From: Candidatus Bathyarchaeota archaeon
GTDB lineage: Archaea > Thermoproteota > Bathyarchaeia > Bathyarchaeales > Bathyarchaeaceae
Direction of reading: 5' to 3'
DNA length: 54,480 bases
Assembly: GCA_020348945.1 (NCBI GenBank)
Contig: CP070759.1
Location: 1,172,074 to 1,226,553, forward strand
Of this stretch, positions 1-54,480 are shown piece by piece. Under the pieces are notes generated by a model that was not told where the DNA came from, searched no databases, and was given only the letters and a program-made list of their open reading frames with translations. Numbering within the stretch: position 1 is the first letter of the stretch; every line of letters starts with the position of its first letter. The translations under genes were made by a program, and so were the position numbers.

Positions 1-696
1 GTCAAAGCAGGAGCTACTACAATACCTGATAACACAAAGAGAAAATGGGACAATTTGACTGATGTTAAACTAATATTAGGTTATGGCCTCACAGAAGCTT
101 CACCTGAAACCCATGACAGCCCACCAAATAAAGTGAAAATAGGATCTGTTGGCATACCCATAATTGACACCGATGCAAAGATTGTTGACATCGAAACAGG
201 CACGAAAGAACTTGCCCTTGGCGAAGTCGGCGAACTAATCGTAAAAGGACCGCAAGTCATGAAAGGCTACAAGAAGCGCACCGAGGAAACCAAGAAAACG
301 CTTAGGAACGGTTGGCTTTACACAGGAGACCTTGCAAAAATGGATGAAGAAGGCTATTTCTACATTGTTGATAGGCTAAAGGACACGATCAAGTATAAAG
401 GCTACAGCGTATTCCCAGCAGAAGTCGAGAATGTACTTTACACTCATCCATGGATTAAAGAGTGCGCTGTGATAGGTAAACCAGACTCGGTTGCTGGTGA
501 AATCCCTAAGGCTTACGTTGTTTTGAAGGAAGGAGCTGCAATAACCAGAGACGAGGTAATTGAGTATTGTAAAAAAAGAATAGCGCCTTACAAAAGAATT
601 AGAGAAGTTGAATTTGTAGCTGAATTACCCAAGAATATTGCAGGAAAGATCATGAGAAGAGCTTTGAGGAACAGAAAATACGTTAAGAAAAGGTAA
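1..696 (+). CDS. AMP-forming acyl-CoA synthetase (ANL superfamily), 5' end cut by window
   Basis: The frame is open from base 1, so the gene starts upstream of the window; the 231 visible residues are roughly the last two fifths of a typical enzyme of about 550. Adenylation-core motifs are present in order: the YGLTEASPE motif, then YTGDLAKMDEEGYFYIVDR with the ribose-binding Asp and hinge Arg, and a terminal KNIAGKIMRR containing the catalytic Lys that drives the adenylate-forming half-reaction. The family activates a carboxylic acid as acyl-AMP and transfers it to CoA in the cytoplasm. The missing N-terminal half carries substrate-specificity residues, so the acid is unknown. The next gene has its own TATA box, so co-transcription is unlikely. 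Confidence 0.9.
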   Translation, partial: VKAGATTIPDNTKRKWDNLTDVKLILGYGLTEASPETHDSPPNKVKIGSVGIPIIDTDAKIVDIETGTKELALGEVGELIVKGPQVMKGYKKRTEETKKTLRNGWLYTGDLAKMDEEGYFYIVDRLKDTIKYKGYSVFPAEVENVLYTHPWIKECAVIGKPDSVAGEIPKAYVVLKEGAAITRDEVIEYCKKRIAPYKRIREVEFVAELPKNIAGKIMRRALRNRKYVKKR

Positions 697-740
697 ACTT
701 TTTTGAATGCACGCTTTGACTTCGCGTTTTTGATAAACGT

Positions 741-751
741 TTTATATAAAG
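741..751 (+). promoter_or_regulatory. TATA box of the saccharopine-dehydrogenase-like gene
   Basis: The run TTTATATAAAG lies about 45 bases before the ATG at 792. An archaeal TATA box here predicts transcription starting near 770 and a short leader carrying the AGGTGA ribosome-binding site at 779-784. Confidence 0.6.
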
Positions 752-791
752 TGGTCTTATTGCACGATAGATAACAAAGGTGAGATTTTTC

Positions 792-1940
792 ATGAAAGTT
801 CTGATTCTTGGCGGCGCCGGGTCTATGGCGCTAGCTACTATACGAGACTTTTTAGAGTTTGATAGCAGTGAAGTGTCTGAATTAGTTATAGCTGATATAA
901 ACTATGAAAAAGTAAAGAAGCGTGCTGAGGAATTACACAATGAGAAGGTGTCTCCTGCCTTTTGCGACGTGACAGACCATGCAAATCTCGTGAAATTGAT
1001 GAAAGAACACGAAATTGTAATAGATGCGACTGAGATAGCTGGAGTTCTAACGCTGAAAGCAGCCTTAGAGGCTGGAGTGCACATAATTGACCTTGGAGCA
1101 TGGTTTGAAGGTACATTAGAACAGCTGAAGCTAGACAGCGAATTTGAGAAGGCTGGGCTAACTGCCATTTTGGGACTCGGAAGCTCTCCTGGGATCACAA
1201 ACCTATACTCGCGATATATCGTGAATAAACTGGACACGGTAGAATCGGTACATTTGAGTTTTGCTTATGCTGAGTTGACAACGACAACATTGTTCGTTCC
1301 CTTTGCGGGTGCAATAGGAGAATTCACCAATAACGTAATGATCTTCCAAGATGGAAAACTTGTGGAGGTTCCTCCTCAGAGTGGTCAAGAAAACGCTCGA
1401 TTTCCTGACCCAATAGGTGTTCGAAGGTTAATGTATGTGCCCCACCCAGAAGTAGCTACTTTTCCAATTTATTTTAAAGAAAGGGGAATAGAAAACGTTA
1501 GTGTGAAAGCAGGATTTGTTCCAGAGTTTGTAGAAAAAATCAATTTCTTAATTAATTTAGGTCTTCTCGGTAAAGAGCCAATGCAAGTAAAGGATGTTAC
1601 AGTAGTGCCAGAGGATGTCGTTATGGCTTGTATTTCCAAGCTTTCTCAACCTGCAGAACGAATTGATTATGGTTGTACTAGGGCTGTGATAATAGGCGAG
1701 AAATCTGGAGAAAAAATGAAGTACACGACAGAGTTGTTCAGCCGTCCCTACCCGGGATTAACCGGAGTACAGCATAGAACTGGGCATTCACCGGCTATAG
1801 GAGCTAGGATGATCAGTAGAGGAGAGATTAAAAGAAGAGGTGTATTTCCTCCAGAGGTTGGCGTTGATCCCGAAAAGTTTTTCAGAGAACTCGCTCGAAG
1901 AAAATTAGACGTTTACTACACAGTTAAACATTTTATTTGA
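792..1940 (+). CDS. Saccharopine dehydrogenase-like NAD(P)-dependent oxidoreductase
   Basis: This 382-residue protein opens with a Rossmann dinucleotide-binding loop (LILGGAGSMA, about residues 3-12), followed by an acidic residue (ADINYEK) at the end of the second strand. It matches the saccharopine dehydrogenase/homospermidine synthase family in layout and length. Family members form or split C-N bonds between amino acids or polyamines and a keto or aldehyde partner (lysine metabolism, carboxynorspermidine). Several phrases (LGLGSSPGITNLYSRY, LTGVQHRTGHSPAIGARM) suit the family's substrate domain. An in-frame GTG lies at 780, but the ATG at 792 sits 7-8 bases after AGGTGA and gives the Rossmann strand its usual start. 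The substrate cannot be read from sequence. Confidence 0.85.
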   Translation: MKVLILGGAGSMALATIRDFLEFDSSEVSELVIADINYEKVKKRAEELHNEKVSPAFCDVTDHANLVKLMKEHEIVIDATEIAGVLTLKAALEAGVHIIDLGAWFEGTLEQLKLDSEFEKAGLTAILGLGSSPGITNLYSRYIVNKLDTVESVHLSFAYAELTTTTLFVPFAGAIGEFTNNVMIFQDGKLVEVPPQSGQENARFPDPIGVRRLMYVPHPEVATFPIYFKERGIENVSVKAGFVPEFVEKINFLINLGLLGKEPMQVKDVTVVPEDVVMACISKLSQPAERIDYGCTRAVIIGEKSGEKMKYTTELFSRPYPGLTGVQHRTGHSPAIGARMISRGEIKRRGVFPPEVGVDPEKFFRELARRKLDVYYTVKHFI

Positions 1941-2041
1941 GCGGTTATATTAGCAACAGTTTGATACAGAACCATGCGCGGTTGCATAATATGTGTCACA
2001 TCCAAACGGTGTAAAGGTACGCGCCTCTTCCGGGATGCAAA

Positions 2042-2926
2042 GTGGTTGGTGTATATAAGAGACTGGCAGCGAAGACGTGTTACTGGAAACCTGGCGAAGA
2101 CTATTTCAGACAGATAGCTAAATCCATTGAAAGGGAAGTAAGGAACGGAGACTTTGTAACGGTCTCGGAGAAGGCCATCTCAACCGCTCTGGGCAACCTT
2201 GTGGATGAAAGCGTTGTTCATCCTGGCTGGACCGCGCGTTTTCTAGCAAAATACTGGATGCATTATGTTTGGGGCTACCTCCTAGGACTGCTCTGTCATC
2301 TCAGGGTGAAGACTGTTCAGCATCTTCGGGCATACCCAATGAAGGAGGGAACAGTTCACAAGCAAGTAGTCTTAGAGCATGCTGGGCTTTTACAGGCGTT
2401 AATGATGGGATCTGAGGGAGGAATTGATGGAAGCAACTTGCCCTACTCTTACGTAAGTCTACCCCTGAAGAATCCTCAGCAAACAGCGCAAAAGATTCGT
2501 GAGCACATTAAGTCTGTGTTGGACAAAAAAGTTGTAGTTATAATAGTTGACACAGACAAAACTTATTCTTTCAGAACATTTCATTTTACCCCTCGCCCCA
2601 GACCAATCAATGGAATCCACTCATTCGGAGGTTTCCTCGCCTACATAATCGGAAGATTTTTCAAGATGAAACGAAGAGCAACACCCATCGCAGTTGCAGG
2701 CTCCATACCTGTAGAAGAAGCTCTTAGAATTGCGGAAATCGCTAATAGAGCCCAAGGCTTTGGCGCTGGCAGAACCATCTGGGACACGGCAGAAACCTTC
2801 AGGGTTCCAATGACAGGCGTGACTTGGAAAATTCTTGACAAGGTAAAACACAAGCCAATTGTGATCGTAAGAGTTTCTGGTGTCTCAAAGCTGTATAAAA
2901 AAAATGATTTAAATACAAAATGTTAG
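2042..2926 (+). CDS. CofE-like (F420-0:gamma-glutamyl ligase family) protein
   Basis: This is a 294-residue protein. The central part resembles coenzyme F420-0:L-glutamate ligase: a conserved start of the nucleotide-binding region (FVTVSEKAISTALGN), a GGIDGSNLP segment equivalent to the CofE vDxSN motif, LPLKNPQQTAQKIREHI, and VVVIIVDTDKTYSFR equivalent to the VIIsDTxGrpxR metal/GTP-binding strand. CofE adds glutamates to the F420 side chain. It departs from canonical CofE in a hydrophobic, aromatic stretch (about residues 72-86, YWMHYVWGYLLGLLC) and a Cys/His/Lys-rich middle, so a different acceptor is possible. No other F420 gene lies nearby. The GTG start is uncertain because no strong ribosome-binding site precedes it. 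Confidence 0.65.
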   Translation: MVGVYKRLAAKTCYWKPGEDYFRQIAKSIEREVRNGDFVTVSEKAISTALGNLVDESVVHPGWTARFLAKYWMHYVWGYLLGLLCHLRVKTVQHLRAYPMKEGTVHKQVVLEHAGLLQALMMGSEGGIDGSNLPYSYVSLPLKNPQQTAQKIREHIKSVLDKKVVVIIVDTDKTYSFRTFHFTPRPRPINGIHSFGGFLAYIIGRFFKMKRRATPIAVAGSIPVEEALRIAEIANRAQGFGAGRTIWDTAETFRVPMTGVTWKILDKVKHKPIVIVRVSGVSKLYKKNDLNTKC

Positions 2927-2965
2927 CTACTTGGTAGTATCAGGAACATGGGAACCATAAATACA

Positions 2966-2978
2966 AGTTCTAAGAACT
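2966..2978. promoter_or_regulatory. 13-bp palindrome AGTTCT-A-AGAACT before the membrane winged-helix gene
   Basis: A perfect inverted repeat (6-base arms, 1-base spacer) sits just downstream of a TATA-like CATAAATAC at 2956-2964 and about 30 bases before the ATG at 3009. This is where a dimeric repressor would block archaeal transcription. Autoregulation by the winged-helix protein is inference. Confidence 0.5.
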
Positions 2979-3008
2979 CGTACAAATGGGATTTTTGGCG
3001 GGACTGCA

Positions 3009-3434
3009 ATGACGGGGAAGTTGGAGAGGGAAGTAGCTGGAGAGTACAACACGTTTCGTGTGTATTTGTATATGTTGAGGATGAAGAAGGCTAGGACGAG
3101 GGAAGTCCAGCGAAGTCTAGGGTTTTCCAGCCCCCGCCTCGCCGCTCATCACTTAGAGAAGCTTAATGAGCTGGGGTTAGTGGAGAAAGAAAACTTTCAT
3201 TATCTGGTGGTGCCAAGAAGCTTCGGCGTTCTGAGACTGTTCTTTGTCTTCGAAAGGTGGATTCTGCCAAAAAGTTTCTTCCTTGTAATCATATTCTTAG
3301 CGATGACCGTTAGCACCTACATCCTTCGCGCCCAGCATCCTTACCTACTCATGGTTTTGCCGTTATCTTTAATCGGGTTAGCAATCAGTATCTACCTAAC
3401 CGTACAATTCTACAGACTTCTGCCAAAAACCTAA
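3009..3434 (+). CDS. Membrane-anchored winged-helix regulator
   Basis: The first ~65 residues form a winged helix-turn-helix: a helix-rich start, a recognition helix around SSPRLAAHHLEKLNELG, and a wing at ENFHYLVV. They are followed by two hydrophobic segments (about residues 88-105 and 112-132) separated by a short polar loop, predicted as transmembrane helices. The layout suggests a one-component regulator held at the membrane with its DNA-binding domain in the cytoplasm. It is flanked by two inverted repeats (2966-2978 and 3443-3467). The gene downstream, on the same strand, encodes a large exported protein, so local control of that surface protein is a reasonable guess. The family is common in archaea but largely uncharacterised. 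Confidence 0.7.
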   Translation: MTGKLEREVAGEYNTFRVYLYMLRMKKARTREVQRSLGFSSPRLAAHHLEKLNELGLVEKENFHYLVVPRSFGVLRLFFVFERWILPKSFFLVIIFLAMTVSTYILRAQHPYLLMVLPLSLIGLAISIYLTVQFYRLLPKT

Positions 3435-3442
3435 TTGAATAA

Positions 3443-3467
3443 TTTCTTATACAGGTTGTATAAGAAA
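3443..3467. promoter_or_regulatory. Perfect 11-bp inverted repeat overlapping the promoter of the surface-protein gene
   Basis: Arms TTTCTTATACA and TGTATAAGAAA are separated by GGT. The right arm contains a TATA-like TGTATAAGA, so a protein bound here would compete with TBP. It lies 9 bases after the winged-helix gene and 44 bases before the next ATG. It could instead form a hairpin in read-through RNA. Confidence 0.55.
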
Positions 3468-3510
3468 ATGACTCAAATAGGAACAAGTGTTTACGATTAT
3501 TTGAAGGAAA

Positions 3511-4998
3511 ATGCGAGTCTATAGCTTGAAAGCGTTCGCAGGTTTAACTATTCTGTCTATTATTCTTGGTACCGTGGTTGTTGAGTTTGTTTATTTAGGT
3601 TTGGACGCGCTTTACCCCTACGCTTCTACGTCTGCCGGAGAACGGGGAGATGAAGGTGTCGGCGTTGCCACATCTTATGGCGAGTTATCCCTCACTGCCT
3701 TTGCGTTTTCCCCCAGCGATGTAAAATTGACCTTGTCGCTTGTTAACTATCGCACTAGTTCATACGACGACTTGACGGTTTGGATTGCAGACCTGCACAC
3801 TGGATTGCCTGAGGGATTCGAATTGGTGACTGGTAACCTGAGTTGGTATGGATCCGCTGAGGTTCCGGAGGTGAACCTGGAAGCCACGATTAGGGCGGTG
3901 AAGGATGGAAAGTGGAGACTAACTGGAGCTGCGCTGTGGTACCATGGTGGTAGTCAAAGGCAGGGTTCAGGCACCCTCGACATTATTGTTTCTAACGGAA
4001 AAGTGGCAGACATCAGAGTATGGAAATCGTCGGAAAGCAATATACCACTTGTTACAGAGGCCATGAACTTGAGGGAACTCTTACCGCCCATAGACTTGGA
4101 GATCCCTCATGATCTTATTCTCACCAACAATAATGTGACCAGATTTTACAACATGACGGTACTTATTCATGGCAACGTTAAGCTATTAGAAAATGCTACT
4201 CTCATACTGGACAATGCGGAGCTATACGTCTTTGCCAAAGATATATTTCTTGGCGGAACTTCAACATTTATAGCTTTGGGATCCGTGGTTGATCCAAACA
4301 CCATCAGAGCTGAAGATCACTCAAATCTCCTCGTATCAAACACACATCTACTTTGTGGACTTGTGCTTCAGGGCTCAGCGCAACTAAATCTATTCAATTC
4401 AAGTGCGGGACCAAGCAACCTATATGATTACTCCGAAGCCACAATCTTCAATTCAACGATAAGATTAGACGTTAGCAGTTCCTCAACTGTCCGCATCCAC
4501 AATTGTAATTCTAAAGAAGGACTCGGCGCGACAGGCACCTCAAATGTTGAAATCTTAAACTCCACGATTGAAGAAGTTTATTTACGAGGCAACACAAGCT
4601 TGTCGATGTTCAGTTCAAAAGCAACATATCTCTACTGGACATATTATAGAGGAGTCCCCCTGTGGAATGGTTCAGCCTATTTTCACTGGCAACTGACCGT
4701 AAATGTTGTGGACTCCACCGGCTCTCCTATTCCTAACGCGGAAGTAAAGGTAATAAGGGTCAATGGAGACGCAACAGAGCATATTTTTAACGGAACAACA
4801 AACTCCGAAGGAATAGTCGAAACATATCTCCTCGAAAAAATAGTTAGAGCAAGAAAAATTTTGATGGGTGGAAACGAGACGATAGCCATAGAGGAGGAAA
4901 TCTTGAACAATTACAAGGTTGAAGCAATATACAATGGAAACTCAGCCTCAACGACGATCCTGATAGACAATGAAATCTCCATCCAACTCAAAGTTTAG
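3511..4998 (+). CDS. Large exported surface protein with beta-helix-like repeats and an Ig-like tail
   Basis: I do not recognise a named family for this 495-residue protein. An N-terminal hydrophobic helix (about residues 8-32) acts as signal or anchor. The middle (about residues 205-390) is rich in short beta-strand units with many N-x-S/T sequons and repeated ladders of LxLxNxxxxx type (NVKLLENATLILDNAEL, NSTIRLDVSSSSTVRIHN), typical of right-handed beta-helix surface proteins. Near the C terminus a carboxypeptidase-regulatory/Ig-like module (TVNVVDSTGSPIPNAEVKV) resembles the repeats that decorate archaeal exoproteins. The product is probably outside the membrane, possibly tied to the S-layer. 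It follows the membrane winged-helix gene and an inverted repeat that may control it. Confidence 0.65.
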   Translation: MRVYSLKAFAGLTILSIILGTVVVEFVYLGLDALYPYASTSAGERGDEGVGVATSYGELSLTAFAFSPSDVKLTLSLVNYRTSSYDDLTVWIADLHTGLPEGFELVTGNLSWYGSAEVPEVNLEATIRAVKDGKWRLTGAALWYHGGSQRQGSGTLDIIVSNGKVADIRVWKSSESNIPLVTEAMNLRELLPPIDLEIPHDLILTNNNVTRFYNMTVLIHGNVKLLENATLILDNAELYVFAKDIFLGGTSTFIALGSVVDPNTIRAEDHSNLLVSNTHLLCGLVLQGSAQLNLFNSSAGPSNLYDYSEATIFNSTIRLDVSSSSTVRIHNCNSKEGLGATGTSNVEILNSTIEEVYLRGNTSLSMFSSKATYLYWTYYRGVPLWNGSAYFHWQLTVNVVDSTGSPIPNAEVKVIRVNGDATEHIFNGTTNSEGIVETYLLEKIVRARKILMGGNETIAIEEEILNNYKVEAIYNGNSASTTILIDNEISIQLKV

Positions 4999-5111
4999 CG
5001 ATACTGTTAACTTACTAGAGATGAAAATCCGTTCCTTAATTGAATAAGGTTTTTGTCTTCCTAGTTTTTTGAGTTCTTCATAAACAGGTTAATAAGAAAA
5101 ACCATCCAAAT

Positions 5112-6644
5112 ATGCAAAATAATAACAAACTCTCTGGGAGGGAAATAGAGTTGGAATCTGTTATTGAGCAGATGCACCGATTTTTCAATCCGAAGTCGGT
5201 TGCGGTTGTGGGCGCCTCTCGCAAAATCACGAAGGCGGGACACGTTATTTTCAAAAATTTTGCGGATAGCAAGCGGAGAGGCATACTTCGAGGAGAGTTG
5301 TACCCCGTGAACCCGCATGAAGAGTTCATTCTTGCGTTTAAATGCTATCCATCCATCACAGAAATTATTGGAGAGGTGGATCTGGTCATCATAGTGGTTC
5401 CCGCCAAAGTCGTTCCACAAATCATGAGGGAAGCAGCCGCCAAAGGCGTGAAAGCAGCAGTTATCATCAGCGCTGGCTTCAGTGAAATCGGAAACCATGA
5501 GTTGGAGAAAGAGGTAACTACCATTGCAAAAGAGGCAGGGATTCGAGTGTTAGGTCCCAACTGTCTCGGCGTTTACGATTCCCATACTGGCGTGGACATG
5601 CTTTTCCTTCCAGAAACCAAAGTCCTCATCACTGGCGACGAAGTGGTTGCCACGCCACGTCCCATGAAGGGTCACATGGCTGTTGTTACGCAGAGCGGAG
5701 CCTTCGGTGCTTCTGCCCTAGACTACTTGGCTGGTAGACAGTTAGGGGTGAGCAAGTTCGTGAGCTTCGGGAACAAATGTGACATTGACGAATCGGAGAT
5801 GCTTCGCTATCTTCTCCACGACGAAAAAACACGGGTTATCCTCATGTACACCGAGAGCATAGAAGCGGGAAGAGAGTTCATGAAGGTTGCGAGAGAGATC
5901 ACGAAAAAAAAGCCTATAGTTGCATTGAAAGTTGGCAAAACAGGGGCTGGAGCGAGGGCAGCCCTTTCGCACACAGGAGCAATAGCTGGCTCTGACAGTA
6001 TCTACAACGCCGTTTTCAAGCAGGTCGGCGTGGTGAGAGCGAAAGACATGGAGGAGTTCTTTGACGCTGGCAAGGCTTTATCCCTTCAACTTCCAGCAGC
6101 TGGAAACAACGTTGCCGTGGTCACTGATGCTGGCGGACCAGCTATCATGGCGGTTGACGAGTGTGAATCGAAGGGAATAAATGTAAAGAAGTTTTCCGAG
6201 GAGACCGCTCAAAAGTTTGAGGATTTGAAGAGGGAAGGCACGATTCCTTCTTTTGCGACGAACTTAAACCCATTAGACCTCACGGGTTCAGCAACTTCTG
6301 AGATGTTTGAACATGGCGTAAAGATAGTTCTGGATGACCCTGAAGTCCACGGCGTCATCGTGATTGGTTTGCATCACGTTCCTGCTCTCCAAGAGGATTT
6401 TGTTGACAAAATAGCAAACTTGTCAAAGGGCTACACTAAACCCGTGGTAGCTTGTGACATAGGTGAAACCGAAATGGCGCTGTACACCCGTTCTAGATTT
6501 GAAAAGCTCGGGATTCCAGCTTACCCGTCGCCGGAAGACGCTGCGCGGGCCATGACCGCCCTCGTCAGCTACGGGCTATACCTAAAAAAGAGTGACAGTT
6601 TTGAACAATATCTAGAAACTTTTCAGAAAAGAACCAGAACGTAA
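5112..6644 (+). CDS. ADP-forming acetate/acyl-CoA synthetase, alpha subunit
   Basis: This 510-residue protein starts with the CoA-binding Rossmann-like domain (FFNPKSVAVVGASRK, about residues 22-36), followed by the succinyl-CoA-ligase-like domains. It contains VLGPNCLGVYD, the TQSGAFGASALDYL nucleophile region, and LSHTGAIAGSD with the His that carries the phosphoryl group in the ADP-forming family. The enzyme converts acyl-CoA, ADP and phosphate to acid, CoA and ATP, a major ATP-yielding step in fermenting archaea. The ATP-grasp beta subunit is neither fused nor visible nearby. Length is slightly above the usual ~460. The promoter ACAGGTTAATAAGAAAA at 5085-5101 is close to the ATG, suggesting a very short leader. 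Confidence 0.85.
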   Translation: MQNNNKLSGREIELESVIEQMHRFFNPKSVAVVGASRKITKAGHVIFKNFADSKRRGILRGELYPVNPHEEFILAFKCYPSITEIIGEVDLVIIVVPAKVVPQIMREAAAKGVKAAVIISAGFSEIGNHELEKEVTTIAKEAGIRVLGPNCLGVYDSHTGVDMLFLPETKVLITGDEVVATPRPMKGHMAVVTQSGAFGASALDYLAGRQLGVSKFVSFGNKCDIDESEMLRYLLHDEKTRVILMYTESIEAGREFMKVAREITKKKPIVALKVGKTGAGARAALSHTGAIAGSDSIYNAVFKQVGVVRAKDMEEFFDAGKALSLQLPAAGNNVAVVTDAGGPAIMAVDECESKGINVKKFSEETAQKFEDLKREGTIPSFATNLNPLDLTGSATSEMFEHGVKIVLDDPEVHGVIVIGLHHVPALQEDFVDKIANLSKGYTKPVVACDIGETEMALYTRSRFEKLGIPAYPSPEDAARAMTALVSYGLYLKKSDSFEQYLETFQKRTRT

Positions 6645-6656
6645 CTCTCCGTTTTT

Positions 6657-7025
6657 TCAGCTCTGTCCTTTAAGCCACTGAGTAACCTTTTGGAACAACG
6701 GACTCGTGGACATGTCGATAACAGGGACAATGAACCTCTCTTTGGTCTCGATTTTTGGGTTGTACTCCGGCATCAACGTGTAACTCACAAACGCCCAGTT
6801 AACTCTTTTCTCTTCGATGAGAGACTTTGCGGCTGCCTCGGTGCTTACTGGTATCGGATAGTAGATGAAGGCTACTCCTTCCGCCCAATAAATACCCGTT
6901 GGCTTTCCTCCAGTGGCGATGCTTGCAAACCGTGCCAGAGCATCGGGTGTCGGAAATTTGTTGCACTCCATGATTACAACTTCCTTAAACGGTTCATACC
7001 GGATAACTGTTTCACTCTTCTTCAT
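6657..7025 (-). CDS. Conserved hypothetical protein, 122 residues
   Basis: I recognise no named family. The protein is small, soluble and mixed alpha/beta, beginning MKKSETVIRYEPFKEVVIME and ending in an amphipathic helix (LFQKVTQWLKGQS). It has no signal peptide, Cys pairs or nucleotide motif. The ATG at 7025 follows GGGGG at 7 bases; a GTG at 7043 would add six residues. It converges on the acyl-CoA synthetase alpha gene, with 12 bases between the two stops, and is read away from the inositol phosphate synthase gene. Coding is supported by an uninterrupted frame with sensible composition. Confidence 0.6.
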   Translation of the reverse strand: MKKSETVIRYEPFKEVVIMECNKFPTPDALARFASIATGGKPTGIYWAEGVAFIYYPIPVSTEAAAKSLIEEKRVNWAFVSYTLMPEYNPKIETKERFIVPVIDMSTSPLFQKVTQWLKGQS

Positions 7026-7159
7026 ATAGGGGCCCCCAGTCACAACCCCTATTGAGTAAAGCTCCTTTTTACTTTTGCTCCAAGAAAAGCGTTAGCACAA
7101 GTTAAATAAGAACTTGGCAACAAAGCGCTCTTAAAAGATTTAGTTATGGAGGAAATGGT

Positions 7160-8236
7160 TTGCCAGAAATTCGGGTTGCGATTGTTGGAGTTGGCAATTG
7201 CGCTTCAGCTCTCGTTCAAGGTGTTGAATACTACAAGAAAGTAACGGAAGAAGTAACGGTTCCGGGACTCATGCATGTGAATTTCGGAGGCTACCACATA
7301 CGTGACATAAAGTTTGTAGCCGCCTTCGACGTGAACAAACAAAAAATCGGGAAGAACTTGAGCGAAGCAATTTTTGTGGAGCCAAACTCGTGCTCAAAGT
7401 TCGCAAGTGTGCCCAAGCTGGGAGTGAAGGTTCTTCCTGGACCCATTTTAGATGGTGTTGCTCCGCACATGAGGAAGCCTTTCAAGTCACATGAGGAGAC
7501 TATGAAGCCTGTGAATGTTTCTGATGCTCTTACAGAAGCCGAGACACACCTGCTCATCAACTTTCTACCAGTAGGAAGCTACGAGGCAACACGCCATTAC
7601 GCGCAAGCAGCCATTGATGCAAAATGTGCCTTAGTGAACTGCATACCCGAGTTCGTGGCCTCTGATCCAGCGTGGGAAGAACGGTTTAGAGAAAAGGGAC
7701 TTCCTGTGGCTGGAGACGACATAAAGAGCCAGCTTGGTGCTACCATTCTCCATCGTAACTTGGTTAAACTTTGTGTAGATCGGGGAGTCGAGGTGGAGGA
7801 GACTTATCAGCTTAATCTTGGTGGAAACACAGATTTTCAGAACATGACCGTGGAAGAACGACTGAAAACCAAGAGGATCAGCAAAACCGAGGCCGTCACC
7901 AGTATGGTCCCCTACAAGGTTCCCACTAGAATAGGCCCATCTGACTACGTTCCCTTCTTAGGCGACAAAAAAATCTGCTACCTTTTCATCAAAGGCAGGA
8001 AGTTTGGAGACCAACCAGTCACTGTTAAGGCGAAATTGGAGGTGGAGGATTCTCCAAACAGCGCTGGAGTTGTAATAGACGTTATTAGAGCAGTGAAGTT
8101 AGCATTGGATAGAAAGATAGGCGGGCCGCTCACCAGTATATCTTCATACGCGTTTAAGCATCCGCCAGTTCAGGTTGCTGATGATGTGGCGAGACAGTGG
8201 GTTGAAGAGTTCATAACTAGAAAACGCGAACAATAA
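7160..8236 (+). CDS. ino1: Myo-inositol-1-phosphate synthase
   Basis: This 358-residue enzyme converts glucose-6-phosphate to inositol-1-phosphate using bound NAD+. In archaea it supplies inositol for archaeal phospholipids and, in some species, the solute di-inositol phosphate. The Rossmann loop GVGNCASALVQGVEYY (about residues 10-25), the hallmark GDDIKSQLGATILHRNL (about residues 192-208), and the catalytic C-terminal block NSAGVVIDVIRAVKLALD are all present. The TTG start at 7160 is fixed by GGAGG at 7148-7152. The protein is shorter than eukaryotic INO1, as usual for archaeal and actinobacterial forms. An inverted repeat CAAGTT-AAATAAG-AACTTG at about 7099-7117 overlaps the likely promoter. 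Confidence 0.92.
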   Translation: MPEIRVAIVGVGNCASALVQGVEYYKKVTEEVTVPGLMHVNFGGYHIRDIKFVAAFDVNKQKIGKNLSEAIFVEPNSCSKFASVPKLGVKVLPGPILDGVAPHMRKPFKSHEETMKPVNVSDALTEAETHLLINFLPVGSYEATRHYAQAAIDAKCALVNCIPEFVASDPAWEERFREKGLPVAGDDIKSQLGATILHRNLVKLCVDRGVEVEETYQLNLGGNTDFQNMTVEERLKTKRISKTEAVTSMVPYKVPTRIGPSDYVPFLGDKKICYLFIKGRKFGDQPVTVKAKLEVEDSPNSAGVVIDVIRAVKLALDRKIGGPLTSISSYAFKHPPVQVADDVARQWVEEFITRKREQ

Positions 8237-8255
8237 TTGAAAAGTAAAAGCACGG

Positions 8256-9266
8256 TTACGTTAAGAAACGCGTTTTAGTTGGAAGAGGCTTTGCTGGAAT
8301 GTTTAGTTGCTTCTGGATTTCTCTCGCTAGAGTTACAGCGTCTCCAGCTCGATAGTTATCGGTTATGACTAGTTTTGGTTTACTTTCTTTAACGTATTGA
8401 ATCAAATCGTTAAAATCAGAATGGTCACTTAAGGCAATCACGTACTCGTTTTCAGCTATTCTGCGGTAAGGACCATCGAATTCCCACCCACTCATGCAGA
8501 TGCGTAAAGCGTCTCTTCCAACGTATCGTCGGGAGCCCATATGGTAGAAGGCAACGTAAGGCTGAAGCCTCTGTTTCATCAACTGCGCCTCTTCACCGTT
8601 AGACAATAGGTATCTTCCAAGCTTCATTCCGTGCTTTTCACAAATCTTTGAAACTTTGAAGATTTTCTCTGGAACCACAAAGGGAGTCCTCACTCCGGTT
8701 CTATGCAGGATCTGCATGGCCTCCTGAAGCTTACCATAATAGCCGAAAAGATAGACAGGTCCCTTCTTCAACCCTTGCTCAACCAATGAAACGAGAATGC
8801 TCTTAACAGTTTTTTTGAAAGGTCTAACGCGGGAGGGGTTTCCGTAGGTTGTCTCCATAACCAAGACATCGCTTTCAACAATCGGCGTCTCGGGCAGTCT
8901 AAAATCGCTGGTGTACAGAATTCTCGTTCCTTCAGCGTCTTCTACGAGAACTTGAGCCGCACCCAGAATATGATCCGCGTAATACAATATCAACCGTTCA
9001 TCCCTGTACGTGAATTCCTCTTCATACCTAACTGTCTTCACTTTCCCAGCCGTCAAGAAAAGCGGTCCTTTCAAAACGGCGATCAGATCCTTGGTGACTT
9101 GGGTCATCACCGCCATCTCACAATTTTTTAGGCTCTCTCGTAAGCCAAGCATGTGATCGGCGTGAGCGTGAGTAACCACTCTTAAGGGTCTGACCTCGTC
9201 AAACGCGTCGCATGCTACGTGTTTTCCTAAGAGAATTGCTCCTCTCTCTGTCACAGCGGCTTTCAA
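8256..9266 (-). CDS. Metallo-beta-lactamase-fold exonuclease-like protein (YSH1/Snm1-like)
   Basis: This 336-residue protein has the metal-binding signature THAHADHMLG (about residues 32-41), a second metal region ADHILGAAQVLVE, the DFRLPETP aspartate strand, METTYG, and a late SDHSDFNDLIQYV histidine motif characteristic of nucleic-acid-processing members of the fold. It matches archaeal proteins annotated as mRNA 3'-end processing factor-like or ligase-associated exonuclease. The KH domains of archaeal CPSF are absent and it is shorter than FttA, so it is not the transcription-termination factor itself. Role in DNA or RNA trimming is inferred. It converges with ino1, 19 bases apart. Confidence 0.8.
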   Translation of the reverse strand: MKAAVTERGAILLGKHVACDAFDEVRPLRVVTHAHADHMLGLRESLKNCEMAVMTQVTKDLIAVLKGPLFLTAGKVKTVRYEEEFTYRDERLILYYADHILGAAQVLVEDAEGTRILYTSDFRLPETPIVESDVLVMETTYGNPSRVRPFKKTVKSILVSLVEQGLKKGPVYLFGYYGKLQEAMQILHRTGVRTPFVVPEKIFKVSKICEKHGMKLGRYLLSNGEEAQLMKQRLQPYVAFYHMGSRRYVGRDALRICMSGWEFDGPYRRIAENEYVIALSDHSDFNDLIQYVKESKPKLVITDNYRAGDAVTLAREIQKQLNIPAKPLPTKTRFLT

Positions 9267-9362
9267 CGATATTTAATACTCCTGAGTGTAGCTTTAGGAG
9301 TTGTGAGTTTTAAACGATTTTTGAAACTTTTGCGTAAAAGTTTGCATATTTAGGAGTTTACA

Positions 9363-9449
9363 GTGGAATGGAGAGCACTAAATATGCGGGACCATTATGT
9401 TGACGAAATCGACAGCGTAGAGAAACTGCACAAGTTATACAATATGTAG
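9363..9449 (+). CDS. Possible 28-residue micro-ORF
   Basis: A GTG-initiated frame lies seven bases after an AGGAG ribosome-binding site at 9352-9356. It reads MEWRALNMRDHYVDEIDSVE then KLHKLYNM and stops at TAG. The peptide would be charged and helical. Only the ribosome-binding site and composition support it; it could be chance. Confidence 0.25.
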   Translation: MEWRALNMRDHYVDEIDSVEKLHKLYNM

Positions 9450-9490
9450 TATGAAAGGCACCTTTTCTAGAGCTTGTAAAGCACTTTTTT

Positions 9491-10012
9491 CTAAATTATT
9501 TTTCTTCCTCTGGCCCTGAAATATGCTGGGCGATAAGGTATTTTTGATGTTGAATAGTATTGCTTTTCCCGCAGCCCCAAGGCGATTTCAACAATTTCAG
9601 TTATAGTTTGATGCACGAACCTTCGAGCTGGATTTCCCCAACGTATGCCCATGCACAAGGGATCCACGTAAACGTAGAGCCTTCGATCATTGTAATTGTA
9701 CAAAGCTTCGTTGGCTCTACCAAATTTAGGCCTACTGAGAATTTTGAAGGGCCAAAGCTTGCAAGCCGTGGGTTTCATGTATTGAAGACCGCAGAGCCAC
9801 TGGTTGAAGTTCTTGCACAGGAATATACATGAGCCGTCGCTTCTTCTCTTCAGGTGGAACTTGCTTATACTGGGCCTCGTGACCCCTACTCCATAAGAGT
9901 AGATAATGTTCATCCATTCTGGGAAGGAGAGAACCACCTCATAGCCTTTGCAGCATGCGCCGCAGGCGATGCAGTTCCAGGATTCTACGTATCTCCAGGG
10001 TACCTGTCTCAT
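9491..10012 (-). CDS. YkgJ-family cysteine-cluster protein
   Basis: This 173-residue protein carries the Fe-S/zinc cysteine cluster of the YkgJ (CxxCGxCC) family: CIACGACCKGYEV at about residues 15-27, then CIFLCKNFNQWLCGLQ and KPTACKLWPF at about residues 62-93. The ligands are those expected for a CxxCxxCC...C...C...C cluster. The biochemical role of the family is unsettled; some members are linked to metal binding or methyl-ester chemistry. The first residue sits just before the cluster, matching the family. It is divergent from the zinc-ribbon gene at 10267. Confidence 0.8.
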   Translation of the reverse strand: MRQVPWRYVESWNCIACGACCKGYEVVLSFPEWMNIIYSYGVGVTRPSISKFHLKRRSDGSCIFLCKNFNQWLCGLQYMKPTACKLWPFKILSRPKFGRANEALYNYNDRRLYVYVDPLCMGIRWGNPARRFVHQTITEIVEIALGLREKQYYSTSKIPYRPAYFRARGRKII

Positions 10013-10266
10013 TTGTTCATCATCAGCTGGATTTTATCATTTAAGTTTTTGGTGAACTTTTTTATGTGTTTTGTGCCTTCCACTATGTTGCGAAAGGTGT
10101 ATTGAATAGTAATATTTAATACTGTCTTTTTTCATGATATACTTGAGCGTGAAAACGTGAATTTAGATAGGACACGATTCTGGAGCTTCAAGATAGACTC
10201 AGCATTCATAAAAGTTATTATTAACGCCAAAAAATACACCCAAGCTACCATGTGAGGAAAAAGACA

Positions 10267-10485
10267 ATGAAACGCACTTTGGTATACAAAGTTGATTTAA
10301 CCAAAATCGAAGGAGACGGGGCCTTTTCCTGCCCAAAATGTGCCACCACTATTTCCCCTGATGATGAAACAGAAAACGCTTACACCATTCTGGAAACAAA
10401 GTTTAAAGGAGATTCATTGAATAAGCTGATAATCCAGTGCAAATGCGGGAGTGAAATTCATTTAGTAGGATTCCTTTCCTCCTAG
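10267..10485 (+). CDS. Small zinc-ribbon protein, 72 residues
   Basis: MKRTLVYKVDLTKIEGDG is followed by SCPKCATTISPD and, 39 residues on, QCKCGSEIHL, giving a CxxC...CxC zinc ribbon. It probably binds one zinc and acts as a protein- or nucleic-acid-binding adaptor; the specific role is unknown. An in-frame GTG at 10252 exists, but the ATG at 10267 lies 9 bases after TGAGG and is preferred. No operon partner lies close: the next small gene starts 262 bases downstream. Confidence 0.65.
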   Translation: MKRTLVYKVDLTKIEGDGAFSCPKCATTISPDDETENAYTILETKFKGDSLNKLIIQCKCGSEIHLVGFLSS

Positions 10486-10747
10486 ACGCTGAATGTTGCA
10501 GGAAACTTGACAAAAATACAGAAGACTTTTAACGAGTTAATGACCAAAGTTGGGATTCAACTATAGCTTATAACTGTAGAATCACCTACGAACCACGTAT
10601 ATCATAAATAGTGTGGAAATATCCCCCTGCAAAAACCCTCTTTTCTATAGGTCGCGCGCATGCATTAACAATTCTTCGACATATTGTGCAGTTTGAAATA
10701 ACTTCTTTAATTATTCTTAAGCATGTTTCTTACAGGGTCGGTTTAGC

Positions 10748-10918
10748 ATGCATGCATCGTGTCCAAAATGCAGAGAAACTTTAGCAAAAAAAGAGAGAAG
10801 AAGTAAATGCTGCTGCGAAAATGAAAGTTGCCCCGTGCGTATGCGCGGGCATAAATGTATGCATGCGGCGTGCATGTGGTTACTCGCTTCCAAAGTAGCG
10901 AGTGTATCAGATGATTAA
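10748..10918 (+). CDS. Cysteine-rich miniprotein, 56 residues
   Basis: The frame reads MHASCPKCRETLAKKE, then RRSKCCCENESCPVRMRGHK, CMHAACMWLLASKVASVSDD, then TAA. Eight cysteines arranged as CPxC, CCC, C, C and C with several His strongly suggest a zinc-binding or Fe-S mini-domain. The ATG is preceded by AGGG at 10734-10737. The composition (CxxC pairs, basic middle, hydrophobic helix at the end) is unlikely for a random frame in AT-rich intergenic DNA. It starts inside a GCATGCATGCAT tract. I know no family name. Shorter than 60 residues, it is easy to miss. Confidence 0.55.
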   Translation: MHASCPKCRETLAKKERRSKCCCENESCPVRMRGHKCMHAACMWLLASKVASVSDD

Positions 10919-11207
10919 ACAACGCGCGTGAAGTTTCATACGTAATTAATGGAAATAAAAATTTACTCATAGATTTTGGATTCTCTATTCAAACTTTTTG
11001 TGGGTTAGCAAAAAACATGCGAGGGCTACAAGAGCAGTTTCTATTCATTCAAATATCTCAATTGATAAATCTGCCATAAATCCCAATTTCTCTAGTCTTT
11101 ATTTTATAGATTTCGTGTGTTTTCTAGAAGATATTGCATGAATGCTTGTAGGGTTGAAATCGTCAACCTTTCACGTTTTACAGGGAAAAGTTTGCCTAGG
11201 TGAAAGA

Positions 11208-11327
11208 ATGAAAAGAGACTGTAAAAAGTCTAATCCTAGGCGCGCCGTCTCCTTTCTGCACGGCATTGATTTCACCCATGCATACATGGAGGCTTTAAAG
11301 TTTTGCGCGCATGTTGGTTACTTCTAA
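11208..11327 (+). CDS. Possible 39-residue miniprotein
   Basis: The ATG lies five bases after AGGTGA (11198-11203), a good archaeal ribosome-binding site. The product starts MKRDCKKSNPRRAVSFLHG and ends MEALKFCAHVGYF, with a basic N terminus, two cysteines and a hydrophobic end. I recognise no family. It belongs to a run of three small frames with good ribosome-binding sites between 10748 and 11559; real translation is uncertain. Confidence 0.35.
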   Translation: MKRDCKKSNPRRAVSFLHGIDFTHAYMEALKFCAHVGYF

Positions 11328-11412
11328 TACAGACTCCAGTTTAACAAGAGTTAAATCTGTTAACATCATGCATGCGAAATGGCGCACGAGTTCCATCCTA
11401 GGGAGGTGAATC

Positions 11413-11559
11413 ATGGACTTGAAAAGGGAACCTACCCTTATTAAGAAGCTGAAAACTGAAATGCATGAACTAAGCAAACGGATAAATAAAGAAAAGAATT
11501 CAACAAAAAAAGCTAAGATGGTTAAAGCTTTTCATAGAATGTCTAAAGCGTTAAGCTGA
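11413..11559 (+). CDS. Small basic helical protein, 48 residues
   Basis: The GGGAGGTGA at 11401-11409, four bases before the ATG, is the strongest ribosome-binding site in this region. The product (MDLKREPTLIKKLKTEMHEL onward) is Lys-rich, strongly helical and possibly coiled-coil, ending FHRMSKALS. There are no cysteines and no membrane segment. It could be a nucleic-acid-binding or regulatory peptide; no homologue family is recognised. It lies convergent to the 2-oxoacid dehydrogenase operon. Confidence 0.5.
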   Translation: MDLKREPTLIKKLKTEMHELSKRINKEKNSTKKAKMVKAFHRMSKALS

Positions 11560-11684
11560 AAGTGTAGAAAATAGTGAGTGATTTTAAAGAGTTTACACCG
11601 CCTTAACTGTAACTGTTTACTTGCGCATGCATACTTCGTTCTAATCGCTTGATCATTGATTTCTTATAGAGCAGAAGGGAAATG

Positions 11685-12785
11685 CTAAGTCAATAGTTTT
11701 TCAGGGTTTTCTAAAGCCGTTTTCACGTTCTGCAGAAAACGCGCAGCAGGTGCCCCGTCCACTACACGATGGTCAAAGGACAAACTCAGACGCATCACAG
11801 GCTTAACCATGATTTTCCCATCCGCCACCACTGGTTTTTCTACTACCCTTCCAACACCCAGTATCGCATTTTCAGGCGGATTAATAATGGGTGTGAACAT
11901 GTCCACCCCAAACATACCGAGATTAGTGATGGTGAAGGTTCCGCCGCTCATCTCTTCCCTCGTGAGCTTTCCCTCTCTAGCTTTTTCCACAAGTTCTTTC
12001 AGTTTCGAGGAGACTTCTTTGAACCCTCTCTTGTCCGCTTTACGTATTACTGGAACAACCAGTCCATTCTCGGTAGCAACGGCGACGCCAACATTGACAT
12101 CCTCAAAGATCTTAATTTGATCTTTTTCCAGCGTAGAGTTCATGACAGGATGTTCGGTCAAAGCCTTGGCAACAGCTTTAACTAACACATCAGTATAAGA
12201 AAACTTGAATTTTTCACGCAGCTTCGCAGCGTTAGACATGTCCACTTCCATGGTTATGGTAATATGTGGAGCTGTTTGAGCGCTTAGAGAAACACGTTCC
12301 GCCGCAGTTTTTCTTATTCCAGTTAGTGATATAACCTCTCTCACTCTCAGCTCTACTTTCGCTTTCTTAACATTTTTCCTTATGTCCTCTTCAACGATTC
12401 TTCCATCGGGACCCGTACCCTCCACTTGGGCTAAATCTATGCCATACTCTCTCGCCAGTCTCTTGGCTGCTGGGGAGGCTACGATGCGCTTCTCAACTTT
12501 TTCTACAGGTGCTTCAGCGGCAGCTTCAACATCTGAAAGTTCTTCATCTGGTGCAGTTATGATGGCAAGTGTTTCAGCAACCGGAACGTCAACTCCTTCC
12601 TCTGCCAAAATCTTGCGAATAACTCCAGCGGTGGGCGCTTCCACTTCGTATGTCACCTTGTCAGAGAGCACTTCTACCAAGGGCTCTCCCTTCTCTACCT
12701 TCTCTCCTTCCTTCTTGAACCATTGAACAACAGTTCCCTCCTTCATGGTTAGACTAAGCCTAGGCATCATGACATTAGTTACCAA
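11685..12785 (-). CDS. 2-oxoacid dehydrogenase complex E2 (dihydrolipoamide acyltransferase)
   Basis: Domains in order: one lipoyl domain with the lipoylation site LSDKVTYEVEAP (Lys near residue 43), a peripheral-subunit-binding domain (ASPAAKRLAREYGIDLAQ, about residues 103-120, ending GTGPDGRIVEEDI), and the acyltransferase catalytic core with the active-site LSFDHRVVDGA close to the C terminus. The protein moves an acyl group from lipoyl-lysine to CoA. At 366 residues it is a compact single-lipoyl E2. The TTG start follows GGAGAGGAGG by six bases. It is the last gene of the E1alpha-E1beta-E2 operon, starting 20 bases after E1beta ends. No E3 or lipoylation gene is visible here. Confidence 0.9.
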   Translation of the reverse strand: MVTNVMMPRLSLTMKEGTVVQWFKKEGEKVEKGEPLVEVLSDKVTYEVEAPTAGVIRKILAEEGVDVPVAETLAIITAPDEELSDVEAAAEAPVEKVEKRIVASPAAKRLAREYGIDLAQVEGTGPDGRIVEEDIRKNVKKAKVELRVREVISLTGIRKTAAERVSLSAQTAPHITITMEVDMSNAAKLREKFKFSYTDVLVKAVAKALTEHPVMNSTLEKDQIKIFEDVNVGVAVATENGLVVPVIRKADKRGFKEVSSKLKELVEKAREGKLTREEMSGGTFTITNLGMFGVDMFTPIINPPENAILGVGRVVEKPVVADGKIMVKPVMRLSLSFDHRVVDGAPAARFLQNVKTALENPEKLLT

Positions 12786-12805
12786 CTTAAACCTCCTCTC
12801 CTAAG

Positions 12806-13783
12806 TTAATGGACAACTTCCTTTACTGCCCCTATTATCTTGTTCTCGTCAGGTATAACAAATTTCTCCAAGGGAGGGCTGAAGGGTATGGGAGTGTCTG
12901 GTTCCGCCACCCTCTTAACCGGAGCATCAAGATAATCAATAGCTTCCTCTGCAACCACCGCCGATATCTCCGCACTAACACCTCCCGTCTTGCAGTCTTC
13001 TGTAACAATCACGATTCGACCCGTTTTCTTAACGGATTTCACAATCGTCTCCTTGTCTAGGGGAACAAGCGTCCTCGGATCAATAACTTCTGCGCTGATT
13101 CCCTGTTTAATAAGCTCTTCAGCTGCGGCGAGCGACTTGTGAACCATGTATAGAGTGGCAACAATCGTAACGTCCTCTCCTTCCCTCTTCACGTCTGCAA
13201 CACCCAACGGAACAGTGTACTCTTCTTTTGGAACAAGCTCTTTAATTGAATAAAGAAGTTTATGTTCAAAAAACATCACTGGATTATCGTCTCGTATCGC
13301 TGTTTTCAGCAATCCCTTTGCATCATAAGGAGTCGAAGGCACCGCAACTTTCAAGCCTGGAACGTGTATGAACCAAGCCTCCAAGCTTTGAGAATGATGC
13401 GCTGCAATGTTAACTCCAGCGCCGAAGGGCATTCGGATCACCAGAGGCACTTTAGTTTGACCTCCAAACATGTATCTCAGCTTGGCTGCTTGATTCGCAA
13501 TCTGATCCATAGCGAGGGTGGAAAGGTCTCCGAACATGATCTCGGCGACAGGTCTCATGCCAGTTATAGCTGCTCCAGTGGCAACTCCTATGATGGCTGA
13601 CTCTGAGATAGGAGTGTCTTGAACTCTCTCATCCCCAAACTCTTCTGCCAGCCCCTTCGTCACCTTGAAGGCACCTTTCCAGTACCGCCCAACGTCTTCG
13701 CCCAACACGAAAACCGTTTCGTCTCGAAGCATCTCCTCCCTCAAAGCTTCACGAAGAGCATCTCGATAAGTTATCTCTCTCAA
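12806..13783 (-). CDS. 2-oxoacid dehydrogenase E1 component, beta subunit
   Basis: This 325-residue transketolase-like subunit has FVLGEDVGRYWKGAFKVTKG, the thiamine-site glutamate region DTPISESAIIGVATGAA (about residues 57-73) and HHSQSLEAWFIHVPGLKVA, typical of PdhB/AcoB. It pairs with the alpha subunit to decarboxylate a 2-oxoacid and pass the acyl group to E2-bound lipoate. The substrate (pyruvate, acetoin or branched-chain oxoacid) cannot be fixed from these motifs. The TTG at 13783 follows AGGAG, and the gene is 13 bases from the alpha gene. Confidence 0.9.
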   Translation of the reverse strand: MREITYRDALREALREEMLRDETVFVLGEDVGRYWKGAFKVTKGLAEEFGDERVQDTPISESAIIGVATGAAITGMRPVAEIMFGDLSTLAMDQIANQAAKLRYMFGGQTKVPLVIRMPFGAGVNIAAHHSQSLEAWFIHVPGLKVAVPSTPYDAKGLLKTAIRDDNPVMFFEHKLLYSIKELVPKEEYTVPLGVADVKREGEDVTIVATLYMVHKSLAAAEELIKQGISAEVIDPRTLVPLDKETIVKSVKKTGRIVIVTEDCKTGGVSAEISAVVAEEAIDYLDAPVKRVAEPDTPIPFSPPLEKFVIPDENKIIGAVKEVVH

Positions 13784-13796
13784 CTTTCAACATCTC

Positions 13797-14756
13797 CTAG
13801 ATATACACGTGTTCGAGGGCTTCCTCTGGTGCTGGAAACGGACTCTCTACAGCAAACTTAACCGCATCTTCAACAGCAGCAGCAACATCTTGCTCAATCT
13901 TGTCAGCCTCCTCCTCAGTCAAGGTCTTCATTTCAAGAAGCCTCGCCCTGAATCGTGTGATGGGGTCTCTCTTCATCCATTCCTCAACCTCCTCTTTTGG
14001 TCGGTAAGTGGCAGGATCAAAACGGGAGTGCCCCTTATGCCGGTACGTCTTACACTCAATCAACGTAGGTCCCTTTCCACTCCTCGCCCGCTCAACAGCC
14101 TCACATGCAGCTTCATACACTGCCATCACGTCATTTCCATCCACAACCACACCGGGAATACCGTATGCTACACCTCGATCCGCCACATTCTCTATCGCCA
14201 TAACTCTTGACTGACGGGTTCCCATGGCGTAAAGGTTGTTTTCACACACAAACAGAACTGGAAGCTTCCAAAGTGCCGCCATGTTAATTCCCTCGTGAAA
14301 CGTCCCCTGATTGGAGGCGCCCTCGCCGAAGAAGCACGCCACAACCTGGTCAGTTTTCCTCAGTCTGATGGACAGACCTGCACCAGCAGCAATGGGAAGT
14401 CCAGCCCCCACAACAGCAGTGGCGCCCAGCATGCCTACACTGAAGTTTGCAATGTGCATGGACCCTCCCTTGCCCTTGCAGTAGCCTGTTTTCTTGCCCA
14501 AAATCTCAGCCATCACCCTGTTCAGTTGGGCGCCTTTGGCTATGCAATGGCCGTGTCCTCGGTGAGTGCTCGTTATGTAGTCGTCTCTTCTAAGGTTGGC
14601 ACACACCCCAACCGCCACTGCTTCCTGTCCAGCGTAAAGGTGTATGGTTCCTGGGACAAGGTTCTGGCCGTACAAATCATAAACTTTCTCTTCAAAGTGC
14701 CGGATTTCCAGCAGCTTCCTGTACATTTCAATTTTTTTTCTTTTTTCCAGCGTCAA
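13797..14756 (-). CDS. 2-oxoacid dehydrogenase E1 component, alpha subunit (AcoA/PdhA type)
   Basis: This 319-residue subunit contains the thiamine diphosphate motif as FFGEGASNQGTFHEG followed by CENN (GEG...NN in place of the usual GDG...NN), preceded by TSTHRGHGHCIAKGA and CKGKGGSMHIA. These features match the acetoin/pyruvate E1alpha group. It decarboxylates the 2-oxoacid with ThDP and magnesium. The TTG start at 14756 is set by GAGGAGG eight bases upstream. It is first in the operon; TTATATAA at 14802-14809 (read on the minus strand) is a likely TATA box. Such complexes are patchy in archaea, where ferredoxin oxidoreductases usually do this job. Confidence 0.9.
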   Translation of the reverse strand: MTLEKRKKIEMYRKLLEIRHFEEKVYDLYGQNLVPGTIHLYAGQEAVAVGVCANLRRDDYITSTHRGHGHCIAKGAQLNRVMAEILGKKTGYCKGKGGSMHIANFSVGMLGATAVVGAGLPIAAGAGLSIRLRKTDQVVACFFGEGASNQGTFHEGINMAALWKLPVLFVCENNLYAMGTRQSRVMAIENVADRGVAYGIPGVVVDGNDVMAVYEAACEAVERARSGKGPTLIECKTYRHKGHSRFDPATYRPKEEVEEWMKRDPITRFRARLLEMKTLTEEEADKIEQDVAAAVEDAVKFAVESPFPAPEEALEHVYI

Positions 14757-14903
14757 TTCGTTTTCCTCCTCGGAAAAACTACCTTAGAGAAATCAAGGTA
14801 CCTTATATAAAATCGTTACGAGGAGAACATGGATTGGTGTGCCTTATCATGTTTGGTATGCGCAAACTTTTTATAAAATGTCGAGTGTAGTAATACTTCG
14901 GAT

Positions 14904-15245
14904 ATGTGTCTGGAGCAGTACATATTGTACAAACGTATAACATCAAAACTGTTCAACACAACTACTAGAACCATTAAGGTTGAGATTAATGCAGTGAAAC
15001 CAAGAGTCCAGAGCAAAACTAAAAAAAAGGAAAGAAAGCCCAAAAAAGAGAAAAAGAAGCCTAAAAAAGAAGAAAAAAAATCTCTACGAACGAAGTGCCC
15101 ATATCTACGCTCGGACAAAACGTGTACAATTCTTATCACTGAGGGGTTAGACGGCGGCGTCTCCGACGTTGACATCAAACATTTTTGCAACGGTAATCCT
15201 CTTCTTTGCTACTATTTTCGGTTGTCCTCGCAAAAAGAGAAGTAA
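14904..15245 (+). CDS. Small protein with Lys-rich linker and cysteine-rich C terminus
   Basis: The 113-residue product has a short N-terminal part, a highly charged Lys/Glu/Pro linker (about residues 41-63) and a compact C-terminal domain with CPYLRSDKTCTI, then VDIKHFCNGNPLLCYYF. The four cysteines at this spacing recur in small archaeal proteins that probably bind a metal. I cannot assign a function. TTTTATAAA at 14869-14877 is about 27 bases before the ATG, so the mRNA is probably leaderless. The gene is divergent from the E1alpha operon. Confidence 0.6.
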   Translation: MCLEQYILYKRITSKLFNTTTRTIKVEINAVKPRVQSKTKKKERKPKKEKKKPKKEEKKSLRTKCPYLRSDKTCTILITEGLDGGVSDVDIKHFCNGNPLLCYYFRLSSQKEK

Positions 15246-15376
15246 AACAGGGTTATCCTTCTTTAAAATCGAGAGTGTTAATAAGGAAAACTTTAATGTT
15301 AGCCCAAGAAAGGGTGAAAAGACAAGCGCTGTAGCTTGACATGTTTGAGTGATGGCTGCAACAGGGCTCTAGGTTG

Positions 15377-16771
15377 ATGGAAATGCATGGTCAGTTGGTC
15401 ACCCGAAAAACCGTTTTGTTGGTCACTCTTGTTCTTAGCACAGCATGGATCTTCGGACCTGTCCCATCCAAGTCCATAGAACTCAACCAAGAGTTTCTGA
15501 AATACAGGCTCAGAGCACCCATCGTTAGCAACCTCACACATACCGTTCAAATCCACAACGTTGGACCTTCAGAAACTACAGATGTTCATCTTTATGTTCC
15601 CCTTATTCAAAACGAAACTGCCCGACACTTCGTGATGATCAACAGGATTTCGCCGACGCCGCAACAGTTTCTGGAAGACAACGGGAACGCTTATGCTTAC
15701 TGGAATGTTGAAGCGGTTCCGGTAGGACACACTTTTAACGTTAGCATAAACTATTATGCGTTGGCTTTAGATGTCGACTTTTTGATGAATTCTAGTCTCG
15801 TCGGCACGTATGATGAAGACTCCGTTATCTTTCAGGAGCACACAACACCTGAGGAGTTAATAGAGTCGAATCATGCCCTCATCGTTTCAACCGCTGAAAA
15901 TGTGGTTGGAGAAGAAGAAAATCCCCACGAGATGACTTTGAAAATCTACGATTTTGTGGTTGACAGCTTAACGTATGAGATTCAACTAGAGGAGATGGGA
16001 GCCCTCTGGGCGTTGCAAAACGGAAGAGGAGACTGCTCCGAACATTCTTACCTTTTTGTGGCTCTCTGCAGAGCCATGGGAATTCCCTCCAGAGTTGTCA
16101 CAGGCTTCGCCTTCAACAGTTACAGTGAACCATTGTCCGATGGTCACATGTGGGCGGAATATTACTTGGAAAACTATGGTTGGGTGCCCACCGACCTGAG
16201 TTGGAACCTTTTTGACGAGATGGACAGTCACCACTTTGGCTCCCTCTGGGGCGAGTTAAAAATAACTGAACCCCCTAGTTACGCCAATTACTACCTCACC
16301 TACAACAGCAACGCTCACGTGAAATCCTACCAAACTGTACAAGCGCAGAGAATTTCAATCACTATTTTAAACGATTTTCCATTCGCTCAAACCATCTACG
16401 ACGTGGTCTCAAAAATCCAAGAGGCCGAGCTAACAGTTATGGTGGCGGAAGCTACAGGAACACCATTCCTTTTCCCCTCAGCCTTTAGTAGAGCAAAAGA
16501 AGCCTTAGCCGAAGCGGACCTTTACCTTCAAAAGGCAGAGGACACTTGGACCAGCCAACCTCATTCTGCTCAGAGGTATGCGCAAACCGCTCGTGAAAGA
16601 GCGGAGGAGGCACCGAGACTGGCAAGAGACGCCATTTTAAAAACGGCTGGCATTGCCGTTGTTGTTCCCGTAATCATCGTAACAGTTATCGGGGTCTTAG
16701 TTGTGAAACGTAGAAGAAAGGAAGTGTCACATTATTTCGGGGAAGAAACTGGAAAAGAATGGATCACCTAA
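15377..16771 (+). CDS. Exported transglutaminase-like protein with C-terminal membrane anchor
   Basis: This is a 464-residue protein. An N-terminal signal-like helix (about residues 11-29) is followed by a beta-rich N domain, then a transglutaminase/protease core with the catalytic Cys in GRGDCSEHSYLFVALCRAMG (Cys about 220), His in DGHMWAEYYL (about 257) and Asp in GWVPTDLSWN (about 273). A long charged helical stretch (about 385-430) leads to one C-terminal transmembrane helix (about 427-447) and a basic tail. It is probably anchored with the catalytic domain outside the cell, acting as a cysteine protease or amidase on surface proteins. ATG at 15377 is preferred over the TTG just before it. 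The 3' end overlaps convergent serA by 8 bases. Confidence 0.8.
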   Translation: MEMHGQLVTRKTVLLVTLVLSTAWIFGPVPSKSIELNQEFLKYRLRAPIVSNLTHTVQIHNVGPSETTDVHLYVPLIQNETARHFVMINRISPTPQQFLEDNGNAYAYWNVEAVPVGHTFNVSINYYALALDVDFLMNSSLVGTYDEDSVIFQEHTTPEELIESNHALIVSTAENVVGEEENPHEMTLKIYDFVVDSLTYEIQLEEMGALWALQNGRGDCSEHSYLFVALCRAMGIPSRVVTGFAFNSYSEPLSDGHMWAEYYLENYGWVPTDLSWNLFDEMDSHHFGSLWGELKITEPPSYANYYLTYNSNAHVKSYQTVQAQRISITILNDFPFAQTIYDVVSKIQEAELTVMVAEATGTPFLFPSAFSRAKEALAEADLYLQKAEDTWTSQPHSAQRYAQTARERAEEAPRLARDAILKTAGIAVVVPVIIVTVIGVLVVKRRRKEVSHYFGEETGKEWIT

Positions 16772-17687
16772 ATGAGTTAATGATTTTCTCCGCGATCAGG
16801 ATGGCTGCGGCTCTCTGGCCTTCTTTTGTTTGGGCTCCTATGTGGCAAGTGCAGATAACGTTCGGCAATCCCATCAACGTCAGGTCTGTTGGTGGCTCCG
16901 TTTCATAAACATCCAGTGCGGCTCCACCAAGCTTTCCGGACTGCAATGCTTCCAAAAGGGCTTTTTCATCAACGATGGCACCTCTTGAAGTGTTGATGAA
17001 GAAGGCTCCGTTCTTCATGAGTTGGAATTCCTTGGCACCAATCATGTGGTTGGTTTGGGGAGTTAAAGGAACGTGAATGGTAATAACGTCGCTCCGTTGA
17101 AGTAGCTCTGGGAGCGGAATGAATTCTCCTTCGAGTTCTCTCAGCAACTCGGGCTTCGGAGGGGTTCGCTTCGTGATCAGTATTTTCATTCCCATAGCCT
17201 TGGCGATTTTCGCCATCTTCTCACCGACGTTTCCCAGTCCGACGACGCCGAGAGTTTTGCCTTTCAACTCCCAACCCCTCAGCTTCTTTTTGATCCACTT
17301 TCCATCCTTCATTGTTCGATCTGCAAGGGATATGTGGCGTGCCAGTGATATCATCAACCCTATTGTCAGCTCAGCCACAGCTTCAGAGGGGGCTTCAGGA
17401 GTGTTCAGAACGGTGATGCCTCGTTTTTTTGCGGTCTCTAGGTCGATGTTGTCTAAGCCAACGCCAGCGCGTCCTATAGCTTTCAGTTGCTTTCCAGCTT
17501 CGATTATTTCTTTGGTAACTTTGGTTCGGCTTCGCACAATCAGCGCGTTGTAATCTGAAACAGTGTTTCTGAGTTCCTCGTGTGAAATGGTGGTTTTTAC
17601 GTCAACGTCGAATTCAGTTTGCCTCAGCTTTTCTATTCCGTCTTCATGAATTGTGTCGCAGACAAGAACTCTCACTTTTGGCTTCAT
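16764..17687 (-). CDS. serA: D-3-phosphoglycerate dehydrogenase
   Basis: This 307-residue enzyme starts the phosphorylated serine pathway by oxidising 3-phosphoglycerate with NAD+. Visible motifs: GRAGVGLDNIDLETAKKRG, the Rossmann loop VVGLGNVGEKMAKIAKAMG, the catalytic Arg in TSRGAIVDEKALLEAL, the Glu in ALDVYETEPP and the catalytic His in CHIGAQTKEGQ. It lacks the C-terminal ACT and intervening domains of the long bacterial form, so serine feedback through an ACT domain is not expected. The longer open frame to 17837 is rejected: the ATG at 17687 follows GGAG by nine bases and gives the conserved N terminus (MKPKVRVLVCD). A glyoxylate or hydroxypyruvate reductase remains a lesser possibility. 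Confidence 0.85.
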   Translation of the reverse strand: MKPKVRVLVCDTIHEDGIEKLRQTEFDVDVKTTISHEELRNTVSDYNALIVRSRTKVTKEIIEAGKQLKAIGRAGVGLDNIDLETAKKRGITVLNTPEAPSEAVAELTIGLMISLARHISLADRTMKDGKWIKKKLRGWELKGKTLGVVGLGNVGEKMAKIAKAMGMKILITKRTPPKPELLRELEGEFIPLPELLQRSDVITIHVPLTPQTNHMIGAKEFQLMKNGAFFINTSRGAIVDEKALLEALQSGKLGGAALDVYETEPPTDLTLMGLPNVICTCHIGAQTKEGQRAAAILIAEKIINSFR

Positions 17688-17814
17688 ATAGCTCAGCTCC
17701 TTTTTAACTTCTGAGTAATTCGTTAGCTTGCATTTATTTTTTCCTTCAACTACGTAAATGTAATAGAGAAGCATTGAGATAACATTCGCGAAAACTTCTT
17801 TGCTACCCATTGAC

Positions 17815-18687
17815 TCATCTTGCGGCACCAATGACAAATGCTAGTAATCCGATGATGAACCATAAGAGAACATTTTTCTTAGTTTTTCTAGCATTTTCCC
17901 TTGAATATTTCTTCATGAGCATAAGTGAAGATGCTACGAGTCCAAAATCAGTTATAGCTACCAAAGGAATGAACCATAAAGAAACAAGGTCTAGAAGCCA
18001 AGGTATTGGACTTAACAGAACCGCGGAAAGATAAAAGAATGAGGCTGCAACTGCAGCTGTTTTCTCTCCATAAAGCACAGCCAAAGTTTGGATGCTCCTT
18101 GCTCTATCTCCTTGAACGTCAACGATTCCTTTTGTTATTTCTCTGCCAGTGTTTGAAAGAAAAGCCATAGAAGCGAAAAATAAAACGTTTAACTCAATTT
18201 TATTAGCGACCGCTAGACTGCCATAAATAAAGGGCACTGCCACACAGGCACTAACGAGGAAATTGCCGGGAAGCCCTGTTCGTTTTCCAACAGTGGCATA
18301 AGCTACGGAAACCGTCCAAGAGGCTATGGCCGTTATGAAACAGGGAAGGTTTGTCAAGTATGCTGTTACAAAGCCGATTATTGTGCATATGAAAGCGAAT
18401 GCTAGTGCTTCCTCTGGCTTAATTAAGCCGCTGGGGATGGGGCGATTAGGCTCATTTACAGCATCAATTTCCCTATCGTAATAGTCGTTTATGGCCATGG
18501 ATGCAGCAGTCAGCGTAAAACCAGTGACAAAAACATAGATGAGGGTTAGCAAAGGTGCTTCCAAGAAAATCGAGGTTGCGAGGACTGTTCCAACTATAAC
18601 TGCAAATCCCATCATCAAACAGTTTATGGGGCGCGTTAAACGTAGGTATGCAACCATTTTTGTTACAGTAACGTCTATCTTGTTCAC
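17815..18687 (-). CDS. UbiA-family prenyltransferase, likely digeranylgeranylglyceryl phosphate synthase
   Basis: This is a 290-residue polytopic membrane protein with about nine helices. The first Asp-rich motif NDYYDREIDAVNEPNRPIP (about residues 67-85) and the second NTGREITKGIVDVQGDR (about residues 178-194) coordinate magnesium-prenyl diphosphate. The NRPIPSG end is typical of the archaeal enzyme that attaches the second geranylgeranyl chain to GGGP, the third committed step of archaeal ether lipids. A menaquinone-type UbiA is less likely. The start is GTG at 18687, close behind AAGGGG; an internal ATG ten codons on is an alternative. It lies upstream of serA on the same strand, 127 bases away. 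Confidence 0.85.
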   Translation of the reverse strand: MNKIDVTVTKMVAYLRLTRPINCLMMGFAVIVGTVLATSIFLEAPLLTLIYVFVTGFTLTAASMAINDYYDREIDAVNEPNRPIPSGLIKPEEALAFAFICTIIGFVTAYLTNLPCFITAIASWTVSVAYATVGKRTGLPGNFLVSACVAVPFIYGSLAVANKIELNVLFFASMAFLSNTGREITKGIVDVQGDRARSIQTLAVLYGEKTAAVAASFFYLSAVLLSPIPWLLDLVSLWFIPLVAITDFGLVASSLMLMKKYSRENARKTKKNVLLWFIIGLLAFVIGAAR

Positions 18688-18841
18688 TTTCCCCTTAATT
18701 TATCCCCATTTTTTTGTTTGCGAGTGTGACACGAAGTCAAATGAATAAATAAATGAACGATAAAGGTTCACCTTTAAAACTTTCTATGTGCTTTGTGCAT
18801 CATATCATGTTCATGTACGTGCATAAAACGTTTAATAGGAA

Positions 18842-19078
18842 ATGCAATTGTTACATATGTACATGCACGCGCCTAAAAAGTTGCGCCCAAAAACACCACC
18901 ACGAAAAAAAGAAAAAGAAGCAGTTCCACCTCAATTTTCAAAAGAAGAATGGAAGACCTTAATACAATATTTCACCCGCATGTATCATCAGGATAAGCAT
19001 GGAAAAACATCGTCATATACAGTAGATTGGTTCCCAGGCTTGCGTTTCCCAAAAATAAGCGAAAAAGACAAACGCTAA
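18842..19078 (+). CDS. Small conserved-looking hypothetical protein, 78 residues
   Basis: The basic N terminus (KKLRPKTPPRKKEKE) is followed by FSKEEWKTLIQYFTRMYHQD and a Trp/Pro-rich end VDWFPGLRFPKISEKDKR. No cysteines or membrane helix. A TATA-like TTTAATAGG at 18831-18839 predicts transcription from about 18858, so the true start may be one of the in-frame ATGs at 18857 or 18863 with a leaderless mRNA. Another frame (18753-18962) overlaps it but has a poorer composition. Function unknown. Confidence 0.45.
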   Translation: MQLLHMYMHAPKKLRPKTPPRKKEKEAVPPQFSKEEWKTLIQYFTRMYHQDKHGKTSSYTVDWFPGLRFPKISEKDKR

Positions 19079-19240
19079 CATTCACAGACTATTCTGTTAT
19101 TACTTGTGCACTTGGTTCTTCAAGCCTCCACACGCATATTTAACCGTTGTAAGTCACTGGAATTTAGCGTCAGTTGTGCATGTTACGCACTGTTTTTTTT
19201 AAATCTACTAATCGCGTAACAACATTGGAGATTAAACTTT

Positions 19241-19630
19241 ATGTCGACTGCTGACGAGGAGGAGGAATCTTATTACGAAGGAGAAGAAGAAGAGGAGACT
19301 CAACTTCTGAACGCTGAGGAAGTCACTCTAATAGCAACCAATTTTTTGAGAAGACTGGGAAACAAGCGTGGCCTTAAACCAGTTAAAGCTACTTTGGAAG
19401 AAGAAAGATACATTGTGGATGTTGAGTTAAAAAAGAAAATTGCGACGGTGCAGATCGATGCCATCAATCAGGGAATTAAGGAATACGAGATCAAAGGCAA
19501 AGCGAAAGAAATCGTGTCTTCTTTCCCACTTACACGAAAAAACATATTCTTAATATGCGGAATTATAATCATAGCGATTCTTGTTTCCGGTCTCTTGGGA
19601 GTTCAATCATTTTTACCCAGCTTGTTATAG
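19241..19630 (+). CDS. Acidic tail-anchored membrane protein, 129 residues
   Basis: The first ~25 residues are nearly all Asp/Glu. A mixed alpha/beta region (EEVTLIATNFLRRLGNKRG and ATLEEERYIVDVELKKKIAT, about residues 25-90) follows, and a single hydrophobic helix (about residues 102-122) ends the protein. The topology is cytoplasmic domain plus C-terminal anchor. The central region resembles short archaeal domains that bind proteins or nucleic acid, but I do not recognise it. TTTTTTTTAAATC at 19193-19205 may serve as its promoter. Confidence 0.6.
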   Translation: MSTADEEEESYYEGEEEEETQLLNAEEVTLIATNFLRRLGNKRGLKPVKATLEEERYIVDVELKKKIATVQIDAINQGIKEYEIKGKAKEIVSSFPLTRKNIFLICGIIIIAILVSGLLGVQSFLPSLL

Positions 19631-19715
19631 CATTCATCTGACAGATAGACTGCGTGCATTGAACGAGTATATGCGGAAAAAGCTAACCTAACGGCTTCAT
19701 TCTTTTCAATAGTTT

Positions 19716-20879
19716 CTATTGGGTGACAGAGTGATACCACTGGATTATGTACTCTGGCAGCTTCAGTCCTCGTTCACTAAATCTTTCAGCCAGTTTAACT
19801 GGTAAAGGGCTCAAAACGTATGCTGTTCTCATGTAAAACCTTCTAGGTTGACCTAGTTTAACTGCTTCTTTTAGAGTTATATTGAAGTCTGACTTTTTGG
19901 CTAAAGTTGACTTTTTTGTTCCCGTAATAGACAGAACAACTCCATTCAGCTTTTTGAAGACGTTGCACCAGCTGATGACAGGTTTGGTTTCTCCAGAAAA
20001 TGACACCAAAATCTCAAAGTCTCCAGCTCTAGGATGCGGAGTGCTCACGCCTCTGGCTATGTAAACGTTGTCTCCCAAGAAACCCTTTATGTGAAAAAGT
20101 CTTATACCAGCCATCTTGACGATTTCGTTTGCTGTGCCCTTTCCGCCTAGAAACACGTTGCTCCGTCTTTCCAGCAGATCAACTAAGTGCGTGTAGGTCT
20201 CTGATTCTACATTCGAGTCGATCATTGGCCCTAGCTTAGTGAATTCTTCCTCGCAGAGTCGAAAAACTCCATCTACCCGTAAGTTTCGAAAAATCGCTTC
20301 CGTCATCATACATAAAAGGAGCAAGCTTCCCAGCTCGAACATGTCGCCCATGATACCTATCTCGCTGTATTCAAAGGAGGGCTTCGATTTTCCTCGCCCT
20401 CTCAGCTCAACCACATGTCCATGTTCACTGACTATCTGAGTTAACGGAGAGTTCATGTTAGAAGTTACGAGTCCCATGGAAAAACTTGACGCTTTTTTGT
20501 CTTCTATGTATCTTGCCAAATCTTCCGCCATCGTCTTGGGGTCTCCAGAGAGACCGCTTCCAGAGTTGATCAAAAGCAGAATTCTTTTGTATCGTCTTTC
20601 GAGTTCGGCTGCCGCATCGTACATGTTTTTTCCAGGAAAGCCTGGGTCATCCGGAGTCAGCACAACTTTGTTTCTCCAGCCTATCTGGCTCATTGCGATT
20701 TGGCTCATGGCGGCATTCAAAGAATACAGTGACCTGCCTGATCCACCGCAGACTACGCAGTCGGCGGATTTCAGGTCTTCGTATAGTGGCAGCAGTTTTT
20801 TTCTTTTTAGACTGAGAAGGTTGTCTCTGATCCTGTTGACGTATCCTACCTTGCTGATCTTGCTTCTGATCTCACTCAC
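19716..20879 (-). CDS. Double SIS-domain sugar isomerase-like protein
   Basis: This 387-residue protein contains two SIS (phosphosugar-binding) modules. The N-terminal one starts DCVVCGGSGRSLYSLNAAM (about residues 40-58) with a Ser-rich INSGSGLSGDP loop; the C-terminal one starts NVFLGGKGTANEIVKMAG, with ILVSFSGETKPVISWCN and GVVLSITGTKKSTLAKKSD, as in 6-phospho-3-hexuloisomerase. A reaction on phosphorylated sugars is likely. The two-module form is like glucosamine-6-phosphate deaminase/isomerase proteins, but no glutaminase domain is present. The start is GTG at 20879. Confidence 0.75.
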   Translation of the reverse strand: MSEIRSKISKVGYVNRIRDNLLSLKRKKLLPLYEDLKSADCVVCGGSGRSLYSLNAAMSQIAMSQIGWRNKVVLTPDDPGFPGKNMYDAAAELERRYKRILLLINSGSGLSGDPKTMAEDLARYIEDKKASSFSMGLVTSNMNSPLTQIVSEHGHVVELRGRGKSKPSFEYSEIGIMGDMFELGSLLLLCMMTEAIFRNLRVDGVFRLCEEEFTKLGPMIDSNVESETYTHLVDLLERRSNVFLGGKGTANEIVKMAGIRLFHIKGFLGDNVYIARGVSTPHPRAGDFEILVSFSGETKPVISWCNVFKKLNGVVLSITGTKKSTLAKKSDFNITLKEAVKLGQPRRFYMRTAYVLSPLPVKLAERFSERGLKLPEYIIQWYHSVTQ

Positions 20880-21071
20880 ACCTCATTCAAGAAGTGCTTC
20901 TAACGGTTCTAAACAAACGTGGGAGATTTTAGCTGAAAAATCTTTCCCATAAGCGTTTTGAAAAAAAGTTTAATGCACGCACGTAATGTACCATATTATA
21001 ACTGAAATACATTTATGTTAAACTAATTTAGTTAAGCATATATTAACCCCCAGAACGTAGGAGGCGCATGT

Positions 21072-21512
21072 TTGAAGCGAGAATATCCTACACAGCCTGT
21101 TGCAAGCGTTGGAGCACTCATCGTGCACGAGGGAAAGCTCCTCATCGTAAAAAGAGGAGTGGAACCATCAAAGGGCAAATGGAGCATTCCAGGCGGAGCC
21201 GTTGAACTCGGCGAGAGGATTCGAGATGCGCTCCTTCGAGAGGTAAAGGAAGAATGCGGCTTAGACGTGGAAATAGCGTTGGAAAAACCCATGGACGCCA
21301 TCGAAAACATCACAATAAGCAAAGATGGACGCCTCCAGTATCACTACGTTTTGCTACAGTTTCTAGCTCGACTCAAAGGAGGAATCCTAAAACCCGCAAG
21401 CGACGCGCTGGATGCCAAATGGGTTCCTTTAGACGAAGTGGAAAAATACGACTTAACAAAATCTTTTCGTTCATTCTTCCAAAAGCATCAAGATGAACTG
21501 AGAAAAGTTTAG
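21072..21512 (+). CDS. Nudix hydrolase
   Basis: This 146-residue protein carries a complete Nudix box: GGAVELGERIRDALLREVKE followed by ECGL (about residues 39-62), with the REVKEEC core that binds magnesium. The family cleaves nucleoside diphosphates linked to another group (NDP-sugars, oxidised dNTPs, ADP-ribose). The substrate is not obvious; ADP-ribose pyrophosphatase-like is plausible. The TTG start at 21072 follows AGGAGG at 21059-21064. Its stop overlaps the convergent herA stop by 4 bases. Confidence 0.88.
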   Translation: MKREYPTQPVASVGALIVHEGKLLIVKRGVEPSKGKWSIPGGAVELGERIRDALLREVKEECGLDVEIALEKPMDAIENITISKDGRLQYHYVLLQFLARLKGGILKPASDALDAKWVPLDEVEKYDLTKSFRSFFQKHQDELRKV

Positions 21513-22963
21513 TTCTTTTCGGTGAAGAAAAGCCTCGTATGTCCCATCGCTTGAACGTCAAGGGCCTTCACCCTAACAACAACAGGAAAATCTTTCACCG
21601 CCCTTCCAAGAACAAGACAGTGGCGAGGCGGCAAATCTCGTGCGACAGACTTCACTGTTTCAGCGTCCACCTTCGCAGCTCGAGACACGACTTCAAGATC
21701 ATGTTCGTTAGTGAAGTTGAAGAGAAACACATTGTCGGCTTGACGGTAGATGTTTTCCCGTATGGTGTTGGGCTGATTTGTCACGAAAGTGGTGAAAACT
21801 CCGAAGTGTCTCATCCTAGTAACGATGTCGTCCCAGTAAGTTTCGCGGAGGTAAAGATGTGCCTCTTCAGCAAAGAGAAAGACAGCTTTTATTTTCCACT
21901 GAGTTAACATCTCAACAAGCTTTCCAAGCACGTATTCCACCGCGACCTGTCGGTCCACCAAAGAAATGTCGTGCAGGTTTATGACCAAGGCCCCGCCGTT
22001 TCGAATTTTACGAAAGTTTTCCTCAAGACCATTCGCATCTGCTGGATTATCGGTGAAAAAACGGGAGTTCAAAAGACTGTAATAGCGGGAGAAGAGGGCG
22101 TCCCGTACGTGAGTATTGCATTTCCAGTTTTTTATAGTCTCACCGAGCTCATGTAGAGTGAGGGTGCCTTGCTCTTGGAGGAAACGCCATATGCGTCGAA
22201 ACTCTCGAGCAGAGGTTCCTGGAAGGTGAAGAGCGTGGATAAGGATGTCCAGCATAACCCGCAATTTCATCTGGGGAAGTGTCATCTTAAGGTTGTCTCC
22301 TGGGGTGAGCGCTTGAATCTTGCTGAAATGTTCATTTTTTTCTCCATTCGAAGAGAAGCCTAGGTGGGTGTACTCACCGTTGAGGTCTAAAACAACCACC
22401 ATGGCTCCATGATCAATGAGTCCCATGACCAACAGCTTGGAGAGATGGGATTTCCCTGTTTCCTTCTTTCCAGTTACGATGTTCAGTCTTCCGTCTAGAG
22501 TCTGAGCGTCAATGTTGAACTGGGACAATTCCCTTGTCTCACCGAGCTGGATAGGAAGATCAGCGCTTATCTTTGCAAGGGTTAGGAGGGATGTTGTTGG
22601 AAGCTTTTTGATTGTGGACTGGGAACGAGAGGGAAGCCACGAGGCGGTTACCCTTAACTTTCCATCTTCCATGGTTCCGCGAATCTTGCAAACGAGCAAC
22701 CGTGAATCTTGGATATACGCCACATGGGAGATTACCCCTAACGGGTCAAAACTTTCCTCGTGAACAAGATCGTTAGTGGTGGAATTTCGCAGAAGCTCTT
22801 CTAAGATGCCGGGAACGTTGGCGAACTGGACGTCGATTACTTGAGTGATCAAGCTTCTACGAGTTGCAGGGTCTTCTATGAGGAGGTATTCTCCCTTCTC
22901 AACGTTCTCGGTTGGAAGAGCTAGAATTTGAACCGTGTTTCCCTCTTTTCTGTAAAGTCGCAT
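21509..22963 (-). CDS. herA: HerA-type hexameric DNA translocase
   Basis: This 484-residue protein has an N-terminal beta-barrel (HAS) region, then a RecA-like motor with Walker A GKKETGKS (about residues 165-172) and Walker B AVFLFAEEAHLYL (about 385). HerA forms a hexamer that feeds DNA to NurA for 5'-end resection in archaeal break repair. Walker A departs from the usual GxxGSGKS by having KKET. The longer frame to 23191 would read antisense through nurA; ATG at 22963 follows AGAGG and starts two bases after the nurA stop, which indicates tight coupling. It is convergent with a Nudix gene. Confidence 0.88.
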   Translation of the reverse strand: MRLYRKEGNTVQILALPTENVEKGEYLLIEDPATRRSLITQVIDVQFANVPGILEELLRNSTTNDLVHEESFDPLGVISHVAYIQDSRLLVCKIRGTMEDGKLRVTASWLPSRSQSTIKKLPTTSLLTLAKISADLPIQLGETRELSQFNIDAQTLDGRLNIVTGKKETGKSHLSKLLVMGLIDHGAMVVVLDLNGEYTHLGFSSNGEKNEHFSKIQALTPGDNLKMTLPQMKLRVMLDILIHALHLPGTSAREFRRIWRFLQEQGTLTLHELGETIKNWKCNTHVRDALFSRYYSLLNSRFFTDNPADANGLEENFRKIRNGGALVINLHDISLVDRQVAVEYVLGKLVEMLTQWKIKAVFLFAEEAHLYLRETYWDDIVTRMRHFGVFTTFVTNQPNTIRENIYRQADNVFLFNFTNEHDLEVVSRAAKVDAETVKSVARDLPPRHCLVLGRAVKDFPVVVRVKALDVQAMGHTRLFFTEKN

Positions 22964-22965
22964 CG

Positions 22966-24063
22966 CTAATCCTCTGAGCCCTTTCCGAAAAGTCCGAAAA
23001 GAAGTCGACGCACATTTGGCCGCGTAACCATTTTCAGCCCACATTTTTGAGCTATGAAGCGTTGAATGCCTATCACTTCGTTGGCGGTGAAAGTTGAAAA
23101 TATGTGAGCCAAACGTAAAGTTTCGGGATAACTCTGAAGAAACATGTCGTTCCCAAGAAGTCTCTGGACGGCTTCTAATCCATGTTCCCACGAAATCTCT
23201 CTGTCAATGTCCAACCGAAAAGAACAGCTTCCCTTGGTGAGCTTAGCCACAAAAATGTTTCCTAGAAGACACATTGTACCCGAAGTATGGGCAGGGAAAT
23301 CGTTGAATTTGAGCAGGTAAGGCGGTGAACACTTCCCCGATAGGTCAGTCAGTCGATGTCCGGAAAGCCTTAGGCGAGTGATCTTAGAGAACGCCAAGAC
23401 CGTGTTTAGGCGGTTTCTGGCGACTTTCAAGAGTTGAGAAACAACGTTCACTGGACTGTCTATTGTTCCAGCGGTCAGGGAGCCGTCCCAAAGGATGACG
23501 CTTCGATGTAGGGAACAACTGATACCCATCTGAAGCCACCGTTCAAGCAGATTGCACATTCGATTTTGCATGTTAATGAGGCTGGGAGTGTTAGTCTCTC
23601 CTGAACCTTTAAAACAGAATTGTCTGAGCATGCCGTAAATTTCCCGCTTATTTTCCTCTGTTATGTGGAATGGAAATGGCCCGATGCGGAGGCATCTGTA
23701 TCTCCTTTTTTCCCTCCAAACTACAGCTCCCCTCAAGGCGCACAACACTCCGGTTTCGGTTTCTCCAACTTTTATGCTGGAAACGTCCACGGCAACGACC
23801 GTAGTGTCATCGAGAAGGGGTTTCAAGGGTACAGATCGTAACGTGCAGGAGTTGTGATGTGGAAAAGCTAGTGTAATGTTTTCTGTGCTTTCTTTGGCGG
23901 GTTCGTAAGGTGTTATTTCGTTGGGCTGAAAATATTCTCCGTTGATTTTCTTCATGGATCTAAGGCTGAATTCGATGAACCGTTGTGGGAGTTGCAGGTC
24001 TTCGAGGGATTGTGGAAAATTATATTTTGGTGTTGTTGCATAATGTAATTGTTCAATCAACAA
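22966..24063 (-). CDS. nurA: NurA 5'-3' nuclease
   Basis: This is a 365-residue protein. The first acidic motif VVAVDVSSIKVGE (Asp about 93) opens the NurA nuclease domain, with the second conserved strand VILWDGSLTAG (Asp in the middle) and a third region with LDIDREISWE late in the chain. NurA is an RNase-H-like nuclease that acts with HerA on broken DNA ends. The gene directly precedes herA on the same strand. Start TTG at 24063 follows GGTGA. Mre11 and Rad50, usual neighbours, are not in this window. Confidence 0.85.
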   Translation of the reverse strand: MLIEQLHYATTPKYNFPQSLEDLQLPQRFIEFSLRSMKKINGEYFQPNEITPYEPAKESTENITLAFPHHNSCTLRSVPLKPLLDDTTVVAVDVSSIKVGETETGVLCALRGAVVWREKRRYRCLRIGPFPFHITEENKREIYGMLRQFCFKGSGETNTPSLINMQNRMCNLLERWLQMGISCSLHRSVILWDGSLTAGTIDSPVNVVSQLLKVARNRLNTVLAFSKITRLRLSGHRLTDLSGKCSPPYLLKFNDFPAHTSGTMCLLGNIFVAKLTKGSCSFRLDIDREISWEHGLEAVQRLLGNDMFLQSYPETLRLAHIFSTFTANEVIGIQRFIAQKCGLKMVTRPNVRRLLFGLFGKGSED

Positions 24064-24094
24064 TATTCACCAATTTGCAGTTTATGGAGGTACT

Positions 24095-24129
24095 GAGTAT
24101 TTAAATATTGCGCATGAACAACATGTTCA
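24095..24129. promoter_or_regulatory. Bidirectional promoter with TGAACA-ACA-TGTTCA inverted repeat
   Basis: The palindromic TATA-like ATTTAAAT at 24099-24106 lies between nurA (minus, start 24063) and the small winged-helix gene (plus, start 24157). It can serve both directions. Immediately on the plus side an inverted repeat (6-base arms, 3-base spacer, 24115-24129) covers the predicted transcription start of the plus gene. A regulator bound here could set both transcripts. Confidence 0.55.
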
Positions 24130-24156
24130 ATACAATAAACAATAAGGGACACAAAC

Positions 24157-24567
24157 ATGTCAGAAGAACCAAAAACTCCAATCCGCCTCAAAATGAAAAT
24201 TGGAAACATGGAGTTCGAAATCGAATGCCGAGAAGACCAACTGGAAAAGACAGTTAAAAAAATCTTATCAACAGTCAAAGAGTACGCCAGAGAGCCAATA
24301 ATGATGCCAGAACGAAGATTGCCCCCCGCGAGAGGTGAAACCTGCAAGGGACTCATACAGAAACTTTGGTCAGAAGGCTGGTTCGCGTCTCCCCGAGGAC
24401 TCGGAGAAGTGCACAGTGAAATGGCACGAAGAGGCTACCACTACGACCGCACCGCAGTGGCACACGCCCTCATCGACTTGGTTAAAGATGGCCTACTAAC
24501 AAGAGAGGGAAGACCTCGCCGTTACCGTTACGCCCAGAAAAGACCTCCACTGACCAGTCAGGTTTGA
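24157..24567 (+). CDS. Small beta-beta-alpha plus winged-helix protein A, divergent from nurA
   Basis: This is a 136-residue protein. The N-terminal module (IRLKMKIGNMEFEIECRED then QLEKTVKKILSTV, about residues 9-42) is two strands and a helix; the same pattern opens the three small genes at 24558-25949. The C-terminal half (about residues 65-130) is a winged helix: TCKGLIQKLWSEGWFASPRG, LGEVHSEMARRG, then ALIDLVKDGLLTREGRPRR. Probably DNA- or protein-binding in the cytoplasm. It shares a promoter region with nurA, so joint regulation with HerA-NurA is plausible. Its 3' end overlaps the convergent gene by 10 bases. No characterised homologue is recognised. Confidence 0.7.
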   Translation: MSEEPKTPIRLKMKIGNMEFEIECREDQLEKTVKKILSTVKEYAREPIMMPERRLPPARGETCKGLIQKLWSEGWFASPRGLGEVHSEMARRGYHYDRTAVAHALIDLVKDGLLTREGRPRRYRYAQKRPPLTSQV

Positions 24568-25064
24568 ATCTTTTCCCGAATTTTTAGCAGAATTCCTTCT
24601 TGTAAACGCTTAATCCCAATGGTAGTTATTTTATAATCGCCTTCATCGGTTTTTGTTGCCATTCCTTCCCGACAGAGTTCACTCAGTCGTGTGCTCGTGA
24701 TTTTGGAGCTTTTTCCAAGTCGTGTTTGCAGTTCTTCCTTGGAGAAAGAATTTCCGTTCAAGTGTCCAAGTTTATGGCCTATGTGAGCGGCTAAGAGATA
24801 TAGTTGGATGGTTTCGCTGTCCGTGAGCTTTTGTTTAGAGATGAGAATCTCGGGGCCTTCAGGAGCAATTGCAATGACGCCCTCAACGTTTTCGATGAGT
24901 TTTTGAAGGTCAACGGTGAGCATCACCTTGCGCGCTACATGAAAGGAAGGAATCATTTGGGTGAAGAAACGGTTGACGCTAACCCAAACATCATCTACAT
25001 TACCAACAAACGTTTGTTCAACATCCCTGTACTTAACCTGAACAGTTATCTTCTCTTCACTCAA
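24558..25064 (-). CDS. Small beta-beta-alpha plus winged-helix protein D
   Basis: This is a 168-residue protein. The N-terminal module is KITVQVKYRDVEQTFVGNVD followed by a helix; the middle is a basic linker; the C-terminal part (about residues 105-165) is a winged helix with a recognition helix in SSKITSTRLSELCREGMATK and a wing with YKITTIGIKRLQEG. The TTG at 25064 begins one base after the upstream stop (TGA at 25066-25068), within GAGGGCAATGAG. It is the last gene of the trio at 25949-24558, closely resembling protein C in the phrase LTDSETIQLYLLAAH versus LTHYEAIGLVLYAS. Confidence 0.7.
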   Translation of the reverse strand: MSEEKITVQVKYRDVEQTFVGNVDDVWVSVNRFFTQMIPSFHVARKVMLTVDLQKLIENVEGVIAIAPEGPEILISKQKLTDSETIQLYLLAAHIGHKLGHLNGNSFSKEELQTRLGKSSKITSTRLSELCREGMATKTDEGDYKITTIGIKRLQEGILLKIREKIQT

Positions 25065-25065
25065 C

Positions 25066-25533
25066 TCATTGCCCTCGAAGCTTAGCTAGCAGCTCTTCCT
25101 CAACCCACCTTTCGCCTTGTACAGTTAACTTGAACTCCGGTCTAGACGGGTCTGGTTTAAACACCATTCCCCGCTTGGTCATCTCGTTGAGACGTGCCGG
25201 CACCATAGATTTGATTCCGCTTGAACTGAGCAGTCGGCTGATTTTGGTAGCGGTGCTGACTTTTTCTTCAGAAGCATATAAGACCAGACCAATGGCTTCG
25301 TAGTGGGTTAGCTTTCCTCGAGTAGTTATTACTGGTCCTTCCGTGGTAAGTTCAACGATTCCCTCAAGCTGCGCTTTTATTGGTGGAGCAAGTTTTGTGG
25401 AAACTAGACTGCTTATTTCGCTCATAAACTGGGCGGGCATGGTTCTCAGCGTCTCAAGGATTTCTTGGGCGTTGTCTCCCTCCAAAACTATCTCGCCAAA
25501 AGGAGTTTTGATCTTCACCTGAATCTTTCCCAT
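25066..25533 (-). CDS. Small beta-beta-alpha plus winged-helix protein C
   Basis: This is a 155-residue protein. The first ~35 residues (IQVKIKTPFGEIVLEGDNAQ and a following helix) are the shared module; a beta-rich middle (GIVELTTEGPVITTRGK) precedes a winged helix (about residues 90-150: TKISRLLSSSGIKSMVPARL, then a wing FKLTVQGERWVEEELL). The ATG at 25533 follows GGAGA and starts two bases after the stop of the upstream gene; a longer frame to 25587 is rejected because it overlaps that gene. The family is not known to me; DNA binding is inferred from the fold. Confidence 0.7.
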   Translation of the reverse strand: MGKIQVKIKTPFGEIVLEGDNAQEILETLRTMPAQFMSEISSLVSTKLAPPIKAQLEGIVELTTEGPVITTRGKLTHYEAIGLVLYASEEKVSTATKISRLLSSSGIKSMVPARLNEMTKRGMVFKPDPSRPEFKLTVQGERWVEEELLAKLRGQ

Positions 25534-25535
25534 GT

Positions 25536-25949
25536 TTATGTCTCCTTTCCAGCCAAAGTGTATACGTAACCCTTTTTCGTTTTCCACCTTTTAATCCTGC
25601 CTTTCTTAACAAGCCACACGAGCACCCCGGAGAGGGTGGTAGCTGGATAGTGTGCCGTATTTGCCTTCATGGCTTCCACCAGTTCAGGCAGGGTTCTGGG
25701 CTGCTGTTTTCCCCAGTCTGTTTCAAGTAGCTTCAAAACTGTTTCACTGCAGTTCGCGGAAGACGATATGGTTGGATAGAGTGGGAGAGTAGATTGAGGC
25801 AGAGTTACGTTGATGTTGGCTGTATCAAAAGCTTTGGAAACGTTTGCCACCAGACTGGGAAGTTCCTCGATAGTTTTTATGACTTCCTCACGTGTTCCAC
25901 TAATCTCTATCTCATGACTGCCGAATTTAACACGAAGTGAAAATGGCAT
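25536..25949 (-). CDS. Small beta-beta-alpha plus winged-helix protein B
   Basis: This is a 137-residue protein. The N-terminal module (FSLRVKFGSHEIEISGTREE then a helix EVIKTIEELPSLVANV) is the clearest copy of the pattern shared by the four genes in this block. A Ser/Pro-rich linker leads to a winged helix (about residues 65-135: SETVLKLLETDWGKQQPRTL, LSGVLVWLVKKGRIKRWKTK). The ATG at 25949 is preferred over upstream starts because it follows GGAG and opens with the module. It begins 92 bases after gatE ends, so it may be read with gatD-gatE. Confidence 0.7.
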   Translation of the reverse strand: MPFSLRVKFGSHEIEISGTREEVIKTIEELPSLVANVSKAFDTANINVTLPQSTLPLYPTISSSANCSETVLKLLETDWGKQQPRTLPELVEAMKANTAHYPATTLSGVLVWLVKKGRIKRWKTKKGYVYTLAGKET

Positions 25950-26041
25950 CCATTTTTTTCTCCATACTTCGAATATACTGCTGTCCTTTTTAGAATTTAC
26001 GACAAGTGTTAAATTTCTGATTCCAGTTGGTGCCAAGGTCG

Positions 26042-27940
26042 TTAAACGAGGTCTTTCAACTTTCTTTTCAATGTTTCGCTAACTGACTCAACCTTGACTC
26101 GTCCTCGGGTTCTCTTCATAACCATGCCCATGAGGGGCCCAAAAGCACCCTCTTTTCTCTCTTCTATCAAGCTTCTGTTTTCTCTTATCAAATCATCTAT
26201 TATTTTTTCCAGTTCCTCTTGTGAAATCATAGTCAACCCCAGACTTTTAACAGCCTCCTTCGCTGTAGCGTTCTCATTTTTCGACAGCCAAGTAATGCTG
26301 TCTGATATTGCTTCCTTAGCGGTTTCTCCGGCGTCCACAAGATGAAACAGCTCTTTCAACTGCTCATCACTAACCTTCTCCACTTCGATTCCATCGCGTC
26401 TCAAGGCCTTCATGGTCTCCGTTAACGCAACCGCTATGACAGTGGGAGAAACCTTGGTTTCCTGAGCCAGCGCTTCAAATAAATCCGTGTACTGTGAATT
26501 CAGAATTTGCCTCACCAGCTTAAGATTTAAACCGTACTCTTTTGTTAAGCGCTTCATCTTCTGCTCGGGCAACTCCGGAAGACAAGCGCGCAGATTTTCC
26601 ACATGATCTTCACTCAACTGGATTGGAGGAACATCAGTCTCCGGATACATTCGAGCAGCCCCAGGCCTCGGACGCATGTACCGGGTAGTCCCATCTAGGT
26701 TTGCCGCACGCGTTTCTTCAGGAACTCCCATCACCGCCTCTCTAGCTCTCTGCGTCACGACTTCAATGGCGTCGTTTGCGTTTTCCACACTATCCGCCAC
26801 GAATACAACAGCATCTTGGGGTTCCGCTTTCACAAGCTTCTTTAGATCTTCTGTTTCTTTGACGGTTACTCCATAGGCTGGAAGCTCATCCGTGTGAAAG
26901 ATTCCGCCTACCCTTCCCCAGAAACGAGCAATGTCTGCCATTTCCATTCCAAGCCTCATGCCAGGAGCTAGCTCCATCTTGAGTAGCCCAGCAAACATGG
27001 GCAGTTTGACCGCTAACACAAGCTGGTTTTGGCTGACTGCTTTTTGGATGACTCGACACTTTGTTTGCTTGAAAATGGGTGTAACGTCCACGAACTCGTC
27101 TTTGATGATCTTTTCTGTTACTCCGCGTTTTTTCAACTCAGCTTTTATCTTGAGGAGACCGAGCTGGCGCTGAACCTCATACTCGACAGCCTTCGAGACC
27201 AGTTCAAGCTGTTGAACTCCCTTAATTTCGGTTAGAGCTCCGTCTCGAATTGATATGTTCAGGTCTTGGCGAATGGTTCCTAGTCCTCGCCTAACCTTTC
27301 GTGTGGCTCTCATTACTCGCCCGATAGCTAGAGCGGTTTTTTCCGCTTCCTGAGGAGAATAGATGACTGGCGCTGTGGTGACCTCAATGAGGGGAATTCC
27401 GAGGCGGTCGATTCGATATCGAATGACAGAGTCTTTTTTCACCATTTTTCTAGCAGCGTCTTCTTCAAGACTTACGTGTTGTATGGGAACTTTTTTTCCT
27501 TCAATGTCCAGTTCTCCGTCAAGAGCAATGACGCATGTTCGCTGGAAGCCTGTGGTGTTCGATCCGTCTATAACGGTTTTGCGCATCACATGTATTTCAT
27601 CCACGGATTTGGCGTTCATCATGAGTGCAGCTGTGAGGGCGATTTCCACTGCTTCTCGATTAAGGTCGTGAGGGGGCTCCTCATCCATCTCTACGAGGCA
27701 CGAGGTTTCTCTGTTCGCTTCGTACAGTATTTTCACGCCTTTCTGAAACTCGAAGAAGGCTGCTGGATCAATTTGCCCCAACTCGCTCTGAGTAGGTCTT
27801 AGCCTCCTTAGAAACGTGATTTCTGATTCTTCTTTGAAGAGTTTAGGCTTGCAGGAGCAGAAGAGTTTTGTCTCTGTGTCGAGTTGCTGATGCACTTCAA
27901 GCCCGATTTTTAGTCCAACTTTTGGATAATTGATGTTCAT
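26042..27940 (-). CDS. gatE: Glutamyl-tRNA(Gln) amidotransferase subunit E
   Basis: This 632-residue protein starts YPKVGLKIGLEVHQQLDTE, the signature of the GatB/GatE core that binds Glu-tRNA(Gln) and activates its glutamate with ATP. An AspRS-like insertion follows (ARFWGRVGGIFHTDELPAYG), then the C-terminal helical tRNA-binding domain (about residues 500-630). The insertion is specific to archaeal GatE. With GatD it makes Gln-tRNA(Gln) where no glutaminyl-tRNA synthetase exists. It starts 7 bases after gatD ends, with GAGGAG as ribosome-binding site, so the two are co-translated. Length and order match the family. Confidence 0.95.
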   Translation of the reverse strand: MNINYPKVGLKIGLEVHQQLDTETKLFCSCKPKLFKEESEITFLRRLRPTQSELGQIDPAAFFEFQKGVKILYEANRETSCLVEMDEEPPHDLNREAVEIALTAALMMNAKSVDEIHVMRKTVIDGSNTTGFQRTCVIALDGELDIEGKKVPIQHVSLEEDAARKMVKKDSVIRYRIDRLGIPLIEVTTAPVIYSPQEAEKTALAIGRVMRATRKVRRGLGTIRQDLNISIRDGALTEIKGVQQLELVSKAVEYEVQRQLGLLKIKAELKKRGVTEKIIKDEFVDVTPIFKQTKCRVIQKAVSQNQLVLAVKLPMFAGLLKMELAPGMRLGMEMADIARFWGRVGGIFHTDELPAYGVTVKETEDLKKLVKAEPQDAVVFVADSVENANDAIEVVTQRAREAVMGVPEETRAANLDGTTRYMRPRPGAARMYPETDVPPIQLSEDHVENLRACLPELPEQKMKRLTKEYGLNLKLVRQILNSQYTDLFEALAQETKVSPTVIAVALTETMKALRRDGIEVEKVSDEQLKELFHLVDAGETAKEAISDSITWLSKNENATAKEAVKSLGLTMISQEELEKIIDDLIRENRSLIEERKEGAFGPLMGMVMKRTRGRVKVESVSETLKRKLKDLV

Positions 27941-27947
27941 TTGTTGT

Positions 27948-29276
27948 TTACTCCTCTTCTTCAGGAGTGGTTCTGGGCGAGATTTCGTGAGCTATGTTTG
28001 CGGTGAGAAGCTTTTTAACTTCTTCAACATCCTTGGTTTGTCCTAGGACCCACATGAGTTTCACTAGGGCGGTTTCGGGCAGCATGTCTTCAAGCGGGAT
28101 CACTCCCATTGCTAAAAGGTCTCGACCTGTGTCGTAAACGTTCATGCCTAAACGTCCCCAAATACACTGCGAGGTCATGGCGACAACCACATCGTTTTTA
28201 ACAGCCTTCCTAATCGCTGGGAAACAGTAGTTGCTCACGTGGCCAAGTCCTGTTCCCTCGAGGACAATGCCCCTGTAACCTTCTTCAATGTGCCACTCGA
28301 GGATTTTAGGATTTAAACCTAGATGAAACTTGACTAGCGCCACTTTTTCATCAAAGTCTGGTTTCAGAACCAGTTTTCGTGAGGAGTCACGCTGACAATA
28401 ATCATCCACCAACATGGTGATCTTCTCGTTTTCTATCCTAGCGAGCGGTGAGGTGTTCACGGATTGAAAAGTGTCCCGTCGACTCGTGTGACATTTTCTA
28501 ACCTTAGTTCCCCGATGGAACACGATGGAAGCGTCCGAAATCGTTTCGTGCATAGCTAAGACCACCTCGGCAAAGGGAGCCCACGCAGCCGCCCTTACAG
28601 CACCTATCAGGTTGGTTGCAGCATCTGAACTAGGGCGGTCAGCGGATCGTTGGGAACCCACCATTATCACAGGCACTGGCAGATTTTGAAGTGTGAAGCT
28701 TAAGGCGGCTGAGGTGTATGCCATGGTGTCGGTTCCATGGGGTACCACGACTCCTGCTGCGCCTTTTTGGATGTGTTTGGCGACGGTTTTGGCTGTTTCT
28801 GACCAGTGCTTCGCTGTGATGTTTTCGCTGTAAAGGCTGAAAAGAATCTGTGCGTCTATTGTGGCGACTTCTGAGAGTTCCGGAACAACGCTGTAGAGGT
28901 CGCTTGCGGAGAGGGCGGAGCGTACTCCTCCTGTTCGGTAGTCCACTCGGCTGGCGATGGTGCCTCCGGTGCTGATGATTGCCACTTTAGGTAATTCTGG
29001 TTTTTGTTTTGGAAGCGGTGGCGGTGTGAAAGTGGGTTTGGCTCCTACTCCGATTTTTTCGATTTGTGTGTTGAGGGTGATGTTGATTCCTATGTTGTAG
29101 CCGCTTTTCATCTTAATTACAACGTGCTTTTCATCGCCATATTCGGATCTGGGAATGAGGATGCCCTCGTAGGTTTTCGCGTCTTTCGTGATGCGGATAA
29201 GGTCGCCGATTTCAGCTCCAGCTTTCCTCAGAACTTGTAATGCTTTTCCTTTATATCCTGGAAAACCTTCGCTCAA
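27948..29276 (-). CDS. gatD: Glutamyl-tRNA(Gln) amidotransferase subunit D
   Basis: This is a 442-residue protein. An N-terminal Sm-like domain (GDLIRITKDAKTYEGILIPR, about residues 19-38) precedes an L-asparaginase-like domain with VAIISTGGTIASRVDY (catalytic Thr about 106) and VVPHGTDTMAYTSAAL (about 187-202). GatD releases ammonia from glutamine (or asparagine) and channels it to GatE. The TTG start follows GGAG by nine bases. It is the first gene of a run that continues into gatE and perhaps the small winged-helix genes. TTTTATATAT near 29342-29351 is the likely TATA box, and a perfect 12-bp palindrome lies in the leader. Confidence 0.95.
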   Translation of the reverse strand: MSEGFPGYKGKALQVLRKAGAEIGDLIRITKDAKTYEGILIPRSEYGDEKHVVIKMKSGYNIGINITLNTQIEKIGVGAKPTFTPPPLPKQKPELPKVAIISTGGTIASRVDYRTGGVRSALSASDLYSVVPELSEVATIDAQILFSLYSENITAKHWSETAKTVAKHIQKGAAGVVVPHGTDTMAYTSAALSFTLQNLPVPVIMVGSQRSADRPSSDAATNLIGAVRAAAWAPFAEVVLAMHETISDASIVFHRGTKVRKCHTSRRDTFQSVNTSPLARIENEKITMLVDDYCQRDSSRKLVLKPDFDEKVALVKFHLGLNPKILEWHIEEGYRGIVLEGTGLGHVSNYCFPAIRKAVKNDVVVAMTSQCIWGRLGMNVYDTGRDLLAMGVIPLEDMLPETALVKLMWVLGQTKDVEEVKKLLTANIAHEISPRTTPEEEE

Positions 29277-29299
29277 ACCTTATTTCTCCAGTTTAATAC

Positions 29300-29311
29300 T
29301 GTAACGTTACA
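29300..29311. promoter_or_regulatory. Perfect palindrome TGTAACGTTACA in the gatD leader
   Basis: It lies between the gatD TATA box (TTTTATATAT, minus strand, about 29342-29351) and the TTG at 29276, near or just past the predicted transcription start. The half-site TAACGTTA recurs at 29332-29339. A regulator of gatDE is possible; chance is possible too because the motif is short. Confidence 0.4.
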
Positions 29312-29404
29312 ACTACCTAAAATCACTTCTTTAACGTTAGATATATAAAAATTGAATACTTTTGATCGATTAGCTTCACTTATACGTTTGAGTTGCCCGA
29401 TGAC

Positions 29405-29587
29405 CTACTTTATTTTCAAATATTGTTTCAACGCGTTGGTTACTGTCTCGGACAACGTTAATTGTTTCTTATGCATTTTCTTTGTAACTTCTTCCCATAA
29501 TTCGTAATCTATGGCAAAAGCTACATCTAGAAATTGTCGATTTTTCTTGTCTTGTTCTGTTTCCAACGTTTCATTCCTTCTATACAA
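29405..29587 (-). CDS. Small helical protein, possible ribbon-helix-helix regulator
   Basis: The 60-residue frame (53 if it starts at the TTG at 29566, nine bases after AGAAGG) contains QFLDVAFAIDYELWEEVTKK and QLTLSETVTNALKQYLKIK. The end resembles the second and third elements of a ribbon-helix-helix antitoxin or metJ/arc-type regulator (TLSETVTNALKQYL), though the N-terminal strand is not classical. No toxin-like partner gene is adjacent. Coding is plausible, function tentative. Confidence 0.45.
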   Translation of the reverse strand: MYRRNETLETEQDKKNRQFLDVAFAIDYELWEEVTKKMHKKQLTLSETVTNALKQYLKIK

Positions 29588-30031
29588 ACCGAACAGTTTT
29601 TCATGATGCGTGCGTGTTCGGTTTCAACTGAAAAAAGGTTGGGCACTAAGATAAGGGTTGTTAATCATCACTTATGATTTGGAAATTTTAGTTATTTTCT
29701 TTCAAACTAATCTATGACTTAAAAAAAGTGGTATCGCCGACTCCTAGTATGACTATTTGCGTGTGCATTCTTTATAATTTCACAGTTTTCACAACTTTCT
29801 GTCGAATATTAATTAATATATCACTAAAAATAAGGCCAAAATAAGCTTGAAACTATGGAAAAGGCTTGTAAAACAATACGCGGGTAAAACACAAAAGAAT
29901 TGCGCGCGCAAAACGGGTCTGATGATGTAGAGAACAATAAGCCTTTTAGGAAGGCAACTTACCCAAGTAGAGAATAAATAATGCGCGCGCTGCAATAGTG
30001 AAGAGGTGTCTCGATTTTATAAATTAGATGT
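29588..30031. other. Gene-poor spacer with alternating purine-pyrimidine tracts
   Basis: No convincing coding frame was found on either strand. It holds two GC-rich alternating tracts: TTGCGCGCGCAA at 29900-29911, a perfect 12-bp palindrome, and ATGCGCGCGC at 29981-29990. TTTTATAAATTA near 30014-30025 is a likely TATA box for the broken gene that follows. Confidence 0.5.
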
Positions 30032-30253
30032 GTGATACTGATGCCATTCACGCCGTTTCATTTAGGTCCAGCTTTGGGTTTAGGGCTTCCCCTTAGAAGG
30101 TACATGCATGTACCGACGTTTATTTTAGCTAACGTAATAGTTGATGTTGAGCCTTTCTTAGTACTTTTTCTCGGGTTACACTATCCTTTGCATGGATATC
30201 TTCATACATTCTTTCTATCTTTCTTTTCTAGAAGTTATTTCCATAACCGTTAA
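30032..30253 (+). pseudogene. Truncated multi-helix membrane protein (N-terminal fragment)
   Basis: The frame begins MPFTPFHLGPALGLGLPLRR (from the ATG at 30041) and runs through HVPTFILANVIVDVEPFLVL to HYPLHGYLHTFF, where the sequence degenerates (LSFFSRSYFHNR) and stops. I recognise the start as that of a family of roughly 160-residue archaeal membrane proteins with two or three His/Asp residues in the helices (PFTPFH, HGYLHT), sometimes called membrane-bound metal-dependent hydrolase-like. Only about the first 40% remains. No continuation of the family was found downstream before the next gene. Probably decayed. Confidence 0.5.
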
Positions 30254-30362
30254 ATCTTAAACAATACAACTGAAAATGAATTTCTATGCTAAAGAAAATA
30301 GAAATGGAAGAGAAATTATACATAATGCTCAAAAACGAGTAACTGCTTGACGGTGTTGTAAA

Positions 30363-30800
30363 ATGAAACGAGGCCTGCTCGTTTTAATGGTTATCTGTGG
30401 TTTCACGTTGGGCGTGGGACTTAGCTTCACCGTTCATTTGACGCGTTACAGCATTGAGAACATTGCGGCTGTGAAAATGGTGGGCGTATCAGTTTGGCAA
30501 GATGTGAACCTTACGACGCCGTTGACCCAATTGGACTGGGGATTTATCGAGCCTGGAGAAAACGTGACAATCACTTGCTACGTTCGAAACGAGGGAAATA
30601 TACCTGAAACACTCGGACTTTTAACGGAAAACTGGACGCCCGCCAACGCTTCGGATTGGATAAATCTTTCATGGAACCTTGAGGGCGTAACCATAGATTT
30701 TGGTGAAGCCTTGACGGGCAACTTCACCTTAACGGTTTCATCAAGCATCACGAGTGTAATAAAATTCAGTTTTGACACGGTGATTGTTGGAAGCGGTTAA
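30363..30800 (+). CDS. Exported beta-sandwich protein, 145 residues
   Basis: A signal or anchor helix (about residues 4-25) is followed by a beta-rich domain with several N-x-S/T sites (VNLTTPL, ENVTITC, NASDWINLSW, GNFTLTVSS). The pattern WGFIEPGENVTITCYVRNEG, then ENWTP, resembles archaeal extracellular domains that form Ig-like sandwiches. The Cys in this domain and one in the signal helix are the only cysteines. Function is unknown; it probably sits on the cell surface. ATG at 30363 follows a weak ribosome-binding site. Confidence 0.6.
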   Translation: MKRGLLVLMVICGFTLGVGLSFTVHLTRYSIENIAAVKMVGVSVWQDVNLTTPLTQLDWGFIEPGENVTITCYVRNEGNIPETLGLLTENWTPANASDWINLSWNLEGVTIDFGEALTGNFTLTVSSSITSVIKFSFDTVIVGSG

Positions 30801-30848
30801 TTTGAATTTGTTCGAGTTCACCGTGTACGCGTGTACACTTGAAGTTTT

Positions 30849-31028
30849 TTACTCTTCAAGAGGTTCTATGACTAGTCTCTTTTTTCCAGTTTTAAATGAT
30901 ACTTTAACTCTTACTGAAGTTTCTGTTTGAAAGGGAAACATAGAATCTGTTGCCAAATCTAAGGGCAGATAAATCAAGTATTTGCCATCAGCCCTTTTGA
31001 ACAATCTTCCCTTACCAGCGTTAACCAT
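30849..31028 (-). CDS. AbrB-like miniprotein, 59 residues
   Basis: The product opens MVNAGKGRLFKRADGKYLIY and continues LPLDLATDSMFPFQ, TSVRVKVSFKTGKKRLVIEP. The alternating strands and the KYLIYLPLDLATDSMFPF turn are like a SpoVT/AbrB swapped-hairpin DNA-binding fold. The ATG is preceded by GAGGTGAT, five bases upstream, a very strong ribosome-binding site. It probably acts as a small transcription regulator or antitoxin-like protein. No toxin gene is adjacent. Being under 60 residues it is easily missed. Confidence 0.6.
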   Translation of the reverse strand: MVNAGKGRLFKRADGKYLIYLPLDLATDSMFPFQTETSVRVKVSFKTGKKRLVIEPLEE

Positions 31029-31223
31029 GCGATCACCTCGCGCTTTTATCCTCTATGGAATACTCTTTATTAAATCTTTAGTTCAATTTTGAAACAAAAC
31101 GACATTAATATTAATCAATTAAATGAAAATAACCCCAAAATTGATTCGTAGAAACGAGAGAAGCTGAAGAAAGTGTAGAAGAGTGAGGCTATGAGAGAGA
31201 ATAGCGTAAGCAAAATCAAACCA

Positions 31224-32816
31224 TCAGTTCTCCAATATCTTGGAAACATACGGGTCATCACAGTCGTAACCAAACTTTTTGTAATATTGCTTTGTCCCCA
31301 GAGCACTTGTAACAACAATCTTTCTTCGATCATATTCTTCCCAAGATATCCGTTCAGCTTCTGAAAGAAGAATGCCTCCGTAACTCTTATGTTGCCACGC
31401 TTTCGCCATACGTTTTCCAACAGGAACCAAAGGACCGTAAACATGTAGTTCACGAACAATCGATGTTGCCTTGGGAAGGATTTCAGGTCTATGCGCCTTT
31501 TCAGTGGGGATACGCAGCCTAAGGTAACCTATGAGAATCTCGTTAATTGAATCTTCAATAGAGATAAAAACGTCTTCTCCTTCTGAAGCTCTCTCTTTCG
31601 TAATTATTGTTTGTATGTTGTTGAGATCAGGCTTTACTTCGTCTTTCAACCATCGATGTCCCACCTCACGGCATCGGATACAGTGACACTTCATCTTCTG
31701 TTCTTTAAGTCTCCGCAAAACCATCTGTCGAAGATTACCCTTGTCTACTCCAGCTTCGATGAGAAAAGCGGGGATGTCTCTCTGAACTCTCATGATCCGA
31801 ACCCATTGAGGAACCATTTTTTTCACTTTCAGAATAAGTTGAGTTGCCTCTTCTGTGGTGTAGGGCTGGTACTTTCCTTGACTCCACCATTTGTAAGCTT
31901 TTGTTCCTTTGAGAACAAGGCAGGGATAAATCTTAATCATGTCTGGCTTGAAGCTGGAATCCGTGAAGATCTTCTGGAATCCTTTCAAGTCACGTTCAAA
32001 GTTTGAGCCAGGCAGTCCAGGCATGAGATGGTAAGCCACTTTCAGTCCAGCATCCTTCAATATACGGGTGGCTTCAATCACGTCTTGAACCGTGTGTCCT
32101 CGACCGACCAGCTCATAAATGTCGTCATAAACGTTTTGGACACCTAATTCCACGCGAGTTACGCCCATGGACAACATGTGGTCAATGTGGTTTTCTTTGG
32201 CCCAGTCGGGACGTGTTTCCACGGTGATGCCGACATTGCGGATTTTGCTTGTTTCTGCAGTTTTTTTTGCTTCTTCTAGTGATTTAGATTTTTTCTTGGT
32301 GATGGCTTCTAGGCAACGTTGAATGAAGTGTTCTTGATAGTTAAGGGGCGTGTTGGGAAAGGTTCCTCCCATTACCACTAGTTCTATTTTGTCCACGGTG
32401 TGTCCGATTGCTTCTAGTTGTTTGATGCGATTTTTAACTTGTCTGTAGGGGTTGAATCCGCTTTGTATTCCTCTCATGGTTGCTGGTTCGTGTCCTGTGT
32501 AGCTTTGAGGAACTCCTTGAGGTGGGCCGCCTGGACAGTAGGCGCATGGAGTTTTTTGGGGGCAAGGCCAGGGTTTAGTCATTACCGCAACTATTGTGAC
32601 TCCGGAGATAGTGCGAACTGCTTTTCTGCGAAGGACAGGGAGAAGTTTAGTTTTTTCGTGGGTTTTGAGATGGGATATTAGTTTGGAGTTGGGTGGAATA
32701 GTTTTAAGGTTGTATTTTTTGGCTATTTTTGTTTTAATTTGGTTTATGTCCTGTTTTGTTGGGTTAGAGATTTTCATTAGGTGTTGGATGATTTCTCTGT
32801 AAGCTGTTTTGTTCAT
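31224..32816 (-). CDS. elp3: Elp3-type tRNA uridine-34 carboxymethyl transferase
   Basis: This is a 530-residue protein. An N-terminal helical tRNA-binding region precedes the radical-SAM core with PCPQKTPCAYCPGGPPQG (Cys about 85, 91 and 94 bind the Fe-S cluster), YTGHEPATMRGIQSGFNPY, and GVTRVELGVQNVYDD; the C-terminal GNAT-type acetyltransferase domain ends in SYGGILLSEAERISWEEYDR and ALGTKQYYKKFGY. The enzyme installs the carboxymethyl group at wobble uridine from acetyl-CoA and SAM. Length and domain order match archaeal Elp3. It has no other Elongator subunits, as in archaea generally. Confidence 0.95.
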   Translation of the reverse strand: MNKTAYREIIQHLMKISNPTKQDINQIKTKIAKKYNLKTIPPNSKLISHLKTHEKTKLLPVLRRKAVRTISGVTIVAVMTKPWPCPQKTPCAYCPGGPPQGVPQSYTGHEPATMRGIQSGFNPYRQVKNRIKQLEAIGHTVDKIELVVMGGTFPNTPLNYQEHFIQRCLEAITKKKSKSLEEAKKTAETSKIRNVGITVETRPDWAKENHIDHMLSMGVTRVELGVQNVYDDIYELVGRGHTVQDVIEATRILKDAGLKVAYHLMPGLPGSNFERDLKGFQKIFTDSSFKPDMIKIYPCLVLKGTKAYKWWSQGKYQPYTTEEATQLILKVKKMVPQWVRIMRVQRDIPAFLIEAGVDKGNLRQMVLRRLKEQKMKCHCIRCREVGHRWLKDEVKPDLNNIQTIITKERASEGEDVFISIEDSINEILIGYLRLRIPTEKAHRPEILPKATSIVRELHVYGPLVPVGKRMAKAWQHKSYGGILLSEAERISWEEYDRRKIVVTSALGTKQYYKKFGYDCDDPYVSKILEN

Positions 32817-33046
32817 GGAATTTCAGTTAGAATAGTGTTGTGGTTTTAGATAAATGCTGTAGGTTCTTTGGTTTGAAGGAGAGTGTTGTTTCTCTTCCTT
32901 TTCCTAGACTCCTTTTCCCCCTTTTTTAGCGCAAGCTGTTTTTCAGTGAAAATTCTGTTAAGGTTAATTCCACAATTACTATTTACTCTAATTAGTTTAA
33001 CAAAGTAGGAAGAATTTTGCGTGCGCAGGAAAGGAAATGCGTGAAG

Positions 33047-33286
33047 TTAAAGAAGTTCTTGCAGTTCTTTCCATTTGTCGAGAAACTTTAGCCCTTTACG
33101 AGTTGTTACATATTTCGTTACGCTGTGGTGAATTTCTAGATGCCCTCGTGATTGTAGTTGAGAAAGATACTTCTGGAGCATTTTATACGATAGATTTGTT
33201 CCATATAACACTCTAGTTTTGGTCTGTGGCTGTTTGCACAAACTTAGTATTTCTGCCACGATTTCGAGGCTGTTTCTCTGTGCCAT
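33047..33286 (-). CDS. Small winged-helix transcription regulator (SSo10a-like)
   Basis: This 79-residue protein begins MAQRNSLEIVAEILSLCKQ, with a helix-turn-helix (TKTRVLYGTNLSYKMLQKYL) and a wing (HHSVTKYVTTRKGLKFLDK). The layout matches Sso10a/ArnR1-type archaeal regulators, which dimerise through the C-terminal helix. Two relatives in this window (38445 and 44996) share the EIxxEIL and LxxTxKGLxFL pattern. The longer frame to 33346 is rejected because the ATG at 33286 starts with the usual RxSxEI box. A TATA-like TTATATTTG lies just upstream on the minus strand. It follows the large kinase gene on the same strand. Confidence 0.75.
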   Translation of the reverse strand: MAQRNSLEIVAEILSLCKQPQTKTRVLYGTNLSYKMLQKYLSQLQSRGHLEIHHSVTKYVTTRKGLKFLDKWKELQELL

Positions 33287-33371
33287 TAAATACCACTCGC
33301 GGGTTTTCGCCTTACTTGGAGGCGTCAAATATAAGGATTGCGCCAAGGAGTGCGCGCATTCAGCTGGAATT

Positions 33372-36300
33372 CTAGGCTGTGAGGAGTTTCTTTTTTGCTA
33401 TTATTTTTTCTATCCATTTTTTGGCTCCGATTTTTCGGCTGATTTCTAAGGCTTGGTCTAGGAGGCTGTGGGCTTTTTCTCTGTCTCCTTTTTGGTTTCG
33501 CTGTAGGTATGTTGAGCCGTATTCGTAGAGGGTTTGGATCAGTTCTGGAATAGCGTTCATGGCTTCAAATTCTCTTTTGCTTTTTTCAAAAGATTCTATC
33601 GAGGATTCCCAAGCTTTTTGACTGTTAAAGAGCATCGCCTTCACTCTGTTAGCCAAAGCCAAGTATAGTCTGCTTTTCGATTTGACTGCCACCTCGTATG
33701 CTACATCAGCTAGGTCTTTAGCCTTCTTGAGTCTACCAATCTTCAGTTGTAATTCGGAAAGCCAAATATAAGGTACAAAACCCCAATAGGGCAACTGCGC
33801 GGGGCAGCGTATTTTTCCTCCGATTTTCTCTATGACTTCAACCTGTTTTTGAAGGATTTCTTCAGCCTTGCCGTGTTCTTCCTTTTCGTAGCATAGACGA
33901 CCAAGTGACGAGTTGATTATAATGAGCCACGCGTGGTCATGCATCCTTTCGGCAATTTCTAAGGCTTGCACGTAGTACTCGTACGCCTTATCCCATTCCC
34001 CCATAGTTCGATACGCCCCTCCAAGTACGGATAATGCAATACAAAGACCATAAAGATCGCCGGTTTTCTTGGTTGTCTGTATTGTGTCTTCTGCTGTCTC
34101 TATGGCTTTTTGCAAGTCTCCGATAAACGTGTATACCATTGCTCGCACTGCCATCATCCAACCTGACCAACTCATATTGCCCACTTTCCTTGAAAACTCA
34201 AGTCCCTCCTCCAAATATTCCATAGCTCTATGAAAATTTCCAAGCGCGATGTGATAAAGCGGAATATAATAGTACCCATCCACTGCAATTTCGGGAATAT
34301 TGTTTTCTATAGCAATGTTTAGGCCCTCCTCAACGTATTTAGTGGCTTTTTGAAAATCAACGAGTTTCGTGAATATGAGCTCGATGTAGCATCCTGCTTT
34401 GACATCAAGGGCACCAATCTCCTCAGCAAGATTCAGCGCCTTGCGGCCTAGAGAAACAGCTTTAGAGAGATCTCCCAAACACCAAAGGTGTATGTCTGCC
34501 AAATCCCAGTAAACATGACCTAATTCCCGACTCGTAGGCTCATTTTTCAGAACCTTCAAAGCCTCATTGAGATGGGTCAAAGCATCTTTGTATCTTCCAA
34601 GCATCCATGTGAGAATTTCCGCCATTTTATCATGAATTCTGGCCTGTCCTCTTTTGTCTCTGGTTTCTTTCAGCAACTCCAATGCTTCGTTAAAATACTC
34701 TAGGCTGGCTTCATATTCCATGTTCCCATACTTCAAATCCCCTAAAGCCTCTGCAACACGGGCTTTCTCCCTTACATCGCCACCCGTTCTATCTAAGAGG
34801 TTTAAGGCTGACTCGAAGTGGGAGGAAGCCTCTTCATTAGCATACACTTTCATCGCTCTGTCTCCTGCCTTCAAAAAGTACTTCAAAGCCTTTGTGTTGT
34901 CTCTCCCTTCATGGAAATGATATGCAAGCTCGTCCGCATGCTCCTCAAGATTCTTAGCATGCAACTTCTCTAGAATCTGACCAGCCTGAATATGAAGACG
35001 CCTCCTCCGAACTGTACTCACCTCTTCATACAACACATCTCGAACCTGATTGTCGGTGAAAGTATAGATCTCCCCTGTGGGAACGCGACGCTCCTGAATC
35101 AGTCCATCCCTCAAGCAGTCGTCCAAATGAGTGACAAGCTGATCCTCTTCTAAACCAGTAATTTCCTTAAGCACTTGAAAATCAAACTCCCGTCCCACAA
35201 CAGCAGCTAGACTCAAAGTTCGTCGACACGCTTCATCTAGATGCTCAAGACGTTGCGTTACCACAGCCTTAACCGTCCTAGGAATCCGAACCCTAGAAAC
35301 ATCAGGAACAACCCATCCTTTCTCTCCAGGCTGAACCATCCGCTCCTCAGCTAGGCTACGGAGAATCTCCTCCACAAAGAAGGGATTACCTCCACTCTTT
35401 TCATACACAAGCTTTGCCAATTTTGGAGGTACTTTGTCACCAAACGTCTGCTTCACCATTACCCTCACTTCTGGAGCATTCAACCGCCTTAAAGGTAAAG
35501 CTTGAAACAGTCGCTCCCTGTTCATGTCAAGTAGACACTCTGACAAAGCCTTTCTTTCCTCTAACTCCAAGTCACGGTAGGCTCCTGCAATCGTCAACCG
35601 CTCCATCTTTAGACTTCGTCCCAAGTGATGCAATAACTGCATCGTTGAAAGATCACCCCATTGCAGATTGTCCAGAAATAGAACTAACGGATTCTCCTTA
35701 GACGCATTAATGAAGAACTGAGTTACAGCCTCAAACAAACGGAGGCGTTCTCCCTCAGGCGTAAGTGCAGGTAAAGAGGGAACCGCTCCAAGCTTAGACG
35801 CTGCCTCTGGTACTAACTTGACAATTTCTGCTGAATAGATACCTGCAACCTTGTACAACAGTTCAGGTCGCGATCGACGTGAATACTCACCAATAATCTG
35901 TACCCATGGCTTGTAAGGCACAGCACCCTCCCTGTAACAATTCCCAACAAGAAACAGAGCACCCCTAAGCTTAGCATAAGCCTTCAGTTCCATGAGCAAC
36001 CTAGTTTTCCCAATACCCGCTTCACCCGTAACAAAGACAAGACTCCCCTCACCTCTAAGAACATCGTCCAAGCGACCCTTCAAAGTCGATAGCTCATTCT
36101 CCCTATCAACTAGAGGCCGAGCCCAGATCGGCTCAGGAGACGGCAAGCTAACAGTAGGCTGAACCGCTACGCCAGGCTTAGTCACCGCTAGTCTTTCCTC
36201 AACTCCCCCAATGGACTGCAGCGCTTCCTTCAGTTTCTCTGCAGATTGATAACGCTCATCAGGGTCCTTTTTAAGCAACTTAAGAATAACACGCTCCAAT

Positions 36301-37025
36301 TCAGCGTCTATATCTGGATTGATCCGACCTGGTTTCATCGGTATATCATTGATGTGGCTGAAAATCACTTTGACAGGATCATCTCCTGGAAATGGCGGTC
36401 TACCCGTAGCCATGTGATAGAGAGTAGCGCCTAAAGAGTAGAGATCAGACCGTTGATCTGAATCTTTTCCTAAAGCTTGTTCAGGTGGAAGATACGCAGG
36501 CGTACCTACTATCATTCCTCTCTTAGTGATTCTCGTTCCGCCGAGAGCCTTGGCCAAGCCAAAATCCATCAGTTTCGCAGTGCCCTCTTCAGTAATCAGA
36601 ATGTTTTCGGGTTTAATGTCCCGATGCAGAACGCCTCGAGAATGAGCGTATTGAAGGGCACCACAAACGTCTAAGCCGATTCTTAAGATTGTCTGTAAAT
36701 CGCATTTTCCTTCGCGATACGTTCCCATGAGCCCGCGTAGATTCATTCCATCAACAAACGCGAGGACAAAAAACTGTTTTCCATCTTCTTTACCAATGTC
36801 GTAGATGGGAACAATATTCGAATGGTCAAGCTTAGCTACTACCCGTGCTTCCCGCATAACACGAGAATACGCCTCTTCACTCAAAACTTCACTCTTAAGC
36901 ACTTTAACTGCAACAACGCGGTCCAAAACAGTGTCTCTAGCCTTGTACACGACACCCTTTCCGCCCTCACCCAACTTCTCTAAGATAGTATACCTGCCAT
37001 TCTGCAGATGCTTGAGAGACGACAA
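33372..37025 (-). CDS. Ser/Thr protein kinase fused to a STAND-type AAA ATPase and TPR repeats
   Basis: This is a 1217-residue protein. The kinase domain (about residues 11-270) is complete: glycine loop GEGGKGVVY, VAVKVLK (Lys 41), HRDIKPEN (Asp 136), DFG (154-156) and GTPAYLPPEQ activation segment. A P-loop ATPase follows, with Walker A GEAGIGKT (334-341), Walker B LVLFLDNLQWGD (about 450), and helical lid regions ending near 690. The C-terminal third is a series of TPR/tetratrico-like helices (YFNEALELLKETRDKRGQAR, EYYVQALEIAERMHDHAW). This is the bacterial regulator plan (kinase, AAA_16, TPR) and suggests transfer. TTG start follows GGAGAGGGAG. Its target is unknown. Confidence 0.9.
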   Translation of the reverse strand: MSSLKHLQNGRYTILEKLGEGGKGVVYKARDTVLDRVVAVKVLKSEVLSEEAYSRVMREARVVAKLDHSNIVPIYDIGKEDGKQFFVLAFVDGMNLRGLMGTYREGKCDLQTILRIGLDVCGALQYAHSRGVLHRDIKPENILITEEGTAKLMDFGLAKALGGTRITKRGMIVGTPAYLPPEQALGKDSDQRSDLYSLGATLYHMATGRPPFPGDDPVKVIFSHINDIPMKPGRINPDIDAELERVILKLLKKDPDERYQSAEKLKEALQSIGGVEERLAVTKPGVAVQPTVSLPSPEPIWARPLVDRENELSTLKGRLDDVLRGEGSLVFVTGEAGIGKTRLLMELKAYAKLRGALFLVGNCYREGAVPYKPWVQIIGEYSRRSRPELLYKVAGIYSAEIVKLVPEAASKLGAVPSLPALTPEGERLRLFEAVTQFFINASKENPLVLFLDNLQWGDLSTMQLLHHLGRSLKMERLTIAGAYRDLELEERKALSECLLDMNRERLFQALPLRRLNAPEVRVMVKQTFGDKVPPKLAKLVYEKSGGNPFFVEEILRSLAEERMVQPGEKGWVVPDVSRVRIPRTVKAVVTQRLEHLDEACRRTLSLAAVVGREFDFQVLKEITGLEEDQLVTHLDDCLRDGLIQERRVPTGEIYTFTDNQVRDVLYEEVSTVRRRRLHIQAGQILEKLHAKNLEEHADELAYHFHEGRDNTKALKYFLKAGDRAMKVYANEEASSHFESALNLLDRTGGDVREKARVAEALGDLKYGNMEYEASLEYFNEALELLKETRDKRGQARIHDKMAEILTWMLGRYKDALTHLNEALKVLKNEPTSRELGHVYWDLADIHLWCLGDLSKAVSLGRKALNLAEEIGALDVKAGCYIELIFTKLVDFQKATKYVEEGLNIAIENNIPEIAVDGYYYIPLYHIALGNFHRAMEYLEEGLEFSRKVGNMSWSGWMMAVRAMVYTFIGDLQKAIETAEDTIQTTKKTGDLYGLCIALSVLGGAYRTMGEWDKAYEYYVQALEIAERMHDHAWLIIINSSLGRLCYEKEEHGKAEEILQKQVEVIEKIGGKIRCPAQLPYWGFVPYIWLSELQLKIGRLKKAKDLADVAYEVAVKSKSRLYLALANRVKAMLFNSQKAWESSIESFEKSKREFEAMNAIPELIQTLYEYGSTYLQRNQKGDREKAHSLLDQALEISRKIGAKKWIEKIIAKKKLLTA

Positions 37026-37146
37026 TACTCCCTCTCCGCACTAATTTCCAACTATATCATGTTTTCTCTCAAGTTTTTATGACTTGTGGAAGAATCATTG
37101 ATTGAATCATGAATTGATCTACAATTGAAAAAGAGTTTATTTGGTA

Positions 37147-37160
37147 CATGCGCGCGCATG
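37147..37160. repeat. 14-bp perfect palindrome CATGCGCGCGCATG
   Basis: Alternating purine-pyrimidine bases throughout, so it can form left-handed DNA or a cruciform, or bind a dimeric protein. It lies in the spacer 122 bases upstream of the large kinase gene. Similar GCGCGC/GCATGC tracts recur in the gene-poor regions of this window. Confidence 0.7.
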
Positions 37161-37434
37161 ACATTAATTATAGAAGAATGGGTCACAATCCGACTTATGC
37201 TAGCCGTCGAAACATCCCTTAATAACAATCCGCGGAACTATGAGGTTCTAGAGAAAAAATGTTTGCGCACACACGTGGCGTTCCATGGTTGCTCTCGGGA
37301 AGAATTCTTGTTTTATTACTCTATTGCTATTTTTGTAGTGATGTCTTGTTGTTTAGTCAGACTGTGGATACCTTAAAGTCTTGTTTCATTCTAACCTTAA
37401 AAAGTTCTTTCCTCAGTTAATGAAAATACTGTTT

Positions 37435-37659
37435 TCAACATACCTTTTCTATACATGTCATGTACGTTATGAATGAGACTTCGCTCATATATCCTACCTT
37501 TTGACTGTCAATAAAAAATTTCCTTTGACGGTCAATAGACTCCTTTTTCCCTATTTTTTCCACCGCAGCACTGATTTCTGGAAATATTTTTTTCAACATT
37601 CTGCTGTTATTAGAATCCAAATATGCCGTGTCAGTCGCGGAAATTGTATCCCAAAACAT
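37435..37659 (-). CDS. Doubtful 74-residue frame, possibly remnant of a decayed gene
   Basis: The product (MFWDTISATDTAYLDSNNSR, then MLKKIFPEISAAVEKIGKKE) looks protein-like, helical and charged, with a Ser/Tyr-rich end. The residues before the ATG (FWDPIEK) also read sensibly but are cut off by a TAG, and the 45-base DNA before it is duplicated just upstream with the frame changed. This points to a recently damaged gene rather than an intact one. Confidence 0.3.
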   Translation of the reverse strand: MFWDTISATDTAYLDSNNSRMLKKIFPEISAAVEKIGKKESIDRQRKFFIDSQKVGYMSEVSFITYMTCIEKVC

Positions 37660-37745
37660 TTTTTCTATAGGGTCCCAAAACTACACTCCTTCCACCTTTT
37701 CAACATTCTACCTTTAACAGACTCCCTAAATAGCGCTCCTTCCAT
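37652..37745. repeat. Degenerate direct repeat, two copies of about 45 bases
   Basis: On the minus strand both copies start TGGAAGGAG, continue with TTT-GGGA, then AATGTT. Copies lie at 37701-37745 and 37652-37695 with a few differences and one or two indels. They do not share a reading frame, so they are not a protein repeat in an intact gene. Confidence 0.5.
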
Positions 37746-37758
37746 TTATGAATGAATA

Positions 37759-38145
37759 TTAGTAGGTTACGTCAAAAGTAACCGTGTAACCGTTTGTGCA
37801 CACAAGTTTGACATTATATGTATTTCCGCTTGTATATGTCCCAGTTATGCGAATGATCGCAGTAGAGCCAGGTAGAACCTGCACACTTGGAGTGAGAACA
37901 GAAGGCACTTCATTTACATAAACATAGTTTACAATGAGTACTTCTTTGCTACCTATGTTTTTCACATTTGCTGTTATACTGACATCGTTAACAGAAACTG
38001 AATTGAGCACTAATTGTCCTGATGAAACATTAGGAATGTTAGCTATGACATCTCCCACTATTCCCGTTACATAAGCATAGAGAAGAGCACCTGCGCTTAT
38101 GGCTGTTAAAAAAGTTAACAGCATAGCAGAAACCGCTACACGCAT
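37759..38145 (-). CDS. Type IV pilin/archaellin-like protein
   Basis: This 128-residue protein starts MRVAVSAMLLTFLTAISAGA with a hydrophobic helix to about residue 25, then a beta-rich domain with N-x-S/T sites and a C-terminal CTNGYTVTFDVTY. A hydrophobic N-terminal helix followed by a small sandwich is the pilin/archaellin plan; the usual class III cleavage site (K/R-G before the hydrophobic stretch) is not clear, so it might instead be anchored by the uncleaved helix. No prepilin peptidase or secretion ATPase is nearby. It may be an adhesin or surface filament subunit. Confidence 0.5.
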   Translation of the reverse strand: MRVAVSAMLLTFLTAISAGALLYAYVTGIVGDVIANIPNVSSGQLVLNSVSVNDVSITANVKNIGSKEVLIVNYVYVNEVPSVLTPSVQVLPGSTAIIRITGTYTSGNTYNVKLVCTNGYTVTFDVTY

Positions 38146-38444
38146 TTTTCAAGCCTCATATTCAACTGTGATGTTAAGATTCGGAGTTTAATAGAACTTA
38201 TGAATCACCAATAAAGATCCAAACTGCACAGAAACTGACAAACAACTGAAAAAGACAAAAATAAAACTTGAAAGACCAACCTCCATACTCATTTCACATG
38301 ATTTGTAGCCCGTTTTATTGGCCGTTAATGTAAATGATTATGCACTTGCGATTCCGAACACTGGAATATGCTGATTTTAGAAAGATGGTATTTATAGTGT
38401 GCTCAGCAAGTAAAAAAGGAGTGCACTAAAAGCTGTGATATATA
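38146..38444. promoter_or_regulatory. Divergent promoter region between pilin-like and winged-helix genes
   Basis: No coding frame stands out. TATTTATAGTG at about 38388-38398 is a TATA-like element for the plus gene, and AGTGCACT at 38420-38427 is an 8-base palindrome between it and the ATG at 38445. The minus side is AT-rich near 38270-38160. I see no RNA gene. Confidence 0.35.
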
Positions 38445-38711
38445 ATGAAAAGAAGTTTTTTTGAAATAATCGCTGAAATACTACGCGTAGCGAAGAATGG
38501 AGCAAAAAAGACCCGCATCATGTATTCATGCAACCTTAGTTTTCACATGAACAAAAACCTTATCGCCTATTTGCTGGAAAATGATCTGCTTAAAATAGGA
38601 AATTCCCTTCACACTACAGATAAAGGCCTTGAATTCCTTCGAATCTATCAAACCTTAGAGCTTCTTCTAGACACAAAAGTTCAGACAGGTATAAAAAATA
38701 GAGAGGGTTAA
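38445..38711 (+). CDS. Small winged-helix regulator (SSo10a-like)
   Basis: This 88-residue protein begins MKRSFFEIIAEILRVAKNG, followed by KKTRIMYSCNLSFHMNKNLI and a wing NSLHTTDKGLEFLRIYQTLE. It is a clear paralogue of the regulators at 33047 and 44996 (RSxxEIxAEIL, TRIMYxxNLS, TxKGLEFL). Such proteins bind DNA as dimers. It converges with a tiny cysteine-rich gene whose stop overlaps its own by 4 bases. Confidence 0.75.
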   Translation: MKRSFFEIIAEILRVAKNGAKKTRIMYSCNLSFHMNKNLIAYLLENDLLKIGNSLHTTDKGLEFLRIYQTLELLLDTKVQTGIKNREG

Positions 38712-38830
38712 GGGACAAAGCTTACGCGTGCGTCCTCTCCCTTAGCAAGTTCCCAGATTTGACAGGCCATGTTGTAGTAGCAGTTTTCACACGATGAGAT
38801 TTCTTTTTGCTCAGCCAAATAACATCGCAT
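38708..38830 (-). CDS. Cysteine-rich miniprotein, 40 residues
   Basis: The product begins MRCYLAEQKEISSCENCYYN, then MACQIWELAKGEDARVSFVP. Four cysteines at C-x10-C-x2-C-x5-C suggest a metal-binding knuckle. The ATG follows GGTGA at 8 bases. It is convergent with the winged-helix gene at 38445, overlapping by 4 bases. A small regulatory or metal-carrying role is possible; no family is recognised. Confidence 0.5.
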   Translation of the reverse strand: MRCYLAEQKEISSCENCYYNMACQIWELAKGEDARVSFVP

Positions 38831-39306
38831 TTATTTTTTCACCACTTTTTGAGTGTCTTACTGAAGAACACCAACAGATCTATGATTACAATGTACATAC
38901 GCATTATTAATGCATCCGTCGATATTTGAAATGGTTCGGACTTCGTTATATGAAATTCTTGGAACATCTGTTTTGGAATAAAAGTTTCTAAAATGCAAAA
39001 AAGAGGGGAAATTAAGCTGAGATTCAAAATTGATCCAACTCCAGCAGTTCAAGACTTTTTCTAAATCGTCTGCTTTTATCCACGTCTTCCGTAAAAGCTC
39101 AAAGCGTACCCAAGATTTCTTCATTAACTATCACGTTGTTACGTTCGCTTTCAACAGCTATCTGAACAAAACCGTGTGAATAACCTCCAGTAAGCTCCGT
39201 GAAATTAAGGAAAGCAACAACCTTTTTCAAAAGCTTAACAGTCACTTCAACATACTCGCCCGCAGAAAACCACCCATGCTAACACTCTGCAAACAAAGCC
39301 AGATTG
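38831..39306. other. Spacer with a start-less protein-like fragment
   Basis: Frames on both strands are short. On the minus strand 39278-39099 reads HGWFSAGEYVEVTVKLLKK, then VVAFLNFTELTGGYSHGFVQ and IAVESERNNVIVNEEILGTL before TGA. No ATG opens this frame, so it looks like a remnant of a larger gene. The rest has no clear feature. Confidence 0.35.
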
Positions 39307-39840
39307 TCACGTTGCCTGTTCGTTCGACAGATTAGACGGTTTGAAAGGCAGTTTTATCGCCATCATATAAGCGTCTTCTTTATCCGCGTAGTACCTCTGC
39401 AGTGTCCGCTTGACCTCAAACCCTATCTTCCTGTAAAGCTTTACAGCTGGCGTGTTGCTCGCCCGAACCTCCAAAAAACATTCCTTCGCATTGTAAAGCA
39501 ACATAGACTGCATAGCTTCCTGTATCAACGCGGAACCAACGCCCTTATGTTGATATTCCGGCAAAACCGCAATGGAAATCACGTGTCCCTTTTTCCTTCG
39601 ACTTATCCCAAAACCGAGCAGTCCCGTTTCGATTCGACACATGATATAGCCCACTACATTCTCCTTCTCTTCCACAACCAAGAAAGTTTCTGGAAATCGC
39701 TTATACAAATCTAAGAAAAAGAAGCCCGCGTAATTCTCTGGAAGACACACACGATTTATGTGCATCACCCTCTCCAAATCTGAAGGGTTAAACCGCCTTA
39801 GCGTGAACGTCGTTTGCACGATTTGCCCAGCCGCCCGCAT
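39307..39840 (-). CDS. GNAT-family N-acetyltransferase (RimI/Ard1-like)
   Basis: This is a 177-residue protein. The fold is visible as FTLRRFNPSDLERVMHINRV, NVVGYIMCRIETG and the acetyl-CoA-binding VLPEYQHKGVGSALIQEAMQ (Q/R-x-x-G-x-G/A loop), then AKECFLEVRASNTPAVKLYR and YYADKEDAYMMAIKLP. This order matches archaeal RimI/Ard1, which acetylates protein N termini, often proteins with exposed Ser, Ala or Met. It begins 9 bases after the LarA-like gene stops on the same strand, so both may be one transcript. Confidence 0.85.
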   Translation of the reverse strand: MRAAGQIVQTTFTLRRFNPSDLERVMHINRVCLPENYAGFFFLDLYKRFPETFLVVEEKENVVGYIMCRIETGLLGFGISRRKKGHVISIAVLPEYQHKGVGSALIQEAMQSMLLYNAKECFLEVRASNTPAVKLYRKIGFEVKRTLQRYYADKEDAYMMAIKLPFKPSNLSNEQAT

Positions 39841-39849
39841 TTTGCGCTG

Positions 39850-41121
39850 TTATTCTGGAGCCTTGAAAATGGGCAACGTCATGTTTCCGTGAGACATGGC
39901 CCAAACCTTAGCGTTCTTACCAGCGATGTTAAAGGCATCGCGCAACGCGTCGTTGATCGCCCTCGCCGTCTTCAACTTGAACACGTTCTGAGCCAAATAG
40001 TCTGGCATGGCGGAAACAAGGATTATCTCAGCCTTCTGCACAGCTTTTAACATGTAGTAAGCTTTGTGGCCTCCGAGACGGAAGCGTCTCTTTATCTCTT
40101 TCTCCATCTTCTTCATATCCTTAAATTTCGTCATCCACTCGTAGAAAACATCGTGCCCATGCCCCTCAGAACACTCAGCAATCAAAACCATGACTCCACC
40201 CCTTTTCACAGCGTCAAGCGCATTATCAACTCCCTTGTAAGCTTGATAAAGGTTAAGGTCAAGGGGATGACCCCCAGAACTCACAAGCACAATATCTGCC
40301 CTCCGTTCAATTGGCACTTTGTACATCTCGTCTACAAGCTTCACACCCTCATAGAAAGCCTGTTCCAAATCTCCCGCAAACGCCCTAACCAGCTCATTCT
40401 TGCTGTTGGTAACGATGTTTAGAATGAAATCAACCTTTGCCAGTTTCGCAGCCTCCACCATGTCTTCATGTACAGGGTTACCCTCTAACACACCCGTCCT
40501 AGCCTTAGAATTCAAAAGCATGGCATGATTAGTTTGAATGGTTTCCGCGCCTGAAACCGCGGGCAAAACGCTTTTTCTCCCACCGCCATATCCAGCGTAA
40601 TAGTGCAGTTCCACATCTCCAGTCAGAATCCTCACGTCAGCCTCAGCGAAAACCTTGTTCACGTAAACTTTCGTTCCAAACTTGGATGTTTTACCAAGGT
40701 AAATCAGATCCTCAGACTTGCAGTCGTGACTCGCCGCATTCACTCTTTCTAATGCCTCTTCGCCTACAAGCTTCTTCGTCTCTTCCGGCTTCACTGCACG
40801 ATGGGTACCGCACCCGAGAATAAGAGTGATGCTTTCGTCCTTTACACCCGACAGATTCAGTTCGTTCAGCAAAGGAGGAATCATTAGGTAGCTTGGGGTT
40901 GCTCGGGTTGCATCGTCCACCACCACAGCCACTGTATCACTAGGCTTCACAATTTCACCTAACGGCTTGGTTCCAATAGGATCTCTTAGAGCTCTCTTAA
41001 CTTCAGCTTGAGCGTCTGCTACTCCAAGTTTTTCCTTTGGTTCAATATTGCCCAAGAAGTTTCTAGTAGGAATTCTCGCGCAAACCTTGGTTTTGCCATA
41101 AGGAAGCCACACATCAACCAT
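39850..41121 (-). CDS. larA: LarA-family (nickel-pincer lactate racemase-like) protein
   Basis: This is a 423-residue protein. Motifs characteristic of LarA: LGCGTHRAVKPEETKKLVGE, a lysine-bearing GYGGGRKSVLPAVSG (where the nickel-pincer cofactor attaches) and SSGGHPLDLNLYQAYKGVDN, and a His-rich middle (SHDCKSEDL, DVELHYYAGYGG). The family racemises or epimerises 2-hydroxyacids; the substrate is unknown. The ATG at 41121 follows GAGGG by seven bases. Cofactor synthesis genes (larB, larC, larE) are not in the window. Presence upstream of an acetyltransferase is not obviously meaningful. Confidence 0.8.
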   Translation of the reverse strand: MVDVWLPYGKTKVCARIPTRNFLGNIEPKEKLGVADAQAEVKRALRDPIGTKPLGEIVKPSDTVAVVVDDATRATPSYLMIPPLLNELNLSGVKDESITLILGCGTHRAVKPEETKKLVGEEALERVNAASHDCKSEDLIYLGKTSKFGTKVYVNKVFAEADVRILTGDVELHYYAGYGGGRKSVLPAVSGAETIQTNHAMLLNSKARTGVLEGNPVHEDMVEAAKLAKVDFILNIVTNSKNELVRAFAGDLEQAFYEGVKLVDEMYKVPIERRADIVLVSSGGHPLDLNLYQAYKGVDNALDAVKRGGVMVLIAECSEGHGHDVFYEWMTKFKDMKKMEKEIKRRFRLGGHKAYYMLKAVQKAEIILVSAMPDYLAQNVFKLKTARAINDALRDAFNIAGKNAKVWAMSHGNMTLPIFKAPE

Positions 41122-41272
41122 TAAACGTCCCTCTTGCAAAAAATCCTACGAGTTTCATTTAAAGGTTTTCTGTACGAAAAGATTAAGCTAGGCGAACCGG
41201 ATAGCACAAGCCCTTTAAAACCAAACCCATAATAAAGTTAGATAAGGATCGTGAAAAAGGGGTTGAGGATAA

Positions 41273-41794
41273 GTGGAAAAGAAAGTTTTGATAATAATCG
41301 CTGCAAGAGACTTTAGAGACGAAGAATATCAAGAGCCGAAAACCATCCTAGAAAAGGCGGGCGTTAAAGTTGTGGTGGCTAGCACCGCGGCTGGAACCGC
41401 CAGAGGAATGTTTGGCATGCAAGTAACCCCTGACACAACCGTGAACGAGGTTAACCCAGCGGAATTCGATGCCGTGGTGGTTGTTGGAGGATCAGGCTCT
41501 CAGACCTATCTATGGAATAACATGCATGTTCACAAAATAGTTCAAGCTTTACATCAACGTGGATGCCTAGTTGCAGCCATCTGCATATCCCCAGTGATAC
41601 TAGCTAAAGTAGGGCTACTTAATGGTAAGAAGGCAACGGTTTTTCGAACAGCAACCACTCTAAACGAGTTGGAGAAGGGTGGAGCCCTAATCTCAAATGA
41701 TCCTGTTGTAGTTGACGGAAAAATAATAACTGGAAGAGGACCAGAGGCAGCTAAAGAGTTTGGCCGGAAAATCGCAGATAACTTGCTGATATAG
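41273..41794 (+). CDS. DJ-1/PfpI-family protein
   Basis: This is a 173-residue protein. The nucleophile elbow LVAAICISPVILAKVG (Cys about 105), the acidic ARDFRDEEYQEP loop at the start and the FDAVVVVGGSGSQTYLWNN segment are classic for the PfpI/DJ-1 superfamily (proteases, glyoxalase III, deglycases). A role in aldehyde detoxification or protein repair is typical but unproved. The GTG start follows GAGGAT. It is divergent from the LarA-like gene and 17 bases ahead of pyrE, so an operon with pyrE is likely. Confidence 0.85.
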   Translation: MEKKVLIIIAARDFRDEEYQEPKTILEKAGVKVVVASTAAGTARGMFGMQVTPDTTVNEVNPAEFDAVVVVGGSGSQTYLWNNMHVHKIVQALHQRGCLVAAICISPVILAKVGLLNGKKATVFRTATTLNELEKGGALISNDPVVVDGKIITGRGPEAAKEFGRKIADNLLI

Positions 41795-41811
41795 TCTTTT
41801 GAGGGAAAAAG

Positions 41812-42438
41812 TTGTCGCTGGAGAAAGAAAGAGAAGCCATGAAAGCTGAGCTTTGTCGAATCTTAACCAAGATTGACGCCTTAAAATTTGGAACCTTTAA
41901 ACTTACCAGTGGGAGGATAAGCCCCTACTATATTGACCTCAGAATCGTCCCCAGTTTTCCCGATGTGTTTACAAGAATTTGTGGCCTCTACGTGGGCCTC
42001 ATAAAAACCGAGTTGAAAGCTGACAAATTCGACCGAACTGCAGGCATACCCACTGCAGGCATACCTTTCGCCTCTCTCATAGCGTACCAACTAAACAAGC
42101 CTTTCCTCTACATCCGTCAACGCGTCCGGCTGCACGGGCGAGAACGCCGAATTGAAGGTCTCCTCATGCCTGGTGACCGTGCGCTGTTAATAGACGACCT
42201 TATCACTACTGGAGTTTCTTTGAGAAAGGCTGCGGAGGCAATCAGAGCTGAAGGCGGAATAGTGACGGACGCCGTGGTATTATTGGACAGGGAAGAAGGC
42301 GGGAAAGAAAACCTAGCAGAGGACAACATCACACTGCACTATTTACTGAGGATGAGCGAGGCAGCCGAAAAACTGTACGAGATGGATGCCATCAAAGAGG
42401 ACCAATACAAACTTATCTTGAAGCAGGTGAAAAAATAA
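41812..42438 (+). CDS. pyrE: Orotate phosphoribosyltransferase
   Basis: This 208-residue protein has an N-terminal helix-rich region (ILTKIDALKFGTFKLTSGRI, SPYYIDLRI), the PRPP-binding loop ALLIDDLITTGVSLRKAAEA (about residues 124-143), and GIPTAGIPFASLIAYQLNKP. It makes orotidine-5'-phosphate from orotate and PRPP, the penultimate step of UMP synthesis. The TTG start follows GAGGG. It is probably translated with the upstream PfpI-type gene. Confidence 0.9.
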   Translation: MSLEKEREAMKAELCRILTKIDALKFGTFKLTSGRISPYYIDLRIVPSFPDVFTRICGLYVGLIKTELKADKFDRTAGIPTAGIPFASLIAYQLNKPFLYIRQRVRLHGRERRIEGLLMPGDRALLIDDLITTGVSLRKAAEAIRAEGGIVTDAVVLLDREEGGKENLAEDNITLHYLLRMSEAAEKLYEMDAIKEDQYKLILKQVKK

Positions 42439-42454
42439 GAGATTTTCCTGAGCG

Positions 42455-43015
42455 CTATTCGTAGTATATTAGGTCTTCCTCTTCGAGTTTCTGGTGAAGT
42501 TTGCTAACTGCATCGTAGACATCTTGCTCCCTCTTGGCGCCCGTGCAAACCAGTTTTCCGCTTGCAAACAGAAGGATCACCACCTTGGGGGTGTCCATTC
42601 GGTAAATGAGACCTGGAAACTGTTCAGGCTCGTACATAGTTCTTCCCAGTGAATAAGCAGATTTTTCAAGGTCAATCATTCCCCCAAGACTTGCCGAGGC
42701 AACGATGTTTTGTATTTTCAGTTCAGGTTTACCGATTATGATTATGCCGCTCTTTTTCAGTTCCCGGATAACCTTCGCCACAGCCCTTCTAGACTCTTTC
42801 TCTGACTTGGCGCCTGTGCAGACCATTTTTCCTGAGTTAAAGATCAAAGTGGCGGTTTTCGGTCTTTTCAACCTGAAAACTAGACCTGGAAACTGTTCTG
42901 GGCGGTACTCAACTCCTGGGTAGCCCTTCACCACCGCGTTAAGGTCAATCCTCTGGTTTAACGTTGCGGATGCAACAACGTTTTCGATATTCACCGAAGC
43001 CTTCACCTTCGGCAT
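42455..43015 (-). CDS. tbp: TATA-binding protein
   Basis: This 186-residue protein consists of two direct repeats of about 90 residues: IENVVASATLNQRIDLNAVV ... EYRPEQFPGLVFRLKRPKTA and IQNIVASASLGGMIDLEKSA ... MYEPEQFPGLIYRMDTPKV, with conserved SGKMVCTGAK and SGKLVCTGAK. It is the general promoter-binding factor in archaea, recruited with TFB. The ATG at 43015 has no strong ribosome-binding site and TTTATAAG at about 43050-43057 (minus) predicts a very short leader. Its stop is 16 bases from the convergent pyrE stop. Confidence 0.97.
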   Translation of the reverse strand: MPKVKASVNIENVVASATLNQRIDLNAVVKGYPGVEYRPEQFPGLVFRLKRPKTATLIFNSGKMVCTGAKSEKESRRAVAKVIRELKKSGIIIIGKPELKIQNIVASASLGGMIDLEKSAYSLGRTMYEPEQFPGLIYRMDTPKVVILLFASGKLVCTGAKREQDVYDAVSKLHQKLEEEDLIYYE

Positions 43016-43136
43016 ATAAACACCTTCACCAATTTCAATGAAAGTGAGTTTCTTATAAAGGCTTGGTTTGCATGAAGGAAAAATGCGTCTAAGCCGTTAA
43101 TGTGAATATGGGTGTGCACGGTTCCATTCTAGGCGG

Positions 43137-43556
43137 CTAAGTTTCATCTTCAGATTTCCAGTATACTCTTCGACCGAACACCGCGATAAGGAATAACACG
43201 CATCCCGGCATCACAAGAAGAACCAAAGTTTCTAAAAACGAATAAAACCTAGGCGTCAATCTGCCAAATGTGTCATACCACAAGGCTGGTGTGATTCGTG
43301 TTATGCGATAAATAATGTCAGAACCTATGGCGATGGCTACCAGAACAAACGTGATGTACCACAGAATAAAGGCAGTGTCCCAGTCCTTCAGAATCAGAGG
43401 AGCAACTAAGCTTGTTATGTACCAGGATACGAACGCAACAATTTCCACGTTATAGATTATTTTTTCACTTAATCTCAGAGAAGAAGCCCCATAGGGAATG
43501 AACATTATACCTATTAACACAAAAAGAAGAAGTTTCTGTATGCTTGGTATGTTCAT
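43137..43556 (-). CDS. Four-helix integral membrane protein, 139 residues
   Basis: Four hydrophobic segments are visible (about residues 7-25, 39-56, 62-80 and 107-128). The protein starts MNIPSIQKLLLFVLIGIMFI and ends in a basic tail RRVYWKSEDET. No transporter or enzyme motif is seen. It could be a small membrane subunit or regulator. I do not recognise a family. Confidence 0.55.
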   Translation of the reverse strand: MNIPSIQKLLLFVLIGIMFIPYGASSLRLSEKIIYNVEIVAFVSWYITSLVAPLILKDWDTAFILWYITFVLVAIAIGSDIIYRITRITPALWYDTFGRLTPRFYSFLETLVLLVMPGCVLFLIAVFGRRVYWKSEDET

Positions 43557-43612
43557 AGCTAAGTCTTAAACGCTTCACTTTTAATATGGGTTTCGATGCT
43601 GAAACTCATACG

Positions 43613-43723
43613 CTACGCTGTGAAACTAATACTATTTTCGTTTCCTAAAGACCCTTTCGCCATAAATGTTACCCACACACTCGTGTTGTCTCTTGGTTCC
43701 CCGTAGACTGCCTTAAGAACCAT
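43613..43723 (-). CDS. Possible 36-residue peptide downstream of pfk
   Basis: The ATG lies 10 bases past the phosphofructokinase stop on the same strand. The peptide MVLKAVYGEPRDNTSVWVTF then MAKGSLGNENSISFTA reads like a protein fragment. There is no ribosome-binding site, so it may be a remnant or a coupled micro-gene. Confidence 0.25.
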   Translation of the reverse strand: MVLKAVYGEPRDNTSVWVTFMAKGSLGNENSISFTA

Positions 43724-43733
43724 TGCTAAATCG

Positions 43734-44762
43734 CTAGCCGAAAAACACCTTTGCTCTTTCGTAGAGCCTCAAATCAACGGTCTTTCGTTTTTTAACGACA
43801 TCTTTTAACTGAACAGAAACGATTTTGTTTCCCTGAAGAGCCACCATATGTCCAAACTGGCCTTTGTGAACTAGGTCTATGGCGGCGATTCCATATCTTG
43901 TTGCCAAAATTCTATCAAAGGCTGTTGGAGAACCGCCGCGTTGAAGGTGTCCAAGAACCACAACCCGTGTTTCAATGTCCATTCTTTTTTCAATTTCCTT
44001 TCCAATATAATAGCCTACGCCCCCAAGCCTAGGGTGTCCAAACTCGTCTACGCCGGAACTATAACGAATTTCTGTGCATCCTTTGGGCCTAGCTCCCTCA
44101 GCAACAATAATGAGACTGAAGATTTTACCGCGATTCTGTCTTTGCTTAATGTAGCCACAAACCTCGTCGATGTCAAAGGGTTTTTCCGGAATCAGGATAA
44201 TGCTTGCTCCTCCTGCAATTCCAGCTTCTAACGCAATCCATCCAGTATATCTGCCCATTACTTCAAGGATCATTACCCTGTGGTGCGCCTCCGCTGTGGT
44301 ATGAAGCCTGTCGAGCGTTTCAGTTGCAATATGAACTGCTGTGTTAAAGCCGAAAGTATAATCGGTGCCAGCTAGATCGTTGTCGATTGTCTTGGGAACT
44401 CCGACGCACGGGAGCCCCTTTTCGTAGAGCTTGTAAGCTACACCTAGAGTATCCTCTCCTCCAATGACAACTACCCCGCTGAGGCTTTTTTGTTCAACAT
44501 TTTTCAGAATTTTCTGTATCCCTCTTTCATGTTTGAAGGGGTTGGTTCTCGAAGTTCCGAGAATGGATCCTCCACGAGAAAGCAATCCAGAAATAGCTTC
44601 TAAATCAAGTGAGATAAAATTGCCTTCAATTAATCCTTGCCATCCATCTCTAATCCCGACAAGTTCATAACCATAGTTCCGAATTCCTTTTCTCACAACT
44701 GCTCTAATAACTGCGTTGATTCCCGGAGCGTCTCCTCCTCCGCTTAAGATTCCAACTTTCAT
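43734..44762 (-). CDS. 6-phosphofructokinase, probably PPi-dependent
   Basis: This 342-residue protein has the nucleotide-binding VGILSGGGDAPGINAVIRAV at the start, VVIGGEDTLGVAYKLYEKG and the catalytic loop VPKTIDNDLAGTDYTFGFNT. In the PfkA family, ATP enzymes have GGDG and PGTIDND, whereas PPi enzymes have an acidic residue in the first motif and PKTIDND. Here the motifs read GGED and PKTIDND, so pyrophosphate use is predicted. It phosphorylates fructose-6-phosphate to the 1,6-bisphosphate. The ATG at 44762 follows AAGGA; a 16-codon upstream extension (start 44810) has no such site. Most archaea use ADP- or PfkB-type enzymes instead. Confidence 0.88.
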   Translation of the reverse strand: MKVGILSGGGDAPGINAVIRAVVRKGIRNYGYELVGIRDGWQGLIEGNFISLDLEAISGLLSRGGSILGTSRTNPFKHERGIQKILKNVEQKSLSGVVVIGGEDTLGVAYKLYEKGLPCVGVPKTIDNDLAGTDYTFGFNTAVHIATETLDRLHTTAEAHHRVMILEVMGRYTGWIALEAGIAGGASIILIPEKPFDIDEVCGYIKQRQNRGKIFSLIIVAEGARPKGCTEIRYSSGVDEFGHPRLGGVGYYIGKEIEKRMDIETRVVVLGHLQRGGSPTAFDRILATRYGIAAIDLVHKGQFGHMVALQGNKIVSVQLKDVVKKRKTVDLRLYERAKVFFG

Positions 44763-44995
44763 TTTCTTTCCTTTCTCGTTCTTATTGTAGGGCGCACGCC
44801 TAAACTTCAATATTGGATAGTACTTATGCGTGCACTATTTAACTCGTATGAAAATGGAATCTAAATTACGAATAAACATTCAGAGTTGGAATCAAATGCA
44901 CAAAAAACTATTAGTTCTTTACTGATTGCGTAGACTAGCTAAGCAACCTAGAGCACACTTGATTCCCTTGTTCCACGTTGTCGATGTTCTGGCTT

Positions 44996-45301
44996 TTAAT
45001 ATAGCAATGGTGGGACCTTTTGCGCTCCTTCAATTATTTGGAGAGCATTATTCAGTTCCCAGAAGTATTTGAGTACTGTTCGACCTTTTTCTGTGATGGC
45101 GTAAACAACTATTGTTTTGTGTCTTTTCTTTTGCAATGTTTGTTCTTCAATTAGATTTTGCTGGATTAAAAAGTTCAAATGTTGTTTTAAGACGCTGCAG
45201 TTTATGTTAGCCTTATACATGATGTGAGTTAGCTTTAAAGGTCCATGACGAGCCAGAACCTTAAGGATATCAATATGCATTTCCAGCTTTGATCTTCTCA
45301 T
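44996..45301 (-). CDS. Small winged-helix regulator
   Basis: This 101-residue protein begins MRRSKLEMHIDILKVLARHG, with the helix-turn-helix KLTHIMYKANINCSVLKQHL and a wing HKTIVVYAITEKGRTVLKYF. It resembles the regulators at 33047 and 38445 in pattern (RxSxxEIxxxIL, HIMYKANIN, TEKGxxxL) but is more diverged. The in-frame start at 45316 is less likely. It lies 233 bases upstream of pfk on the same strand and could regulate it, though this is inference. Confidence 0.7.
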   Translation of the reverse strand: MRRSKLEMHIDILKVLARHGPLKLTHIMYKANINCSVLKQHLNFLIQQNLIEEQTLQKKRHKTIVVYAITEKGRTVLKYFWELNNALQIIEGAQKVPPLLY

Positions 45302-45574
45302 AGCCAACAAACCCATTTTTCGTATGTCGCGATTTAGTAATATCTATTATCTTTATAAGAAACTGTGTGTATGTGGAAGCTTCACATTCTTTATGTAAAA
45401 AATCATAGCAGAGAAGGAACCTCTGAATCAGCTTCACTACCAAACAACAGGACTCTAACTAAACGTGCGTTTCACTGACTCTTTGATTGTTCATGTAAGA
45501 GATAGTCGAACATTTCATCGAATGATTTTTATGCGTATGTATAAGAGTTATAGCTTCAACTTTTTTTAGAACGG

Positions 45575-46654
45575 TTATTGTGATTGTTTTGAAAATTTGA
45601 ACGAAAGGAAACTCACGAATGCGAAGATAGATGCTAAATACATGGTAGTTCTATAGTCACCAAATGTTATCACAAAAGTTGCCATGAATGGACCTATTAT
45701 GGAAGACAGACTTAAGACAGAACCGAATAAACCGCTGACTGTTGCTTTTTCAACGTTTCTGTCCATCAGATATCTTAATCCACCGACATACATGAGTGAC
45801 CAAGAAACACCTAAAAGAAATTGCGTTGGAATTATCTGCAAATAATCAGCGGCAAGAGTAAAAGAAAAAAATGTAATACTTGACAAGAATAATCCTGCGA
45901 TAACTGAAGTCATGTATCTTATTTTACCACTTAGAGTATACATGAATATGAACTGAGTTATGCTGGTTATTGCTGGAATAACACCAACCCAGAATAGATT
46001 CGCCTTGAGTTCTTCTTGCAAGAAGAGTGGCCAGAAAGTCCATATCATGTGAGCTCCACTTTGACGGATTAGGATGGATAGATAAAGCGGGAGATTTTTC
46101 TTTATGAGTTTAACTGGAAACATAGGGACATCTATAGAACGGTGCTTTCCAAATCTCATTTTTAAGGCTATCAGAAAAGCAAGAAAAAACAGTAAAGAGC
46201 TGAAGACAAAAATGCTTCTAATAGCGAAATAGACGGCTATTGAACCCGAGATAAAAGATCCGAAAGCCCAGCCAAATGATCCGAAAGATGAAAACTTGGA
46301 TAGGTCTTTTTTGTTCTCATGGACGTATGCAATTAATGAAGCGGGGTATATACCTAAACAAAAACCAGTTAAAACACGTATTATTAACAAAGTCAAGAAA
46401 TCTTGAGCAAATATTTGCAAGAAAAACGCAATCGCAGATAATATTAAACCAATCAGTAGGAATAACTTTCTACCATACTTATCAGATGCACGACCGAAAA
46501 CGAAAGAAGACAAAAATGAAGCAAGAGAGTAGAACGCTATCATGAAACCGATTTCTGTATCTGATATTCCCAAGCCTCTAGCAAAAATAGACAGGTATGT
46601 CCAAGAAGACATCATTGAAGCAAAAGTGAAGAACCTGATCAAATTCGGTTTCAT
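45575..46654 (-). CDS. Major facilitator superfamily transporter
   Basis: This is a 359-residue polytopic protein with about eleven hydrophobic segments. The MFS loop 2-3 signature FVFGRASDKYGRKLFLLIGL (about residues 54-73) is clear, and TM4-5 shows LTGFCLGIYPASLIAYVHEN. It is probably an exporter of a small molecule or drug, or an uptake system. The substrate is unknown. It starts at an ATG without an obvious ribosome-binding site. The length is short for the family (about 400) but within range. Confidence 0.85.
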   Translation of the reverse strand: MKPNLIRFFTFASMMSSWTYLSIFARGLGISDTEIGFMIAFYSLASFLSSFVFGRASDKYGRKLFLLIGLILSAIAFFLQIFAQDFLTLLIIRVLTGFCLGIYPASLIAYVHENKKDLSKFSSFGSFGWAFGSFISGSIAVYFAIRSIFVFSSLLFFLAFLIALKMRFGKHRSIDVPMFPVKLIKKNLPLYLSILIRQSGAHMIWTFWPLFLQEELKANLFWVGVIPAITSITQFIFMYTLSGKIRYMTSVIAGLFLSSITFFSFTLAADYLQIIPTQFLLGVSWSLMYVGGLRYLMDRNVEKATVSGLFGSVLSLSSIIGPFMATFVITFGDYRTTMYLASIFAFVSFLSFKFSKQSQ

Positions 46655-46831
46655 TGCCTAAGGCCTCCGTTTTAGTCACATAACTATCGCATACACGCTT
46701 AAAACTTAATTCTTGAAGCATACATGCATCCGTGAACTTCATTCATTCACTCGACACATCAGACAAAAACCTTGATGTTCTATGTGTACGCCAATGAAGA
46801 AACATAATAATTTTCGGAACTGTAACTTTTC

Positions 46832-47497
46832 TCATTCTATTATTTTCAAGATTTTCTCTGCTTTTGCCTTTGTCGCATTCCGAGCGTTATTTAACTGTCT
46901 TTTTACAAATGAAATCACATAATCCTTATTCTCAATTTGATCAAAAAACATGCCGAAAGCTAAAATGGCTTTACCCAGTAAAATGTTCTTGCACTCTTGA
47001 TTCCTAGGGATCTTTTCTATCTTAAAGAGTTCATGGGTAATTTTTTCGGTTAGATGTGGTTTTGCTTTAGCAATCTTTCCTGAATTATCAACAACATGGG
47101 CAACAGTAATCATGCTTTCAGCTGAAAGAAAGCTGTAATATTTTTTGAAGATTTTATCGAAGTTGTTTTTTGAATCAACTGAAGTTAAATTTCCGATAAC
47201 GTCAATTGCGTTCCATTTAAGGATTCTATTCTGCCTATCAAGGAGATTTACAAAGAAATCCATTTTGGAATATAGTATTTCAGGATTTTCTTCGCTTATG
47301 ACCCTTAATATTTTTGCAGACTTGAATTTTATTCTGGAGTTCTCCGAAGATATTCCATTGAAAATTTCAGGAAGCAAACCTGGATCTTGAATCACATTTT
47401 TTGCAATATTTTCTGCCTTGATTTCTTTTTTCCCAAGTTTTTCTAAAATATCAATTTCCACGAAAAGCCCTGTTCTCCAATAGAATCTAAGATTCAT
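46832..47497 (-). CDS. HEAT-repeat-like protein, 221 residues
   Basis: The chain is almost entirely helical with regularly spaced helix pairs (KAENIAKNVIQDPGLLPEIF, RIKFKSAKILRVISEENPEI, RILKWNAIDVIGNLTSVDSK, KAKAEKILKIIE). This is the HEAT/armadillo plan used for protein contacts. There are no catalytic motifs or cysteine clusters apart from one Cys. A scaffold role in the cytoplasm is inferred. It is on the same strand as the MFS gene, 177 bases upstream of it. Confidence 0.55.
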   Translation of the reverse strand: MNLRFYWRTGLFVEIDILEKLGKKEIKAENIAKNVIQDPGLLPEIFNGISSENSRIKFKSAKILRVISEENPEILYSKMDFFVNLLDRQNRILKWNAIDVIGNLTSVDSKNNFDKIFKKYYSFLSAESMITVAHVVDNSGKIAKAKPHLTEKITHELFKIEKIPRNQECKNILLGKAILAFGMFFDQIENKDYVISFVKRQLNNARNATKAKAEKILKIIE

Positions 47498-47728
47498 TTA
47501 AGCATTCTTCTTCCAACTGTATGGTCTGTTATTCTGTTCTCGTGAATTGACTTCATAATTCTGTATCTGTGAACACGAAAAAAGGAGTTCACACAGGATA
47601 TTTCCATTGTTAGACATTTCGACGCTTCAACTAACTGAAATTACTGCAGCATTAAACGGTTACATCCTTGCGAAGAAAATGGTGCATTCTATACGCCTGT
47701 ATTTGCAGAAATATTCAACAAGACTGGC

Positions 47729-48280
47729 TTAAGATTCATGATGTTTTTCTCTAGGAAAATGAACCCAGTCTATAATTATCACAACTAGCATCGGTAGAAT
47801 CACAAGTATTCCAGCTGGAGTTCGCATTAGGAAAGTGATGAAACCTGTCATAGGCACCCGCAAACTTACAACTCTACCAATCAAATGATCTTCCGGGACT
47901 TCCCAGCTATCTGACCCAAAGTTTGCGTCACCCTTTGTTTTAAAATACGTAATGTTTCCCCTAGTAGACTTGTCAATGGCTCTGTGCACGATAAGGTCGC
48001 TTGGATCAGGGACCCCCCCTTTAGGTCTGTAAAACACGATGATATCACCATCTGGAGCCGGAGCCGCATTAATTTTATCTGGGTTTAACCCTTGAACTAT
48101 AATGATGTCGCCGACTTTTAAGATGGGTTCCATGCTTCCAGAGGCGACCCCACATAACGGGTACTCCGCCCTTAACCCAGCCTTCAAACCATACCAGAAA
48201 GCAAAAGTACTAATTGCAAAGATGAGTAACATAATAGCGAGCTTCACATAATCGCTTTTAAGTATCTCCCGCAGTTTCAC
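47729..48280 (-). CDS. Archaeal-type signal peptidase I (Sec11-like)
   Basis: This 183-residue membrane protein opens with a hydrophobic helix (about residues 10-28), then CGVASGSMEPILKVGDIIIV (Ser nucleophile in SGSMEP), DLIVHRAI (His replaces the bacterial Lys, as in archaeal and ER forms), FKTKGDANFGSD (Asp/Gly pocket) and a C-terminal membrane helix. It cleaves signal peptides of exported proteins. Start GTG at 48280 is five bases after AGGTGA; an upstream GTG at 48289 is an alternative. Confidence 0.88.
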   Translation of the reverse strand: MKLREILKSDYVKLAIMLLIFAISTFAFWYGLKAGLRAEYPLCGVASGSMEPILKVGDIIIVQGLNPDKINAAPAPDGDIIVFYRPKGGVPDPSDLIVHRAIDKSTRGNITYFKTKGDANFGSDSWEVPEDHLIGRVVSLRVPMTGFITFLMRTPAGILVILPMLVVIIIDWVHFPREKHHES

Positions 48281-48335
48281 TGGCTTCACCTTTCTAGCAG
48301 AGAACGCAATTGTGTATTAAAAACTTACCGTTTCG

Positions 48336-48585
48336 CTATAATAATAAAAAAAGGGGGATATACAGAGTTCCCACGCGCCACAGCCTTATCAAAGACAAAT
48401 AGACTTCGCCTTCAGCTCTCATTTTCGCTTTGCCAACAACCCCCCCGCAAAGCTGCTTCCCGCAAGGGATGTCAAACATGCCAAAGATTGTAACGGTTAT
48501 TCCCATCTTCTCGTCGGGAAACGAAACGACGAGCTTCCGTGTTTTGTAAGTTTCTCCACCAGTTCTCCACAAGAGGGGCAGGCAT
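48336..48585 (-). pseudogene. Decayed zinc-ribbon gene, apparent duplicate of the gene at 48638
   Basis: In one frame the region begins ACPSCGELVEKLTK, a zinc-knuckle start. In another it continues RKLVVSFPDEKMGITVTIFG then MFDIPCGKQLCGG, which lines up with KMAGRPDRSGKRTELTIGLF DCPKCG of the intact neighbour. At least two frame changes are needed to join them. It lies directly downstream of the intact gene on the same strand. Frameshift decay after tandem duplication is the simplest reading; programmed frameshifting is unlikely. Confidence 0.45.
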
Positions 48586-48637
48586 TTTATTTCACTCGCT
48601 TCTTCTGCACCCGGATCGGCCTAAATGGTGCCCGTGT

Positions 48638-48805
48638 CTAAATCTTTCGCTTCGCCAGAACTTTCCTGAAAGCCCCGCATTTAGGGCAGTCGAAAAGACC
48701 TATTGTTAGCTCAGTTCTCTTGCCACTTCTGTCGGGACGACCCGCCATCTTCCACGATTTCCTCGGGTTAGCAACTTGGCCTCCACATTTCGGACATTTA
48801 GCCAT
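48638..48805 (-). CDS. Small conserved zinc-ribbon protein, 55 residues
   Basis: MAKCPKCGGQVANPRKSWK is followed by the RPDRSGKRTELTIGLFDCP segment and KCGAFRKVLAKRKI. Two CxxC pairs bind zinc. The central pattern (basic strand, then TIGxFxCPxCG) is a widespread archaeal mini zinc-ribbon and is probably nucleic-acid- or ribosome-linked; the exact function is unproved. The ATG at 48805 follows GGAGG; a longer frame to 48895 is not needed. A decayed copy lies just downstream. Confidence 0.7.
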   Translation of the reverse strand: MAKCPKCGGQVANPRKSWKMAGRPDRSGKRTELTIGLFDCPKCGAFRKVLAKRKI

Positions 48806-49083
48806 ACATTTCCCTCCATATTCATGACCATGTTTAAACGATATTGAATAAAAAACTTTCCATGCATGCAACGCAAAATCGTAAAAATTAGACACATTTA
48901 TGTCATCTTTTAACAGTTATAAGTAGGCCCCTAAGGTTAATGATGTGATACAAATAGTCTAAATTGACGCACAAGAAGAAAAAAGATAGAGAAGGGCACA
49001 ACTGATTCGAGCGTACTTTTGCCTTCCAAAACGCTTTTACACGCGCTTCTTTAGTATTTCCTTGGCTCTGGATAGGTTGACTT

Positions 49084-51960
49084 ATGGAACTTCCAAAGAA
49101 CGCTTTCACGATACTCGTTAAACCCATTCGCAGGCTGATCGAGCAAAAGGGATTCGAGACACCAACCGAACCCCAAGAAAAAACCATACCCAAAATCCTC
49201 GAAGGAAAAAACGTTCTCCTTATATCGCCAACCGCCACCGGAAAAACCGAAGCAGCTGTTCTTCCTGTTCTCCACATGCTCCTTCAAACGCCTGAAAGAT
49301 CTCGCGGAATCAAGATTCTTTACATAACTCCGCTAAGAGCTCTGAATCGAGATGTGCTAGAGCGCCTCGAATGGTGGTGTAACAATCTAGACGTGAGGCT
49401 TGCGGTGAGACATGGCGACACCGACACTAAAGAGCGCACAAAACAGGCTCGAAGCCCACCCGACATGTTAATCACCACACCCGAAACCCTGCAAGCCGTG
49501 TTGCCTGGCAGGTTGATGCGTCAACACCTTCAAAAGGTCAAGTGGGTAATTGTCGACGAGGTTCATGAACTGGCGGACAGCAAGCGTGGAAGCCAGTTGT
49601 CGCTGGCTCTGGAAAGGCTTCGATGGGTCACTGGCAAAGATTTCCAGATGATTGGTTTGTCAGCTACTATCGGCAGTCCCGAGAAGGTTGCCCAGTTTCT
49701 AGTGGGTAGCAAGCGAAAGGTGGAAATCGTGAGGGTGCCCGTGGCAAGGCTTATGGAATTAGAGATTCTTTTCCCTCAGCCTACTTCTGAAGATCATGAG
49801 CTCGCCTCAGCACTTTTCACCCATCCTGAGGTTGCTGCTCGGCTCCGTGTCATTCGTCAGTTTATTGAAAAACAAAATTCAGTTCTTCTATTCACTAACA
49901 CGCGCTCCGCCTCAGAGGTTTTAGCTAGCCGCTTCAAAGTTTGGGACATTGACTTTCCAGTGTCTATTCACCACGGTTCTCTAGCTAAACCATCGAGGAT
50001 AGCTGCTGAACGGGGGCTAAAAAACGGTGAACTCAAGGGGCTTGTCTGCACCAGTTCGCTGGAGTTAGGCATCGATATTGGAAGAATAGATTTGGTAATA
50101 CAGTACATGAGCCCTAGACAGGTCACACGCCTCATTCAACGCATTGGAAGAAGCGGACACAGAATTGGGCGCATAGCTAAGGGGCTCATCGTCACTCTAG
50201 ACTCCGACGACACCTTAGAGGCCATGGTCATCGCCCGCATGGCGTGCAGAGAAGAGTTGGAACCAGTCACTATACCGCCAAAACCCTATGATGCCATAGC
50301 CCACCAAATCATAGGACTGTTAATGAAGAAAAGGCGCTGGTACTTCTATGAAATTTATGATCTGTTCAGGAAAGCCTACCCCTATAATGATCTTGCCTTG
50401 GAAGACATTGCGAAAGTCTTAACTTACATGCACTCCCGCTTCCCTAGACTAGCATGGGTCTCATTTGAAGACATGATCGTCCTGAAACCTCGCCGAACCA
50501 CGGCCATGTATGAATATTACTTCGGAAACCTTTCTATGATTCCCGATGAAAAACAGTACCTTGTAATAGATGAGACATCGGAAGCCGCTGTGGGCATACT
50601 AGACGAAGCCTTTATGGCAGAATACGGAAAACCAAGCGTCAAGTTCATCATTCGCGGAAGCCCTTGGAAAATCATAAACGTATCCAGTGACCACGTTTAC
50701 GTGAAATCCGTTGACGACCCAACTGGAGCCATCCCAAGCTGGGTTGGGGAGCAAATTCCTGTTCCCTTTGAAGTTGCTCAGGAAGTCGGGTGGATCAGAG
50801 GCTTTGTTGAAGAACAAATGAAGAACGGATTTACGCCCGAAGAAGCCACAGCTCGGTTAGCTGAGAAGTACCCAGCGGACAAAGACACAGTTCTACGCGC
50901 GATGTTAGAAACCGTTGAGCAGGTTAGCAAGGGCTGTCTAGTTCCAACTGATAAACGGATAGCTGTTGAAAACTGGGAAGACTTTGTTATCATCCACGCC
51001 AACCTTGGTTCTCTCACAAACCGTGCGTTCGCTCAGTTAATTGGCCACGTCTTGTCTGAACAAACCGGATACACCGTTGCAGTGCAGCACGATCCGTATC
51101 GCATTTTCATTCAAACCATGGGGGTCGCCAACGCTGACTACATCGTGGCACTGTTTAATGAGATGAAGAAGTGGCCCGATTCAGTTGTTCGAGACAAACT
51201 CACAAAGGCTGCCGTGAAAACGGGAATCTTCAAACGACGAATGATTCACGTGGCTCGAAGGTTCGGCGCCCTAAAAAAGTGGGCTGATTTCAGCCGCGTG
51301 AGTCTTCGAAGTTTGATTAAAAGTTTTGAGGGCACCGTCATATACGACGAGGCTCTCAAGGAGGTCTTCACGAAGGACTTGGACCTGCAGCACACGATTC
51401 AGATTCTCAACGGAATTAGAAAAAGCAAGTTTAAGATTCAAAGGCTGGAAACCGAAGGAGATGCCACCCCAATCGCACGCGTCGGCTTTGAGAGAGCTAG
51501 CATGAAAACCGACATTATCTCTCCCGAGAGGATGCGGCTCATACTCATAGAATCAACAAAGGCACGCTTACTTAATGAGACCCGCACCTTCGTTTGCACT
51601 AGCTGCTGGGACTACCTTGAGATGATCCGCATAAAGGACTTACCCAACAAACCGAAGTGTCCTAAATGTGAGTCCACAGCCCTCGGTGTACTCCGCCAAG
51701 AAGAAGATGAGGCTGTTTCATTAGTAGAGAAGAAGGGTGAAAAACTGACGAAACTTGAACAAAAATGGCGTGGATGGGCTTTGAAAACGGCGCAGCTGAT
51801 GTCCAAGCATGGAAAGCCAGCCGCGATAGCTCTTTCCGGAAAGAGGTTGACGTCATTTGACGTAAATGAAATTCTTCGGAAGGAGAAAGAACTTACAGAT
51901 CATTTTTTCGAATTGGTGATAGAAGCCGAGAAGAAAGCGTTGAAGAGAAGATTCTGGTAG
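49084..51960 (+). CDS. lhr: Lhr-type superfamily 2 helicase (aLhr2-like)
   Basis: This is a 958-residue protein. Motifs: LISPTATGKTEAAVLPVL (motif I), VDEVHELADSKRGSQL (motif II DEVH), GLSATIG, LLFTNTRSASEVLASRF, STHHGSLAKPSRIAAERG-like, and QRIGRSGHRIGR (motif VI). A winged helix and beta-barrel-like domains follow, and a late zinc knuckle is visible (CTSCWDYLEMIRIKD ... KCPKCES, about residues 839-859). Lhr proteins unwind or anneal DNA:RNA and DNA; archaeal Lhr2 has strong annealing activity and is linked to RNA or repair. The ATG at 49084 has no strong ribosome-binding site. Confidence 0.9.
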   Translation: MELPKNAFTILVKPIRRLIEQKGFETPTEPQEKTIPKILEGKNVLLISPTATGKTEAAVLPVLHMLLQTPERSRGIKILYITPLRALNRDVLERLEWWCNNLDVRLAVRHGDTDTKERTKQARSPPDMLITTPETLQAVLPGRLMRQHLQKVKWVIVDEVHELADSKRGSQLSLALERLRWVTGKDFQMIGLSATIGSPEKVAQFLVGSKRKVEIVRVPVARLMELEILFPQPTSEDHELASALFTHPEVAARLRVIRQFIEKQNSVLLFTNTRSASEVLASRFKVWDIDFPVSIHHGSLAKPSRIAAERGLKNGELKGLVCTSSLELGIDIGRIDLVIQYMSPRQVTRLIQRIGRSGHRIGRIAKGLIVTLDSDDTLEAMVIARMACREELEPVTIPPKPYDAIAHQIIGLLMKKRRWYFYEIYDLFRKAYPYNDLALEDIAKVLTYMHSRFPRLAWVSFEDMIVLKPRRTTAMYEYYFGNLSMIPDEKQYLVIDETSEAAVGILDEAFMAEYGKPSVKFIIRGSPWKIINVSSDHVYVKSVDDPTGAIPSWVGEQIPVPFEVAQEVGWIRGFVEEQMKNGFTPEEATARLAEKYPADKDTVLRAMLETVEQVSKGCLVPTDKRIAVENWEDFVIIHANLGSLTNRAFAQLIGHVLSEQTGYTVAVQHDPYRIFIQTMGVANADYIVALFNEMKKWPDSVVRDKLTKAAVKTGIFKRRMIHVARRFGALKKWADFSRVSLRSLIKSFEGTVIYDEALKEVFTKDLDLQHTIQILNGIRKSKFKIQRLETEGDATPIARVGFERASMKTDIISPERMRLILIESTKARLLNETRTFVCTSCWDYLEMIRIKDLPNKPKCPKCESTALGVLRQEEDEAVSLVEKKGEKLTKLEQKWRGWALKTAQLMSKHGKPAAIALSGKRLTSFDVNEILRKEKELTDHFFELVIEAEKKALKRRFW

Positions 51961-52125
51961 TTTGTTTCCACAAACACACGATTATTCTTGAAATTGAACA
52001 GTCCATATACATAATCGGTGTGAAGAAGTCTAAAGTTAGATTCTTAGTCGTTATATGAAATTCTCAAAGTATAAAAGATGGCATAGAACTAGTTGGACTT
52101 GTCACATTGTCGTGGAGAGAGAAAA

Positions 52126-52461
52126 ATGAAATTAAGCCGTCAAAAGATGCGAGAGAATGTCTTGGGCCGATTTAAGTTCGTCAAAACTTGCGTTTTGGCT
52201 AGAGAACTTTGTCTGCTCGTGCGTACCAACCGTGTGGTGTTCAACACAAAAGACGCAAATAATTGCTGTACCTATATCGCTACGTTGTGCAGAGAGGCAG
52301 GTTGCAAGGAGCCAAGCGACCTCTGCAGTAAGGCCGCTGAAGCAGTTCTCGCAAGTGAAGAAAAATATCTCGAAATTTGCGGGCAGAGTTGTTTGAAGTG
52401 CGGAGAATCTAGACGGCCAACGCCCACTCAAAAACCGGATAAAAGAACATACGTTGCCTAA
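52126..52461 (+). CDS. Cysteine-rich hypothetical protein, 111 residues
   Basis: The product has 12 cysteines, including KTCVLARELC, NCCTYIATLCREAGCKEPS, DLCSKAAEAV and YLEICGQSCLKCGESRR, with a basic N terminus (MKLSRQKMRENVLGRFKFVK). Such a density suggests metal or Fe-S binding or disulfides. I do not recognise it. The ATG at 52126 follows GGAGAGAG; the longer start at 52093 is not supported. An opposite-strand frame covers the same bases but has poorer composition. Confidence 0.55.
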   Translation: MKLSRQKMRENVLGRFKFVKTCVLARELCLLVRTNRVVFNTKDANNCCTYIATLCREAGCKEPSDLCSKAAEAVLASEEKYLEICGQSCLKCGESRRPTPTQKPDKRTYVA

Positions 52462-52591
52462 CAATCTTAATGTCTCAAACGAGAACGAAAATCATGAATA
52501 TACACCATCATTTTTGACTTTCATTCGAAAAAGAAATAAGCATGTATTAGAGAAGAAGTGAGAGTAAAACAGAAGTCGAGGAGGCCAGAGT

Positions 52592-53065
52592 TTGTATATT
52601 GCACCGTACGTTTCCTCACCGCTTTCAGTGGTTCGTCGGATGCTTGTTCTTTCCGAACTAGGTTCAGGCGAGTTGATCTATGACTTGGGCTGTGGAGATG
52701 GGAGAATAGCCATCATGGCGGCTCAAGAGTTTGGAGCTAGGGCGGTGGGGGTGGAGCTGAGGGAAGACTTGGTGAAGAATGCTCTTGAGAAGATTTCTGA
52801 GCTTGGTCTAAACGGCAAAGTCAAAATCGTTCAGAACAGCATGTTCAACGTGGATTTGAGTTCAGCAGACGTGGTAACCCTCTACCTCACAACCAGCGCA
52901 AACGAGAAAGTTAAGCCGAAAATGGAGTCAGAGCTTAAGCAAGGGGCACGAGTTGTGTGCCATGATTATGAGGTTCTCGGGTGGAAACCTCGTAGTGTTG
53001 ATAAATTCTGTGAAAACCCAAGGCTTGGATATCCATCTCACACGATTTACGTTTATCGCAGATGA
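52592..53065 (+). CDS. SAM-dependent methyltransferase (aKMT4/Dot1-like protein lysine methyltransferase)
   Basis: This 157-residue protein starts LYIAPYVSSPLSVVRRMLVL, then motif I LIYDLGCGDGRIAIMAAQEFG, VGVELREDL and the late VVTLYLTTSANEKVKPKMES. The start and the LYL-TTSxNEKxxPKxE signature closely match archaeal aKMT4, a Dot1-like lysine methyltransferase of Sulfolobus chromatin proteins (Cren7, others). Broad-specificity lysine methylation is therefore predicted. The TTG start follows GAGGAGG by eight bases. Low confidence on specific target. Confidence 0.8.
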   Translation: MYIAPYVSSPLSVVRRMLVLSELGSGELIYDLGCGDGRIAIMAAQEFGARAVGVELREDLVKNALEKISELGLNGKVKIVQNSMFNVDLSSADVVTLYLTTSANEKVKPKMESELKQGARVVCHDYEVLGWKPRSVDKFCENPRLGYPSHTIYVYRR

Positions 53066-53581
53066 TTTTAAGCTTATAGCGGGTCATTTCCGTTTTCTGA
53101 AGATCACAAGGTGTGTGCACCTTCAAAGTTTGTGGTTACGGTTTACCCGAAACCAAAAAGTGAGGAGTTTGCGGGAGACATCTCCAGTGAAATTTAAGTA
53201 AGTTAGACTACGACCCCAAAGTTTCTGTCCACAACCCAAAATCACTAAAAAACACACTTAAGTTAAGATAATTTCTCTCTGCATTTTGAGCATTCAAGCT
53301 TATCCATGTTTGGTTCCGCAAAGAAAGCAGCAACGGATTGGAATGCCTGCCTCCAAAAGAATCGCTCACAGACTTGATAATGGAGTGGATTAGATTATTT
53401 TTATCTTTAACTGGGTGAAATGTGCTTTTGGACATAAACCTTCTGTTTTTATGCTATTCAATTTTTGTTGGTTCCAAAAATTAATAAAAAGTGTGGATGT
53501 TGGTGGTTTTTGTCTGAACGATGTTCAGACTCAAGGCTAGTGCGGGGAAAACCAGCCCAGACAATGTTCAGTGTGGTTCAG
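53066..53581. other. Gene-poor spacer with inverted repeats and a start-less fragment
   Basis: It holds AAGGTG-TGTG-CACCTT (53108-53123) after the methyltransferase, and the perfect GTCTGAAC-GAT-GTTCAGAC (53512-53530) near the PadR stop, plus a second half-copy at 53558-53573. On the minus strand 53394-53263 reads SNPLHYQVCERFFWRQ, AFQSVAAFFAEPNMDKLECS, KCREKLS, ending in TAA with no start codon before the internal Met. It is probably a remnant. Confidence 0.4.
53512..53530. promoter_or_regulatory. Perfect inverted repeat GTCTGAAC-GAT-GTTCAGAC downstream of padR
   Basis: Eight-base arms and a 3-base spacer. A partial second copy (CAGACAATGTTCAGTG, 53558-53573) lies 27 bases on. Both are between the padR stop (53582) and the spacer. 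They could be operators for an unseen transcript or a terminator hairpin. There is no run of T after the first. Confidence 0.5.
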
Positions 53582-53965
53582 TTAGATTTTAATGCCTCTC
53601 GTGTTTCGGTGATTTGGTAGAGTGCTTAAAGAGGGTTTGTTCAATCCGCTTGTTAGTTTTCTGTAGATATGATTCAGTGAGATTTCAGTGGAGGTGAGCA
53701 TGTCCGCGCCTTGAGGAGTGAGGTTGTACACTTTTCTCGGTCGATCGTTTTTCAGATCCCACTGGCTTTTGAGGTATCCTTTTTCTTCAAGAAGGGCGAG
53801 AAGCGGGTAGATGGTGCTGGGTCCAAAGTAAACTCCGAAGTGCTTGCGGAGGCTGGAGATTATTTGATATCCGTGCATGGGCTGGTTTCTCACAAAGTTT
53901 AGAATCACGAAGTCTAGGAGTCCTCTCATGAGTTTCATCTGGATCTCCCTTGACTTTGGTCCCAT
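53582..53965 (-). CDS. PadR-family transcription regulator
   Basis: This is a 127-residue protein. The winged-helix N-terminal domain (LMRGLLDFVILNFVRNQPMH, GYQIISSLRKHFGVYFGPST, IYPLLALLEEKGYL and a wing DLKNDRPRKVYNLTPQG) is typical of PadR, with MHGYQI and GPSTIYPLL as hallmarks. A short C-terminal helix replaces the long dimerisation coiled coil of bigger PadR proteins. The ATG at 53965 follows AGGAG. Two inverted repeats and a TATA box upstream (54002-54056) indicate autorepression. PadR proteins usually sense small molecules. Confidence 0.85.
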   Translation of the reverse strand: MGPKSREIQMKLMRGLLDFVILNFVRNQPMHGYQIISSLRKHFGVYFGPSTIYPLLALLEEKGYLKSQWDLKNDRPRKVYNLTPQGADMLTSTEISLNHIYRKLTSGLNKPSLSTLPNHRNTRGIKI

Positions 53966-54001
53966 GTTTTTCTTTCTCCTGTGGTTGTGTTGAACAGTTT
54001 T

Positions 54002-54056
54002 CACGTTATACGTGTGTATGGCATGTCCCGTTTAGGACATGTCAAGTCTTTATATA
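54002..54056 (-). promoter_or_regulatory. padR promoter with operator palindromes
   Basis: Read on the minus strand: TATA box TATATAAAG at 54048-54056, then an inverted repeat CATGTCC-TAAACG-GGACATG (plus coordinates 54022-54041) that overlaps the predicted transcription start, then CACGT-ATA-ACGTG (54002-54014). The first repeat has 7-base perfect arms. Position and spacing are what a repressor operator of an archaeal promoter looks like. Confidence 0.65.
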
Positions 54057-54213
54057 CCAGACAAATGATATAAACGTTTATGTGAAATAGAAACATATTT
54101 AGGCATATTTAAGCATAAAAAACCCGTTTAAGCACCAGATAGTTCAGATAAACTAAAATTCCACTCACAAATATAAAAGAAACGAAAATAAATAATATTT
54201 GGAAAGTGAAACG

Positions 54214-54480
54214 TTGATTGAAACTTTCACCAAGAAAATCAGACAACGGTTCGCCAAGGTTTTTCTCGATGTTCTTGTGCTCAAGCTTATTCAATCAAAA
54301 CCCATGTGGGGCTACAGAATCATCAAGGAAACAGAAAGGCTTTTTGATGTCAAGCTCAGGCACGGAGCTCTATATCCTCTTCTCCATTCGCTGGAGGTTA
54401 AAGGCTTCCTGAGAAGCCGGCGAGAGGTTAAAGGGGGACGGGTGAGAAAGGTGTATGAGATTACGTCAAAGGGAATACAG
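54214..54480 (+). CDS. PadR-family transcription regulator, 3' end cut by window
   Basis: At least 89 residues, open to the end of the window. The product (FLDVLVLKLIQSKPMWGYRI, ETERLFDVKLRHGALYPLLH, SLEVKGFLRSRREVKGGRVR, KVYEITSKGIQ) is a second PadR winged helix with the hallmark PMWGYRI and GALYPLL. The start TTG at 54214 (alternatively TTG at 54199) follows a weak GAAAGTGA. The gene is divergent from the padR at 53582, 248 bases apart, so the two may cross-regulate. Confidence 0.8.
   Translation, partial: MIETFTKKIRQRFAKVFLDVLVLKLIQSKPMWGYRIIKETERLFDVKLRHGALYPLLHSLEVKGFLRSRREVKGGRVRKVYEITSKGIQ

Follow-up and report, generated by a model that had tools for sequence, protein, structure and literature searches.

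The association of herA-nurA with mre11-rad50 has been described in hyperthermophiles (reviews, PMC7690668), and HerA-NurA is also listed in Candidatus Nitrosocaldus cavascurensis (PMC5797428). In Saccharolobus, the DNA-damaging agent NQO switches on the herA-mre11-rad50-nurA operon as part of a network centred on Orc1-2 (PMC10470591). The locus analysed here encodes the same enzymes as this operon of thermophilic archaea, and in several of its relatives mre11-rad50 lie just downstream of herA. However, control in Saccharolobus is exerted by a global network, whereas here a private, single-locus putative site is linked to a protein of a different, unnamed family. To our knowledge, the control of the resection machinery in archaea outside the Sulfolobales is largely unknown.

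A further described system with which the locus can be compared is BlaI/MecI. Like these repressors, the protein called A below is a small winged-helix protein, and its gene is separated from the proposed target by a short divergent promoter that contains a dyad rich in TG/CA. It differs from them in its N-terminal module, in the tandem arrangement of 6-bp boxes and in a target that would be DNA-end resection rather than beta-lactam resistance. Neither the family of A and its three neighbours B, C and D nor the site was found described in the literature covered, which leaves out most subscription journals and preprints.

The window, that is the whole stretch of 54,480 nucleotides analysed, belongs to a genome (G000) assembled as a single contig of 1.72 Mb whose nearest named relatives are Candidatus Bathyarchaeota. 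The preliminary description had placed four small genes around nurA, herA and gatDE, with one facing nurA and the other three behind gatDE and converging on the first. We find the same layout, with the following features:

21509-22963, minus strand: herA, HerA-type ATPase of 484 aa, starting directly after the nurA stop
22966-24063, minus strand: nurA, divergent NurA nuclease (PF09376)
24049-24056, no strand: TTGTTCAA, possible fourth box, within the first codons of nurA
24098-24107, no strand: TATTTAAATA, probable TATA element, near-palindromic and possibly common to both divergent promoters
24108-24130, no strand: operator-like site TTGYGCATGNNCAWNWTGNNCAA (TTGCGCATGAACAACATGTTCAA), flanked by the TATA element and the predicted start of A
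24109-24114, 24115-24120 and 24124-24129: three TGNNCA boxes in the operator-like site
24157-24567, plus strand: protein A, 136 aa, strand-strand-helix module, linker and winged helix; proposed regulator of A and nurA-herA
24558-25064, minus strand: protein B, 168 aa, strand-strand-helix module, hairpin and MarR/PadR-like winged helix
25066-25533, minus strand: protein C, likely start ATG at 'MGKIQVK', paralogue of B
25536-25949, minus strand: protein D, likely start ATG at 'MPFSLRV', paralogue of A, opening the D-C-B arm behind gatE
25985-26000, minus strand: conserved element GTAAATTCTAAAAAGG (GTAAATTCTAAAAGG, GTAAATTCTAAAARGG) preceding D and distinct from the TGNNCA site (G000:C1:1198058-1198073)
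26042-27940, minus strand: gatE
27948-29276, minus strand: gatD

The likely true starts of C, D and herA give shorter reading frames (25533, 25949 and 22963, respectively). On the minus strand, gatD-gatE are followed by D-C-B, and this arm meets the plus-strand gene A tail to tail, the 3' ends of A and B overlapping by 10 bp. A NUDIX hydrolase gene (21072-21512, plus strand) converges on herA and is found beside herA in about half of the relatives.

The NurA of the window scores just below the PF09376 cut-off (19.8 versus 21 bits), and orthologues at the same locus exceed it, for example in G047 and G027, identifying the family as NurA. HerA is recognized by DUF87 (PF01935; 41.2 bits versus a cut-off of 23.2) and carries a Walker A motif (GKKETGKS) and an EEAH-type Walker B motif (AEEAH). 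It falls far short of the anti-phage HerA model (NF042943; 47 versus 800 bits); PADLOC matches to HerA are partial and weak, and none was obtained for A, C, D or NurA. These weak PADLOC scores and the synteny do not support a defence island. A search of NurA against the PDB gave irrelevant encapsulin matches.

The statement that mre11-rad50 are absent stands for the window, in which the canonical adjacency of herA-nurA with mre11-rad50 is not found, but fails for the genome: Mre11 is encoded at ~950.6-954.1 kb together with Rad50, whose reading frame is partly masked. Among 52 A-selected relatives with enough sequence, mre11-rad50 are adjacent in at least 9, and in several they follow herA past a NUDIX gene. 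In G009, A and nurA-herA are followed by a second nurA-herA-like run with mre11. Some Bathyarchaeia (L230, L229) carry two NurA-HerA pairs, one linked to A and a second followed by mre11-rad50-like genes, and in L230 both pairs are apparently in one tandem run. The HerA of another relative (L198, 3565-6156) contains an intein (PF14890) inside its ATPase domain. In a locus from another family of the phylum (L205:11124-12712), genes for an 8-oxoguanine glycosylase and an RsmB/F-type RNA methyltransferase follow herA, and L201, L204, L206 and L210 have similarly sized ORFs after herA. NurA was not detected by either search in seven near-complete Bathyarchaeia (G013, G017, G020, G022, G048, G054 and G057), raising the question of how DNA ends get resected there.

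The four small proteins had been proposed to share an N-terminal module of two strands and one helix and a C-terminal winged helix. Sequence profiles and AlphaFold2 models of A and B bear this out, and the two predicted folds agree with each other rather than being unrelated. Single-sequence comparisons with phmmer relate A to D (1e-10) and B to C (4e-9), and a profile of A retrieves D homologues with E-values of ~1e-5 to 1e-12. The sequence link between A/D and B/C is weak (best 1e-7, mostly 1e-3 or worse, with profiles over relatives), and their kinship is backed by the same topology predicted for A and B. In the model of A (mean pLDDT 77.7), two strands and a helix (E9-15, E18-24, H26-45; pLDDT 73-78) are joined by a disordered linker to the winged helix (H63-72, H82-91, H98-110, E114-117, E124-127; pLDDT ~90), which contains the near-invariant helix HYDRTAVAHALxDLVK. 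The model of B (mean pLDDT 90) has E6-12, E15-21 and H23-47, then a hairpin and the winged helix (H82-98, H109-116, H120-132, E136-138, E144-146). Both thus display the three-helix HTH followed by a two-strand wing that is general to winged helices.

None of the four proteins belongs to a family in Pfam, NCBIfam, PADLOC or PHROG. The plausible sub-threshold matches are to winged-helix regulators, namely Penicillinase_R for A and D, HVO_A0261_N for B and phrog_2440 for C. The matches to Penicillinase_R, the BlaI/MecI profile (PF03965), concern 9 of 16 A members (best E 0.006) and D (E 0.0035), with 15.3 bits for A and 18.1 for D against the curated cut-off of 22.6. The top fold-search matches are winged helices, none with E < 1e-3 (Foldseek). 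For A, they include the BlaI domain 1p6r and are headed by the Hop2 winged helix (2mh2; E 0.012, not significant), from which A differs in having an N-terminal module of its own and a conserved site in its promoter. For B, the winged helix and flanking helices are best matched by AspA, a segregation protein of plasmid pNOB8 (4rs8, 5k5q; E 0.007, TM 0.75 by target, not significant); the match covers the winged helix only and B has the additional N-terminal module. BlaI, Fur and PadR are examples of the DNA-binding winged helices that A matches weakly. All family and fold-search matches of A are weak, those in Pfam lying below the cut-off, and they do not fix the class of this probable DNA-binding protein. 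A search of the PDB with the A profile returned chance matches only; viral contigs contained no relative of A, and a viral origin was rejected.

Scanning with the A alignment, with nurA not used in the selection, yielded 135 confirmed relatives, of which 80 were kept. A is divergent from nurA in 76 of these 80 loci, that is in all 76 testable ones, across a near-constant gap of ~95 bp; the four exceptions are two contig ends (L078 and L111), a run of N abutting A (L131) and an apparent herA-A misjoin (L132). Across 61 whole genomes, A and window-type NurA are both present in 41 and both missing in 18, each occurring alone in a single genome (p = 3e-13, a value that is too strong owing to genome relatedness, with losses in several genera). 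The pairing of A with a facing NurA-HerA extends to other families, as judged from 'same phylum' labels on related genomes, many of them incomplete and some with masked sequence. L196-L198 and L200 have A facing a nurA-herA missed by window-type profiles, with NurA/HerA confirmed by Pfam in L196 and L198. Homologues thus do adjoin herA-nurA, and the recurrence of the arrangement across several families of the phylum supports the suggestion of an ancient cluster.

In the alignment of the 76 A/nurA gaps many columns are invariant, and TATWTAA precedes TRTTGYGCATGNNCAWNWTGNNCAA. Of the 42 genomes bearing A, 36 have a perfect copy of the 23-bp site, as against none of the 19 without A; among the six A-bearing genomes lacking a perfect site, two loci are cut by contig ends and others have diverged. 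Each genome with a perfect copy has it at a single locus, which is the A/nurA junction wherever positions were compared, and in the window it is found once against 0.01 expected. A global regulon of A is not supported: no genome searched has the exact site a second time, and matches with two mismatches are few and scattered. Over the first nurA codons, a TTGNNCAA box is kept in 66 of 76 loci. Its variable bases alter the encoded residue while its flanks persist, a pattern that suggests a fourth box.

The aligned pattern of the site has drifted in 21 loci that belong to other families of the phylum. Nevertheless, within 150 bp of the A start these loci contain 32 TGNNCA-N3-TGNNCA pairs (9-bp spacing), distributed over 15 loci, against 3 in the rest of the ~315 kb and 0.06 expected. 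Seven control palindromes occur 0-1 times near the A start, which is background, and the wider form TTGNNCA-N3-TGNNCAA is found 18 times near A and nowhere else. The register is not constant, since boxes 1 and 2 abut in Bathyarchaeia (6-bp spacing) whereas the period elsewhere is 9 bp. Like the TG..CA core, the A helix YD[RK]TA[VI][AS]H has been largely conserved over this range of loci, and from this joint conservation we infer that A binds the site.

Taken together, the divergent pairing, the matching presence and absence and the promoter site support well, for A, the earlier idea of an undescribed regulator for end resection. On this sequence evidence, A is likely to regulate transcription of the NurA-HerA end-resection operon locally and as its dedicated factor, with repression as the most likely effect. 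It would bind the array of TGNNCA boxes in the A/nurA gap. By the standard spacing of archaeal promoters, the TATA element and the start of A would flank the array, which would also be situated just upstream of the nurA core promoter. Because of this placement, occupied boxes in the window would be expected to shut both divergent genes, so that A would repress itself as well as nurA-herA. The N-terminal strand-strand-helix module is probably used for association with itself or a partner, or for signal input, and the signal may be one such as DNA damage. B, C and D, on the facing arm linked to gatDE, would probably be related regulators or partner subunits. A more far-reaching version is in our estimate rather unlikely as a whole: in much of the phylum (Bathyarchaeia and several other families), DNA-end resection would be under a private repressor-operator switch in which A, perhaps in mixed complexes with B, C and D formed via the shared N-terminal module, would sense damaged DNA or DNA ends and then free the divergent A and nurA-herA promoters.

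The regulator claim had been extended to B, C and D, for which the link to nurA-herA is real but looser. These genes are tied to gatDE, in Bathyarchaeia often far from nurA-herA, and are also joined to the A side in about half of the Bathyarchaeia loci. It is conceivable, though the less likely case, that they have nothing to do with end resection and are gatDE-linked regulators of something else, only A belonging with nurA-herA, a reading compatible with our interpretation of A. Consistent with this, gatDE are kept by D-C-B or C-B without adjacent nurA-herA in eight loci (L022, L025-L029, L037 and L040), and C persists in three of the genomes in which no NurA was detected (G013, G048 and G054). 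The D arm also has its own element at 25985-26000, which precedes D in many Bathyarchaeia and sits close to C in those without a detected D; as the mark of a regulon this element was rejected, its perfect copies being single per genome and present only in some relatives. Against such a separation, most of the A-selected loci from other families have B converging on A, and gatDE are often upstream there (L202, L205, L208, L209, L212 and L232). Some NurA is present in 38 of 40 B-bearing genomes, the two exceptions being fragmented, and in three genomes without A (L030, L217 and L032) a C-B-B(-D) run leads straight into a different nurA-herA on the same strand. B, C and D are thus, judging from gene neighbourhoods, probably partners or relatives of A rather than established parts of the nurA-herA system.

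Those C-B-B operons also fit the idea that A, and perhaps B to D, are accessory or adaptor subunits acting on DNA ends with HerA-NurA by protein contact, the winged helix holding DNA. The linkage of A to nurA-herA is invariant, the top structural neighbour of its winged helix is Hop2, a recombination accessory protein (TM 0.83 normalised by target), and a TBPIP/Hop2-family chain matches A weakly by sequence (E 0.29). However, the Hop2 matches are generic to winged helices, and an adaptor leaves the near-unique conserved boxes in the A promoter unexplained. Beyond linkage, we found no positive evidence for the adaptor role that the preliminary description had offered as its other option, and we consider it improbable. 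The boxes themselves could be mainly a promoter feature of nurA. That the conserved intergenic sequence serves as an RNA or a simple core-promoter element, and not as an operator for A, would agree with its overlap with the TATA element and with the weak hairpin predicted for the window copy (-7.5 kcal/mol, z -2.3). Yet the array lies mostly upstream of the expected start of A, site positions 5, 20 and 21 have no helix-type covariation, and the 9-bp-spaced TG..CA repeats of distant loci are confined to the A locus; we know of no promoter element made of such repeats. With folding weak and covariation absent, an RNA element was rejected, and the explanation as a whole appears highly unlikely. 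The site might also be read by another or a global DNA-binding factor with A as a mere neighbour, since binding by A is itself putative. A global regulator is difficult to reconcile with a perfect site at one locus per genome, and the absence of the site from all 19 genomes without A speaks for A itself, making this the least probable of the explanations weighed here.

With A as the likely local regulator, an unnamed regulator family, a predicted single-locus operator and an arrangement recurring across the phylum together form a concrete and cheaply testable hypothesis, which extends to any cultured relatives carrying the locus. The TGNNCA array provides a handle for finding the system in other genomes. 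If the far-reaching version of the private switch is real, it would amount to a local circuit for responding to DNA damage, with no relation to LexA or Orc1-2.
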